Under the pieces are notes generated by a model. It searched no databases and was not told the DNA's origin. It saw only the letters and a program-made list of their open reading frames with translations. Position numbers and translations under genes: made by a program. A stretch of DNA of 57,357 bases from Chloroflexi bacterium TSY (GTDB taxonomy: Bacteria; Chloroflexota; Anaerolineae; Caldilineales; Caldilineaceae), in the NCBI GenBank assembly GCA_019217005.1, contig JAHBNG010000097.1, positions 1 to 57,357 of the forward strand, written 5' to 3'. Below, piece after piece: positions 1 to 57,357 of this stretch (the stretch's first letter is position 1; the number at the start of each line of letters is the position of its first letter).

Positions 1-51
1 TTCCCCCTCTCCATTCTCTCGTTCGCGTATAATTATTTTTTTGGTTTAGCC
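1..51 (+). mobile_element. right end of an ISAzo13-like element
   Basis: The first 55 bases are identical to 42710-42764, the right end of the ISAzo13-like element at 41464-42760. The element-specific part ends at GGTTTAGCC and is followed by TAA, as in the other copy. The body of this copy lies left of the window. It supplies the last residue and the stop codon of the neighbouring truncated dehydratase gene. Confidence 0.85.
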
Positions 52-1197
52 TAAACCGGGCGTCATCGGTACAGTGACCAAACCATTTACTGGTTTGAGC
101 GGTGTTTTGAGGAAAAATTGGTGAATCTGGTTCCATTTAATCAAATATTCCAAGAGTGGGCAAGTTGGCTCTGGCCACGCTGCGATTAAATGAGCCGAGG
201 CAGGCGTCGAGTGACCGTGTGGAATCACCGGGACATCATAAGCCGAAGCTAGTGCACAGATCTTCATCATCTCTGAGATACCCCCAGCCCAGTAAATGTC
301 TGGTTGATAGACATCGCATGCTCCAGCATCCATCAACATTTTGAGTCCCCAACGCGTATATTCATGTTCGCCACCAGAGATGGGTATCTGTACATTGCGT
401 CGAATCTCGGCGTACTGATCAATTTTGTCGGGCAGAACAGGTTCTTCGAGCCAACGAGGAGCATACTCTTCCATGCGAGCGGCCATTTGTATTGTATAAG
501 GCACATCCCAACTCATCCAGCAATCGAGCATGATGTCGACATCAGGGCCAACCGCTTCGCGCAAGGTCCGCACCAACCGCATATTCCGCTCGATTCCAGC
601 TTTGCCGTCCGTGGGACCATCACGGAAGAACCACTTGGTTGCACCGTATCCTTGCTCGACAAACATTTGGGCACGCTCCATGACCAATTCAGGATCAAGA
701 GAATAGCCTAGTGCACTGGCATAAGCGGGAATTTCGGTGCGGGTGGGTCCGCCTAGCAGGTGACAGACGGTTGCGTTGAAATGCCTACCTTTCAGATCCC
801 ACAGAGCGCAATCTACTGCACTCATGGCCTGCATGACCAATCCTTTGCGCCCATGAACCATAAAGCGATACATCCGATCCCAAAGTCGCTCGATGGCAAG
901 TGGATCATGATCAACGAGGATAGGGGCCAATTGTCTACTGATTATATAAGCTTGATCATGATCAAATGGTCCACCAATTCCATAAACACCATCGTCGGTT
1001 TCAATACGAACAAAGTATGCCACGATCTGAAGAACACCGTTGCTCGAATTATTTGCATCAGGTTTGTCTGTGCGACGAATTTCCGTTTTGTGTTCTGGAT
1101 AGATATCAACCGGGCGATTTAAGCGTTCTTCCCAAAACTCGCCCTCGTATTCCAATGCCCCACGACATTTGAGAATGCGTACTGATGTGATCTTCAT
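46..1197 (-). CDS. L-rhamnonate-dehydratase-like enolase superfamily protein, C-terminus cut by IS
   Basis: 383-residue member of the mandelate racemase/muconate lactonizing enzyme branch of the enolase superfamily. These are Mg-dependent cytoplasmic enzymes that abstract a proton alpha to a carboxylate; acid-sugar dehydratases make 2-keto-3-deoxy acids. Visible metal-site motifs are MLDCW (D225), EEP (251-253) and GGEHE (E277), with IPHGHS near 325-330. The DCWMSWDV context, the GGLVM-like segment and the long N-terminal insert resemble L-rhamnonate dehydratase more than mandelate racemase; this is recognition by eye. The protein stops at PGLG, a point where relatives continue with an acidic tail; the final Gly and stop come from the inserted element at the window edge, so roughly 15-30 residues are missing. 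It lies 18 bp downstream of the histidine kinase gene in the same direction. Activity may be lost. Confidence 0.85.
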   Translation of the reverse strand: MKITSVRILKCRGALEYEGEFWEERLNRPVDIYPEHKTEIRRTDKPDANNSSNGVLQIVAYFVRIETDDGVYGIGGPFDHDQAYIISRQLAPILVDHDPLAIERLWDRMYRFMVHGRKGLVMQAMSAVDCALWDLKGRHFNATVCHLLGGPTRTEIPAYASALGYSLDPELVMERAQMFVEQGYGATKWFFRDGPTDGKAGIERNMRLVRTLREAVGPDVDIMLDCWMSWDVPYTIQMAARMEEYAPRWLEEPVLPDKIDQYAEIRRNVQIPISGGEHEYTRWGLKMLMDAGACDVYQPDIYWAGGISEMMKICALASAYDVPVIPHGHSTPASAHLIAAWPEPTCPLLEYLIKWNQIHQFFLKTPLKPVNGLVTVPMTPGLG

Positions 1198-2494
1198 GAT
1201 TTCCCCCGAATGATTTCAATTCCTTAATGGCAAAGAGACGGCAAAACGACTCCCTTCTCCTTTCCTACTTTCAACGTCAATAGCTCCTTTGTGTAAGTCG
1301 ACAAATTGTTTCGCGAGAGCCAAACCGATACCGGACCCTTCATACGCACGTTTGAGACCATCATTGAGTTGGGTAAAGGGTTGAAAAAGGTTGTCGATCT
1401 CAATGGGTGTTAATCCGATACCGGTGTCCCAGACACAAATGCGGGCCATAGACTGATCAATATTCGCTTGGATCTCCAGACCTATTTGTCCACCTCGCGG
1501 TGTAAACTTCACCGCATTGTCCAGCAGATTCCCAACGATTTTGTGTAATTTTTCTTCATCAGCACGGATGATTTCTGGTGCGTCTTTAGAGCATACAATA
1601 AGATCTAACTCTTTTCTTTCTACAATTGGCATCACTCGTTCTACTTCTGTATGAATAATCGAATCGGTTGCAATATCGGTAATGTTTAAGATAGGCAACT
1701 GATTTCGTTCAAACCGTCCCCATTCAAGAATATCCTCAATGAGTGTAGAGAGTTGCTCTCCGTTTCTTTCGATCTTTTCCAGCGCAGATTTCTGTTTTTC
1801 AGTAAGTGTATCGGGTTCAGTCCGCCGTAGTATTCCACATGTGAGTAATATTACACTTAAGGGGGTTCGAAGTTCATGCCCCATGACAGATAGAAACTCA
1901 CTTTTGGCTTGATTGGCGGCTTCCGCAGCATTTTTCGCTTCGACAAGCGCTTGTTCTAACTGCTTACGCTCAGAGACATCCCGGATAACAAGTGCTCGTC
2001 CAGCCAACTCTCCATGTCGGTTTATTAATGATGAGATGCGAAGATCAAAGTGCAATAGTTTTAATTGTTTCTGGTGACCGATCTCAATATGATCTAATCC
2101 GTTGCTTTGAAGCAAAGGTGTCAGATCATGCTCCGGGAAAATGATCGCTGACACAGGTTTGCCAAATACAGTAGACATCGTATTTCCAATGATCTGTTCT
2201 GCTACCGGATTCAAGTCAACGATTCTATCTTCTCGGTCTAATACAATCACACCGTCGCTTAGCCCTGCGATAACGTGCCGATTGGCAATCGGCACAATGT
2301 CCAGAGTCCGATAGTAGAAGAGCCCAATGCAAAGCGCCAGTTCACTTGTGACAAACGCAAGCGGTATCAAGAGGAAGAGGATAGAGGATTCAAGATTCAA
2401 CGTCGACAAAAAATCAAAGGCAAGCCAGACAAACCCGCTGAGTAAGATGAATTGTATCTGTTTGCGATGTAGCTGACTAGCTCTTGTATAGTCT

Positions 2495-2872
2495 CAGTAG
2501 ATCCAAATTTCAGGTTTTGAGAGAGAATTCTGGCTAAACAGTTGACATAAATACAAATTTGCTGGTCGATATCTAGTTTTTGCGTTAGATTTGGGGGTGG
2601 TTCATTTTAGGCGGACAATTAGGTTTACATTTTTGCAAAGAGAAAAGATGTTTATATTTTCTACTTTGAGCCATGCTCAGGCAGAAAATGACCTCATATA
2701 GATTTTTATCTATGTATCAAAAGTGTAAACCTAATTCTGAACCACCCCTAGATTTGGGCGATTTTCAGATATGAAATAGGTTGTTTTCTGTAACCGAAAT
2801 CTGAATAAATGACTCCAAAATCCCTGCAATCTCGACTGAAAATAGCCAAAAACGCCAAATTTGGATCTACTG
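2495..2872. mobile_element. miniature element A, copy 1 (carries nested element B)
   Basis: Perfect 16-bp terminal inverted repeats CAGTAGATCCAAATTT flanked by the direct repeat AGTCT (2490-2494 and 2873-2877). Without the nested B element the unit is about 215 bp, the length of copy 2. No coding capacity; presumably mobilised in trans by an unidentified transposase. Confidence 0.92.
2594..2748. mobile_element. miniature element B, copy 1, nested in A
   Basis: 155 bp with termini GGGGTGGTTCA / TGAACCACCCC and a perfect 8-bp target duplication TAGATTTG (2586-2593, 2749-2756). The matching empty site is visible in A copy 3 near 13652-13664. An 8-bp duplication fits families such as IS256, ISL3, IS66, IS6 or IS1595, but the parent is not identified. 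Confidence 0.92.
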
Positions 2873-3167
2873 AGTCTTGAACCAGGAGGGCAAAAGCAAT
2901 GAGTGAAAGTCCATACCCATAAACGAGATCAACCAAAAGCCAGGAGCCGCCGTGAGACCAAGTCGCTATCATCAACGGAAGTGAGTCAACATGCCAGCCC
3001 GGTTGCAAAATCAGCTCATGATGATCATTCGTGAGAATCAGCACAAATGTTATGAGCGGTTCAACCAAGAGAAGTCCCAAACTTTTCTTGGTCAGCCAAT
3101 CAGATCGACCACTAAATTGCAACACAAAAAGCATGGCAAATAGATAATGACTAGAGAGAGCTAGTAT

Positions 3168-3382
3168 CAGTAGATCCAAATTTCAGGTTTAGAGAGAGAA
3201 TTTGGGCTAATTAGTTGACATAAATACGTATTTGCCAGTCAATACCTAGCATTTACGTAAAATTTAAGCGATTTCTAGATATGAAATTGGCTGTTTTTGG
3301 CAACTGAGATCTGAAAAAATGGCCCCAAAATCCCTTCTCTCCCGACTGAAAATAGTCAAAAACGCCAAATTTGGATCTACTG
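3168..3382. mobile_element. miniature element A, copy 2
   Basis: 215 bp, same 16-bp inverted ends as copy 1, flanked by the direct repeat AGTAT (3163-3167, 3383-3387). It shows moderate divergence from copy 1 internally, so the two insertions into the kinase gene are probably of different age. Confidence 0.92.
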
Positions 3383-3633
3383 AGTATCTGTATCATGCCA
3401 AGAAAAGTTTTCGTGGCAAGCGACTGACTGGACAATTCGAAACCATAGCTAATCGTCCAAATGTTTTCAACGAGAACGAGAGCCATCAATGCTTTGGACC
3501 CAGCTATGGTTCGATGTTGCCAAGCGTACACCAAAATTCCGCACTGGAGTAAAATGTTGATCATAAACAATAGGAGGGTAAAAGCTGGAAGCGTGGGCAT
3601 AAGACGCAAATCGGTATAACAAATAGGTCGATA

Positions 3634-3899
3634 TATACTTTGCTCTGTATGAAAACCGTAATAGTGACATTTGTCACCCTAATTGACAATTTCAAGGGTT
3701 TGTAGAGGGTTCGCACCTCAAATTTGTCATGTTGTAACCTTTTTGACGCTAACAGACCCTCAGAGGTGTTCTAAGGACTCGCTTGTATAGGGTTTGAACA
3801 CCCAAAATCAGGGACCAAGGTGACAAATGTCACCATACGTAGTTTGGTCTCTCTGGTAGTGCTCTCGAAAACTACGATTTTCATCACAACCGCAGTATA
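3634..3899. mobile_element. miniature element D, copy 1, interrupted by element C
   Basis: Ends TATACTTTGCTCTGTATG and CATCACAACCGCAGTATA form imperfect inverted repeats starting with TA, as in IS630/Tc1-mariner-type miniature elements. Uninterrupted relative at 36367-36449. The inner part holds element C. Confidence 0.75.
3661..3837. mobile_element. miniature element C, copy 1
   Basis: About 176 bp with ends ATAGTGACATTTGTCACC / GGTGACAAATGTCAC and a candidate 4-bp duplication CGTA (3657-3660, 3838-3841). It appears identical over about 160 bp to copy 2 at 14092-14267, indicating recent mobility. Confidence 0.85.
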
Positions 3900-4048
3900 A
3901 GATAGTGTAGGATAAACTTGGGATGGATAAGCCACTAAAAATAACCGACCTTATCATTTTGACCATTATACGATAAGTAAGTCTTAGTTAGTATGACTAA
4001 TTCCTTACAATCTCCTTACGAATATGTATCACCTCACAGTGAGCATTG

Positions 4049-4355
4049 GGCCATTCCAGAGAAATAAATCCCTAATTTGCCAAGTCGATTTCTCTGGAAT
4101 GGCTTGAGCTTTTCCATGTCAAATTAGTAACTTATCAACCAATTTCTTGCACATGGGGCAAGAAGTTGCAAGGTTGCAGAGTTAAAAAGACGCTCGGTGT
4201 ATTGGAGTACGCTCTCATGCAAATCGAGTCCATTCTTTGGGGCGGACGAGATTCTGTTCACCCACCTTGCAACTTTGCAATCCTGCAACTTTGCTTCTGG
4301 CTTGAGAGCGAAGCGGCCTTGTCCAGGTTAGGGATTTTAATTGTTGGAAAAGCCT
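4049..4355. repeat. element F copy 1 with a second repeat inside
   Basis: The left part (GGCCATTCCAGAGAAATAA...CTGGAATGGC) and the right end (TTGGAAAAGCCT) match the ends of the about 100-bp elements at 26098-26202 and 53251-53353. The middle, about 4160-4300, is bounded by imperfect inverted repeats of the form AAGTTGCARGRTTGCARAGTT and looks like another insertion. No gene is seen in the whole 3900-4397 interval. Confidence 0.55.
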
Positions 4356-4397
4356 CAGTCCAGCTTTTGTCAATAGTACAGCATCCTGATTAAGTAA

Positions 4398-5420
4398 TTA
4401 ACCCTCGCCTCCCCAATAGCTAAAGAGATCACCGATTGATTCGTGCACATAGTTGCGAACAATTGCCGCACCGAAGACTGCACCAACGGATAATTCTGTC
4501 AATTTGGCAGATTGTTGATCAAGTTTGCTCTTCTCATTTGCCTTGTCGATTTCAGACATCGATCGCTTCACCGTATCAGTCGTGAGAACCTCGCTAATCG
4601 CTGGCATTGCATGAATTCGCTCGAAAGCTCGTCCGAGAAAGAGACCATGTGTACAGATTAGCACAATGTCTTGAATGCCACTATCGACGAGCAATCGACC
4701 AACCTGCGTGATCGTCCCCCCTGTGGCAATCTCATCTTCATACACCAGCGCCTGACGAAAACCAGCAACTTGTCGACGAAGCGTATCATCGATTTTAACA
4801 ACTGTATCAGAGATTCGCGTCTTATTGCCAACGGCAAATGTGAGTCCCAAATCCTTGGCAAATCGTCCAGCCGGTTTGGCTTGTCCTGCATCGGGTGCGA
4901 CAACGATTGTTTCCGTTGGATCAAAGTTGCGTGCATGTAAATGCTGCACAAAGACGGTACGGGCAGTGAGTGGATCGGTTGGCACGCTGAAAAACCCCTG
5001 AACTTGAGGTGAATGGAGCGTCATGGTCATCACATGGGTCGCGCCAGCCGTTTTGAGCAGATCTGCCACCAGCCGTGCCGTGATCGAGATACGCGGCGCG
5101 TCCTTGCAATCCGATCGGGCATAAGAAAAGTAAGGAATGATGGCATGTACCTCACGAGCGGCTGCGCTCTTTGCAATGTCGAGCATCATGAGTAGCTCCA
5201 TCAGGTGATCGCTCACTGGTGACGTCAACGATTGCACAATATAGACAGCTCGACCACGAACACTTTCACCAAGCTGTACATACAGATTGTCGTTGCTAAA
5301 GCGAGAAACATGCGTTTCCGAAAGCGGGATAGAAAGGAAGTCAGCGATCTTTTGGGCCAAATCTGGATTGGACCGACCACTAAACAGACGGACATCGTTT
5401 GGATCGAGGTGACTATTCAT
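4398..5420 (-). CDS. prs: ribose-phosphate pyrophosphokinase
   Basis: 340-residue cytoplasmic enzyme forming PRPP from ribose 5-phosphate and ATP, the precursor for nucleotides, His and Trp. Seen: N-terminal LFSGRSNPDLAQKIA, the segment YARSDCKDAPRISITA in place of the usual ARQDRK-type region, VVAPDAGQAKPA, and the PRPP-binding motif VYEDEIATGGTI (usual form DDxIDTGGT). It is slightly longer than typical (about 315) and fairly divergent, like other non-canonical Prs of this length. It is the last gene of the run CHAT protein > mutS > prs, 32 bp after the mutS stop. Start ATG follows GGGGAT. Confidence 0.9.
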   Translation of the reverse strand: MNSHLDPNDVRLFSGRSNPDLAQKIADFLSIPLSETHVSRFSNDNLYVQLGESVRGRAVYIVQSLTSPVSDHLMELLMMLDIAKSAAAREVHAIIPYFSYARSDCKDAPRISITARLVADLLKTAGATHVMTMTLHSPQVQGFFSVPTDPLTARTVFVQHLHARNFDPTETIVVAPDAGQAKPAGRFAKDLGLTFAVGNKTRISDTVVKIDDTLRRQVAGFRQALVYEDEIATGGTITQVGRLLVDSGIQDIVLICTHGLFLGRAFERIHAMPAISEVLTTDTVKRSMSEIDKANEKSKLDQQSAKLTELSVGAVFGAAIVRNYVHESIGDLFSYWGGEG

Positions 5421-5452
5421 GTCGTTATCCCCATTTCGAAATTTTGCCTTGA

Positions 5453-8098
5453 CTAAGAACCGCTTGCCATCTTTTGTAGTTCGTACAATCGGTTTAACGC
5501 ATCCAAGGGCGTTAGACCATTGACATCCAGCGACCGCAAGGCTTCGACAGCTGGATGGACATCGGCAAAGAGCGTCACTTGGCGCGTGACTCGCTTCTTA
5601 CTCCCTTTGCCATCGTCATCTAACAAGCGCTTCGGGCCTGCTGCACCGCTGCGTTCCAAGTCAACCAGAATCTCTTCTGCGCGGTTGACGACCGTCAGCG
5701 GCAATCCCGCCATCCGTGCAACATGAACGCCATATGAACGGTCTGCTTTGCCCGGTAAGATACGGTGCAAGAAGATCACATCCCGGTTGGCATCAATGCT
5801 GTTGTCGTTAAACTCTCCACCATCGTCCACTGCGACATTGTAGTTGATCACGTGGGGCAAGCGCTCGGCTAATTCGGTCAGCTCGTGGTAGTGAGTGGCA
5901 AAGAGCGTACGTGCCCGCAGATCGGGGTGATTGTGAATGTACTCGATCACAGCCCAAGCAATCGATAAACCATCATAAGTGCTTGTCCCTCGACCGATCT
6001 CGTCCAATACCAGTAAGCTACGGTTCGTGGCGTGATTGAGAATGTTGGCCGTCTCAACCATCTCGACCATAAAGGTAGACTGACCGCGATGAATCTCGTC
6101 GCTGGCTCCGATGCGTGTGAAAATACGGTCGACCACACCGATTTGGCTGGCCTCCGCTGGCACAAAACTCCCGATCTGAGCCATCAGCGTAATCAATGCT
6201 GTTTGGCGCAGGAACGTACTCTTGCCCGCCATGTTGGGACCCGTCAAGATGTGAATACATGAATCAGGTGTTAGCTGTGTATCATTGGGAACGAATGGTT
6301 CATCCACCTGGGTCAACTCAACCACGGGATGACGACCGCCACGAATTTCAATGGTTTGGCCATCGTTAATTTGGGGGCGGCTATAGCGCCGATTGAGCGC
6401 AACTTCAGCCAGTGCAGCATAAACATCTAAGCGGGCGATGCCGGCCGCCAAACGAAGCAGGTCGACAATCGAGGCGGCAACTTGCATACAAATCTGCTTA
6501 AAGAGTTCCCCCTCGATCTCCAATCGACGTTCATCGGCATTGAGAACCAACGACTCATATTCTTTCAACTCTGGCGTAATATAACGTTCGGCGTTGGTCA
6601 AGGTCTGTTTGCGGATATATTCCTCGGGCACTTTATCACTGTGGACGTGAGTCACCTCGATGTAGTAGCCGAAAACCTTGTTATATCCAACCTTCAAGCT
6701 TTTCACATCAAGTCGCTCGCGTTCAGTTGCTTCCAGATTGGCGATCCAATCCTTGGCATGCCGACTTTTGACCACCAATTCATCCAGCTCGCTGCTATAA
6801 CCGTCTCGAATTACCCCTGGATTGGCCATTGTGGCCGGGGGCTCATCGGCAATCGATTGTTCCAGAAGCATTCGAATATCTTCGCCACCCGGCAGATCAA
6901 AAAGGATGGCCAGTTGAGAGTTGTCTCGATTTCCCAACATCTGAATCTCTGGTACTTTGCGCAACACCTCACGAATTCCAACCAGATCTCGCGGCAGCGC
7001 GACTCCTTGAGCAATGCGGTTGGTCCAACGTTCCACATCGCCCAGGCCACGCAACAGATCGCGCAATTCCAATCGCAGCGTTGTATTGTCATAAAAGAGC
7101 TGGAGTGCATCGAGTCGCTGATGAATGGCCGAGACTTCCAAAAGTGGTTGATTGAGCCAACGGCGCAACATACGTCCCCCCATTGGCGTCAATGTTGCAT
7201 CAAGAACGTCCAACAAGCTCCCTTTGACGTCGCCACCGCGGATAGTAGCGGTCAGCTCCAAATTGTACCGTGTCGACTCGTCCAGCGTCATAAACTCGCC
7301 CGTTTCATAGCGCGAGAGTCTCGTCAATTGTGTGAGGGCAGCGGGCTGCATCTCGCGCAAGTAGGCGATTACAGCCGCCGCCGCACGGATTGCTTCTGGC
7401 TGATTCTGTAACCCAAAGCCATCCAAACTACTCACGTTGAAGTGTCGCTTAAGTGCCTCGATGGCAGTGGCCAGCTCGACCTGCCAAGATTCAACAGCCG
7501 AAGGCAATGCACCAATGCTCTCAATTAATCCGCCCAAACCGCTCTGCTCAATCTGCCAATCAGCATGAACCAATTCACTTGGTTGCAGGCGACTCAACTC
7601 TTCGCCGACTCGACGTTCAACCTCATTCCCCTCACGTCCTTCAAGCTGCGTTGTGACAAATTCGCCTGTGGTAATATCACAGTAGGCAATTCCCGCGGCT
7701 TTTGTTCCGTTGCTAAAAGTGACCGCGGCCAGATAGTTGTTCCGCTTGTCGTCGAGCAGATTAGGCTCAACAACCGTTCCTTTGGTGACAACTCGACGCA
7801 CCTCGCGTTCGACCAGTCCCTTACCTGGTTCGCTGACCTGCTCGGCAATCGCAACTTTATGCCCAGCCTCAATCAGACGCGCCACATAGTTGTCGACACT
7901 ATGATGCGGCACGCCAGCCAAGGGCACGCGGACATCATTGCCCACGGGGCGACTTGTCAGCACCACATCACAGACTTGTGCCAGTACTTTGGCGTCATCA
8001 TCGAAGGTCTCATAAAAATCTCCCAATCGAAAAAAGAGAATGCATTCGGAGTATTGGCTTTTGAGCGACAGATATTGTCGCCGCATGGGTGTCGTCAT
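5453..8098 (-). CDS. mutS: DNA mismatch repair protein MutS
   Basis: About 881 residues from the chosen start. MutS dimers recognise mismatches and small loops and recruit MutL in an ATP-dependent manner. Seen: mismatch-reading FYE motif in FRLGDFYETF near the N-terminus, connector and lever domains with the clamp region, Walker A GPNMAGKST near residue 620, Walker B LLVLDEIGRGTSTYDG and the signature STFMVEMVET; full length for MutS1. An in-frame ATG six codons upstream exists, but ATG at 8098 overlaps the stop of the upstream CHAT gene as ATGA, a usual arrangement for translational coupling, so I prefer it. The pairing with a CHAT-protease gene is unusual. Confidence 0.97.
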   Translation of the reverse strand: MTTPMRRQYLSLKSQYSECILFFRLGDFYETFDDDAKVLAQVCDVVLTSRPVGNDVRVPLAGVPHHSVDNYVARLIEAGHKVAIAEQVSEPGKGLVEREVRRVVTKGTVVEPNLLDDKRNNYLAAVTFSNGTKAAGIAYCDITTGEFVTTQLEGREGNEVERRVGEELSRLQPSELVHADWQIEQSGLGGLIESIGALPSAVESWQVELATAIEALKRHFNVSSLDGFGLQNQPEAIRAAAAVIAYLREMQPAALTQLTRLSRYETGEFMTLDESTRYNLELTATIRGGDVKGSLLDVLDATLTPMGGRMLRRWLNQPLLEVSAIHQRLDALQLFYDNTTLRLELRDLLRGLGDVERWTNRIAQGVALPRDLVGIREVLRKVPEIQMLGNRDNSQLAILFDLPGGEDIRMLLEQSIADEPPATMANPGVIRDGYSSELDELVVKSRHAKDWIANLEATERERLDVKSLKVGYNKVFGYYIEVTHVHSDKVPEEYIRKQTLTNAERYITPELKEYESLVLNADERRLEIEGELFKQICMQVAASIVDLLRLAAGIARLDVYAALAEVALNRRYSRPQINDGQTIEIRGGRHPVVELTQVDEPFVPNDTQLTPDSCIHILTGPNMAGKSTFLRQTALITLMAQIGSFVPAEASQIGVVDRIFTRIGASDEIHRGQSTFMVEMVETANILNHATNRSLLVLDEIGRGTSTYDGLSIAWAVIEYIHNHPDLRARTLFATHYHELTELAERLPHVINYNVAVDDGGEFNDNSIDANRDVIFLHRILPGKADRSYGVHVARMAGLPLTVVNRAEEILVDLERSGAAGPKRLLDDDGKGSKKRVTRQVTLFADVHPAVEALRSLDVNGLTPLDALNRLYELQKMASGS

Positions 8099-10665
8099 TG
8101 AGCTTTCTCTTTCCATCCTATTTGGGCATTCGGATCCCCATATAGCGTATAGGCCAGCCAGGTCGAATTATCTGGATGATTCTCTTTGATTGTGAGTCTA
8201 GCATTGTGAAAAGCCTCGGCTAGCTTTTGACCGCTCTGTAGGTTCTCATAGAACGCGATGCTAAAGTCGGCTGCCAGAATGTCGTTCACTTCCCAAAGCG
8301 TGCCCACAAACGCACTCACGCGCAGATCCTGAATCATGCGGTCCGCCCACCCGCCTGCCCCGCTGAGCGTCAACGCTTGTCCAACCTGTGCCGAATGACA
8401 TGCATTGAGAAAAACAAGCGGCTTTGCGCTGCGGATCCCATTTCCGACGGATCCAACAAAATCGCGCAACATAAGTAGGTCTCGATTTTCAAGCTCAAGT
8501 GAGGAGCGCTCTGGGTTTTCAGCATCAAAATTGCCATGAGTCGAAACATGGAGGAGTTGGAACCCTCCCGCCCTCGCCATCTCCTTTACCTGTTGGAGGG
8601 TGACGGGCCTGGACTTAAGCGTAATAAGACTCTGCTGTTCCAGACCCGTCAAATATTCGACCTCTCGCTCCGTATTGGGAAGACCAACATCAGGTGCAAT
8701 CATAGCGACAGAAGTAACCGTGACCTCATCCATTGGTGAACGACCGGGCAACCAGCGACAAAGTTGGAACGATTCCGAGAGAAAGCCATCGTCCCATCCC
8801 CCCGAGTCTTCGTCAAATCCGTGGGGCTTGACAAGCTCCCAGGGAATCCATGGTTCGTCACTTGTAATTAACAGAGAACTAATTTTTTCATCCTGTCGGA
8901 GCCCCATAATCCTTTTCCACTCGTTTTGTAATTTTTCGGGAAAAAGCTGCTCAAACAGTAAATTGCCCATCTGCTCGATTTCATCAGTAAATTGGCGAAC
9001 TTCTTCTGGGGTTGCTCCGTCTAATCCGCGTGCTCGCAGATTCAACTCCTCGAACCACGATTCAAGGTACTTCTGAGGGGTAGCAGCACCGAACGTAACG
9101 CTGCCCATTTGGCGCCAGTGATAACCCACTTCGGCTTTGGAAGAGTGAAGCATGAAGTGTAGCTTATTTGCTTGGTGATCAAGCGTCACACGTACTTCTA
9201 AATCGGCAGGTGCGGGCGGGTTGTCCAGCAGGCGGCCGAGATGCAGCCCATGTTGATCCATTGGTGATTCAAGATCTTGCTCGCTCGGCTCATCAGCGGG
9301 GTCGCTCTCTGCACCCTCTTGAAGGGATTGACGTTCGATGACGTCCACTATATCACTTTGCGTAGTTGTCGCCGCCGAAATGGTGGTTTTAAAGGCGATT
9401 TGACTCAGGTGACGGTCTTTATGTCGATACTCGACCGTAACGAGTTGTTCTCCTTCTTCTTTCGCTGTAAGCAGGAAGATAGCTGGCTGCGAATCTTGAT
9501 CGGCAAAGGCCAAAATGGTCCGACTCCAGACTCCAGTGCGTTCCTCAAAACCAGGTGCGTTCACGATGATCTCAATATACTCTGGCTTTTGACGATCCGT
9601 AAAAGGAACGGAGCTTGTGCTGCCTGGTGCCCGCGAGTCTTCTCGAAGTTCAATCGTCAGTTGAACGATCAGGGCCTCTTCCTCGAATCGCTTCACTTGA
9701 TGGGGAAACTGAACGTTGTTGAAAAGAGCAACTGTTTCGGACGCTGGGGCTCCTGTATGAGGCTGAACCGCAGCGGCTTCTTCTGGTGCAATGCGCTCAA
9801 TTTCAACAGATGCTCCTCTGGGGGTTGCACTGGCTGTCGAAATTGGTTCCGCTGATGGTTTACGAGGCGTGGCCGATACACTCTTGGGCGTGATTGATTC
9901 AAGAGGTGATGCTGAACGCGGCACAGCAAATACTTCAGAATTCACATTCACCTGACCTGAGTCGCCACTTAGCCTGGCTTGTGGCTTTTGGTCCGTTTTC
10001 CCCGAGAGAAATAGATCCATTGCCACACGCACCACCTCTGGCAGGCGCTCCAGCTCTTTCAGAACACGCTCTATTTCGTTCTTGTCGATTGTCTTGTGTA
10101 CATCTTGCGACGATTCTGAATTTTCGCTCAGTTCCTCCATTAATCGATTGACGCGCGCAATGGTTTCATCTGATAAAGCTGAGCGTTTTGCAAAGACTCG
10201 TTCACTCACGTTTCTTAGGGTTTGCACAAGCGAATTCTCGCTTTTTGGCTGGTTCGGACTGGTCGACCACCTACGCGGTGTATGCGTCTTATAATACATA
10301 CGAGAGATGATATAAGTTGCCGGGTCAGCCACACGCAGCAGAGAGAGCAATTCCTGTCGTCGCGGAAGGGATAGATCTGTTTGTAGGCCGGATTTTGGTC
10401 TTCCACCTCTCGCGTCCTTCATGACCCGATAGGTGTTGGGAATCACATCAGATATGTTCTCAATGGTCAGGATCCGCTCGATAAATGCAAGAATAAGCTC
10501 TTCTGCTTGCGTCTCATCATTGGCACTATGAACTTGAAGTTGTTCCGCCAGCTCATATCTTGCGCGATCAATCTCATCCTGTACGGATTCAACTTCTGGC
10601 TGATACCAACTCTTATAAATAGTACGAACGGTATCTTCTAAGAACTGATCGAGTATTACGCTCAT
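8095..10665 (-). CDS. CHAT-domain (caspase-like) protein with large unknown N-terminus
   Basis: 856 residues. The C-terminal third (about 560-856) is a CHAT domain, a clan CD caspase/separase-like protease fold: catalytic His in LLHVSTHGNFD (about residue 710) and Cys in LVFLNACHSAQVG (about 755), followed by GTLWEVND and a C-terminal YGDP motif. The N-terminal 220 residues are helical and charged without a domain I recognise; residues about 225-310 are Pro/Ser/Thr-rich linker; about 315-480 look beta-rich. No signal peptide or TM helix, so cytoplasmic. It is the first gene of the run with mutS and prs, ATG preceded by AGAGGA. CHAT proteins serve in processing and in nucleic-acid-triggered defence or death pathways (for example with gRAMP/Cas7-11); whether that applies here is inference. 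Confidence 0.9.
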   Translation of the reverse strand: MSVILDQFLEDTVRTIYKSWYQPEVESVQDEIDRARYELAEQLQVHSANDETQAEELILAFIERILTIENISDVIPNTYRVMKDARGGRPKSGLQTDLSLPRRQELLSLLRVADPATYIISRMYYKTHTPRRWSTSPNQPKSENSLVQTLRNVSERVFAKRSALSDETIARVNRLMEELSENSESSQDVHKTIDKNEIERVLKELERLPEVVRVAMDLFLSGKTDQKPQARLSGDSGQVNVNSEVFAVPRSASPLESITPKSVSATPRKPSAEPISTASATPRGASVEIERIAPEEAAAVQPHTGAPASETVALFNNVQFPHQVKRFEEEALIVQLTIELREDSRAPGSTSSVPFTDRQKPEYIEIIVNAPGFEERTGVWSRTILAFADQDSQPAIFLLTAKEEGEQLVTVEYRHKDRHLSQIAFKTTISAATTTQSDIVDVIERQSLQEGAESDPADEPSEQDLESPMDQHGLHLGRLLDNPPAPADLEVRVTLDHQANKLHFMLHSSKAEVGYHWRQMGSVTFGAATPQKYLESWFEELNLRARGLDGATPEEVRQFTDEIEQMGNLLFEQLFPEKLQNEWKRIMGLRQDEKISSLLITSDEPWIPWELVKPHGFDEDSGGWDDGFLSESFQLCRWLPGRSPMDEVTVTSVAMIAPDVGLPNTEREVEYLTGLEQQSLITLKSRPVTLQQVKEMARAGGFQLLHVSTHGNFDAENPERSSLELENRDLLMLRDFVGSVGNGIRSAKPLVFLNACHSAQVGQALTLSGAGGWADRMIQDLRVSAFVGTLWEVNDILAADFSIAFYENLQSGQKLAEAFHNARLTIKENHPDNSTWLAYTLYGDPNAQIGWKEKAQ

Positions 10666-10829
10666 GATCCTCTTTTCGGCTCCATGCCTTCCTTTATTCT
10701 ATGGTTCATTCCAACCCTCTAGATTATAACACAACCATATCTATGTTAAACCTTTGTCCTTTGGCAATGGAACGTCTATAATCGTATGGCTCATCTATGA
10801 AAAGCAGTAGCCGCAAAAGGGACATACAA

Positions 10830-11036
10830 CCGAGGAGGAGGCGTTCTCTATTACACGCAGTAGACATAATCCTGCACTTCTCAGTCAAAACAGACTCGAG
10901 CGTGCCAAATGGTCCGAGATTCTCTACTGCGTCTTTTTTCGCCATTTGAACGCTCTACCTCTGAGAAATCCTACTGCGTGTAATCTCTAACGCCAGTTCC
11001 GCCCACGAGTCGCATTAGAGAATGCTCCCTCCTCGG
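10830..11036. mobile_element. miniature element I, copy 1, interrupted by element H
   Basis: Ends CCGAGGAGGAGGCGTTCTCTA and TAGAGAATGCTCCCTCCTCGG are inverted repeats. Uninterrupted relative at 44606-44697. Contains element H at 10851-10983. Confidence 0.75.
10851..10983. mobile_element. miniature element H, copy 1
   Basis: 133 bp with ends TTACACGCAGTA / TACTGCGTGTAA and a perfect 6-bp duplication TCTCTA (10845-10850, 10984-10989). Copy 2 (39226-39358) is nearly identical but in the opposite orientation. A short ORF inside both copies is just translation of the repeat. Confidence 0.9.
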
Positions 11037-11065
11037 ACCGACTTTGTATGCTAGTTTTGCGGTCA

Positions 11066-11146
11066 CTGATGAAAAGTGTGCAAATATGCGATCAAACTGT
11101 CGAATGATCAGTGAATTGCACACTTTCGTCTGATGAGCGAATCGTA
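11066..11146. repeat. short inverted-repeat element
   Basis: About 80 bp bounded by GATGAAAAGTGTGCAAAT and GAATTGCACACTTTCGTC, related in its ends to element E (CAAAGTGTGTAAATG). It abuts the left end of the IS at 11150. Single clear copy. Confidence 0.5.
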
Positions 11147-11149
11147 CAT

Positions 11150-12629
11150 TCTTTACTTTCTGGTAAAGGCTTGAGTGACAAAGGGCAAACCGAAAGGGGC
11201 GGAAAAAAGAATCCACCCTGAAAAAACGGGATAAAATGTAAAAATAGTGCTCGGCTAGTTTAAGCAGCGGCATTGAGGCGGCGATGAGCGAGAACGCCTT
11301 TAGGAAATGGTGTGAAACCGAGGCCTTTTCCGAAAGTCAGGGTCGAGTTGGTCAGGAGTTGGAAAAGAGCACTCGAGAGAACACGGCGCAGCCTGCTGGG
11401 AGTGGAGGCTCTCGATCCCAGTAGCCAGTCGGTATGGGAGGAAGAGAAGCGGCTAAATGGGAAAGAAGATTGCCAGCCAGCAGCCCCAGTTCAGGTAAGC
11501 GGAAACAAGCCTCATCGGCATGAACAAATTGACGATGTAAGCCAATCATCTGCTTGGAAGCCAAGGGGGGATGTTCAACAGGCCAGCGTTCCAGGTAGAC
11601 AAGATAAATGGTTTCAGGCTGCAAAGTCATAACGGTCGCCAAAACCAAAGGTGTGTTGTAGGCCGGATCCTGAATGACGTAAATCGAGTAGGTACGGTTG
11701 GCTGTATCCACCTTGGTTGTTCTGGGGACGAGATTGTGCCATGCTTGATAGCAAATCAGGCGACCACTATAGAGAAAGCGACCAGACGAGTCCGGAGTTG
11801 TAGCCTCGAGTCGCTTTCCCTTATAGCTGCGAGAGCGGACGCACAATATCACCATATTCAGGTGGTCTGCCTTTTCTTTGCGTTTGGGAACTCATTGCGG
11901 CGCACTGTGCAGTTAATGGCTTCCCGCAGGACAAATCGGTCTATGCCGCTTTCTAGCATTTCTCTGATTGTAAACCCGGCATCGACCACCGCCACTTCGT
12001 CTGACTCCAGTGATTTCTTCGTCTCTTCAGCAGCTTTTCCGAAACTCACTTTCCTTTGTTCCAACCGTGCATCTCATGATTGCCTTGAGCAGTGGCACTC
12101 GCTTCCCGCCTATCTCCCCGAGCTTATCATCACTCCAAAGATGAGCGCGGGCAATGCCGACGAGCCGTTGAGTTATAGAGTCGGTTCACTTTCCCTTGCA
12201 GCTTCGGTCGCCAGAACCCTGTGATATCTATGCTTTTCACTCGGTACCCTTCTAACTTTTTTGCCTCCCATTCCCCTTTCCACTTCTTCTTGCCACGACC
12301 CCAGCAGACTTGTGATATCCCATGATCCATATCGAGCTCCACCAGCTTCGCCGGGCTCCTCATCTTCAAACCCGCTTTCTTTCAATGCGCTATGGATTGC
12401 TCCTCGACTTTTCAGAAACGACCCATTCAGCATTGCCCACATCAGACGCATTACATTTACGTTTGTTCCCATCGGCGTTACTTGCAATACATTCATCAGT
12501 ACTGCTATAGTTATTTCTGGCGCGGTTAGCATTCCTTCCTCCTTTTTGGGTTCTCTACCTTTAGGATGAACTGCTAACCGCTTTTGTCACATTCTCACCT
12601 CATCTCTTTTCTTTTACCAGAAAGTAAAG
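11150..12629 (-). mobile_element. 1.48-kb IS (IS4-like DDE transposase), copy 1
   Basis: Bounded by inverted ends CTTTACTTTCTGGTAAA / TTTACCAGAAAGTAAAG. On the minus strand it encodes, in several frames, a transposase of about 410 residues: N-terminus MLTAPEITIAVLMNVLQ, DDE-type segment VAVVDAGFTIREMLESGIDRFVLREA, then [19 protein letters not shown] and a C-terminal HLPKGVLAHRR. No single ORF spans it; frames change at several small indels. It resembles IS4-superfamily transposases seen in Chloroflexota, exact family not assigned. Copies 2 and 3 at 15419-16783 and 53863-55325. Confidence 0.85.
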
Positions 12630-12689
12630 TTTATTATTTAGATAATGTTCCATGCACAGTAGCTTGTCAGCATTTCAGCCGGTCAGCCA

Positions 12690-13577
<888 letters not shown>

Positions 13578-13749
13578 TCGAGATTCAATTGGAGTCATTT
13601 ATTCAGATTTCGGTTACAGAAAACAACCTATTTCATATCTGAAAATCGCCCAAATCTAACGCAAAAACTAGATATCGACCGGCAAATTTGTATTTATGTC
13701 AACTGTTTAGCCAGAATTCTCTCTCAAAACCTGAAATTTGGATCTACTG
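13578..13749. mobile_element. miniature element A, copy 3 (truncated)
   Basis: Matches the inverse of element A from its interior to the end CAAATTTGGATCTACTG-type terminus, followed by AGTCT. About 40-55 bp of the other end are missing at the junction with the inverted gene fragment. It lacks element B and so shows B's empty site. Confidence 0.85.
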
Positions 13750-14023
13750 AGTCTATAATGTGGGCTGTGGCGTGGCGCGACCCGTACGGGAACTACTCGA
13801 TACATTGATTGCGTTATCTGACACGCCTGTACAGGTTCAAATAGATCCCGATCGCTTGCGACCCAGCGATGTACCTGTCAGCGTGTGTGATAATCACCGT
13901 TTGGTTGAGGGAACAGGTTGGCAGCAGCGTTACTCGCTACAAGATACGCTACGTGATTTGCTTGATTGGTGGCGCAAGGAGATCGCTGAAAAGCAAGGAA
14001 ATATTGTACATCATTCGTTTTGA
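13750..14023 (+). pseudogene. 3' fragment of a GDP-6-deoxy-D-mannose reductase-like gene
   Basis: Encodes about 90 residues starting YNVGCGVARPVRELLDTLIA and ending in QDTLRDLLDWWRKEI, the C-terminal part of an NAD(P)-dependent epimerase/reductase. The IDPDRLRPSDVPV segment is typical of Rmd, which reduces GDP-4-keto-6-deoxymannose to GDP-D-rhamnose. It sits directly upstream of gmd, the enzyme before it in that pathway, supporting the identity. The N-terminal two thirds are gone, replaced by a truncated element A and the inverted gmd fragment. An ORF from 13760 exists but lacks the Rossmann domain. Confidence 0.75.
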
Positions 14024-14064
14024 GTGTGTACCACAAAGTGTGTAAATGAAGCAGGTTCTCTGAC

Positions 14065-14294
14065 TATGCTGCGGTTGTGATGAAAACCGGAATAGTGACA
14101 TTTGTCACCCTAATTGACAATTTCAAGGGTTTGTAGAGGGTTCGCACCTCAAATTTGTCATGTTGTAACCTTTTTGACGCTAACAGACCCTCAGAGGTGT
14201 TCTAAGGACTCGCTTGTATAGGGTTTGAACACCCAAAATCAGGGACCAAGGTGACAAATGTCACTATTTCCGTTTTCATACAGAGCAAACTATA
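14065..14294. mobile_element. element D, copy 2, within E and containing C
   Basis: Ends TATGCTGCGGTTGTGATG and CATACAGAGCAAACTATA match D inverted relative to copies 1 and 3. Interior of D is mostly replaced by C. Insertion at TA is consistent with the flanks. Confidence 0.75.
14092..14267. mobile_element. element C, copy 2, innermost
   Basis: 176 bp, apparently identical to C copy 1 (3661-3837) except at the extreme ends. Ends ATAGTGACATTTGTCACC / GGTGACAAATGTCACTAT are inverted repeats. Confidence 0.85.
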
Positions 14295-14352
14295 AGCGGT
14301 CTCCATTTACACACTTTGGGACACATTGTCTTCGTTTTAAAGGATTCATATT

Positions 14353-15342
14353 ATGCCAACCGCATTAATTACAGGGGTGACCGGTCAGGATGGTAGCTAT
14401 TTGGCCGACTTTTTGCTGGAGCAAGGCTACTACGTGATTGGAATGGTGCGACGAACCAGCACGATTAATTTTGATCGCATCAAACATATCCAAGATAGGA
14501 TTGAGATTGTTCAGGGAGATCTGTTGGATCAGATGAGCTTGATTGGTATCTTACAAGAGTATGAACCTGATGAAGTCTATAACTTGGCTGCCCAAAGCTT
14601 TGTTCCAACCAGTTTTACCCAACCGGTCCTGACGGGAGAATTCACTGCGTTGGGCGTTACGCGTATGTTAGATGCAATTCGCTTTGTCAACCCTGCCATC
14701 CGCTTTTATCAAGCCAGTAGCAGCGAGATGTTTGGGAAAGTACGTGAAGTCCCACAGCGAGAAAGTACACCTTTCTACCCGCGCAGTCCCTATGGTGTTG
14801 CCAAAGTTTATGGGCACTGGATCACAGTCAATTACCGTGAGAGCTATGATATGTTCGCTTGTTCGGGTATTCTTTTTAACCATGAGAGTCCACGTCGCGG
14901 TCTCGAATTCGTGACGCATAAGATTACCAATGCTGTGGCCAAGATCAAGCTTGGATTGGCGAATGAGTTGCGGCTGGGCAATCTAGAATCGCAACGTGAT
15001 TGGGGCTATGCCGCAGACTACGTGCGGGCGATGTGGCTGATGTTGCAGCACGATGCGCCTGATGATTATGTGATCGCCACCAGCGAAACCCACTCTGTAC
15101 GAGAGTTCTGCGAAGAGGCATTTGGCTATTTAGGGCTGGATTGGCAACAATATGTTGTGCAAGATGATCGTTTCTACCGTCCTGCAGAGGTTGATCTATT
15201 GGTGGGAGATGCAAGCAAAGCAGGTGAGATATTGGGGTGGGAACCATCTGTCGACTTTCCCGAACTCGTGCGCCTGATGGTCGACGCGGATCTGGAAGAT
15301 CTACAGAAGGCGGAATCTCAGCGACAGCGGGCAAGAGTATAA
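14353..15342 (+). CDS. gmd: GDP-mannose 4,6-dehydratase
   Basis: 329-residue short-chain dehydrogenase/reductase-fold enzyme converting GDP-D-mannose to GDP-4-keto-6-deoxy-D-mannose, precursor of GDP-rhamnose or GDP-fucose in surface glycans. Seen: Rossmann motif GVTGQDGSY at the N-terminus, RRTS of the NADP-binding family, YNLAAQSFV, active-site SSSEMFG and [12 protein letters not shown] (Tyr-xxx-Lys), HESPRRG, and [10 protein letters not shown]. Length is usual. A decayed rmd fragment lies upstream and IS copy 2 begins about 75 bp after the stop. The window contains no intact partner reductase, so the downstream step must be encoded elsewhere or is lost. Confidence 0.95.
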
Positions 15343-15418
15343 TACTCTCTGGCTGACCGGCTGAAATGCTGACAAGCTACTGTTTTGCGTGGAAAACCAT
15401 TATCTAAATATCTATAAA

Positions 15419-16783
15419 CTTTACTTTCTGGTAAAAGAAAAGAGATGAGGTGAGAAATGTGACAAAAAGCGGTTAGCAGTTCATCCTAAAGGTAGAGAAC
15501 CCAAAAAGGAGGAAGGAATGCTAACCGCGCCAGAAATAACTATAGCAGTACTGATGAATGTATTGCAAGTAACGCCGATGGGAACAAACGTAAATGTAAT
15601 GCGTCTGATGTGGGCAATGCTGAATGGGTCGTTTCTGAAAAGTCGAGGAGCAATCCATAGCGCATTGAAAGAAAGCGGGTTTGAAGATGAGGAGCTCCGG
15701 CGAAGCTGGTGGAGCTTTCGATATGGATCATGGGATATCACAAGTCTGCTGGGGTCGTGGCAAGAAGAAGTGGAAAGGGAATGGGAGGCAAAAAGTTAGA
15801 AGGGTACCGGTGAAAAGCATAGATATCACAGGGTTCGGCGACCGAAGCTGCAAAGTGAACCGACTCTATAACTCAACGGCTCGTCGGCATTGCCCGCGCT
15901 CATCTTTGGAGTGATGATAAGCTCGGGGAGATAGGCAGGAAGCGAGTGCCACTGCTCAAGGCAATCATGAGATGCACGGTTGGAACACAAGGAAAGTGAG
16001 TTTCGGAAAAAGCTGCTGACAGAGACGAAGAAATCACTGGAGTCAGACGAAGTGGCGGTGGTCGATGCCGGGTTTACAATCAGAGAAATGCTAGAAAGCG
16101 GCATAGACCGATTTGTCCTGCGGGAAGCGACTCGAGGCTACAACTCGGACTCGTCTGGTCGCTTTCTCTATAGTGGTCGCCTGATTTGCTATCAAGCATG
16201 GCACAATCTCGTCCCCAGAACAACCAAGGTGGATACTACCAACCGTACCTACTCGATTTACGTCATTCAGGATCCGGCCTCAACACCTTTGGTTTTGGCG
16301 ACCGTTATGACTTTGCAGCCTGAAACCATTTATCTTGTCTACCTGGAACGCTGGCCTGTTGAACCTCCTTGGCTTCCAAGCAGATGATTGGCTTACATCG
16401 TCAATTTGTTCATGCCGATGAGGCTTGTTTCCGCTTACCTGAACTGGGGCTGCTTGCTGGCAATCTTCTTTCCCATTTAGCCGCTTCTCTTCCTCCCATA
16501 CCGACTGGCTACTGGGATCGAGAGCCTCAATCCACTCCAGGCTGCGCCGTGTTCTCTCGAGTGCTCTTTTCCAACTCCTGACCAACTCGACCTGACTTTC
16601 GGAAAAAGGCCTCGGTTTCACACCATTTCCCTAAAGGCGTTCTCGCTCATCGCCGCCTCAATGCCGCTGCTTAAACTAGCCGAGCACTATTTTTACATTT
16701 TATCCCGTTTTTTCAGGGTGGATTCTTTTTTCCGCCCCTTTCGGTTTGCCCTTTGTCACTCAAGCCTTTACCAGAAAGTAAAG
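15419..16783 (+). mobile_element. 1.4-kb IS (IS4-like), copy 2, internally deleted
   Basis: Same inverted ends as copy 1 but opposite orientation; transposase would start at 15518. About 115 bp present in copies 1 and 3 are missing near 16130, with the short repeat GGGAA(A)GC at both deletion ends in the other copies, consistent with slippage or microhomology deletion. Further small indels break the frame. Confidence 0.85.
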
Positions 16784-16835
16784 TTATATAGAGTATAGTA
16801 AGTTATTTTAGAAGAAAGCCTTACAGTTTTCTGTC

Positions 16836-16926
16836 AATTAGTGGTTTCCCAAAAAATTCCGTAACGAACCCTTGCTGCTCGAGAATCTGATTGGACTCAC
16901 AACCACATTTCGGATAGGTTCTAATA
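16836..16926. repeat. repeat O, copy 1
   Basis: About 90 bp matching, in reverse orientation, 31556-31644: shared blocks include TTAGAACCTAT, GTGGTTGTGAGTCC and TTCTCGAG. Ends carry TATCCGAAA-like inverted repeats. Lies between IS copy 2 and the MFS gene; the rest of 16784-17064 shows no gene. Confidence 0.65.
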
Positions 16927-17064
16927 GAACAAAACAAATAGAAATTGCACGATGCGGAGAAGGTATTTGTGCAAGTTTTACCTGGTTTGTCTATTAGACA
17001 CAGCCACCGAGTGACCAAGTAGTACAACGTTTATCGGTAAGCTATTTCTTCGGAATAGTCTCTA

Positions 17065-18516
17065 ATGCGGTATGATATTTATATGGGATTTGAAAAACCA
17101 TCATGGTGGGGTAAAGAATCTCACCAAATTTTCACTGTTATTGTTTTTATTGTTCTGGCCTCGTTGGATAACTCGGCACGCAACGTTTTTCCACCTCTCT
17201 ATGCTGTCATGGCGGCAGATCTGAATGTTCCTGAAGCTTCATTGGGTTTTATTAGTGCCCTGACGATTATGGTTGTTGCGTTGACATCGCTTATATGGGG
17301 TTATTGGGGAGACCGCAGCAGTCGCAAACGTCTGCTTCTCTATGGCACCATCATTTGGAGCCTCTTTATGGCTCTCTCTAGCGTTGCGAATTCCTACTCG
17401 CAGCTTTTTTTCTATCAATTGATGACTGCTGTTGGGATCGGATGCATTGCATCTGTCGGTTTCAGCATTGTGACCGATCTGATTCCGCCGCGTCGTCGCG
17501 GTCTGCTTATGAGCTTTTGGGGCTTATCTCAAGCAGGTGGTGGCGGATTTGGTGCTTTGATGGGGAGTATGTTGGGGGCCTCAAATTGGCGATTGCCGTT
17601 TGCTGTGATCGCAATGGCGGGCCTTTTATTCGCGCTGCTTTATCTTTTTAGCTATGAACCACGCCGTGGACAATCTGAGCCAGAGTTGAAGCAGATCTTT
17701 GATGCAGGCGAACGATATGGGCGACGCATTAAACTAGCTGATTTGAAATTCATCTTAAATATCCGCTCCAATCGTTGGTTGATTTTGCAGGTTCTCATGG
17801 GGACGATGGCTTTTGGTTCTCTGGTTTGGTTGCCGCGGCTCTATATTGGCCGCTTACAAGCTTTGGGTTATGCGCTAGACACGGCCACAGTTGCAGGGAA
17901 TTTGCTAGCCGTACTTTTTCAATTGGGGTTATTTGGCGCTGTGATTGGGGGCTATTTGGGCGATCGGTTAGAGAGACGATATGCTCCTGCCCGCGCCTGG
18001 CTGGGAACGATCGGAAATTGGGGCACAATGCCCTTTCTGATGATTATCTTCTTTCTGCCGATTCCCTTTTTCGAAATCCCAACTGATGCCAATACGCTGG
18101 GTATCGTTCAGGCAACTGTTTGGAATCTTGTCACCAATCCGTGGATCCTGTTGGCTTTTATATTCTCTTTTATTGCTTTCGGACTAATGGCGTTGGATAA
18201 TCCCAACCGTGCAGCCTTGATTAGCAATATGAATCAGCCAGAACACCGTGGTACGATTGCTGGTCTTATTACATTGACGGCTGGTTTCGGGCTGGCGGTT
18301 GGAAATGCATTAACAGGTATCGCTCAAGCATTTTTGTCGGAGCAATTTGCGCCACCAATGAACTTTGCCATTGGGTTGGCACTCTTTCAACTTTTCTTTA
18401 TTCCTGCTGGCTATTTCTTTTTTCTGGCGACGCGCTCCACACCCCGCGATGTAGCAAATGCTCGACAGATTCTGAAAAAGCGTGGGCAACAAACGATGGA
18501 GGAACGTCTCAACTAA
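17065..18516 (+). CDS. MFS transporter (Spinster-like)
   Basis: 483-residue integral membrane protein with 12 predicted helices. Seen: the MFS loop 2-3 signature WGYWGDRSSRKRLL after helix 2, repeated in the second half as GGYLGDRLERR, and helix 4-5 region AVGIGCIASVGFSIVTDLIPPRRRG. The N-terminal stretch LASLDNSARNVFPPLYAVMAADLNV resembles Spinster-type transporters. The substrate cannot be told. An in-frame ATG at 17083 (MGFEKPSWW) is an alternative start; neither has a strong ribosome binding site. Isolated between repeats; no operon partner. Confidence 0.88.
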   Translation: MRYDIYMGFEKPSWWGKESHQIFTVIVFIVLASLDNSARNVFPPLYAVMAADLNVPEASLGFISALTIMVVALTSLIWGYWGDRSSRKRLLLYGTIIWSLFMALSSVANSYSQLFFYQLMTAVGIGCIASVGFSIVTDLIPPRRRGLLMSFWGLSQAGGGGFGALMGSMLGASNWRLPFAVIAMAGLLFALLYLFSYEPRRGQSEPELKQIFDAGERYGRRIKLADLKFILNIRSNRWLILQVLMGTMAFGSLVWLPRLYIGRLQALGYALDTATVAGNLLAVLFQLGLFGAVIGGYLGDRLERRYAPARAWLGTIGNWGTMPFLMIIFFLPIPFFEIPTDANTLGIVQATVWNLVTNPWILLAFIFSFIAFGLMALDNPNRAALISNMNQPEHRGTIAGLITLTAGFGLAVGNALTGIAQAFLSEQFAPPMNFAIGLALFQLFFIPAGYFFFLATRSTPRDVANARQILKKRGQQTMEERLN

Positions 18517-18566
18517 ATATGACCTCAGTTGTTAGACGAATTTATACCGCACAAGCTCATAAACTT

Positions 18567-18710
18567 AGCGTGTTTTAAAAGTCATTCTGAGGAGGCTTTG
18601 GGGCCATGAGTCTTCCGAAGGGAGAATCCCTGGTTCCAAGGGCTAAAAGAAGATTCTTCACTCCGTTCGTTCACTCAGAATGACACGCTGCGACACTTTT
18701 AGAACACGCT
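18567..18710. mobile_element. miniature element M
   Basis: 144 bp with ends AGCGTGTTTTAAAAGT / ACTTTTAGAACACGCT (15 of 16 complementary) and a possible CTT duplication. The interior contains the CATTCTGAGGAG / TCACTCAGAATGACA type motif common in dispersed bacterial repeats. Followed at 18741-18810 by GGTT/AACC-rich complementary stretches that could fold; no gene in 18517-18898. Confidence 0.6.
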
Positions 18711-18836
18711 CTTAAAATAAATGGTTGTCTGAGGAATTGTGTGCTTGTTTGTTGGTTTGTTGGTTAGATGGTTGGTGAACAAACGAACAAACCAACTAAC
18801 CATCCAACGTTTACCCCACAAAATCTCAAAGAGCCA

Positions 18837-18881
18837 AATAAATTTGACCGTTTTCAGTCGGGTAGAAGCGACGAATTTATT
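18837..18881. repeat. short hairpin repeat N, copy 1
   Basis: 45 bp with arms AATAAATTTG / CGAATTTATT around a TTCAGTCGGGTAGAAG core. Related copies at 24880-24927, 36131-36183 and 41217-41263. Confidence 0.55.
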
Positions 18882-18898
18882 CTTCTTTATGGCAGTGC

Positions 18899-19882
18899 TC
18901 AGTATACCGAGAGATTTTGAAGCTGGTCTGCATTGATAAATACCACCTCCGTTGAAACCCAGGCTTGCTGGTCATTGGTTAGTAGAATTTGGAGCCATGC
19001 ACTATCAGCAGTGCGAGCCACGGCGATCGCACGTGAGCCCGGTGCTAATATGGTCAAGACCGCTGAGCGTTCCGATGGTTCAAGGCGGGCATTCACATAG
19101 TGACTATTTGGAATGGAAATTCTTACACTGTGGCGAGGGCTCCTAACCAAAGGCTGCGGTGTACTCGTTATCGTTGCCGTAGAAAAAAGGGTCGCGGTTG
19201 CCGAGACTGTTGGTGATCCGATAGGAAACGCTGCGAGAGACGCCGTTGGCGTTGAACTGGGATGTAGCGTATCCATTGTCGTCACCGCAACAGGCGGCAT
19301 TTGAGAGGGCGTAACAGTTGCCGTTGGTAGAACATTTCGTGTTGGTGTAGTTGTTACAGGCGGCGTACTCGTTGTGACGATCGTCACTGTGGCAAGTACC
19401 GTAGGAGAAATTACAGAGCGTGTTCGTGGCAATACAGCGGATGACGTATCTCTAGGTGGATTGGGTATCATGATGGGTAACAAACTATTTGGCGCGACCA
19501 CCGTCGAGGAGATGAGTGACGCAGCGACAATGGTTGTCGTTGGTGATTGAAAGAAAGCAATTTGCCAAGGTCGATTTTCGGTTGTATTCTCTGTTTTGAC
19601 CAGAATAGATGTCTGTCTCTCAATAAGCCGGGAGATGACATCTATATACTCGTCTAATATAGTTGTTCGTTCTGGTCGAACAGTAATTGAATTTGAGGAT
19701 AGCGTCACGGGACTTACACCATCTTCTTGATCCGCTGAGCGAATTGCCAGAACAGTTTGTGCAGCGATCACGAGAACGTTCAAAACCATTATGAATGTTG
19801 AAGTTGCAATGAGTGTCTTGTTGATGCGCTGCATATTCCATGCATTCTCTTTTTTTTGTGATGGTTTCGGAAATTCCTGCAT
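18899..19882 (-). CDS. membrane-anchored SH3-domain protein with Thr/Pro-rich stalk
   Basis: About 327 residues from the preferred start. One N-terminal TM helix (LIATSTFIMVLNVLVIAAQTVLAI), then a long low-complexity region rich in Ser, Thr, Val and Pro, then a C-terminal bacterial SH3-like domain (VNARLEPSERSAVLTILAPGS...WLQI...QAWVS). Probably exported and cell-wall facing, with the SH3 domain binding wall or glycan; inference. The longest reading frame starts at 19987, but its first residues translate a dispersed hairpin (19944-19969), so I chose Met at 19882; Met 19834 is another option. It follows the four-domain binding protein gene in the same direction, roughly 140 bp downstream. Confidence 0.75.
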   Translation of the reverse strand: MQEFPKPSQKKENAWNMQRINKTLIATSTFIMVLNVLVIAAQTVLAIRSADQEDGVSPVTLSSNSITVRPERTTILDEYIDVISRLIERQTSILVKTENTTENRPWQIAFFQSPTTTIVAASLISSTVVAPNSLLPIMIPNPPRDTSSAVLPRTRSVISPTVLATVTIVTTSTPPVTTTPTRNVLPTATVTPSQMPPVAVTTMDTLHPSSTPTASLAAFPIGSPTVSATATLFSTATITSTPQPLVRSPRHSVRISIPNSHYVNARLEPSERSAVLTILAPGSRAIAVARTADSAWLQILLTNDQQAWVSTEVVFINADQLQNLSVY

Positions 19883-19943
19883 GATGATCGGAGGGTAAAA
19901 AGGTCCCCAGCAGTTCACAATAGTACTGGTATAGATTCGTAAG

Positions 19944-19969
19944 GGCACGATATGTCGTGCCCCTACCCG
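19944..19969. repeat. GGGCACGA..TCGTGCCC hairpin
   Basis: GGGCACGATATGTCGTGCCC with flanking CTACCC; short near-perfect palindrome of the kind dispersed in many Chloroflexota genomes. Only one copy is obvious here. It lies in the intergenic region between the binding-protein gene and the SH3 gene. Confidence 0.5.
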
Positions 19970-20019
19970 ATACCGGCCTTCATTCATAAATGTGTAGCCT
20001 CTGCTCTATAATTGGCTCC

Positions 20020-23000
20020 TTATTGGTTCTCCAGGGCATCGATCGAATCGTTGATAATATCAGTACTTGTGTCGGGTGTTACGGCCTGAAGCAGTTCGAC
20101 TGACTCAAGATAATCATGGGCAATGGTCTCAAGAGACTCTTCGTCTCCACTATTCGCAATACCATCTGGGCCAACGTTGATCCGGGTCACCAAATCCATT
20201 ACTGTGCCTTCATTAAGCTGCTGGCTGAAGAGGGTTAATATATCTGCCAGGCGTGGATTGTGATCGAGTACCTCTTTGCGTACAACCGGTGCAGCGATGT
20301 CTAATTGGAGAAAGGAACGGGTATCTTCTAATACAGTAAGCTTCCATGCCTCAATAAGCCCATTCGTAATCATACCTGCTGCCACGTCACACTCCCCATC
20401 GTGTAAGCCAACAAACGTCTCATTGAGCGGCATGCTCAATATGTTCTCTTCCGTGAATGCAAAACCATATGCTTCCTGCAAATCGAGCAAGCCATCATGC
20501 TGCTTTTCATAGAAGATGTCGGCCACACATACGCGCAGTGGTGAGTCATTGGCATTCATAAAGTTTGCAAGTTCATCTATGGTACGGATGCCCCGATCGA
20601 TTAATTCTTGTTCTGCAATCAGGGCAAAGCGGTTCGTGTAATTGCTTTGATCCATCCAGATGATCCCTCTAAATTCATCCATCTTTTTGGCCAATTGGTA
20701 TATCCGGTGCGGCTCTCTGGGCAACGCTTCCACTGGCAGATCATGGTAATTAGATAAGACGAGACCCGAGGCTTCGACATAGACATCAATTTCACCACGC
20801 TCCATCGCGGGTCGTATTTCGCGTGCGCTGATACCAATTTTGTTCTCGGTAGCGAACCCCGCCTGCTGTAACAATTCCAGCAACATCTGACCCAACAGCC
20901 GTTGTTCTTCATCATCTTTGGATGCAACAACAATCGGCGGTGTGTCCAGAAAACCAGCGCTCCGGAGAAAGAGAGTAGCGATCGCATCGGCAGATTCTTC
21001 ATCCCCACTATTCGTGAGACCATCTGCCCCAACGCTGACCCGTGCATTCAGTTCGGTCATCACTTCGGGGGTAAGATACTGGCCGAAACTAGCCAGAACT
21101 TCGGCTATATTGGGATTATCATCAAGTGTTTCCTTCTTGATAATCGGTGCAGGCACGTAAGGGGGATAGAATCCACGCGTGTCTTCTAGAAGATAATCAT
21201 GGTCAATCAAAACATGGCCATCGACGTTCGTCCCCACTGCAACATCGCATTGCCCAGCATTTAACCCTTCGAGGGTTTCAGCCTGGGGCATGGTGACAAC
21301 ATTCTCTCTCTTAAAGCTGAACCCATACACTTGTTCGAGGGAGCTCAGACCAGTGTTTTCGTTGTCAGAGAGTGTGTCGATCATACACAGACGTAGCGGC
21401 GATTCATTCTCTCTCATGTACGCAGCCAGTTCATCAATCGTCTCTATCCCCTGATCCCATATCTCATCACGCACTACGAGGGTCTTACTCAAGACAAAAT
21501 CCGTTGGGTTAAGCCACAAGATGCCTTCTGCCTCATCCATGCGCTTGACCAGGGAGTAGGAACGCTCACTATCTACAGGCAATGAGCCTGTATCCAGGTC
21601 GTGATAGGCAGTTAATGCTGTCCCAGACAATTCCAGGTAGATGTCGATCTCGCCATTATGCAGAGCTTCCCGAATAGTTTCCGCAGGATAGTCTGTTTCC
21701 TCATTCACATTAAAGCCAGCTTCTTGCAATAACTGGACAATAATTTTGCCCAAGATCAAATTTTCGCTGCTGCTTGTAGATGCGACGGTAAGGGGAGGAG
21801 TTTCAAGCTCACCAATGCTGCGCAAGAATCTCCGCGCGACGGATTCAGCATCTTCCTCGTCCCCGCTGTTGACAATACCATCGGGTCCGATATCCACAAG
21901 AGCATTGAGTTCAGACATTTTGGCTTCGGTAAGACCGTCCACGAAGTGTGCCAATACCTCTTCAATATGGGGATTTTCGTCAAGTACAACCTGACGGATG
22001 ACGGGAGCTGGGACATAGTATGGATAGAAGGAGCGGTTGTCTTCTAGGGCGCGTTCATCGAACTGAGCGATATGACCATCGATATTTGTGCCGACAGCAA
22101 CATCACAATTCCCCACTCCTAAATTCTCCAAAGTTTCACCTTGAGGCATGGAGAGAACATTCTCGATCCTGAAACGGAAGCGATAGGTCTCTTCCAACGC
22201 AGCAAGACCGTCATGATCAGATTCCAAGAGCGTGTCGATGATACAAAGTCTGAACGGTGAATCATTCTCGTTCATGTAGGTAGCTAGATCATCAATGGTA
22301 TGGATCCCTTGGTCCCACAGATCGCGATTCACAACCAGCGTCTTATGAAGGGTATATGCTGTTGGGACCAGCCAGGCAATCCCTCTACGCTCATCCAACC
22401 TCTTGGCCAAAGCGTAGGATCGGTCGCGTTCTAGTGGAAGTGTTTCAACGGGTAGATTGTGATAGGAGGTCAGGGCCGAACCAGTTGTCTCCGGATAGAT
22501 ATCGATCTCACCGCTTTCCAATGCAGGACGCAGATTTGGAGTGGATGAATTTGTTTGATCATTCACATTGTAACCCGCATTCTGAAGAAGCAAGACGACC
22601 ATTTTACCAAGGAGCAGAGCCTCTGGGTTGTGTGTAGAGGCAACTGTAATAGGCGGTGTTTCAAGAAAACCAAGACGACGTAAAAAGCTGAGGGCTGTTA
22701 CTTCAACACTTTCTTCGTCCCCACTTCCTGCAATGCCATCGAACCCAGATTGCACAGCGGCTTTTAGTTCAAGCATCTCTTTTACGGTGAGTTCGTCAGT
22801 AAAACTAGCTAATGCGTCAGCAATTTCGGGATTCTCATCGAGTATTTCTTGACGAATGATGGGGGCTGGTACAAAGTCGGGAAAATAGTTACGTGTATCT
22901 TCCAACTCATGCTCTTCCCAAAATAAGATTTCGTTGGTCGTATTTGTTGCCCATGCCACATCACAGGCATCTTCCCCTAGGCTCACAACTGTATCATCTG

Positions 23001-23625
23001 GGCCCATTAACAAGATATTGTCTGAATCGAAGCTAAATTCATATACTTCTTCCAGAGCTCTCAGGCTAACGTTCCCACTGTCAATATATGATTCGGCCAT
23101 ACAGAGGCGGAGTGACGAATCATTCTCATTCATGTGAGTCGCCAAATCATCAATTGAATGGATCCCCTGATCCCATAGATTTGTGCGTACGATTAGGGCC
23201 TTGTGTACAGCGTACGCCATGGGTTTAAGCCAGATAATCCCCTCACGTTCATCTAATCGCTTGGCGAGTGCATAAGAACGCTCACGATCGTTCGGCAATG
23301 TGTCTGTGGGCAGATTGTGATAGGCGGAGAGAGCTGTTCCCGTCAACTCTGGATAGATGTCAATCTCGCCATCCTTTAAGGCCGCACGAGTGTCTGCGAA
23401 AGGAGACTCGGTTCTATCATCCACATCAAAGCCTGCATTCTGCAGCTGTAGGACAATGATTTTGCCGATGATCTGGTTTTCAATATCAGGTAATGATGCA
23501 ACGACTATCGGATTTGCATCTGTGTTGGAGTTGTCATCTGCCTGCGATTGGACTATACCAACCGAGACGATTTGTACTAAACCAACGATTGCAATGACGT
23601 TCAACACAATTCGGTATACGGCCAT
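20020..23625 (-). CDS. four tandem OpuAC-like osmoprotectant/glycine-betaine binding domains
   Basis: 1201 residues: an N-terminal signal or anchor helix (about 5-27), then four homologous modules with a period near 286 residues (about 39-325, 326-611, 612-897, 898-1185). Each module shows the OpuAC/QAT-type substrate-binding pattern: VVAS start, LLGKMVVLLLQNAGY, GEIDIYPE.TGTALTSYHNL, ERSYALAKRLDE, LWDQGI.TIDDLA and a C-terminal VPAPIIRQE.LDENP. Single-module relatives deliver glycine betaine, choline or carnitine to an ABC importer. Each module ends with an added GPDGIxNSGDEE segment before the last helix. Expected secreted or membrane-tethered. No permease or ATPase gene adjoins it. ATG follows AAGGAGC. 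Four fused modules is far outside the usual length (about 280-300). Confidence 0.9.
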   Translation of the reverse strand: MAVYRIVLNVIAIVGLVQIVSVGIVQSQADDNSNTDANPIVVASLPDIENQIIGKIIVLQLQNAGFDVDDRTESPFADTRAALKDGEIDIYPELTGTALSAYHNLPTDTLPNDRERSYALAKRLDEREGIIWLKPMAYAVHKALIVRTNLWDQGIHSIDDLATHMNENDSSLRLCMAESYIDSGNVSLRALEEVYEFSFDSDNILLMGPDDTVVSLGEDACDVAWATNTTNEILFWEEHELEDTRNYFPDFVPAPIIRQEILDENPEIADALASFTDELTVKEMLELKAAVQSGFDGIAGSGDEESVEVTALSFLRRLGFLETPPITVASTHNPEALLLGKMVVLLLQNAGYNVNDQTNSSTPNLRPALESGEIDIYPETTGSALTSYHNLPVETLPLERDRSYALAKRLDERRGIAWLVPTAYTLHKTLVVNRDLWDQGIHTIDDLATYMNENDSPFRLCIIDTLLESDHDGLAALEETYRFRFRIENVLSMPQGETLENLGVGNCDVAVGTNIDGHIAQFDERALEDNRSFYPYYVPAPVIRQVVLDENPHIEEVLAHFVDGLTEAKMSELNALVDIGPDGIVNSGDEEDAESVARRFLRSIGELETPPLTVASTSSSENLILGKIIVQLLQEAGFNVNEETDYPAETIREALHNGEIDIYLELSGTALTAYHDLDTGSLPVDSERSYSLVKRMDEAEGILWLNPTDFVLSKTLVVRDEIWDQGIETIDELAAYMRENESPLRLCMIDTLSDNENTGLSSLEQVYGFSFKRENVVTMPQAETLEGLNAGQCDVAVGTNVDGHVLIDHDYLLEDTRGFYPPYVPAPIIKKETLDDNPNIAEVLASFGQYLTPEVMTELNARVSVGADGLTNSGDEESADAIATLFLRSAGFLDTPPIVVASKDDEEQRLLGQMLLELLQQAGFATENKIGISAREIRPAMERGEIDVYVEASGLVLSNYHDLPVEALPREPHRIYQLAKKMDEFRGIIWMDQSNYTNRFALIAEQELIDRGIRTIDELANFMNANDSPLRVCVADIFYEKQHDGLLDLQEAYGFAFTEENILSMPLNETFVGLHDGECDVAAGMITNGLIEAWKLTVLEDTRSFLQLDIAAPVVRKEVLDHNPRLADILTLFSQQLNEGTVMDLVTRINVGPDGIANSGDEESLETIAHDYLESVELLQAVTPDTSTDIINDSIDALENQ

Positions 23626-23652
23626 ATATGCTCCTTATTATATTAATTCAGA

Positions 23653-23807
23653 GGGGTGGTTCAAAATTAGGTTTACACTTTTGATATATAGACAAAAATC
23701 TATATGAGACCGTTTTCTCTCTGAGAACCGGCGAAATCAGAGAATATAAACGTTCTTTCTGTTTCTAAAAGTGTAAACCTATCTATCCAGCTAAAATGAA
23801 CCACCCC
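23653..23807. mobile_element. miniature element B, copy 2
   Basis: 155 bp, same length and ends (GGGGTGGTTCA / TGAACCACCCC) as copy 1, with a perfect 8-bp duplication AATTCAGA (23645-23652, 23808-23815). It lies just upstream of the four-module gene. Confidence 0.93.
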
Positions 23808-23907
23808 AATTCAGAAATAAGTAAAATTTGCATTGCGGCGATGAAGCATTGCGGCGGTGTAAGACTACGGTGATGTAAGACTACGGTGACAAACGGTGTA
23901 CGATTTT

Positions 23908-24030
23908 ATTACATCGACACCTGCACGTTCGGTTCCATCGCGACTCCAATTTGCTCTGTGGCTCTCCTGAAACAGCCTGCGCAGGTGGTTGCGATGGGAC
24001 CGATTTTGAGAGGTGTCGATGTAGCAGAAC
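23908..24030. mobile_element. miniature element K
   Basis: About 120 bp with long imperfect inverted ends: TACATCGACACCT...CGGTTCCATCGCGAC and the complementary GTTGCGATGGGACCG...AGGTGTCGATGTAG. Single copy. The preceding 23816-23905 holds short direct repeats (GTAAGACTACGGTGA). Confidence 0.65.
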
Positions 24031-24141
24031 AATACAAACGGGCGGAGACGTCCGAGGACCGTTGGCTGCTCCTCTCTGTCTAGAGACTTACGCCTCGCTG
24101 TGTTACTCGAGTATAAGTGGAACCTATAGCTACTCAGAGAA

Positions 24142-24728
24142 TTAGGCGCTTAGTGCACAAAGATGGTGCTACGCACCCACTATGTGAACTGACAATTTTG
24201 TGTCGATGTTGAACCTGATTTGTTGGCAAGCGCTGCCGAAGGCCCCGTTTGCGCCTGTGCACTAGGCGCCGACCGCCTGCACAATTGCAGGCGCAAACAA
24301 CTAGGAGCTTTTCGGGAGTGCAATCGTCCCTGGAATATGGAATAGAAAATACACCTATCAATAGACTATTATGGGCAATCTATAGAGTTGTTCCGAAATA
24401 ACGATATGAATATCGATGACTGCATTCCGGGAATGGACCAAGCAAACTCTCTCGACCGAAACAAGTCCTGGTCTATTCCCGGAATGCTCCGCCTGATTAT
24501 TTCGGAACAACTCTTATCTTTTATTGTGGAAAATGAACACAAAAAACGAAAAGCATCAGGAACTCCGTTCCTGCCGTCGAAATGAAGGAGGGAAAGAAGA
24601 ACAGTGAATCTTCTTCGTGCAAAAGGAGCCTTCGACAGCCTATGCGAGCGAATCGAATTCATCATCGACACAAAATTGTCGATCAGATAGTCAGTGCATA
24701 GCATCATTTAAGTGTGCTAAACACCTAA
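24142..24728. mobile_element. 587-bp element L with long terminal inverted repeats
   Basis: Left end from TTAGGCGCTTAGTGCAC and right end (reverse complement TTAGGTGTTTAGCACAC) stay alignable for about 68 bp through the shared core GACAATTTTGTGTCGATG (24191-24209 and the complement near 24662-24680). Flanks carry GAA on both sides, a possible 3-bp duplication. No transposase. Contains element G and, near 24247-24300, a GTTTGCGCCTG/CAGGCGCAAAC palindrome. Confidence 0.75.
24384..24514. mobile_element. element G, nested in L
   Basis: 131 bp with ends AGAGTTGTTCCGAAATAA / TTATTTCGGAACAACTCT and a second internal inverted pair GCATTCCGGGAATGGA / TCTATTCCCGGAATGC. Strong hairpin potential; single copy. 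Confidence 0.75.
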
Positions 24729-24879
24729 GAAGAAACAAAATCTGAGGTCAACTACGAGTAATGTGGTTTCTGTCAAATTTAACTCAATGATATACTATTT
24801 ACTAAAAAGTATCAAGACGGCTAATATACTACTACCTTTCTGTTAGCTTACGTTATACTGAACACTGCCATGGCTTTAA

Positions 24880-24927
24880 GATAAATTTCGGCGGTTCTAC
24901 TCGACCGATAATAGCCAAATTTTTTTA
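24880..24927. repeat. short hairpin repeat N, copy 2
   Basis: ATAAATTTCGGCGGTTCTACTCGACCG... matching the N family in core and arms. The interval 24729-24955 otherwise shows nothing recognisable. Confidence 0.5.
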
Positions 24928-24955
24928 AATTCATGGCAATGCCCACGACCAACGG

Positions 24956-25246
24956 TCATCCAACAAGCCTCCCTACACGTTTAACGCAGGGGTGATTGAA
25001 GACGGTCTCGGTGTGGGGTGCTTCATCCATTTCGGCAGTCAGATCTTGTCCAGGCCAGTGTTGATTCTCGTGAATTCCTCGTCGCCACTTGGGGCAATTC
25101 GTGACATCATAGACGACACCCTCATATGCAATATACATTGGATATCCTCGCTCACCAATATAGTTGCGCAACTGTTGGGTTGTAAATGTTGGCTCGTCTG
25201 TCAATGTAGGCCTCTTTAATCGCTGCTCTGCGGCAATGATTGTCAT
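24956..25246 (-). CDS. cytochrome b5-like heme-binding domain protein
   Basis: About 96 residues. The whole protein is a small cytochrome b5-like heme/steroid-binding domain: FTTQQLRNYIGERGYPMYIAYEGVVYDVT followed by GIHENQHWPGQDLT and a second His in DEAPHTE. Such stand-alone domains bind heme or hydrophobic ligands, role usually unknown. A TTG start at 25261 directly after the DtxR stop gives five more residues; ATG 25246 is preferred. It follows the DtxR-type gene immediately and probably shares its transcript, hinting at metal or heme-linked regulation. Confidence 0.8.
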   Translation of the reverse strand: MTIIAAEQRLKRPTLTDEPTFTTQQLRNYIGERGYPMYIAYEGVVYDVTNCPKWRRGIHENQHWPGQDLTAEMDEAPHTETVFNHPCVKRVGRLVG

Positions 25247-25261
25247 TTGGTGAACAGTCAA

Positions 25262-25993
25262 TCAGCCATTCTTCTCTTTTGGTTTATCTGCCAGTGCTAG
25301 CGGCTTGACCAATAGAAGCTCCGCCATATCATGGGCCAAGATCTGTCGTTCGCCATTGACATCCAGATCGAGAGGACCTTCAAAGGGTGCCCGACCACGA
25401 ATAATGATTTGGGCGTCTGGATAGAGCCCTAATGTCCCCAAATATTCTAGACGTCGTTGGTCCTGAGCAAGCACACGTAAAAGTTGGTATGGTTGATCTT
25501 GTTCTGCTTGATTCAACGAAGCACCGCCGACAGTCTCCACATAGCCTCCTTTTGTCGGAATCGGATCACCGTGTGGATCAATCGTTGGATTCCCCAAAGC
25601 ATCTGCAATTGCATCCTCCACAGATTCACTGATCACATGCTCCAACTTATCTGCTTCTTCATGAACTTGATCCCAAGGAATATTTAACGCTTGATGAAGA
25701 TAGAGTTCGAGCAAGCGGTGGTGTCTCAACATCTCTAAAGCGATCTGTTCACCACTTTTTGTCAACGTTATGCTTTGATATGGCTCATATTCGACAAGAT
25801 TGAGTTCAGCTAGCTTCTTGACCATGTTGGTGGCCGATGCTGGTGATACCTTCATATATTTGGCAAGTGTCGAGTTCGTCGCTTTACCTGATTGAGCAAG
25901 TAATGTATAGATCGCTTTGAGATAATCTTCATGCGCACTCGACAATACATCGCGCGCCAAATTTTGCTCTTGTGTAGATGTTTTTTTAGTCAT
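25262..25993 (-). CDS. DtxR/MntR-family metal-dependent transcriptional regulator
   Basis: 243 residues. N-terminal winged helix (DYLKAIYTLLAQSGKATNSTLAKYMKVSPASATNMVKKLAE), a dimerisation/metal-binding middle with EMLRHHRLLELYLHQALNIPWDQVHEEADKLEH...DALGNP, and a C-terminal SH3-like FeoA-type domain (LRVLAQDQRRLEYLGTLGLYP...LAHDMAELLLV). Family members repress metal uptake genes when loaded with Fe or Mn. The His/Glu pattern fits the metal sites. First gene of a two-gene unit with the b5-like protein; no uptake transporter lies next to it. Confidence 0.93.
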   Translation of the reverse strand: MTKKTSTQEQNLARDVLSSAHEDYLKAIYTLLAQSGKATNSTLAKYMKVSPASATNMVKKLAELNLVEYEPYQSITLTKSGEQIALEMLRHHRLLELYLHQALNIPWDQVHEEADKLEHVISESVEDAIADALGNPTIDPHGDPIPTKGGYVETVGGASLNQAEQDQPYQLLRVLAQDQRRLEYLGTLGLYPDAQIIIRGRAPFEGPLDLDVNGERQILAHDMAELLLVKPLALADKPKEKNG

Positions 25994-26097
25994 GGTTAAA
26001 TCTTAGCAAATGGCGGATAACGTGTCAACAATCTAATTTAGATGGTATCCCAAATTGTGTGTAAATTTGCGTTTGCGCTGACGGACCAAGTAGCTTT

Positions 26098-26202
26098 TAA
26101 GCTTTTCCAGAAATAAAAAGTCCACTTCGATAGGAAAAGCCAAAGTCATTCCAGGCAGGAGAGTTGGTCTTTATGGATCATTATTTTTCTGGAATGGCCT
26201 TA
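26098..26202. repeat. element F, copy 2
   Basis: About 105 bp with AGCTTTTCCAGAAATAAAAA at one end and TTATTTTTCTGGAATGGCCT at the other, opposite orientation to copy 3 (53251-53353). Remaining parts of 25994-26396 show no gene. Confidence 0.65.
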
Positions 26203-26403
26203 TACGATTTTTTTGGTATACCGCTCGTATCATCTCAATAAAACGGGGTGAGAGCTTCCCGGACACGCTTTGTATGTAATGGCAGTTCCAAAAGGGCGCG
26301 TTGAAGAAGAACTGATAGAGAGAACCAGCAGCGTGTTATGTCAACATATAGATGAGGACAAAGGCAAGGAACCCAAAGGCGATACATAGTAAAAAATTAG
26401 AAG

Positions 26404-27630
26404 CAATTAAGCGATAGGTTGGCGACGATGGGCTCGTTGCTGCAAATGGAAAGATTCATCATAAGGTTTCTTGTCTTGCCACAATTTCCAAATGATGCAA
26501 ATCCAGCGATTAGCGAGAGTGCGATCAGCATGACTCTTTTTTTGAGACCGCGTTGGCGAGCGGCGGTGTAAAAAGCAGCGGCCCAAGAAGACTCTTTGCG
26601 GGAGCAGCGAGCAAATTGCTGAGTAAAATAACGAAAGTCGTGATCGCAAGCTCTGCGGAAATGAACGGTTCTGACTTTGCCACTTTGTTTGGTGACAGGA
26701 CAGGTTCCCGCCAGAGACTGAAGGCTCATGGGAGAGGGAAAGCGTTTCCTGTCTTCGCCAAACTTGACCAGAAGACTGGGAGCTAAAAGCTGGCCAGCAC
26801 CAGGTAAAGAAGCAAAGATATGCTGATCCGGATGTTGCAGAAAAAAGTGACTGTAACTGGTCAAGGGTCTCTTGTTCATAGCGCAGTGCAAGCAAAAGAC
26901 ATTCAGCCAGCTGAAGAGCTTCTCGTTGATACGCTGGCACAAATGCAGGAGCTGATGTGGGATAAGTGGCGGTTAACTTATCATAACAAGTGACCCATTT
27001 ACGGGGTTGCGTATGTCGGTGCTGCTTGAGAAACTCTTGGAAGCCTTCATAGGTGGAGTTGCGCACATGCTCTGGCGTTGGATAGGTCAGAACCAGGTGG
27101 CAGGCAATCCGAGAAGGCCAGTTGCTGAAGACCTCAAGCAGCGCCGGATGGTAACGCAACAGGCAAGCGCGCAGACGGTTGGATAAGGCCACAGTCTCTT
27201 TGGTCCAGTATTGTGTGGCACTGCTGACCACTCGCATCTGCTGGAGTAATTCACTGCCAGGTGACCAAGGATAAAATCGATGGACATCGGTCCGCAACAA
27301 ATCTGCTATCACATAGGCATCACTCTTATCATTATGCGCACCACTTTGACTATAGCGCTCCCGACTCTTGTTCACCACATTCGGCGGCACCACATAGACA
27401 TTCTTGTACCCGCTCGACCAGAGATAATCAATCAGCAAATTATGCGCTGTTTCCAGTCCCACTGTCACTTCATCATGGCTCGCTCCTGTCTTCTTTCTCA
27501 TTTCTTCAATTTGGCGAAATCCCTTCTGGCTATGCTCTATCTGCGCATAGCCCAGCGCTCGTCCTGTCTCATCCAACATCATCACATCATGTTTCTTTTC
27601 ACTCCAGTCGATTCCCATTTTCACTTTCAT
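26404..27630 (-). mobile_element. IS110-family element, transposase frameshifted
   Basis: Encodes an IS110-type transposase of about 405 residues: RuvC-like DEDD domain with GIDWS, GLETAHNLLIDYL, and NDKSDAYVIADLLR, then a coiled middle and the C-terminal Transposase_20 region FASLPGAGQLLAPSLLVKFGE...LAGTCPVTKQSG. The frame breaks twice: at a run of six T near 26840 (five would restore frame) and at a run of seven A near 26545 (eight would restore frame). With those two corrections one ORF runs to the stop near 26408. Element ends were not resolved, as usual for IS110 which lacks clear inverted repeats. Confidence 0.88.
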
Positions 27631-28013
27631 CTTGGACCTCCTCTCCCGTATCGCCTGAGCTCCTCAACTTTGGACGCTGTTTTCCGTTTTCCTGTTATGG
27701 CACTCGAGGTGCTGCACGCTTTCGACGTTGCACGGCGTCGACCTGGCGGACTGTCCGGGAAGGGCGGTCGCACCGCTCGAAGAGGTTGGTCCTTTTTGCC
27801 AGGTCGAGAGTCCAATAAGTTTCGGCTTTCCTTGCTTTTGCCTTCCCTTATTTTATCTCCCTTTCCTATATTACCTAACAGGAAGGGGTCACATGTGGTT
27901 TCGATTGCGGTACGATTCTTGACCCCTTCCGGGAAGCTCGGATCTATCCAACCGCTACTTATTGAGAAGGTACTACCGCTCCAATTTATCGTCAATAACC
28001 AATCGATAACTGT

Positions 28014-29472
28014 CACCTTATTTTTGCGCAACGAGAGCGTGATTCTATTCGTTCATGCAACTAGAGGGGGTTTCTAATCGGCCTCTAGATAGGATTTCAA
28101 GCAAATCAGAAGGTCACGAGAATAAGGATGTGAACTTAGCAGGTCAATCCGTGAAAGTGAGCCGTTCTGAAAAGAGAGAAAACCAGGTATTTGTAATAGA
28201 TCTCGAACAATTCGTTTCTGCCGGAAAGGTTCAAATCTAGTATCCACGAGAGCTTGCTGATGGAAATGGCCTATCAAATTATGCGCCAAATCAGCCAAAA
28301 GGATAAGAGATTTTTGAGCTAGAAATAGGGTCTTGCGACGAGAAGCTAAGTAACCCCATTTTATCATTACGGAATTGTTCGATTTCAGCCGCACCTCGAT
28401 TGTCATAATATGAAATGAAGTGACGCTTGGATGGCAATTTGATGGTCGAAATGTAGTAACTGACACAAATTTGCTCGTTTTTCACTCTTTTTGAGAAAAA
28501 TGCGTACAGGGCGATTAAACTTGATAGGGATGGAATTTCAGCCAGAAAGACGTCACCGCAAGGATCCCATCGAGTCACCTGTTGCGCCCACAGATGGGCA
28601 CGACGGTTGGAGTTGCCCTTCATCATAAATTGATAGTTGCGGTTGAGCAGCCACCGAATATTTTCACTACCTGCACCGCCATCGGTGCGCCAGACGACTC
28701 GCTCGCGTTTTTTCTCGTCTAACTCTAATGAACTTTCCGTGGCAAGCACGGCTGGCTGAAACGATGGAGCTGTATGCTGACTCCTGGATAGAGGTCTGAC
28801 CAAACCGTTTCATGGTATTTAACCGAACTTACACGGACCAATTGGCGTCCCGTTGCGTTTTTTTGCCGCTAAAATAGCCTTTTTGACTTTTCTGTGCCTT
28901 TTGCCGCATGGTAATCCGGATAGGTCAAAGTCTAACCACAAGAACCCTCGCCAATCGTGGTTGTGTATTTGGCTTAGAGGTTTGCAGATTTCGCTGACCG
29001 CACTCTACCGATATTCATTAGAGTTAGGCGTCTAATGTACGAGACATATTTGATTGCTCACTAAGCTGCTCCATCCCATAAATTTCGCAAGGAGTCTTTC
29101 TGGTCTGACCTTTGTATTGAACTCAGTCAGCGTTGCGCAACCACATAATATGCTAACCAGCACCTGTTCCAACTTACTTGCTGGTGTATATTCATACGTT
29201 TTGACCGGTATTTCGATCTTCTTCAACGCAGTTAGCACTTTCTCTTGATGGTAGTGTGCCAGCAACGCAGCTAATGGTGCATACTGAGTATTGCTGATCT
29301 CGTTCGTTAGTCCGAATTCTATTGCCATGAATGCCTCCTTGGATCGGGTATCTCTAATGAATTTCTTTGAGGCTATCCTTTTTTCGGCATTTTGACGAAT
29401 TTGATCGAATAGAATCAGGCTCTTATTGCGTCAACGAATAGAATTCCCTTCCCGTTGCGCAAAAATAAGGTG
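28014..29472 (-). mobile_element. decayed IS1380/IS4-like element
   Basis: Bounded by 20-bp inverted ends CACCTTATTTTTGCGCAACG (28014-28033) and the complement (29453-29472). Transposase pieces on the minus strand: N-terminal part 29032-29328 (MAIEFGLTNEISNTQYAPLA...), then RTDGGAGSENIRWLLNRNYQFMMKG, YYDNRGAAEIEQFRND and a C-terminal LLSSHPYSRDLLICL ending at 28074. The DGG and YYDNRGAAE motifs resemble IS1380-type DDE transposases. Several frameshifts and an unreadable stretch at about 28810-29030 make it inactive as written. Confidence 0.8.
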
Positions 29473-29592
29473 TAAATTGTTAACGGCTCGATAGATGGAT
29501 GTGCAGTATTTTTTGACATCGTATAAAATGAAGGAATATTCATATCCCGAAAATCGTCGTTCGACCAAACGAAACCATCAGGAGAAATCATC

Positions 29593-30417
29593 ATGTCAAC
29601 GCAATCTCTTACACGCCATCGAACAGATCACGGCGCACGTTGGGCACTCAATAAGCACTATTTGCCGACTCAGTTTGATCTCAATCTGCTGCTGGAATTG
29701 CCCCAAGCGAAGATAGCGGGCTTTCTAAAGAGCCTTCCGACAGAAGGTGTTGCAGACGATCCGCTTTTACCGCCCGTTGAACACAACCAAGAGATCTGGG
29801 CAAGTGGAGTTACCTATATGCGCAGCCGCGAGGCACGCAAAAGCGAATCTGCCGTCGGCGATGTCTATGAACGAGTATACGATGCAGAGCGACCAGAGAT
29901 TTTTCTCAAAGCCATTGGCTGGCGTGCAGTCGGACATGGGATGCCCTTTCGCATCCGTACTGACAGCAAGTGGAACGTCCCCGAACCCGAGTTGGTGCTT
30001 GTCATGAACAGTGCAGGAGAAATTGTCGGTTACACAGCTGGTAACGATGCTTCTTCTCGCGACATCGAGGGCGAAAATCCACTCTATCTTCCTCAAGCCA
30101 AAATTTACAACCAATCCTGTGCAATTGGACCAGAGATTGTCCTGACAGAGGTTAGTGCGCTGAGCGACATCCCCGTTAATCTCGAAATACTGCGTAGCGG
30201 TAAACCAGTCTTTCAAGGTGAGACGCGCACGAGTAATATGAAGCGAAAACTTCAAGAATTGGCTGACTATTTATTTCTCGAAATCGATTTTCCGCAAGGA
30301 GCCTTTTTGATGACGGGCACTGGGATCGTGCCACCCGATGAATTTACTCTTCAAGTTGGTGATATAACAAAAATTACGGTTGGTGCGCTCACTTTAATGA
30401 ATGAGACGCAGCAGTGA
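29593..30417 (+). CDS. FAH-fold protein, likely 2-keto-3-deoxy sugar-acid dehydratase or hydrolase
   Basis: 274 residues, fumarylacetoacetate-hydrolase fold. The central [19 protein letters not shown]...[17 protein letters not shown] and EPELVLVMN...[24 protein letters not shown] are typical; the metal-binding Glu residues fall in VPEPELVL. The [19 protein letters not shown] pattern is close to what I remember for 2-keto-3-deoxy-D-arabinonate dehydratase, which yields 2,5-dioxopentanoate, but 2,4-diketo-3-deoxy-acid hydrolases share this fold. First gene of a set with a Zn alcohol dehydrogenase (36 bp downstream) and mannonate dehydratase, supporting sugar-acid breakdown. ATG follows GGAGAAATCATC. 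Confidence 0.85.
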
Positions 30418-30452
30418 AAAGATGAAAAGATGACGGAGAAAGGACAAACGAT

Positions 30453-31559
30453 ATGGAGATAAAAGCAGCCGTCGTGCATGAACTCAACCAGCTATCAGTT
30501 GAAACGGTCCAGTTGGATCCGCCAGAGACGGGGGAAGTTCTTGTAAGAATACAGGCCGCGGGCGTTTGTCACTCGGATTTACACACCATGCGTGGTGAAT
30601 TACGCGCCAAACCACCAATTGTGCTGGGACACGAGGGCGCTGGCATTGTGGAAAAGGTGGGGACGGGTGTTACTCATGTCGAACCAGGCGATCGTGTGAT
30701 GATTAACTGGTTGCCAGCGTGTAATATCTGCCCCACCTGTCTCGCCGGTCATCCAAGTTTATGTGTCCACTTTCCAAACACAACATTCCAAGGGTTGCTT
30801 CCACCGAACGGTGAGACCCGACTCCGGTCGGAAGATGGGCAAACGCTCAAACATTTTCTCAGTGCGGCAGCAATGGCGGAGTATACCGTTGTTCCCGCCG
30901 CCGGTGTGATTCCGATTCCGGATGATGTCCCCTTTGATGTGGCCGCGATTATTGGCTGTGCCGTCATGACAGGCGTTGGAGCAGTCATTAACACGGCCAT
31001 GGCTCAAGCTGGTCGCTCCGCTGCTGTGATCGGATGTGGCGGCGTTGGGTTGTGCATTTTATTGGGCTGTCAGTTGGCGGGATGTCATCCCATTGTGGCC
31101 GTTGATGTGAAAGAGAGTAAGCTCGAATTTGCTCGTTCGCTGGGAGCTACTTACACGGTCAATGCCAGTAAGGAGGATCCCGTTGCTGCCATACGCAAGC
31201 TGACAAATGGCGGAGCAGACTATGCATTTGATAGCGTGGGAGCACCAGCCACGATTGCACAAGCTCTTCAGTCCGCGGCGGTCTATGGCGCAGCCACGGT
31301 GACCGGCATGCATGATATCCTCAAACCTGTTCCGATTCCGGCTGATGCACTCATTTTCCAAAATAAACGTCTTTTGGGCTCCTTTGTCGGCTCCAGCAAT
31401 CCACAGATCGATTTACCCAAGCTTGTTGAACTCTATCGCGGCGGGCGTCTAGATTTGGATACACTAATCAGCCAACACTATCCGCTAGACAAGGTCTCTC
31501 AAGCATTCGATGATATGGAGATGGGGATGGTGGCAAGAGGTGTATTAGTTTTTGATTAG
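30453..31559 (+). CDS. Zn-dependent alcohol dehydrogenase (class III-like)
   Basis: 368-residue medium-chain dehydrogenase. Catalytic zinc ligands in GVCHSDLHT (Cys) and GHEGAGIV (His, Glu); structural zinc cysteines in CNICPTCLAGHPSLC; NAD-binding VIGCGGVGLCILLG followed by AVDVKESKLEFARSLGA (Asp favours NAD). Cytoplasmic oxidoreductase acting on an alcohol or sugar-alcohol. Lies 36 bp after the FAH gene with GGAGAAAGG before the ATG, so co-transcription is likely; the substrate is probably an intermediate of sugar-acid catabolism (inference). Confidence 0.92.
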   Translation: MEIKAAVVHELNQLSVETVQLDPPETGEVLVRIQAAGVCHSDLHTMRGELRAKPPIVLGHEGAGIVEKVGTGVTHVEPGDRVMINWLPACNICPTCLAGHPSLCVHFPNTTFQGLLPPNGETRLRSEDGQTLKHFLSAAAMAEYTVVPAAGVIPIPDDVPFDVAAIIGCAVMTGVGAVINTAMAQAGRSAAVIGCGGVGLCILLGCQLAGCHPIVAVDVKESKLEFARSLGATYTVNASKEDPVAAIRKLTNGGADYAFDSVGAPATIAQALQSAAVYGAATVTGMHDILKPVPIPADALIFQNKRLLGSFVGSSNPQIDLPKLVELYRGGRLDLDTLISQHYPLDKVSQAFDDMEMGMVARGVLVFD

Positions 31560-31644
31560 AACCTATTCGAAAAGTGGTTGTGAGTCCGACTGGCTTCTCG
31601 AGTGAGAATGTATCGTCACAGAACTTTTCGGATAAACACTTAGA
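31556..31644. repeat. repeat O, copy 2
   Basis: Matches 16836-16926 in reverse orientation: TTAGAACCTATTCGAAAAGTGG and a complementary end CTTTTCGGATAAACAC. It begins at the stop codon of the alcohol dehydrogenase gene and separates it from the next gene. Confidence 0.65.
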
Positions 31645-31750
31645 AGGGCAATGTTCTGGGTGCTTGTTCTACTTGAAACAAGATGTTATAGTAACCCTGG
31701 TTGTACAATATTGATTGTCTAATAAACAAGCAAGAGCAGGAGAAATAATC

Positions 31751-32728
31751 ATGATCCAAATTGCCGAAGTGCTCCCCCCGCGTCCAACACCACTCTGGAA
31801 GTTGGTCAAACAGTGTGGCGTTGACCACGTGGTTGGTTCGATGGACTTTAGCGGCGGTCTCGACGTGGCACGCGATGAGCTGCCTTGGGGGTACAACTCT
31901 CTTGTTCGTTTGAAATCGGCTTATGAAGATGCTGGCTTTCGCTTAGACGTGCTCGAGAGTCGCCCTCCCCTGAATAAAGCCAAGCTGGGGCTACCGGGAC
32001 GCGATGAGGAAATTGAGACAGCCTGTGATTTGATTCGAAACATGGGTGCGTTGGGCATTCCTGTCTGGTGTTACGAATGGATGCCTGTCTTCAACTGGAG
32101 CCGGACGTCAACCACGGTTCCTGCTCGCGGCGGCGCTTTTGCCACCGGGTACAACCATGAGTTTATGCGCAATGCACCGCTCACCGAGGCGGGCGTTGTG
32201 ACGGAAGAAGAGCTTTGGGCCAATTTAGAGTATTTCCTCAAGATAGTTGTCCCCGTTGCAGAAGAAGCCAATGTTAAACTCGCCATGCACCCAGATGATC
32301 CGCCCTTGTCACCCATTCGAGGCTTGGGTCGCATTATGCGTAGTGTCGAGCATTACCAACGTTTGGTTGACCTGATTCCTAGCCCCGTCAACGGCATCTG
32401 TCTTTGTCAAGGTAATTTTACGCTGATGACGGACGATCTACCTTCGGTGATTCGAGACTTTGGCAAGCAGGAAAAAATCTTCTTTGTTCACTTCCGTGAC
32501 GTACGCGGAACCCCAGAGAAATTTGTGGAAACATTCCATGATGAAGGACAAACCAATATGCTCGCCTGCATGGAAGCCTATCGAGATATTGGTTTTGAGG
32601 GAGTTTTGCGTCCCGATCATGTGCCAACAATGGAGGGTGACAGCAACGACAACCCCTCATATTCTGCCATCGGACGGCTTTTTGCGATTGGGTATATTAA
32701 AGGATTGCAAGAGGCGGTCTACAGTTGA
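31751..32728 (+). CDS. uxuA: mannonate dehydratase
   Basis: 325 residues from ATG 31751, which follows GCAGGAGAAATAATC; a longer frame from TTG 31715 would cover that binding site. TIM-barrel UxuA family, converts D-mannonate to 2-keto-3-deoxy-D-gluconate. Seen: [36 protein letters not shown] with the metal-binding His/Asp, [18 protein letters not shown], and [14 protein letters not shown] near the end. Somewhat shorter than the E. coli enzyme, as in many non-proteobacterial members. Separated from the alcohol dehydrogenase gene by repeat O, so possibly its own promoter. Confidence 0.92.
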
Positions 32729-32731
32729 TGG

Positions 32732-33868
32732 TCAATGTCCTTCTGTCTCATAGACTTGCCCCTCCGCTGCCGGAGGGCGAACACGGCCCACTAGACCGGC
32801 AACAGCAACAATTGTGACAAGATATGGCAGCATGCTCACAAAGTGACGTGGTACGCTCCTCAAAAGCTCCAATAGTACACTCTCTTGTGCCGATGTAGCC
32901 TGGCGCGATACCTCCAGCAGCAATTGATTTTGGAGCGCTTGGGTATAACCAAAAAGAAGTGATGCACCCATTGCGCCTAGAGGAGTCCAGTTGCCAAAAA
33001 TGACGGCAGCAAGAGAGATAAAGCCACGTCCCGCGGTCATCCCTTCGTGAAATTGACCAACTGCTTCCAACACAAGAAATCCACCAGCCAACCCAGCCAA
33101 CATACCGCCGATGGTTGTGTTCACATAGCGATAGCGATTGACATTGATGCCCACTGTATCGGCGGCTCGAGGGTGTTCGCCCACCGCGCGGGTCCGAAGC
33201 CCCCATCGCGTATAGAATAGCGCAACATGCACCACACCCACAAGCAGAAACGCCAAAAACGTGATCGGAGGATTCACAAAGAGGATATCACCTAAGACTG
33301 GAATATCTGCTAGAATGGGGATTTGAACTTCGCCAAACTTGCCATGTGCTTCAGCATCCCGATTGAAGAGATAAGAAGTAACGCCAGCGACAACGATAAT
33401 AATGGCAGTACCAGAGATGATTTGGTCCATGCGAAAACGAATCGAGAACGCCGCATGAATAAATCCCATCAGACCACCGGTCAGGAGTGCCGCCAAAACG
33501 CCCATAAAAAGGCTGGACCAGAGAGACCAATCGTTTGTTGCAACTTTGACCACAAATGCACCAAAGGCACCCGCCAGCATCATTCCCTCTATGCCGATAT
33601 TCACAATACCCGAACGTTCGCATAGAATACCACAGAGCGCACCAAGAATCAGCGGGACGCTAGCACGCACAGTGAAGTTCAAAACACTGATGCTAAAAAG
33701 GATGCGCAACCAGGCTACCTCCTGTAATGGAGTTGTATTGACCAATATGGTCAGGACAAGCAGTGCAATGGTGACGCCGATCGAGATGAGGGCAGAGGTT
33801 TTCCAAAAACGGTGAGTAGAAGGCATAAGTTTGTATTGTGTGCTGCGTGGACTAAGGCCGTTCAACAA
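32732..33868 (-). CDS. ABC transporter permease, BmpA-type sugar/nucleoside importer
   Basis: 378 residues, about 9-10 membrane helices. Belongs to the branched-chain-amino-acid/ribose type permease family (YufQ/NupQ-like). Motifs: GIVNIGIEGMMLAGAFGAF near the start and RAVGEHPRAADTVGINVNRYRY followed by AGLAGGFLVLE, the EAA-like cytoplasmic coupling loop. Last gene of the leftward unit binding protein > permease > permease, 21 bp after the previous gene, converging with uxuA (3-bp gap). Substrate likely a nucleoside or sugar; the ATPase is encoded at 50218-51750. Confidence 0.92.
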   Translation of the reverse strand: MLNGLSPRSTQYKLMPSTHRFWKTSALISIGVTIALLVLTILVNTTPLQEVAWLRILFSISVLNFTVRASVPLILGALCGILCERSGIVNIGIEGMMLAGAFGAFVVKVATNDWSLWSSLFMGVLAALLTGGLMGFIHAAFSIRFRMDQIISGTAIIIVVAGVTSYLFNRDAEAHGKFGEVQIPILADIPVLGDILFVNPPITFLAFLLVGVVHVALFYTRWGLRTRAVGEHPRAADTVGINVNRYRYVNTTIGGMLAGLAGGFLVLEAVGQFHEGMTAGRGFISLAAVIFGNWTPLGAMGASLLFGYTQALQNQLLLEVSRQATSAQESVLLELLRSVPRHFVSMLPYLVTIVAVAGLVGRVRPPAAEGQVYETEGH

Positions 33869-33889
33869 ATTAACGATACCATCCCATTT

Positions 33890-35008
33890 TTATCCTCCCC
33901 AACTGCTACTCAACGTCGTCTGTTCCTCCGCCGCCTCTCGGATTACCCGAGTGGGGAAGAGCGTGCGGATGATCAGAGGAGCAGCCACAAAAACGAGGAT
34001 CAGGGCTTGAATCACCTGGATGATATCAGCAGAGACACCAGACTCAAATTGCATTCGAGCGGCACCGGCGTCTAGGGCACCCAAAAGAAATGCGGCAAAC
34101 ACAACGCCCAATGGATGTGCCTGTCCCAAAAGCGCTACAGTGATGCCATCAAAGCCAACTGCCCCTCCAAATTCGGGCGCAAATTTGTGATTGAATCCCA
34201 ACGTTTCAATGCCACCGGCCAATCCGGCTAACCCGCCGGCAATCGCCATCGTCAACACGATTGTCCAATTGACGCGCATCCCAGCATAACGAGCAGCGTT
34301 CATGTTTTCGCCGACCGTACGAATCTCGAACCCCAACGTGGTTTTATAGATCAGCCACCAGATCAAGATCGCAACAAGGACGACGAGGATCACGCCCCAA
34401 TGAACACGATAGGGTGGGCCAAAGATCCAGGGAATCTGAGCGGACAAAAGCACATCGGGTGTTTCTGAAATCGCCCCGGCTGTTGGATCCCACAATGGTC
34501 CAGGTGTCTGCCCTTGAGTACCCCCAGCATAGACTGTCCAACCGGCAAAATTGGCTGCGACATAGTTGAGCATAATCGTGACAATCACTTCGTGTGCGCC
34601 TGTGTAAACTTTGAGTAGCCCGGTAATTGCACCCCAGATCATGCCGCCAACAACACCTGCCGAGAGCGCCAGCGGCAAATGGAGCAGCATTGGCAACCCA
34701 TCAAAGTTAATTCCCACAGCCACCGAGCAGACTGTGCCCATGACAAATTGACCGGACGCACCGATATTAAAGAGACCGGCCTTGAATGCGACAGCCACTG
34801 ACAATCCTGTCAGGATAAGCGGTGTCATCTTACGAATCGTTGTGGCCCACGCTCGTCCCCTGCCAAATGCACCGGCAAAAAGTCCACCATAGGCCGAAAT
34901 CGGATCATCCCCAAAGGCGAACATCACCAAGGCACCAATCACAAGCGCCGTGATGAGTGCAATGGCGGGAATCAGGAGGGGACGTAAAAAACGAACGCTA
35001 TTGGGCAT
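33890..35008 (-). CDS. ABC transporter permease, BmpA-type importer (second subunit)
   Basis: 372 residues, multi-helix permease of the YufP/NupP type: GLFNIGASGQFVMGTVCSVAVG, GAHEVIVTIMLNYVAANF and the coupling loop RTVGENMNAARYAGMRVNW followed by GGLAGLAGGIE. Partner of the adjacent permease; in B. subtilis-type systems the pair forms the channel. Starts 5 bp after the stop of the binding-protein gene. Confidence 0.92.
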   Translation of the reverse strand: MPNSVRFLRPLLIPAIALITALVIGALVMFAFGDDPISAYGGLFAGAFGRGRAWATTIRKMTPLILTGLSVAVAFKAGLFNIGASGQFVMGTVCSVAVGINFDGLPMLLHLPLALSAGVVGGMIWGAITGLLKVYTGAHEVIVTIMLNYVAANFAGWTVYAGGTQGQTPGPLWDPTAGAISETPDVLLSAQIPWIFGPPYRVHWGVILVVLVAILIWWLIYKTTLGFEIRTVGENMNAARYAGMRVNWTIVLTMAIAGGLAGLAGGIETLGFNHKFAPEFGGAVGFDGITVALLGQAHPLGVVFAAFLLGALDAGAARMQFESGVSADIIQVIQALILVFVAAPLIIRTLFPTRVIREAAEEQTTLSSSWGG

Positions 35009-35013
35009 TGCTA

Positions 35014-36078
35014 CTACTGCCCGTAACCTGTAGAGATGCTGCCATCTTCAAGGCCAGCCTTAATCTCGTCCAACTGAGCTTTCACATCATCCGGTACGAT
35101 ATCTTCAAAATCGTGAAAGGGTGCCAGTGCCGAACCGCCAAAATAGTTGCCACTGGTCATCTCCCCACCATCAAAAGCTAAAATCAATTCGCTTACGCCG
35201 GGTGTAATCATCTTCATCGCGCTGGACACTAGACAAGGATGTGCTGCTGGCAACGTTTCCCATTGGTCGGTATCCACACCAATACAGAAGAGACCCTCAT
35301 TGTTCGCAACCTCTTGTAGCGCACCATTGCCAGTAATACCACCAGCTCCAAACACAACATCGGCCCCTTGATCAAGCGCCTGCTTGGCTGTTGCGGCCCC
35401 CCATTCGGGATCGATAAATGCTTGGGAAAGTTCACCTGGATGGTACGTTGAAATAATCTCGATTTCAGGATTGATGTAGCGAGCACCTTCTTCGTATCCT
35501 TCCTTAAAAGCCACCACGGGTGGAACCAGATCTGTACCGAGTACGGCGGCAATAATTCCACTCTCACTCAAATGAGCGGCCAATGCACCAGCCAAGAAAC
35601 CAGAACGATCTTCATTAAAGACAAGACCCACCAAGTTGTCTACTGGCTCCCCCTGAAACTGATCAACTCCAATAAAGAAGATATCCGGATTCTCTGCTGC
35701 AGCCATAGCCGTGGCTTCACCCAAGGCAAACCCAACCGAAACAATGACATCGAACTCTGCATCGACAAACTGCTGAATATTATCAGCATAGTCTTTGGCA
35801 TCTTGGGTTTCAATGAACTTGCAATCTTCGCCTTCTTCCAAACCCAACTCAGCACAAGCAGCAAGTACACCTTCCCAGGCAGATTGGTTAAAGCTGCGGT
35901 CGTTGACACGGCCCACATCGGTAATCAGACCGATCTGAATGTCAGCAGAGGCCATATCGGCAGAATCTGCGGCACTGTCACCCGCAGGGGCCGCGGCAGG
36001 TGCGGCACACGCGCTGAGTACGAGTGCCAAGACCGCAATGGCAATCAAGTTCATTGAATATGAGTTTGTCATACGCAT
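35014..36078 (-). CDS. BMP-family substrate-binding lipoprotein
   Basis: 354 residues. Lipoprotein signal peptide with lipobox LSAC (Cys24), low-complexity Ala/Pro/Ser linker, then a BMP/PnrA-type binding domain: IGLITDVGRVNDRSFNQSAWEG, VDAEFDVIVSVGFALGEATA, GIDQF-like GVDQFQGEP, FKEGYEEGARYINPEIEI, FGAGGITGNGALQEV and IGVDTDQW. PnrA homologues bind purine nucleosides; sugar-binding members exist. First gene of the transporter unit; ATG follows CAGGAGAATCG. No ATPase gene in the unit, which is unusual. Confidence 0.93.
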   Translation of the reverse strand: MRMTNSYSMNLIAIAVLALVLSACAAPAAAPAGDSAADSADMASADIQIGLITDVGRVNDRSFNQSAWEGVLAACAELGLEEGEDCKFIETQDAKDYADNIQQFVDAEFDVIVSVGFALGEATAMAAAENPDIFFIGVDQFQGEPVDNLVGLVFNEDRSGFLAGALAAHLSESGIIAAVLGTDLVPPVVAFKEGYEEGARYINPEIEIISTYHPGELSQAFIDPEWGAATAKQALDQGADVVFGAGGITGNGALQEVANNEGLFCIGVDTDQWETLPAAHPCLVSSAMKMITPGVSELILAFDGGEMTSGNYFGGSALAPFHDFEDIVPDDVKAQLDEIKAGLEDGSISTGYGQ

Positions 36079-36130
36079 AGGGATCGATTCTCCTGATTGA
36101 ATAGGTTTAGACTGGGTATTGCTATAGATG

Positions 36131-36183
36131 AAAATAAATTTGTCTATTTAGCCTGACAAAAATCGTTCAAATTTGATTTTATC
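36131..36183. repeat. short hairpin repeat N, copy 4
   Basis: AAAATAAATTTGTC...CAAATTTGATTTT; A/T-rich arms as in the other N copies, upstream of the transporter unit. Confidence 0.45.
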
Positions 36184-36366
36184 TTTGCATGATTGCAGTA
36201 TATATAGTACTGCTTGCAAGGAAAATTTACTTTTTGCTGATGGACAGGTAAACTTGGACTAATATTGTATCAACAGCGATGTTGAAACTAGCTTTTGATT
36301 GAAGGTTGTCGTTTGATCACTCGAATAGAGCAAGGAACAGCCACTGCTTTTGACACAACAGCACTA

Positions 36367-36449
36367 TATACTTTGCGCTGTATGAAAACCGGAGTTTGTT
36401 TCTCTCGTAGCCCTATGAAGAACTTCGGTTTTTATCACAACCCAGTATA
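36367..36449. mobile_element. miniature element D, copy 3 (uninterrupted)
   Basis: 83 bp from TATACTTTGCGCTGTATG to TCACAACCCAGTATA; shows D without C. A TA duplication is compatible with the flanks. Confidence 0.75.
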
Positions 36450-36541
36450 GTTGATACAAAAGCGTCTGAACATATCAGATGTCAACGGCTTCTACATCAT
36501 GTCGTAAGGGGGGAATGGGTCACGATTAGACATAATTAGAA

Positions 36542-36612
36542 TCGGTATAATGGAATTACCTCAACGTATCAAATTCTAATTTTGATACGTTGAGGTAATT
36601 CCATTATACCGA
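36542..36612. repeat. perfect 32-bp-arm hairpin
   Basis: Arms 36542-36573 and 36581-36612 are perfectly complementary over 32 bp around a 7-nt loop TTCTAAT. It starts with TCGGTATAATGG and contains ACCTCAACGTATC. No T-run follows, so not a typical terminator. A second small palindrome (CACCCAAAATTTGGGTG) follows at 36625-36641. Single copy here. Confidence 0.9.
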
Positions 36613-36638
36613 ATGAGGTAAATGCACCCAAAATTTGG

Positions 36639-36713
36639 GTGTGTACCACAAAGTGTGTAAATGGAGGAGTACTTTGACTGAGCGGTCTTCATTTGCACAC
36701 TTTTCGACACACT
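36639..36713. mobile_element. miniature element E, copy 2 (uninterrupted)
   Basis: 75 bp, GTGTGTACCACAAAGTGTGT... to ...GCACACTTTTCGACACAC. Reference empty state for the nest at 14025-14325. It overlaps the longest possible frame of the next gene. Confidence 0.75.
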
Positions 36714-36743
36714 GTCAAATTTTCGAACGGAAACAATGAAACC

Positions 36744-37715
36744 ATGACTACATCACTCGGTGTACGCCGATCACTACAACAGTGCGCCCAGCCAGACGGA
36801 ACCTTCGCAATGTTGGCCATTGACCAACGCGGTAGCTTGATCAAAGCAATGTCTGATAACAAAGGGACCGAGGCAACATATGCTGAAATTGGAGCCTTCA
36901 AACGTGACATCGTCGGCAACATTGCCCATTACGCAAGCGCCACCCTCATCGATGCGGAATATGGCTATCCAGCCGCAGTCGTCAGCGACAGTTTTCCTGG
37001 TCAGGTTGGTATGCTGCTTGCGCTCGAGAAGAGTGGTTATCAAGGTGACCCAACTCTGCGCCGGACGGAACTCTTGCCAGATTGGAACCCCGCCAAGATC
37101 CGGCGTGCCGGCGCAAGCGGTGTCAAACTTCTTGTCTACTACCGTCCCGACGCCGATAATGCATCCGCGCAGGAGGAGCTAGTTGCCGAGGTGGCCGAGC
37201 AAAGCCACAGAGAGGATCTGGCACTCTTTGTCGAACCATTGCACTATTCGCTTGATGCAACTGTCAAGACTGTACCAAACGCGGAACGACGAGAACTTGT
37301 CATCAAGACAGCCGAGCGATTAGTTCCTTTGGGCATTGATGTGCTCAAAGCCGAGTTTCCTGTTGACATCCAGCAGACCAATGATGAGGTCGAATGGGCT
37401 GATGCTTGTGCGGAATTAAGCGATACGTGCAAAGACACACCTTGGGTTCTGTTGAGCGCAGGTGTCGATTACGACACCTTTTTGCGTCAAGTGAAATCCG
37501 CCTGTGAAAATGGTGCCAGCGGGATTCTCTGTGGGCGGGCCGTCTGGAAAGAGAGCATCACCATGACACCCGCCGAACGTAGTCACTTTTTGCGCACTGT
37601 CTCAGCACCTCGTTTTCAACGCCTGGCTCATATTGTGAGTGCCTTTGCCCGACCCTATACAGATTTTTATCCTGCTGGAAGTGGGGCGGAACTGGAAGGT
37701 TGGTATAAAAAATAA
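36744..37715 (+). CDS. LacD-like class I aldolase (tagatose-bisphosphate/sulfofructose-phosphate type)
   Basis: 323 residues from ATG 36744; a longer frame to 36693 begins inside repeat E and is rejected. TIM-barrel aldolase: FAMLAIDQRGSLIKAM, LIDAEYGYPAAV, and the Schiff-base Lys in GVKLLVYYRPD, then FVEPLHYS, DVLKAEFPVD and LLSAGVDYDTFLRQV. Family members cleave tagatose 1,6-bisphosphate or 6-deoxy-6-sulfofructose 1-phosphate; the exact substrate cannot be read. It stands alone but next to the sugar transporter and sugar-acid genes. Confidence 0.85.
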   Translation: MTTSLGVRRSLQQCAQPDGTFAMLAIDQRGSLIKAMSDNKGTEATYAEIGAFKRDIVGNIAHYASATLIDAEYGYPAAVVSDSFPGQVGMLLALEKSGYQGDPTLRRTELLPDWNPAKIRRAGASGVKLLVYYRPDADNASAQEELVAEVAEQSHREDLALFVEPLHYSLDATVKTVPNAERRELVIKTAERLVPLGIDVLKAEFPVDIQQTNDEVEWADACAELSDTCKDTPWVLLSAGVDYDTFLRQVKSACENGASGILCGRAVWKESITMTPAERSHFLRTVSAPRFQRLAHIVSAFARPYTDFYPAGSGAELEGWYKK

Positions 37716-37897
37716 CTCTGTGGGTCCCAAAGTGTCGGCAAATCGTGCTACAATTAACAGATGGATACCCACTTACAAATTTGAGATTCCAAACGACAAC
37801 TTTAGAGAAAAATGGTGGCTGTCCGGTAAGTGAGGAATCGTCAACGAGCGCAAGATCTTCAAACTACGACAAGAGTCTCAGTAGCTCCAATTTTCCG

Positions 37898-37923
37898 TGG
37901 AGTCGCCATGCATGGCGACTCCA
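37898..37923. repeat. perfect 26-bp palindrome
   Basis: GGAGTCGCCATG/CATGGCGACTCC, perfect with one more base each side. The same half (GCCATGCATGGCGACTCC) recurs at 44667-44684. The interval 37716-38006 contains no other recognisable feature. Confidence 0.7.
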
Positions 37924-38006
37924 TGGATATAAGCCACATTTTGCATCTGCTGAGTCTGTACAAATCGTGTCGCATAATCCGTAGCCACGACCAGAGAAAA
38001 TAGTCA

Positions 38007-39086
38007 ATGAAACGTCTAAAACAGATAATTATCTCCTGCATCATCGGACTCGCGATCATTCAGACCCCATTTGCCAACACATCTTTTGCGCATGACGGCG
38101 AACATATCACTGTTCAACCTGGCGATACGCTCAGTCAAATTGCGAAGCGATACAATATTGACACCGAATCTTTACGTCGAATCAATAATTTGAATAGTCA
38201 AGACCACATTTGGGTTGGACAACAACTGGCTCTGCCCACCTATGGTACAAGTGCCACATCCGCTAGAACCAGAGGAGCTGCGTTATCGAACGGGTCAACA
38301 ACTCGCGGCTGGATTACATACACAGTCCGTCCAGGCGATAGTCTGACCAAATTAGCTGCCGCCTATGGAGTGAATTTTGCCGAACTGGCCCACGCAAACG
38401 GGCTATCTATCCACCAGCGATTAATCATCGGCCAAAAGATTCAAGTCCCATTTGGGTCGACGAAAAGTACTGCGGTGGCAGGGAGTAGTATTCATATTGT
38501 ACAACCCGGTGAACATCTTGGAACGATTGCCCGTCACTATAACACGACGATTGCAGCGCTTGCACATCTGAACAACATTGCCAATCCGAGCCACATTTGG
38601 ACAGGGCAGCGTCTGGTCTTGCCACTCGATGCAGCAAGCGACCTTCCGTCCACCAGTTTTCCAACGCAGACAGAAAAATGGATTGATGTTAACTTATCGC
38701 AGCAACGGGTTGTTGCTTACAATGGAACCAGACCCGTGAAATCCTTCATCATTTCATCTGGCCTGCCTGATACGCCGACTGTCACAGGCACTTTTCGCAT
38801 TTGGGCTAAAACGCCATTGCAGGATATGTTCAGTGGCAATCGTGCCTCCGGCTATGCGTATTATCTCAATGATGTGCCATGGGTTCAATATTTCCATCAA
38901 GACTATGCCTTCCACGGCACATATTGGCACAACAACTTTGGTCAGCCCATGAGTCGCGGCTGCATTAACATGCGTTCAACAGACGCAAAGTGGCTTTATG
39001 AATGGGCCACTCCATCAACGTCCGGCAAGGGTTGGTTCGAAACCTCTGCTTCGAATCCCGGTACACTGGTAAAAGTTCACTACTGA
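38007..39086 (+). CDS. secreted L,D-transpeptidase with three LysM domains
   Basis: 359 residues. Signal peptide (about 1-28), three LysM peptidoglycan-binding domains (about 33-76, 102-147, 158-208, each with V.PGD.L..IA..Y and a W.GQ.L.LP end), then a YkuD L,D-transpeptidase domain (about 225-358) with the catalytic motif HGTYWHNNFGQPMSRGCINM, Cys being the nucleophile. It would act outside the membrane on cell-wall peptide crosslinks or protein attachment. Complete; single-gene unit. Confidence 0.95.
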   Translation: MKRLKQIIISCIIGLAIIQTPFANTSFAHDGEHITVQPGDTLSQIAKRYNIDTESLRRINNLNSQDHIWVGQQLALPTYGTSATSARTRGAALSNGSTTRGWITYTVRPGDSLTKLAAAYGVNFAELAHANGLSIHQRLIIGQKIQVPFGSTKSTAVAGSSIHIVQPGEHLGTIARHYNTTIAALAHLNNIANPSHIWTGQRLVLPLDAASDLPSTSFPTQTEKWIDVNLSQQRVVAYNGTRPVKSFIISSGLPDTPTVTGTFRIWAKTPLQDMFSGNRASGYAYYLNDVPWVQYFHQDYAFHGTYWHNNFGQPMSRGCINMRSTDAKWLYEWATPSTSGKGWFETSASNPGTLVKVHY

Positions 39087-39188
39087 ACCTAGCGCTTTAT
39101 CCAGTCTTATTTTTTGGGTTGACTCTTATCGGGAAACCCGAACTTTTGGCATGGACACAATAAACACTGGAAAACTTTTAGAAAACCG

Positions 39189-39376
39189 TGGAGGAAGCTC
39201 TCTCTTGTGCGACCGGCACTAAAGATTACACGCAGTAGGATTTCTCAGAGGTAGAGCGTTCAAATGGCGAAAAAAGACGCAGTAGAGAATCTCGGACCAT
39301 TTGGCACGCTCGAGTCTGTTTTGACTGAGAAATGCAGGATTATGTCTACTGCGTGTAATAGAGAATGCCTCCTCCG
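39189..39376. mobile_element. element I, copy 2, interrupted by element H
   Basis: GGAGGAAGCTCTCTC...TAGAGAATGCCTCCTCC brackets element H (39226-39358) as at 10830-11036, but the I sequence is more divergent. Confidence 0.6.
39226..39358. mobile_element. miniature element H, copy 2
   Basis: 133 bp, near-identical to copy 1 in reverse orientation, ends TTACACGCAGTA / TACTGCGTGTAA. Flanking hexamers TAAAGA and TAGAGA (5 of 6) correspond to the same target site TCTCTA as copy 1 read on the other strand. Confidence 0.88.
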
Positions 39377-39438
39377 CTCATTCCTAACACTTTCTTGGCT
39401 TCACTTAATAAGACATTTTAGTTATATGAGCAACCTAT

Positions 39439-40509
39439 ATGAATACCAAAACAGTCCCGCTCACCTCCCTAGTTGCTTGCGCTGGTTGAGCGTCTAAGCT
39501 TCCGCCAGGAACGCTGTCGCAGGTCGTGCGACATGTAGCCGGGTTCTTTCCGGCAGATGAATATGAAAATGTACTGGTTGGTTTGAACGAGCCAGATGAT
39601 GCCGCTGTTTACCAACTTGATGACACGCGCGCACTCATCAAGACAACTGACTTCTTCACGCCAATCGTCGACGATCCCTGGACCTACGGTGCTATTGCTG
39701 CCGCCAACTCCATGAGTGACGTCTATGCAATGGGTGGTGAGGTAATCCTCTGTCTAAACATCGCCGGCTTTCCCGAAGATCTCTCACCAGACATTATTGG
39801 CCAAATTATCGCGGGCGGTGCCAACAAAGTCCAAGAGGCGGGCGGTGTCATTGCAGGTGGTCATACGGTGACCAATCCTGAACCGTTCTATGGACTCAGC
39901 GTCACGGGCATGGTTCATCCTGAGAACGTCATACGCAAAGGAGGGGCACGCCCTGGCGATCAACTTTATCTGACCAAACCGCTGGGAACCGGCATTGTGA
40001 CGACTGCTGCCAAGCTAACGGGCAAGCCTGATTTAGACCCTGCACATCTTGAGGCAGCCATCGGCTCAATGGCCCGTCTCAATAAGGCTGGCGCACAAGC
40101 TGCCCAAATGGCCAAGGTGCGTGGTGGATCAGATATTACAGGCTTTGGACTATTAGGACATGGGAGTGAGATAGCTGTCGCAAGCGGACAAAATGCCGGT
40201 GCTACTTTGCGTATCGCTGCAGAGAAGGTTCCTGCACTGCCTGGTGTCTGGGAGTATATCGACGCGGGGTATCTAACTCGTGGCAGTCAACGCAATCCAG
40301 AGCACTTTGGGCAGCATGTACAGATTGCGTCAAACGTTACATCGGCACAGAGGACGCTGCTCTGGGAGGCTGAAACAAGTGGCGGGTTGTTTCTATCCGT
40401 GCCAGCAGACGAAGCCCAAACATTCGAAGCTACCTGTGCAGAACGAGACCAAAACTACTGGCACATTGGAGATGTCATTTCTGGAGAGGGAATGGTTGAC
40501 GTTGTGTAG
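39439..40509 (+). CDS. selD: selenide, water dikinase with predicted selenocysteine at residue 17
   Basis: 356 residues from ATG 39439 when UGA at 39487-39489 is read as selenocysteine. The frame gives TSLVACAG-U-ASKLPPGTLS, then LNEPDDAAVYQLDD, KTTDFFTPIVDDPWTYG, NSMSDVYAMGG, GGHTV and GSDITGFGLLGHG: the SelD/AIR-synthase fold. SelD makes selenophosphate from selenide and ATP. U17 aligns with catalytic Cys17 and K20 with essential Lys20 of E. coli SelD (YSHGAGCGCK), a position known to be Sec in several bacteria. Starting at GTG 39526, as automatic calling would, removes the active site. A SECIS-like hairpin follows the UGA. No other sel genes lie nearby. Confidence 0.9.
39515..39533 (+). 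promoter_or_regulatory. bacterial SECIS hairpin for selD
   Basis: Perfect 7-bp stem TGTCGCA/TGCGACA with apical loop GGTCG; the loop begins 32 nt after the UGA, within the accepted 16-37 nt spacing, and its first two bases are G, as required for SelB binding. A smaller stem AGCGT/ACGCT (39489-39493, 39511-39515) can form between the UGA and this hairpin. Confidence 0.8.
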
Positions 40510-40560
40510 TGCCACAATCAATCATACTCAACATCCGCTTCCGACTGACGAAGCAAGTTT

Positions 40561-40992
40561 CTACAACCATTCATCCTCTTCACCGACTACACGGAACTGC
40601 CTTGCTGGCCTTGCATTTTCCATCGGTTCTGGCAATGCTGGATAGGGCTCCCCTTCTTTTCCCGGAAAACTAGCTGTATAACCGGGATGTACTTGTTGCG
40701 GAGTGGAACCATATCCGGGTGCCCCATTGCCCGTGACAACAATCACTGGTGGTTGGTGCTGGTAGGGAGAAGCGGGCAGTTGCTGGTGCGAATGACGCTG
40801 ATTGGATCTGGGACGATACTCTTCTTCTTTGCGACGCGCAGCCAACACCATCAGGGCAGTCGGTATTCCTGCCATGATACCAAAGAGAATCCCCAATGCC
40901 ATCCCAAGTGCATCTGAACTAAGCTGTCCACCGATCTTCCATCCTGCAAAACCGATAAAAATTAAACAACCGATTCCCAGAAACGATTTCAT
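40561..40992 (-). CDS. small membrane protein with Pro/Gln-rich tail, unknown
   Basis: 143 residues. Two hydrophobic segments near the N-terminus (FLGIGCLIFIGFAGWKIGG and ALGILFGIMAGIPTALMVLA), then a cytoplasmic-looking hydrophilic tail rich in Pro, Gln, His and Tyr, ending in REF-like acidic residues (VVGEEDEWL). No family recognised. Convergent with selD (about 50 bp apart). ATG follows GGGAGATAATG. Plausible gene because of its consistent composition and start context. Confidence 0.65.
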   Translation of the reverse strand: MKSFLGIGCLIFIGFAGWKIGGQLSSDALGMALGILFGIMAGIPTALMVLAARRKEEEYRPRSNQRHSHQQLPASPYQHQPPVIVVTGNGAPGYGSTPQQVHPGYTASFPGKEGEPYPALPEPMENARPARQFRVVGEEDEWL

Positions 40993-41044
40993 CTTGCCAT
41001 TATCTCCCTGATTTGATTTAAGCCTAGGCGATTATCCAAAGATA

Positions 41045-41122
41045 TGAGACCATCCCAAAGTGTACAAACGAACAAAATCTAGCGAACTAAGTTCATCTAC
41101 ACACTTTGTGAAACAGTCTCAA
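41045..41122. repeat. element E, copy 3 (diverged)
   Basis: TGAGACCATCCCAAAGTGTACAAACG...CATCTACACACTTTGTGAAACAGTCTCA; inverted ends related to E with a TGAGAC extension. Confidence 0.6.
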
Positions 41123-41216
41123 AGAAGACAGAAGGATATGGGGATCGGGGGACATCCTCCCCAAACCCTCACCGACAAACGGCGATCGATTTATACCGCA
41201 CTCTTTCTATAGATGA

Positions 41217-41263
41217 GATTAAATTTGTCTATTTTACTTGATTGAAAGTAGCCAAATTTAATC
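41217..41263. repeat. short hairpin repeat N, copy 3
   Basis: Perfect 11-bp arms GATTAAATTTG / CAAATTTAATC around a TATTTTACTTGATTGAAAGTAG loop region. The stretch 41264-41463 to the IS holds a short open frame with no recognised product; it may be the cut 3' part of the FtsK-like gene but I cannot align it. Confidence 0.55.
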
Positions 41264-41463
41264 TTGTGACGCAATGGGCGCTGGTTGCCACCAACGGCAG
41301 TGCTCAACCTAATCGCCAGCTCCAAAACTTTGTGCCGTGGTTAACAGTCGCTGAAAAAGTCCAGGTTGTGGAACAGATTCTTTACGTGACGAAAGCCCTT
41401 CCAAGTGCTCACGATCCGCCACCCCATTTTCCATATCGGGTCGCTCTTTCCAGCCGCGTGTAA

Positions 41464-42760
41464 GGCCAATCCAAAAAATAAAATATACGCGAGAAGGTGT
41501 TAAACTAGCTCTCCAAAAGGAGCAAAAATGACAATCTCGCCAGAAATGGTTGAAGTCTTGAAAGAGACGAAGGCCATGTTAAGTGGATACGAAAGAAGGC
41601 ACTTCATGGCCCAAACGGTCAAAACGATATGCGAAGGGAGTCCGACGAAAGCAGAACGAGAGTTGGGCTGGAATCGGGCGACGATAGCCAAAGCCCTGGA
41701 AGAACTAGAAGGCGGCTTCTGTTATGTCGACCAAAGCCACCGACGTGGTCGCAAAAGCCGAAGACCATATCCCCACTTTACTGGCCGATATGGTTGAAAT
41801 CGCCGATCAATTCAGCCAGACCGATCCCACCTTTCGACCCCCCAATTGTACACTCGACTAACCGCCGCCGAAATGCGTACCCAGCTCATCGAGCAGAAAG
41901 GATACACAGATGAGGAATTGCCTGGCGAAGAGGCCATCCGCTTGAAGCTCAATGAGTTAGGCTATGGCTCAAACCGGGTCAAAAAAAGTCAACCAGTGAA
42001 AAAGATCCCAGAGACCGATGCGATCTTTGATAGAATTCATCAGATCAATCAAGAAGCGGATGCAGACGAGACGGTTCTGCGCCTCTCTTGGGATGCCAAA
42101 GCGACGATTTTACTTGACCGTTTCTCGAGAGAAGGGATAAGTCGAGTGGTTGTCAAAGCGCTCGATCATGACTTTCAAGATAAGAAGACCGAGAAAGTCA
42201 CTCCTTTTGGCATTTACCTCCCTTCAACCAAGGAACTCTTTCTTTACTTGACTCAGTCGAAAGTGACTAGTGACTGTATTGTCGACTGCCTGATTGATTT
42301 TTGGGAAAGCGTACGTGAACACTTTCCTCACGTCAAGACCCTCGTGATCAATCAGGACAATGGTCCCGAAAATCATACCCGTCGGACTCAGTTTATGTAT
42401 CGTCTCACTCAGTTTGTTGAGCACTATCGTCTCTCTATTCAGCTCGCCTGCTACCCTCCTTATCACAGTAAATACAACCCATCGAACGGGTTTGGGGCCA
42501 TCTTGAAAAACACTGGAACGGTTCTCTTCTCGATTCTCTTGAGACCGTTCTCAATTTTGCCCGTTCTTTTCGCTTTAACCAACTACAACCCTTCGTTCAC
42601 CTGAATTCCACTCTTTATGAGACCGGCGTCAAACTCACTCAGAAAGAGATGGACCGTTTGGAACAACGCTTCCAACGTTTACCTGGTTTAGAAAAATGGT
42701 TTGTCCTTATTCCCCCTCTCCATTCTCTCGTTCGCGTATAATTATTTTTTTGGTTTAGCC
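41464..42760 (+). mobile_element. ISAzo13-like element with frameshifted transposase
   Basis: Inverted ends GGCCAATCCAAAAAATAAAATATACGCGA (left) and the complement of TATACGCGAA...GGTTTAGCC (right), flanked by TAA. Transposase in pieces: 41528 MTISPEMVEVLKE...FMAQTVKTICEGSPTKAERELGWNR, 41846 LTAAEMRTQLIEQKGYTDEELP, VLRLSWDAKATI, VTPFGIYLP, LVINQDNGPENHTRRTQF and ACYPPYHSKYNP, then a last part in another frame to about 42741. The family assignment is from the QDNGPEN and PPYHSKYNPIE-type motifs. At least three frameshifts (about 41745, 41840, 42485). Confidence 0.85.
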
Positions 42761-43784
42761 TAAAACGTTCGCCACCATTGATGCGATGACAGACCGTTTG
42801 TAGGTCTTCTGGTCCCAGCCAGGCGCTTTGAAAGCGTACAGTTTCGCCTTTTGCAACAAGTAGAAAATCGCCGCGTCCCTCAAGCTTTTCTGCACCACTG
42901 TCGGCAACTCCCGTAGCGTAACGTGCTTCATCTTTGCTTGCTGTTGAACCAACAAGCCGAACGGGGAAATTAGCCGCCATTGAGCTGCCAATCAGGCTTG
43001 CCGTGGGTTTCTGTGTACAGGCCACGAGGTGAATTCCTGCTTCGCGTCCACGTTGTGCCAAGCGCGTCAACATCGCCTCTACGCCACGCCCTCCCATCTG
43101 CAAAAGATCGGCTAATTCATCGACAGCAACGACCAAGACGGGACTGCCATTCCCCGTTCGATCTCGCTTTTCCATCTCTTGAACCAGCCAACGCAACCGT
43201 GAACCCGCTTCCTCACCAGACGCACTCACGGTACCCAAAACATGCGGCAACTGTTGCAACGGACCAAAACCACGTCCTTTCGGATCAATCAAGATCAATT
43301 GAACCTGTCCTTGACGATTGTGCATTGCCAGAGACGTTAGCAGCGAACGTGCGAGCGCAGTCTTACCCGATCCTGTTGTTCCAGCGATCAAAATGTGAGC
43401 CACATCAGGGGCTGGCAAGCGCAACAATAAGGGAGTCCCATTTTCTTCGACGCCAAGCACAGCAGTGATTGGTGGAACCGCAGCAAGACGGTGACACAAT
43501 GGAAGCAAGCGTACCGGAGTCGGGCGCGTACGCGGCACCTCTACATGAATATGACGTCCATCGCGATAGACCCGAGCTTCGCGCGATCCCAATGCCATCG
43601 CAAATTCCTCAGCCAATGAAGCCACTTTACTTACCTTTGTCCCTACTTGGGCCATCAATTGAAATTGGACGAATCGCGGCGTAACAGTTCCACCAGTCAC
43701 AAGACCTGGAACCTTATGTCGCGCCAATACGGCTTCGATCCGATCCGATTGCATATCGAGGGTTCGCCGTCGTCTTGTCCCCAT
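42761..43784 (-). pseudogene. FtsK/SpoIIIE-like DNA translocase gene, 3' end cut by IS
   Basis: Encodes about 340 genuine residues of an FtsK/SpoIIIE-type ATPase: N-terminal beta subdomain region ([28 protein letters not shown]), Walker [29 protein letters not shown], Walker [14 protein letters not shown], and [26 protein letters not shown]. No N-terminal membrane domain, so a soluble translocase-like protein of the short type. The frame runs from GERF into the ISAzo13-like element, whose reverse strand adds about 40 foreign residues to the stop at 42639. ATG follows GGGAGGATAG. Motor motifs are intact, but the C-terminal recognition part is lost. Confidence 0.88.
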
Positions 43785-44036
43785 CTATCCTCCCGTCTCA
43801 AAGAATAGAAGTATGCTCTGAGGGCACTTATGATCTCAACAGAACGTGGATGGTTTCAGAAATGGCTGTATGATCATTCAAAGTGGTTTTGTTCTCCTTA
43901 TTCAGACAGCAAAACCACTCTATTGATTGAGGAAAATACGAATGCTTGAGGGTATGATCAACAACCGAACGCATGTTCTATTATAGTATACAGAACATGC
44001 GTTCGGTTGTCAAGAAGAAAAATGTATGAAAAATGT

Positions 44037-44483
44037 TTATTCAAAAATCCACGGATCGCTACAACGCTGCCATTCGATCAGATCGTCCCCAAACCAAAGC
44101 GCAATTTCACTCGCAGCTGTATCTGGACCATCGCTGGCGTGTACGAGATTGCGGCCAATTTTGAGTCCAAAATCAGCTCGAATTGTACCGGGGGCAGCCT
44201 CCGCGGGTTTGGTGGCACCCACTGTGTGACGAACGACTGCAATCGCATCGGTTCCCTCGACCACCATCGCAACCACTGGTGCACTGGTAATGTAAGAAAT
44301 CAGACCGTTGAAAAATGGTCGTTCCGCATGAACGGCATAGTGTTCGCGCGCAAGCTCTTCTGATACAGCAATCATTTTCATCGATACGAGCTTTAACCCG
44401 CGACGTTCAAAACGTCCAATAATCTCACCGATCAGCCCACGCTGTACGGCATCTGGTTTCAAAATAATAAACGTTCGTTCCAT
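44037..44483 (-). CDS. ndk: nucleoside-diphosphate kinase
   Basis: 148 residues. Transfers the gamma phosphate of ATP to NDPs through a phospho-His. Seen: MERTFIILKPDAVQRGLIGEI, ERPFFNGLISYITS, GTIRADFG and the catalytic His in NLVHASDG, ending with ELALWF-like SEIALWFGDDLIEW. Complete, usual length. Stands apart from the operon to its right by about 440 bp of repeats. Confidence 0.97.
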   Translation of the reverse strand: MERTFIILKPDAVQRGLIGEIIGRFERRGLKLVSMKMIAVSEELAREHYAVHAERPFFNGLISYITSAPVVAMVVEGTDAIAVVRHTVGATKPAEAAPGTIRADFGLKIGRNLVHASDGPDTAASEIALWFGDDLIEWQRCSDPWIFE

Positions 44484-44540
44484 TTTGTATAACCTCTGGT
44501 TTTCGTGTAAACTATGAATGAATCATCTCACATATCTCCG

Positions 44541-44575
44541 GTAAGGGCCTGACAAATTGTTCGTCAGGCCTTTAC
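44541..44575. terminator. hairpin, possible terminator (plus-strand polarity)
   Basis: GTAAGGGCCTGAC and GTCAGGCCTTTAC pair over 13 positions with one wobble, 9-nt loop, followed on the plus strand by TTTACTTTTCTCT. The known neighbouring genes run on the minus strand, so its role is unclear. Confidence 0.4.
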
Positions 44576-44605
44576 TTTTCTCTGACCTTTTCTATAACAC
44601 TCAGG

Positions 44606-44697
44606 AGACCGCAGCGGAGGAGGGGTTCTCTAACGCCGGTCCCATTCGCATTAGAGAATGCTGCGCCATGCATGGCGACTCCGCGCATTGCGGTCTA
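44606..44697. repeat. element I, copy 3 (uninterrupted) with palindrome
   Basis: AGACCGCAGCGGA...GTTCTCTAACGCC...GGCGACTCCGCG...TGCGGTCT; shows the intact TCTCTA target that H uses in copies 1 and 2, and includes GCCATGCATGGC. The following 44740-44910 contains smaller inverted pairs (GTCACACA/TGTGTGAC, TCCCG/CGGGA) and no gene. Confidence 0.65.
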
Positions 44698-44925
44698 CTG
44701 ACACGACATTATCACAATATGGGCGATAAGGCAGAGACAGTCAACTCGTAGGTCACACATCCCTGTGTGACAGGTGTCAAGACTCTCAGATCTTCACTTG
44801 GAAGAGGAGGGATCTTGATGCTTGTCCCGCCAGAGACGGGACCTACGAAACCCCGTCATCCTTTTGGTTCGTAGATCACACATCTCTACGATACGATTTT
44901 CTGTGTCCGCCTCGATTATGGCATA

Positions 44926-45747
44926 TTAGATCATTATCTCGAACAGCATCAATTCTTCTTCCGTAACAGTAATCTCTATTGGCGCTCGGTGCAATGGCAA
45001 TGAGGTACGGTTAGAGGCATATTCACCATCTGGATCCATCGATTGAATCGGGTTTAGAGCGAGTGCTTTGTCGTTGCGATCCCCCAACTGTTCGAGAACA
45101 ACCCAGGGGATCAGCAAGAAGCATTGATGGTATACAAGATTCTGGGCGAGTTGACGGGCTTCGCGGATTGATCGATCTTGCCAAAGTGCAATCATGCGCC
45201 ATATTTGAAAATCAAGACGTTGCCGATTGGCCTGGATCAGTGCAGCGTAGAGATCGGCAGCCTGTCTCCACCGTTGCATGCGCATGTAGAGCGTTGCCAA
45301 GCAAGCTTGGTTGAGTTCTAGCTGTTTCGTTTCACTCAGGGTTGTGCGGCTCAATCCGGCGCGAATATCCGGTGCATATGGATTTGCCTCAAATGCACGA
45401 AGCCAAATTGCCCGTGCTTGTTCACGCTCACCCTGTTCTTCGGTCTTTAGAGCGACTGCTTGCCAAGCCAATTCATTGCTTGGATCGGCGCGTAGAAGCC
45501 TTGTCCCCCAATCAGCTGCTTCTTCCCAATGCTTTAACTGCAATGCTGCTTGCAACAAAAGTTGATAAGTTGGCAGATGCTGGGGCAATCGTTTGAGGAC
45601 AACTTTGGCGACGTCAAATAGATTTCTGGTCTGCCCCTCTTCAAAGAGTGTTGCAAGAAACTCACTCCAATGGGAAAGTGGTGTTCTAACTAGTTCTCGT
45701 GACTCAGCCCTCACATTGGATATTCTTGGACGTGACAGCGCACTCAT
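44926..45747 (-). CDS. TPR-repeat protein
   Basis: 273 residues, alpha-helical with several tetratricopeptide-like repeats (about 45-200): LPTYQLLLQAALQLKHWEEAADWGTRLLRADPSNELAWQAVALKTEEQGEREQARAIWLRAF is typical. No signal peptide. Probably a protein-protein interaction scaffold. Last gene of the leftward operon; its ATG overlaps the stop of the deacetylase gene as ATGA. Confidence 0.8.
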   Translation of the reverse strand: MSALSRPRISNVRAESRELVRTPLSHWSEFLATLFEEGQTRNLFDVAKVVLKRLPQHLPTYQLLLQAALQLKHWEEAADWGTRLLRADPSNELAWQAVALKTEEQGEREQARAIWLRAFEANPYAPDIRAGLSRTTLSETKQLELNQACLATLYMRMQRWRQAADLYAALIQANRQRLDFQIWRMIALWQDRSIREARQLAQNLVYHQCFLLIPWVVLEQLGDRNDKALALNPIQSMDPDGEYASNRTSLPLHRAPIEITVTEEELMLFEIMI

Positions 45748-46778
45748 GTTGATAGATGCATTCTGGCTATCTCGGCGATTCTATTTCGAATGTCCCGCTC
45801 CCCATCAGGGGCCAGCCCAAAAGGATCGCTGATGTTGTCGCCACGTGCCTGCAAAGTTCTCAATGTGGTGAGAACACAATGGGGCAGAACGTCAAGATGA
45901 TAGCCTCCTTCTAAGGCACAGACCAAGCGTCCATCACAGAGTTCGGTCGACAAAGAGATCAGTTCTTCAACGAGCCGATTATAACCAGCAATACTCAATT
46001 GGGTATTCGCCAACGGATCCATCCAATGGCCGTCGAAACCAGCAGACAGTAAAATTAGCTCGGGCTGAAATCGACGCGCCACTGGAACCAGAATCGACTG
46101 AAAGGCGGCAAGATAGCCCTGATCACCACTGTATGGCGGTGCAGGAACGTTAACGGTCGTACCGCGGGCATCGCCACTGCCTATTTCATTGGCGGCCCCT
46201 GTCCCAGGATAATGAGGATATTGATGGATACTGAAGAAGAAAATAGATGGATCATCGTAAAAGATATCCTGAGTGCCGTTGCCATGATGGACATCAAAAT
46301 CGACGATCAAAACTCGCTCGATGTTGTGCTGATCTTGTGCCCATCGAGCAGCGGCTGCCACATTTGAAAAGAGGCAAAACCCCATTGCCCGATTGGGCAC
46401 AGCATGATGACCTGGTGGACGAACCAATGCAAAGCCATTGTCCGCGATCCCTGTCATGACGGCATCGACAATCTGCAACACTCCGCCAGCAGAGAGCCGC
46501 GCCGCCTGGTAGCTATCGGCATTCACATACGTATCATGATCGAGTCGACCACCTCCTCGATCCGATACCTGACGAACGCGATCAATATGGGTTTTTGTAT
46601 GCACGCGCAGCAACGCGTCAACTGAAGCTGGCTGACTTTCTACTTGAACCAAGTGTTCGAGAATGCCGTCTTTCTGTAGAAGAGCCCACGTCGATTCGAG
46701 TCGGCGATAATTCTCTGGATGTCCTTCAAAGGTATGTCGGAGGTTAAAAGAGTCATAAACAAATGCTGTTGTGGTCAT
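45744..46778 (-). CDS. histone deacetylase/acetoin-utilisation (AcuC-like) family hydrolase
   Basis: 344 residues from ATG 46778, which lies 11 bp after the SelO stop and follows AGGAAATCGA; longer frames overlap SelO. Zn-dependent deacetylase fold: GHPENYRRLEST, RPPGHHAVPNRAMGFCLFSNVA (His-His charge relay), VDFDVHHGNGTQDIF (Asp/His zinc ligands), SIHQYPHYPGTG, LSAGFDGHWMDPLA (Asp ligand) and LEGGYHL. Acts on acetylated proteins, polyamines or similar small amides; substrate not decided. Confidence 0.92.
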   Translation of the reverse strand: MTTTAFVYDSFNLRHTFEGHPENYRRLESTWALLQKDGILEHLVQVESQPASVDALLRVHTKTHIDRVRQVSDRGGGRLDHDTYVNADSYQAARLSAGGVLQIVDAVMTGIADNGFALVRPPGHHAVPNRAMGFCLFSNVAAAARWAQDQHNIERVLIVDFDVHHGNGTQDIFYDDPSIFFFSIHQYPHYPGTGAANEIGSGDARGTTVNVPAPPYSGDQGYLAAFQSILVPVARRFQPELILLSAGFDGHWMDPLANTQLSIAGYNRLVEELISLSTELCDGRLVCALEGGYHLDVLPHCVLTTLRTLQARGDNISDPFGLAPDGERDIRNRIAEIARMHLST

Positions 46779-46789
46779 TCGATTTCCTG

Positions 46790-48409
46790 TTAAGAGCTGC
46801 AGGATAACATGGAGCATCCGGGGCGGTGTCGTGCCCAATCCGGTCGCTTGACTGCATACTTTTCCATCGAAGGTTGCTCATCGTAGGGGCGTCGTAGCAG
46901 TTCGAGCAATTCCCAAACGAGAGCATGATCGCCTTGGTCTGCCTGATCAATTGCCAACTGTGCCATGTAGTTACGCAATACATACTTGGGGTTGACGCTG
47001 TTCATCCGCTTGCGACGTTCAGAATCGGGCAACGTTTCCAGAGAGAGGCGTTCTTTGTATGCCCGGAGCCAGTTGCCTATTTGTTGCTTCACATCATCAG
47101 TTAATTGCTCCGGCACATAATATGCATCCAGTATTGGGGCCAGCAGCGCATCATTGGACAGATCGCTTGCAGGTGCCTCACTGACTGGCAAGTCAGCCAG
47201 ACGACGGAAAAAGATTGTCATATCTGTTTCCGCCAAGACCAAGGTCTTTTGCAGATCAGCGATGAGGGACTCGTCTGCTTCCTGCATTGTTGTTGTCAGA
47301 CCCAGTTTCTCTGCCATCATTGCTTGATAGCCTTGGGTGAACTGTTCGGCATATCGGTCGAGCGTTGCCTGGAGCGGTTCGACCTCATCCAGAAGCGGAA
47401 CCAACGCACTACCAAGCTGTGCTAAATTCCAATGCGCAATCTGGGGTTGATGACCAAAGCGATAGCGTCGATGCACAGAATCGGTTGTATTGGGGGTCCA
47501 CGTTGGATCATAATTCTCCAACCAGCCATAGGGACCGTAGTCGATGGTCAATCCCAAGATCGACATATTGTCTGTGTTCATCACCCCATGGACAAATCCA
47601 ACCCGCATCCAGTGGACAATCATGTCCGCCGTTCTTCGACAGATCTCGCTAAACCATTCCACATAGACTTCCTTTGATGGGTCACCCAAATGCGGAAAAT
47701 CGTTCTGGATGGTATAGTCGACCAGTTGCCGCAGCACGTTAAGTTCGTTACGGAAAGCAAAGATTTGGAAGTTGCCAAAGCGAATAAAAGAGCGGGCAAC
47801 GCGACAGACAATTGCGCCGGTCTCCAAAGCAGGGTGCCCATCGTAGAACATGTCGCGCAACACCTGTTCGCCAGTCGTCACAAGGCTGAGGGCACGAGTC
47901 GTTGGGACACCCAGATGGTGCATTGCTTCGCTGCACAAGAATTCGCGAATCGAGGAGCGCAGTACAGCCAATCCATCGGCGCTGCGTGAATAAGGCGTGA
48001 GTCCAGCACCTTTTAGCTGCAATGTCCAGTGCTCACCTGCATGATTGACGAGTTCACCTAGATTGATGGCGCGTCCATCTCCCAATTGTCCAGCCCAATT
48101 GCCAAACTGGTGACCGCCATAGCACATTGCATAGGGATCCATCCCATCTAACAATTGGTTGCCGGCAAACATCTGGGCAAATTCAGCCGAATTGACAAAG
48201 TCATCAGGCAGGTTCAGGATTTCTGCGACCTCGTGTGACCATGCAACAATTTCTGGATTGGCGACAGGGGTTGGTTTGACGCGTGAGTAACAAGCACCAA
48301 AAACCTGTCGTGGCTGCTTGGATTCATCTGGGTCTGCTGGCAATCTCTCGACAAATTGGTTATCAAAAACGAGTTGTTTGTCTTGTGTTAAAGTTGTTGA
48401 AATATTCAT
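46790..48409 (-). CDS. selO: protein adenylyltransferase SelO (YdiU family)
   Basis: 539 residues. Pseudokinase-fold AMP-transferase linked to redox homeostasis. Seen: FGACYSRVKPTPV, CYGGHQFGNWAGQLGDGRAI, LKGAGLTPYSR.ADG, REFLCSEAMHHLGVPTTRALSLVTTG, VHGVMNTDNMSILGLTIDYGPYGWLENY, and a C-terminal PDWARHRPGCSMLSCSS. The final CSS carries Cys where animal SelO has selenocysteine. Starts 3 bp after the preceding gene stop; middle of the five-gene operon. Despite the selenoprotein SelD upstream, this gene itself uses no UGA. Confidence 0.95.
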   Translation of the reverse strand: MNISTTLTQDKQLVFDNQFVERLPADPDESKQPRQVFGACYSRVKPTPVANPEIVAWSHEVAEILNLPDDFVNSAEFAQMFAGNQLLDGMDPYAMCYGGHQFGNWAGQLGDGRAINLGELVNHAGEHWTLQLKGAGLTPYSRSADGLAVLRSSIREFLCSEAMHHLGVPTTRALSLVTTGEQVLRDMFYDGHPALETGAIVCRVARSFIRFGNFQIFAFRNELNVLRQLVDYTIQNDFPHLGDPSKEVYVEWFSEICRRTADMIVHWMRVGFVHGVMNTDNMSILGLTIDYGPYGWLENYDPTWTPNTTDSVHRRYRFGHQPQIAHWNLAQLGSALVPLLDEVEPLQATLDRYAEQFTQGYQAMMAEKLGLTTTMQEADESLIADLQKTLVLAETDMTIFFRRLADLPVSEAPASDLSNDALLAPILDAYYVPEQLTDDVKQQIGNWLRAYKERLSLETLPDSERRKRMNSVNPKYVLRNYMAQLAIDQADQGDHALVWELLELLRRPYDEQPSMEKYAVKRPDWARHRPGCSMLSCSS

Positions 48410-48412
48410 TCG

Positions 48413-50221
48413 TTAGAACGTAGGTGAAAAATCGGATTTCTCTGTTCCGCCCTCGTTCTGGTCAATAAACTCAAAACGCAGGTCGAAACTATCTTCATCA
48501 GTATTGAGTGAACGAATCTGCTCATGCAGCAACACTGGATAATCGGATTGAACCGGTTGCGTGCTGTGTAACGTTTGGCCATCCCAAACCAGGCTCAAGG
48601 TCTTCTCATCTGTCATCGTGCCAATCGGTAAATCGAGCAAAGCCCACCACGTCCAGGTCGACGGCCACGTTGGATTGACCAGATAACCATCCTTTGTCCA
48701 AAGTAATCCACATCCGTGCCAAATTGCGTCTCCAGCCAAAGCAATGCCACGAATCGGAGATGCAAAACGCCGAAGACCATGCTCGCTGGTCGTCCATCCA
48801 CTCTCTTCTAGCTGCTGGGCAATCGAAGAATGATTCGATTGTCCAGAGTCAGCATTTGCTTCCGTGCTGTTCGAGAGAGCTTCTTGGCTCGCAGAATGCC
48901 ACCGATCTCTATTGTCAGAATCTTGATAGAGAGAAGCCAATTGGCTGGCATCATGCAATGCTTCGGCAACGCTGACCACTTCATCCTGCCGGTCGGGCTT
49001 TGCGAGCAAACGCAACAACATCTCTGCGCACAATCCAACTGCTGTGTAATGTCGACTGAGAAGTCCCTCATCAAAGTGGCGCTCCATATGTCGGGCCAAT
49101 GCTCTTAAATAGGTCCCATTGGTTTGAGCTAGAGAGTCGCCAGATTCAGAAGCGATTTCAGGTTCAGTTGTTTGTGTGAGACTTTCTTTGTGATACTTTT
49201 CTTTACCACTTTTTTCATTGCTAGAGAGAGGCACAAGTTGAGGCAAACAACCATTTGTTTGTTCCGCCAAACGGCGCATTTGCGCCAACAAATTCCGGCT
49301 CTGTGTCACGTCAAACACATCTAGCGAATCGACAAGCGCAGCCATATCTTCGATTTGTCGACCTCTTGGAGACAAGCCACTCCGTAAGCGTTGAACGGAA
49401 TAGACCGTCGCAATCTTGCCTGCATAAATCGCATGATTCAACTGTACATCCGGCGTCCAAAGTCGACCGGCTCGCAACAGCTTATCCCAAACACGCGAAC
49501 TCTTTTCTAGAATGAGTTCACCTTCACGTAGGGCCAAAAAACCGTTCCAGGCCATCTGCTCACCCACATCGCTGACAGTGAGAAGAAGAGGCACTTCGAC
49601 TTCGCCATTGACCAATACATAATAAACAAGGGTCGCTCTTTGTGGGTCATCAAGATGAACTTCAGAGGGCCGACCTTGCGGGTTGCCGAAGACGCGCGTG
49701 CTCTCAGCATTTTGCTGCTTGTAGATGCCCTGTGCTGGTCTTGGATTATGCTGGGCCACTAATAAACCATCAACCATTCGCTGGCTCAACGGTTCGCCCC
49801 AGTCAATCTCGATATCGATCTGCAGCAGCCGATCCCCTTCTGCCTGGCAACCGAGAACCCAAAGCACAGAGCGATCATTGTGGCTTTTTTGGGGAGCAAG
49901 GAGTTGTTTGCTGACGATGACACCCTCTGATCCATAGATCGTCTCTTGGTATCCGGGATAAATGCGTGTCACCAATGGTTCGAAGTATTCTTCACGCGGT
50001 GCACTCAAATGGACGCGGACGTTTTTGACATAATTTGCATTGGCCCAAGGCCAGAATAGATTCAGAAGATCTGCTTTTGCGTCTGCCTGGAAGACGATTT
50101 CCTGATTGGCAAACAGGGAAATCGTGTCATCCTGATCGTGCTCGTTCGGATCATCCGGGATATAGTCAATCATTTGCGGTTGATCCAGGGCTGGACTCAA
50201 TTGGTTTAAATCATCTGTCAT
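48413..50221 (-). CDS. 602-residue protein of unknown function
   Basis: No family recognised with confidence. About residues 30-250 look beta-rich with conserved-type Trp/Gly positions (LFWPWANANYVKNVRVHLSAP, WVLGCQAEGDRLLQIDIEIDWGEPL), then helical hairpins (about 255-340 and 385-470) interrupted by a low-complexity, Ser/Glu/Gln-rich insert (about 335-380 and 455-480), and a C-terminal part with GDAIWHGCGLLW and NPTWPSTWTWWALLDL. The layout, beta sandwich then helical region with many Trp, recalls glycoside hydrolase-like proteins, but I see no catalytic motif. ATG overlaps the ABC ATPase stop as ATGA, implying a linked role with the transporter. Confidence 0.75.
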   Translation of the reverse strand: MTDDLNQLSPALDQPQMIDYIPDDPNEHDQDDTISLFANQEIVFQADAKADLLNLFWPWANANYVKNVRVHLSAPREEYFEPLVTRIYPGYQETIYGSEGVIVSKQLLAPQKSHNDRSVLWVLGCQAEGDRLLQIDIEIDWGEPLSQRMVDGLLVAQHNPRPAQGIYKQQNAESTRVFGNPQGRPSEVHLDDPQRATLVYYVLVNGEVEVPLLLTVSDVGEQMAWNGFLALREGELILEKSSRVWDKLLRAGRLWTPDVQLNHAIYAGKIATVYSVQRLRSGLSPRGRQIEDMAALVDSLDVFDVTQSRNLLAQMRRLAEQTNGCLPQLVPLSSNEKSGKEKYHKESLTQTTEPEIASESGDSLAQTNGTYLRALARHMERHFDEGLLSRHYTAVGLCAEMLLRLLAKPDRQDEVVSVAEALHDASQLASLYQDSDNRDRWHSASQEALSNSTEANADSGQSNHSSIAQQLEESGWTTSEHGLRRFASPIRGIALAGDAIWHGCGLLWTKDGYLVNPTWPSTWTWWALLDLPIGTMTDEKTLSLVWDGQTLHSTQPVQSDYPVLLHEQIRSLNTDEDSFDLRFEFIDQNEGGTEKSDFSPTF

Positions 50222-51750
50222 TTTGTCGGCTCCGCTACACCAGCCATCAACAATCCCAAGCGTTCGCGCGTCGCTTCTTCACGCGAGACGATGTCGATCA
50301 CCTCACCCTGAAACATCACCGCAATACGGTCAGAGAGAGCCAAAATTTCATCTAATTCGGAGCTGACGACAAGGACTGCGACACCTTCATCGCGACGTTG
50401 TACAATCTGTTTGTGAATAAATTCAATCGAGCCAACATCAATCCCACGCGTTGGCTGCGCCGCAATCAGTAGCTTGATGGGGCGGCTGAATTCACGGGCC
50501 ACAACCATCTTTTGCTGATTCCCGCCTGACAAATTGCCAGCAGGCGTATCTGCACTGGGCGTCCGTACATCAAATTTTTCAATGAGGGTGGTAGCCCGTT
50601 GCTGAATGGCGTTTTCGTTGATGGTTCCAGCATGGGCATAAGGCTCCTGATAATAACTATTGAGGACCATATTCTGCGCAACACTATAATTTGAGACCAT
50701 GCCATAGGTGTGGCGATCCTCAGGAACGTGGCAAATTTGACCCAGTTCTGTAATCTCCCGCGGCGTCGCATTGGTCAGATTGTGTCCATTGATTCGCAAC
50801 GTACCGCTTTCTGTCGAGCGAAGGCCGGTTAACACCTCCACAAGTTCTGTTTGTCCGTTCCCCTGCACTCCTGCAACGCCGACAATTTCGCCCGCCGCAA
50901 CTTGGAGTGAGATATTGCGGAGCGCCATCTCTCCCAGGTCATCTTTGGCCGATATCTGACGTAAATCCAACACGACCTCTTGGGGATTTGCTTTGTCTTT
51001 ATCAACGGTCAACAGCACGTCTCGACCGACCATCATAGAAGCCAACTCTGCTTCGGTGGTCTTGTCTGGTTCAGCCTGCCCCACGACCCGTCCATTTCGC
51101 AACGCGGCAATTCGATCCGCCACCTCCAATACCTCTTTTAGCTTATGCGTGATAAAGATGAGCGACTTTCCTTGCTCTTTCAGCACGTTCATCACGGCGA
51201 ACAGCCCTTTGATCTCTTGTGGCGTCAGGACCGCGGTCGGCTCATCCAAAATCAGAATATCTGCCTGACGATAGAGTGTCTTGACGATTTCAACTCGCTG
51301 CCGAAGACCAACTGGTAGATCTTCAACAACGGTATCGGGATCCACAGCCAAACCATAACGATCTGATAATTCTCTGATGCGCTGCGTCACAGCTTTTGTA
51401 TTGAGGAAACCCCCTCGAATGGTTTCGCTTCCCAACATGATATTTTCGGCGACTGTCATGACTGGCACAAGTTGAAAATGTTGGTGCACCATGCCGATCC
51501 CAAGGTCAATGGCATCCTTTGGTGACTCCATCTGCACCGCTTTGCCACGAATCTGGATTTCTCCCTCGGTCGGTTGATAGAGTCCATAGATGATATTCAT
51601 CAGCGTTGACTTACCTGCACCATTTTCACCAAGTAGCGCCAGAATCTCTCCTGGGTAGAGGGTCAAATTGACATCCTGATTGGCAATCACACCAGGGAAG
51701 CGTTTTGTAATGTTGGAAACATTGAGGATTGGTGTGGCTGATTCAGTCAA
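50218..51750 (-). CDS. BmpA-type ABC transporter ATP-binding protein (two ATPase domains)
   Basis: About 510 residues from the preferred TTG start (MTESATPILNVSN); a longer frame to 51831 has no binding site and poor conservation. Two fused ABC domains as in YufO/NupO and RbsA: first with Walker A LLGENGAGKSTLMN, signature VGLRQRVEIVK and Walker B ILILDEPTAVLTPQE; second with degenerate Walker A GVQGNGQTELVE, signature LSGGNQQKMVVARE and a variant Walker B LLIAAQPTRGIDVG. Powers sugar/nucleoside import. It is probably the missing ATPase of the transporter at 32732-36078. First gene of the operon. Confidence 0.92.
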   Translation of the reverse strand: MTESATPILNVSNITKRFPGVIANQDVNLTLYPGEILALLGENGAGKSTLMNIIYGLYQPTEGEIQIRGKAVQMESPKDAIDLGIGMVHQHFQLVPVMTVAENIMLGSETIRGGFLNTKAVTQRIRELSDRYGLAVDPDTVVEDLPVGLRQRVEIVKTLYRQADILILDEPTAVLTPQEIKGLFAVMNVLKEQGKSLIFITHKLKEVLEVADRIAALRNGRVVGQAEPDKTTEAELASMMVGRDVLLTVDKDKANPQEVVLDLRQISAKDDLGEMALRNISLQVAAGEIVGVAGVQGNGQTELVEVLTGLRSTESGTLRINGHNLTNATPREITELGQICHVPEDRHTYGMVSNYSVAQNMVLNSYYQEPYAHAGTINENAIQQRATTLIEKFDVRTPSADTPAGNLSGGNQQKMVVAREFSRPIKLLIAAQPTRGIDVGSIEFIHKQIVQRRDEGVAVLVVSSELDEILALSDRIAVMFQGEVIDIVSREEATRERLGLLMAGVAEPTK

Positions 51751-52040
51751 GGTCTTAATCGCCTTTCGACTTGAGAGACAAACGAATGCGGAACGATTCA
51801 ACGCAGCTCTGCTTGTGCAGAATTTCCGCAACCAAATACTTAGTTGAGAATTATATTGTCTGAGAAGTTGCGTGTCAACCTAGCGAGTCGTGACGGATAC
51901 ATTTCACTGTGGGCGCCAGATCGCAAGAATGCGATGCACGGGTGAAACACAGCATCAACCTTTCGGCCAATTGCTCAACCGTGCGTTGCATTCGGCACAA
52001 CTCCCACGCTGAACTACACCCAGTCATGACGCAACAATTC

Positions 52041-53183
52041 CTACCAATTCGTAAAGGAGCCGTCTAGCCGCCTCAATTGCGGCAATTCTCGTTTCTGCAT
52101 TGGATGCTTCTTCGCCGCTTCGCGATCGAACTCGATGCCAAGCCCTGGTCGGTCTGGTGGTAGCAGATAGCCATCTTGCCATTCGGGCTGCACGGGAACC
52201 ACGTCTGTCAGGACGGTGCCTGTCTTACTGGGTTGTTCTTGGACGCCAAAGTTAGAGGTTGCCAGATTGAGTTGCAAACAAGCGGCTGATGAAACTGGCC
52301 CTAACGGGTTGTGAAGGGCAAGCTTGATGTAGTGGGTTTCGCACCAACCAGCGATTTTGCGTGCTTCGGTAAACCCACCAATGATACAGAGATCGATGCG
52401 CGCGTAGTCGATCCACTCTTCTTCGATCAACTGCCGAAATTCCCATTTGGAACTAAACTGTTCTCCAGCCGCCAACGGCACAGTGGTGCGTGGACGCAAT
52501 GTCTTGAACGAATCTGGATTCTCACAGCGCAGTGGATCTTCAATGAAGAAGGGACGCAGTGGCTCGACTTCTTGACAGAGCCAAAGAGTGGTGTCTGGGA
52601 GATCCAGGCGCGTGTGTACATCAAAGGTCAATTCGATCTCATCGCCAACTGCTTCGCGCACGGCATGAAACTGCTTGATCGATGCCAACACGGCCTGGCG
52701 CGGCTCGAGGATTTCGCCGTTTTGCGGCAGCCCCCAGCGGACGAATTTCCAACCTTCTGCCTTGGTTTCCAGACAAGATTCCACCAAAGGCTCTACTTCA
52801 AGGGCGTGACCACGATTGTGCGGATAGCAGACGACTTTATCACGAACACGTCCACCAAGTAATTCGTAGATAGGCACACCCAGCGCTTTTCCTTTAATAT
52901 CCCACAGGGCAATATCAATGGCAGAAATGGCAGAGGAGAGGATCCGTTGGGCAGGGAAAAAACCACCTCGGAAGAGCACTTGCCAAATATGTTCAATGCG
53001 AAATGGATCTTCCCCAACAAGGACTTCCTTAAAGCATTCAACTGCGCCGATAACAGCATGTTCGCGGCTTGTGATCCCTGCTTCGCCAACTCCATAAATG
53101 CCTTCATCTGTGTCGACGACAACAAAAAGAAAATTACGATGTCCGCCCCAGACGGGGTAAGCTTCAACATTTGTGATTTTCAT
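52041..53183 (-). CDS. D-galactonate-dehydratase-like enolase superfamily enzyme
   Basis: 380 residues. Enolase superfamily, mandelate racemase branch. Seen: N-terminal capping domain (VDTDEGIYGVGEAGI, SAISAIDIALWDIKGKALGVPIYELLGG), metal ligands in LTFDVHTRLD (Asp), FFIEDPLR (Glu) and AAGEQF (Glu), then CIIGGFTEARKIAGWCE, LALHNPLGPVSSAACLQL and C-terminal PGLGIEFD. The VHTRLD and LHNPLGPVSSA motifs resemble DgoD, which dehydrates D-galactonate to 2-keto-3-deoxygalactonate; related acid sugars are possible. Complete, unlike the first and third members in this window. Confidence 0.88.
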   Translation of the reverse strand: MKITNVEAYPVWGGHRNFLFVVVDTDEGIYGVGEAGITSREHAVIGAVECFKEVLVGEDPFRIEHIWQVLFRGGFFPAQRILSSAISAIDIALWDIKGKALGVPIYELLGGRVRDKVVCYPHNRGHALEVEPLVESCLETKAEGWKFVRWGLPQNGEILEPRQAVLASIKQFHAVREAVGDEIELTFDVHTRLDLPDTTLWLCQEVEPLRPFFIEDPLRCENPDSFKTLRPRTTVPLAAGEQFSSKWEFRQLIEEEWIDYARIDLCIIGGFTEARKIAGWCETHYIKLALHNPLGPVSSAACLQLNLATSNFGVQEQPSKTGTVLTDVVPVQPEWQDGYLLPPDRPGLGIEFDREAAKKHPMQKRELPQLRRLDGSFTNW

Positions 53184-53250
53184 CTGGTCTGCTCCCTTGT
53201 TTGACGCTCATCAGACGAAATTGTGTAGCTCCAATTTTGCCCCTTCAGTA

Positions 53251-53353
53251 AGGCCATTCCAGAAAAATAATCATCCATCAGAACAGATCGTTCTCCCTGG
53301 AATGGCTTTGGCTTTTCCACTCGAATTGGACAGTTTAATTTCTGGAAAAGCCT
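53251..53353. repeat. element F, copy 3
   Basis: AGGCCATTCCAGAAAAATAA ... CCTGGAATGGC ... TTTCTGGAAAAGCCT; about 103 bp with internal repeat of the GGAATGG motif; related to copies at 4049 and 26098. Located upstream of the dehydratase gene. Confidence 0.65.
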
Positions 53354-53478
53354 AAAAACTCTGGTTTGCACAATTTTCTTAGATGAGCAATGTTTGATCT
53401 TTGACGATGAGGTACAAATATATTATCGTGTAATCCCGATAAACCCAAAGACCTCCCTTGTCGAAAGGAACTTTCATT

Positions 53479-53862
53479 ATGGCCGAAGATGCGCTGCCCA
53501 ATCGCCAAAATGTACATCAAAATGTACGCCAGCTCGTTGATTGGGGTGCAGCAATCTGGGCTGGATTGGTTGCTGGCACCCTTTTTCTCTTGATGAACGC
53601 TATCATATTACCGCAAATGGTGAATGTTCGTCCCGGTTTTATGTTTCGTTATTTTGCATCAATTGTGTTGGGGGCGGATGTATTGCCTCCCCCCGCCACG
53701 ATCACAATCCCGATCTTTCTTGTTGCCATTCTTGTCAATTTGGTTTTGGCTCTGCTCTTCACTTTTGTTCTTGTGATCATTACGCATCAGTGGGGGTTTG
53801 TTGTCGGTGTGGTTGGGGGTGCTCTATTTGGACTGGCACTCTATTTCGTAAATATCTATACA
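53479..53862 (+). pseudogene. small 4-TM membrane protein gene split by IS copy 3 (5' part)
   Basis: From ATG 53479 (MAEDALPNRQNVHQN, preceded by AAAGGAACTTTCATT) the frame encodes a membrane protein with helices near WGAAIWAGLVAGTLFLLMNAI, FMFRYFASIVLGADVL, IFLVAILVNLVLALLFTFVLVII and GFVVGVVGGALFGLALYFV. It runs into the IS at 53863. The 3' part lies beyond the IS (about 55326-55466). No family recognised. Confidence 0.75.
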
Positions 53863-55325
53863 CTTTACTTTCTGGTAAAGGCTTGAGTGACAAAGGGCAA
53901 ACCGAAAGGGGCGGAAAAAAGAATCCACCCTGAAAAAACGGGATAAAATGTAAAAATAGTGCTCGGCTAGTTTAAGCAGCGGCATTGAGGCGGCGATGAG
54001 CGAGAACGCCTTTAGGTAAATGGTGTGAAACCGAGGCCTTTTTCCGAAAGTCAGGGTCGAGTTGGTCAGGAGTTGGAAAAAGAGCACTCGAGAGAACACG
54101 GCGCAGCCTGCCGGGAGTGGATTGAGGCTCTCGATCCCAGTAGCCAGTCGGTATGGGAGGAAGAGAAGCGGCTAAATGGGAAAGAAGATTGCCAGCAAGC
54201 AGCCCCAGTTCAGGTAAGCGGAAACAAGCCTCATCGGCATGAACAAATTGACGATGTAAGCCAATCATCTGCTTGGAAGCCAAGGGGGGATGTTCAACAG
54301 GCCAGCGTTCCAGGTAGACAAGATAAATGGTTTCAGGCTGCAAAGTCATAACGGTCGCCAAAACCAAAGGTGTGTTGTAGGCCGGATCCTGAATGACGTA
54401 AATCGAGTAGGTACGGTTGGCTGTATCCACCTTGGTTGTTCTGGGGACGAGATTGTGCCATGCTTGATAGCAAATCAGGCGACCACTATAGAAAGCGACC
54501 AGACGAGTCCGGAGTTGTAGCCTCGAGTCGCTTTCCCTTATAGCTGCGAGAGCGGTCGCACAATATCACCATATTCAGGTGGTCTGCCTTTTCTTTGCGT
54601 TTGGGAACTCATTGCGGCGCTGTGCAGTTAATCGCTTCCCGCAGGACAAATCGGTCTATGCCGCTTTCTAGCATTTCTCTGATTGTAAACCCGGCATCGA
54701 CCACCGCCACTTCGTCTGACTCCAGTGATTTCTTCGTCTCTTTCAGCAGCTTTTTCCGAAACTCACTTTCCTTTGTTCCAACCGTGCATCTCATGATTGC
54801 CTTGAGCAGTGGCACTCGCTTCCCGCCTATCTCCCCCGAGCTTATCATCACTCAAAGATGAGCGCGGGCAATGCCCGACGAGCCGTTGAGTTATAGAGTC
54901 GGTTCACTTTCCCTTGCAGCTTCGGTCGCCAGAACCCTGTGATATCTATGCTTTTCACTCGGTACCCTTCTAACTTTTGCCTCCCATTCCCCTTTTGCCA
55001 CGACCCCAGCAGACTTGTGATATCCCATGATCCATATCGAAAGCTCCACCAGCTTCGCCGGATCTTCAAACCCGCTTTCTTTCAATGCGCTATGGATTGC
55101 TCCTCGACTTTTCAGAAACGACCCATTCAGCATTGCCCACATCAGACGCATTACATTTACGTTTGTTCCATCGGCGTTACTTGCAATACATTCATCAGTA
55201 CTGCTATAGTTATTTCTGGCGCGGTTAGCATTCCTTCCTCCTTTTGGGTTCTCTACCTTTAGGATGAACTGCTAACCGCTTTTCACATTTCTCACCTCAT
55301 CTCTTTCTTTTACCAGAAAGTAAAG
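53863..55325 (-). mobile_element. 1.46-kb IS (IS4-like), copy 3
   Basis: Same ends as copies 1 and 2 (CTTTACTTTCTGGTAAA / TTTACCAGAAAGTAAAG); a TAC duplication is compatible with ends ACTTTAC. Transposase on the minus strand starts near 55240 and is read in several frames to about 53980, including the C-terminal [33 protein letters not shown] in frame. Differs from copy 1 by small deletions (for example 9 bp near 54995 and 7 bp near 55062). Confidence 0.88.
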
Positions 55326-55466
55326 TTACACTGACATTGATCTTTCCTGGTTTTTTGCCCTCGCAGCATCACCTTTGCCGTCACCCATATGCTCTTCGGT
55401 GCAGTGGCGGGAGGAGTTTATGAAGTATTGGAGGTTGAAGAGTTTGTGCTTGTGGAAACGGAATAA
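55326..55466 (+). pseudogene. 3' part of the split membrane protein gene
   Basis: With the IS and one TAC removed, the frame continues NIYTLTLIFP and, after a one-base shift in a T run near 55350, SITFAVTHMLFGAVAGGVYEVLEVEEFVLVETE to a stop at about 55466. The hydrophobic start and acidic tail suit the end of the protein. The stretch 55467-55655 holds no recognised gene. Confidence 0.6.
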
Positions 55467-55655
55467 ATGTGGTAGACCCGCTTTGATTTCGATACGCCTT
55501 CGGCTACTCAACCGGCGCTGACCCTTTGGCCTTTGTCAACCACATGAGATCGCAAAGCGCCAAATGTTTGGTCAATAATTGAGCGTGAATAGAGAACAAC
55601 TAATTTTTAACGGGAGTATCGCAGGCGGCTCTGTTCAAAGGAGAAAGTAAAGACT

Positions 55656-56484
55656 ATGGTTCGACGATCAGCATATAGAACCCGACCGTCACGTGGGTCG
55701 CAGGCGACGATGGGCTTGGGGCGTGGACGAGGACGGTCGTCTGCCAAAATGCGTCTGCTCATTGCGGTGGGCATGGCTGCCTTTGCCCTCATTTCGTTTT
55801 TTGCTTCACGTCAATATAACGAAGTAACAGGTGAAACACAGTATGTCAGCATTACGCCAGATCAGGAAATCGCGATGGGGTTACAAGCGACGCCCAACCG
55901 CTTAAGCAATATGGTGGCTCTACCAAAGATTACAAGATTATGTGGATCAAGTGGGTTTTCATGTTGCTCGTAACAGTGATGCTGCAGACTTGGGCTGGCA
56001 GTATGAATTCCATCTGCTCAATGATCCCAACACGATCAATGCCTTTGCGCTTCCCGGTGGTCAGATCTTTATTACGACTGCTCTTTGGACGTCTTGAAAC
56101 GGAAGATCAGCTTGCTGGGGTGTTGGGACATGAGATTGGTCATGTTGTGGCACGACACGGGCACAGCGCATCGCCAAAAGCGGGTTGACGGAGGGACTCA
56201 TCAATGCGGTCGCCATTGGTTCTGGAAGCGAAGGAACGGCTCAGATGGCGGCCATGATCGGCCAAATGATCAACATGAAATATGGTCGCGATGACGAACT
56301 TCAATCCGATGAACTCGGCGTGCGATTTATGTGTCAAGCTGGATATGATCCACGGGATGATCGAAGTGATGCAGATTCTCAAAGAGGCGGCTGGTGGACA
56401 AAGACAACCAGAATTTGCCAGCACGCATCCCGATCCAGAGAATCGGGGTGAGAAGATCAAGGCTGCGATCCCGATCGAGTGTTA
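55656..56484 (+). pseudogene. M48-family zinc metallopeptidase, several frameshifts
   Basis: N-terminal TM anchor (LLIAVGMAAFALISFFA), then TGETQYVSITPDQEIAMGLQA, NDPNTINAFALPGGQIF, the catalytic HEIGHVVARH (HExxH), and DDELQSDELGVRFM with the third zinc Glu, ending ASTHPDPENR. All expected blocks of a secreted M48 (Ste24/BepA-like) peptidase are present and in order but fall in different frames, with shifts near 55900-55960, 56165 and 56350. GGAGAAAG precedes the ATG. Either a recent pseudogene or consensus errors near the sequence end. Confidence 0.82.
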
Positions 56485-56494
56485 GGAGAAAGTA

Positions 56495-57357
56495 ATGGAA
56501 AATCAGAGCGTTGAACAGCATGTCAATACAAATTCTAAACCATCGGACTTGCATAACGGATCTGCGGGTGGCCAACCTTGCGGGTATTCCGATGCGCTGT
56601 ACAATCATTCGGCTGGATACAAATCAGGGCATCTCGGGCTATGGGGAAGTGCGAGACGGCGCGAGTAAGACCTATGCGTTAATGTTCAAAACAGACTCGT
56701 TGGCGAGAATCCCTTGTAATGTGGATAAAATTTTTCAGAGATAAACAGGTTTGGTCATCACGCGCGACAGGCAGGGGAGTTTGCGGTGTTGAAATGGCGC
56801 TAATGGATCTGGCAGGCAAAGCCTATGGCGTTCCAACGTATCAACTCGCTGGGAAAGTTTCGCGATCAAGTACTTTGCTATTGCGATACGCCGTCTGTAC
56901 GCGACGGTGCCGAGATGACAAACAACGCGCATGGAGATGGGATTCAAGTTTCTCAAAATGGATATTGGGATTGGGCTGCTGAAGGGCATTCCCGACACAT
57001 TGATTCAACCTGATCATCCAGTTCTGGGGATTCAGATCACGGATAGGGAATTGCACTCCTATGTGACTATGTGGAGGCTGTGCGCGCCGAGATTGGCTAT
57101 GAGGTTCCATTGGCGGTTGATCACTTCGGTCATATCGGACTAAATCATGTATCCGTCTTGGTAAAGCATTGGACAAATATACGCTGGCCTGGTATGAAGA
57201 TATGATTCCGTGGCAGTTCGCTGATCAGTGGGCACAATTGACGCAGGCTGTCGATACGCCCACCTGTACGAGCGAGGTTACTTGAAGGAAGGCTTTGTTC
57301 CATTGTTTGAAAAACGGGCCGTCGACGTGATCCATCCCGATCTTGCTTCGTCTGGCG
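56495..57357 (+). pseudogene. third enolase superfamily gene, frameshifted and running off the edge
   Basis: ATG 56495 follows GGAGAAAGTA, 10 bp after the peptidase stop. Segments in changing frames: ITDLRVANLAGIPMRCTIIRLDTNQGISGYGEVRDGASKTYALM, GGVCGVEMALMDLAGKAYGVPTYQLAGK, MGFKFLKMDIGIGL, YVEAVRAEIGYEVPLAVDHFGH (Asp ligand), WYEDMIPWQ (Glu ligand), VDVIHPDLASSG. Enolase superfamily, subgroup not determined. At least six frame changes in 860 bp. The 3' end lies outside the window. Confidence 0.8.

Follow-up and report, generated by a model that had tools for sequence, protein, structure and literature searches.

The selD gene, encoding a selenophosphate synthetase (selenide, water dikinase), is located on the forward strand at 39439..40509 of the window, i.e. 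of the whole stretch of 57,357 nucleotides that was analysed. When UGA is read as selenocysteine (Sec), the gene comprises 356 codons and its translation of 356 residues, MNTKTVPLTSLVACAG-U-ASKLPPGTL..., includes a single internal TGA at 39487-39489, the proposed Sec17. The codon for Lys20 follows at 39496-39498, the stop codon is TAG (40507-40509), and the frame is limited upstream by an in-frame TGA at 39427-39429. Standard gene calling (table 11) yields a truncated ORF of 327 amino acids (39526..40509, forward strand), which begins at GTG 39526 and is devoid of residues 17 and 20; ATG 39439 lies 87 nt (29 codons) further upstream. The first-pass annotation had extended the frame by these 29 codons through one TGA to ATG 39439, and direct reading and translation confirmed this extension.

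A profile search against TIGR00476 resulted in a score of 349.4 bits, which is far above the curated cut-off of 125 and places the protein in this family. Domain search identified the AIRS and AIRS_C domains, and the best solved relative was found to be 3u0o (E 2.7e-71). In the alignment with 3u0o the TGA stands opposite Cys17 with no preceding gap and Lys20 is retained, so that the catalytic positions are occupied as in SelD. The earlier reading of the N-terminus as ACAG-U-ASKLPPGTL, with the TGA at the catalytic Cys17 and Lys20 kept, is therefore correct. Compared to the Cys-type enzyme 3u0o, the window protein belongs to the same family, shares the fold region and Lys20 and aligns without gaps around residue 17, whereas 3u0o has Cys17 and needs no SECIS and the window protein would carry Sec. 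Sec17 beside Lys20 has a catalytic role in SelD, and the residue encoded here would be expected to act likewise.

Gene calling truncates SelD before the catalytic residue, which is a point to consider during annotation. Of 120 protein homologues listed, 119 (the window's own P0002 included) likewise begin past the UGA/Cys site, although such a start is no proof of a UGA in each of them. These gene models would fit a functional product that is the 327-aa protein starting at GTG 39526, with the upstream part left untranslated. Such a protein would have neither Sec/Cys17 nor Lys20, the residues upstream of the GTG are conserved as protein in relatives (LT..VACAGUASKLPP), and the GTG start sits within the loop of the hairpin described below. 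We consider the probability of this short product to be close to negligible.

A bacterial SECIS-like hairpin was read directly downstream of the UGA at 39515..39533 (forward strand), and is also paired in relatives. It consists of the 5' arm UGUCGCA (39515-39521), the loop GGUCG (39522-39526) and the 3' arm UGCGACA (39527-39533). The stem starts at the 26th nucleotide past the UGA and the gap between UGA and loop amounts to 32 nt, in agreement with the perfect 7-bp hairpin with GGUCG loop noted previously. A stem-loop just 3' of the UGA whose first loop bases include G, as is typical of a bacterial SECIS, is thus present. Folding of the 59 nt starting from the UGA was no better than that of shuffled sequences (z -0.88; 33 of 200 equally good). 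Since the fold energy of the single sequence is not significant, it is not sufficient for the case and was replaced by comparative tests.

The chance occurrence of such hairpins was estimated with a criterion requiring a Watson-Crick stem of 7 bp or more without mismatch, a loop of 3-8 nt, G in the first two loop bases and a position 16-37 nt past the codon. Of the 2225 TGA triplets on both strands of the window, 5 precede a qualifying hairpin, the UGA of selD included. Among 20000 mononucleotide shuffles of the 70-nt local sequence, 0.6% satisfied the same criterion. When a 6-bp stem was allowed and an open frame was required (from a start, 10 or more open codons ahead of the TGA, and 30 or more after it), three TGAs in the window passed; 339 codons are open downstream of the selD UGA, compared to 32 and 119 for the others. 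The latter two, which emerged as loose candidates for a second selenoprotein in the window, are those at 44796 and 19982 (minus strand).

Comparison with relatives carries the main weight of the evidence for a Sec-containing SelD, and this evidence is strong. The hairpin comparison included 90 UGA genes and 18 Cys-type genes after L029, L054 and L080 had been excluded by a stricter motif. The family set of 31 sequences was composed of the window and 30 of the 42 family loci with UGA-SelD, namely those given locus ids. The seven stem pairs were paired in 215 of 217 cells in the 31 family sequences, compared to 67 of 126 cells at the equivalent positions in the 18 Cys-type genes, which mostly come from other phyla. 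Perfect stems of 7 bp or longer at an allowed spacing were found in 23/31 family sequences, 28/59 other UGA genes and 0/18 Cys-type genes; for stems of at least 4 bp these numbers were 31/31, 57/59 and 4/18, respectively. After merging of identical rows (28 distinct), 99.0% of 196 cells pair, while slid partners yield 13.3 to 56.1%.

Five of the seven pairs are invariant. Three sequences have G-C in place of U-A at the third pair, while the second pair is mismatched in two, those of the family genomes G033 (L088) and G034 (L106). The numbers of paired cells and of cells with two-sided change as well as the covariation score were all above 500/500 shuffles, whereas the number of stem pairs with two-sided change (1/7) was not (152/500). 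Silent sites provide a better test of the hairpin, because the amino acids are also conserved. Counting Sec as 1, the third-position entropy in the hairpin is 0 bits at Ser11, 0.21 bits at Val13 and 0 bits at Val14. Of these, only Val13 qualified as a conserved 4-fold column; the values for Ser11 (28/31) and Val14 (27/31) were taken from the alignment rows. In comparison, the 79 other conserved 4-fold columns have a mean of 1.44 bits and none is at or below 0.25 bits. The wobble base of Arg15 in the 3' arm varies (1.14 bits), with U-A, U-G and G-C alternating there. The hairpin is thus constrained at the nucleotide level and its silent sites are nearly frozen, which makes this family a clear case of a Sec-insertion mRNA hairpin showing as frozen silent sites.

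The UGA itself is also conserved. In the best 80 of at least 583 matched stretches of genome contigs, the codon at the site is TGA in 60 cases and Cys in 19, with one lost to a contig edge. The nearest named genome is a Chloroflexi MAG (L001, G001; L084 and L001 are one and the same gene). In its family, as delimited by the search tool, 46 genomes were examined, and the SelD match contains a single TGA in 42 of them. As for the remaining four, SelD is stop-free in G046 and matched no more than weakly in G044 (E 9.1e-6), and no SelD match was obtained in G038 and G050. SelD is thus nearly always of the Sec type in this family and, apart from one exception seen (G049), no other strong SelD match accompanies it. 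An in-frame UGA that aligns with Cys of homologues and is kept as UGA in relatives, as expected of a selenoprotein gene, is therefore found here. In a SelD tree built by a quick method, both the window sequence and P0003, a metagenomic protein, fall inside the clade of this family, with an SH-aLRT support of 99 for 42 rows. Two homologues with Caldilineaceae source names, P0035 and P0042, share 70% identity with the window SelD, and the host may tentatively be regarded as a Caldilineaceae-like Chloroflexota bacterium.

A sequencing or assembly error, with TGC or TGT as the true codon of an ordinary Cys-type SelD, has to be weighed against these observations. Cys-type SelD does occur within the clade of the window (P0098, the only one of the 120 homologues listed with Cys at the site) and at 19 of the 80 loci mentioned above. 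However, the same TGA recurs in the 42 related genomes and the SECIS-like hairpin has been kept; none of the 18 Cys-type genes examined has such a perfect stem of 7 bp or more. Such an error is thus very improbable. G046, in which the stop-free SelD occurs with SelA and SelB, a tRNA-Sec of marginal score and a SelW-like gene with TGA, and P0098 possibly represent changes from Sec to Cys.

Within the window, neither a tRNA (ARAGORN) nor an Rfam match at gathering score was detected. The genes selA, selB and selC were searched for in the genomes of relatives rather than in that of the window organism. Among the 46 family genomes, SelA, SelB and tRNA-Sec exceeded the cut-off in 42 genomes each. 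All three were above cut-off in 38 of the 42 genomes with UGA-SelD, and the totals of this joint table agree with the separate tallies for SelD, tRNA-Sec, SelA and SelB. For tRNA-Sec, 72 candidates per genome were scored against a gathering score of 47; the tRNA-Sec of G046 is marginal (49.5 bits) and that of G050 lies narrowly below (46.5 bits). Signals of SelB and tRNA-Sec below the cut-off were also obtained in 14/14 control genomes. In a search of ten genomes, SelB was above cut-off in 7, the misses being G005 and G006, both with UGA-SelD, and G008, whose SelD (L019) is of the Cys type.

The completeness of the related genomes is not given, and absences may therefore be assembly gaps. In G001, SelA is represented solely by a piece at the edge of a contig, while G051 and G054 have SelA with neither SelB nor tRNA-Sec over cut-off; a SelB-like piece of 160 bits in G054 reaches position 580 of 581. 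None of the three parts is over cut-off in G050, which has a stop-free SelW-like gene. G038 and G044 lack a good SelD match but carry a TGA in SelW, together with some or all of the machinery. G033 has a UGA-SelD, yet none of SelA, SelB and tRNA-Sec over cut-off, and features stop-free formate dehydrogenases and a SelW-like gene with TGA. Either an assembly gap or a recent loss of the Sec trait would account for this genome, and the TGA in the SelW-like gene makes an assembly gap equally likely. G034, in which the hairpin has the same mismatch as in G033, has the machinery.

These findings also bear on the question of whether selD of the window is a relic, dead or truncated after the loss of Sec decoding. 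The window contains no visible machinery, G033 would be a precedent, and a mobile-element-like repeat ends 63 bp upstream of the start codon. On the other hand, the frame is open for 339 codons past the UGA, the 7-bp stem is intact, the protein is 92% identical to P0003 over 326 columns, and even G033 retains the TGA in its SelW-like gene. We therefore regard a relic as highly unlikely. The first-pass annotation proposed that this organism decodes UGA as Sec, and the relatives support this proposal through the conserved UGA (42/46), the constraint on the hairpin and the machinery (38/42), so that Sec decoding can be expected in the window organism itself.

Other genes of the relatives point to users of selenophosphate. 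TGA-containing SelW-like genes were found in 12/12 chosen relatives and in 5/8 further ones; in the remaining three, the SelW-like gene is stop-free (G050) or was not found (G051 and G054). A TGA-containing formate dehydrogenase alpha subunit (FdhA) was present in 9/16 relatives. In G028, which consists of one contig, a TGA is found in SelD and in the SelW-like gene, with no TGA-containing FdhA among the matches listed. This genome also has a weak match near 3575998 of contig 1, inside an exceptionally long open frame of 24111 aa. Selenouridine synthase was not above cut-off in any of the 46 family genomes, from which selenophosphate there seems to serve Sec only. A role of the Sec system in selenouridine formation was suggested for genomes without FdhA in the accessible part of PMC1794560. 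For the family studied here, it is conceivable but somewhat doubtful that the Sec system feeds itself in a closed loop maintained for a few selenoproteins, e.g. the SelW-like protein, with Sec as the sole outlet of selenophosphate and no use for selenouridine. The gene content of G028 would be in line with such a loop.

Taking all results into account, a selenophosphate synthetase with a UGA-encoded Sec in the active site is very probably the product of this gene. The best overall explanation, to which we assign a probability of about 95%, is a genuine selD in which UGA 39487 is read as Sec via a SelB-bound hairpin, Sec17 is catalytic and the product feeds its own synthesis. According to this model, SelB carrying Sec-tRNA(Sec) would bind the hairpin downstream of the UGA and the ribosome would insert Sec. 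Sec17 next to Lys20 would then serve catalysis, in which selenide and ATP give selenophosphate. SelA would use selenophosphate to form Sec-tRNA(Sec) for SelD itself and presumably also for other selenoproteins, such as the SelW-like protein and, in some relatives, formate dehydrogenase. The dependence of SelD on its own product, pointed out earlier for this gene, would be common to every Sec-type SelD.

The Sec-containing SelD of the window is an expected selenoprotein of a well-known kind, ordinary for its lineage and common in relatives. As far as the available portions of the sources go, Sec-containing SelD has long been known (PMC1794560, PMC13188914), SelD is among the five most widespread (PMC9312934) and it is a selenoprotein in many organisms (PMC12013277). 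For single-cell genomes of Anaerolineales, the part of PMC4959059 at hand reports Sec translation factors as well as Sec-containing formate dehydrogenases, and it does not mention SelD. Compared to the Sec-containing bacterial SelD in the accessible text of PMC1794560, the window gene is alike in the UGA at the catalytic position, the SECIS hairpin immediately 3' inside the coding sequence and the Sec machinery (here in relatives). No fundamental difference is apparent at that level, the GGUCG loop and the UGUCGCA/UGCGACA stem being the form of the Chloroflexota family of the window. Eukaryotic SPS2/SEPHS2, as described in the available part of PMC4561486, is likewise a selenophosphate synthetase that is a selenoprotein, but its SECIS is located in the 3' UTR, whereas that of the window lies inside the coding sequence past the UGA.

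The window is rich in repeats. Two inverted copies of a 164-nt element (39212-39375 and 10834-10997) are 96% identical over 164 nt, have perfect 14-nt terminal inverted repeats (ATTACACGCAGTAG) and fold far better than shuffled sequences (z -3.29), which is MITE-like. The copy at 39212-39375 may carry or displace the selD promoter. SelO (protein adenylyltransferase, PF02696) is encoded on the reverse strand at 46790-48409, about 6 kb from selD. It was considered as a second selenoprotein with C-terminal Sec and rejected, as it ends with CSMLSCSS followed by TAA and is hence of the Cys type. In a tblastn comparison of 16 window proteins with the loci, L031 was found to have relatives of two permeases and an ATPase, and for this ATPase relatives were present at 17 loci. 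The flanks available for the family loci L081-L110 measure only about 1.5 kb, and these loci are hardly informative on synteny. An ISAzo13-type transposase piece of 252 aa, below the NCBIfam cut-off, is present at 41846-42604 (forward strand), and a protein with a transposase match of the IS110 type at 26407-27630 (reverse strand). A region of about 1.4 kb occurs three times (11151-12585, 15465-16783 and 53863-55283), with two direct copies and one inverted copy that are 94-100% identical in pieces, and a perfect inverted repeat of 578 nt is formed by 12799-13376 and 14659-15236. The reverse strand also encodes a protein of 1201 aa (20020-23625), a single chain that matches the OpuAC substrate-binding domain in four stretches.
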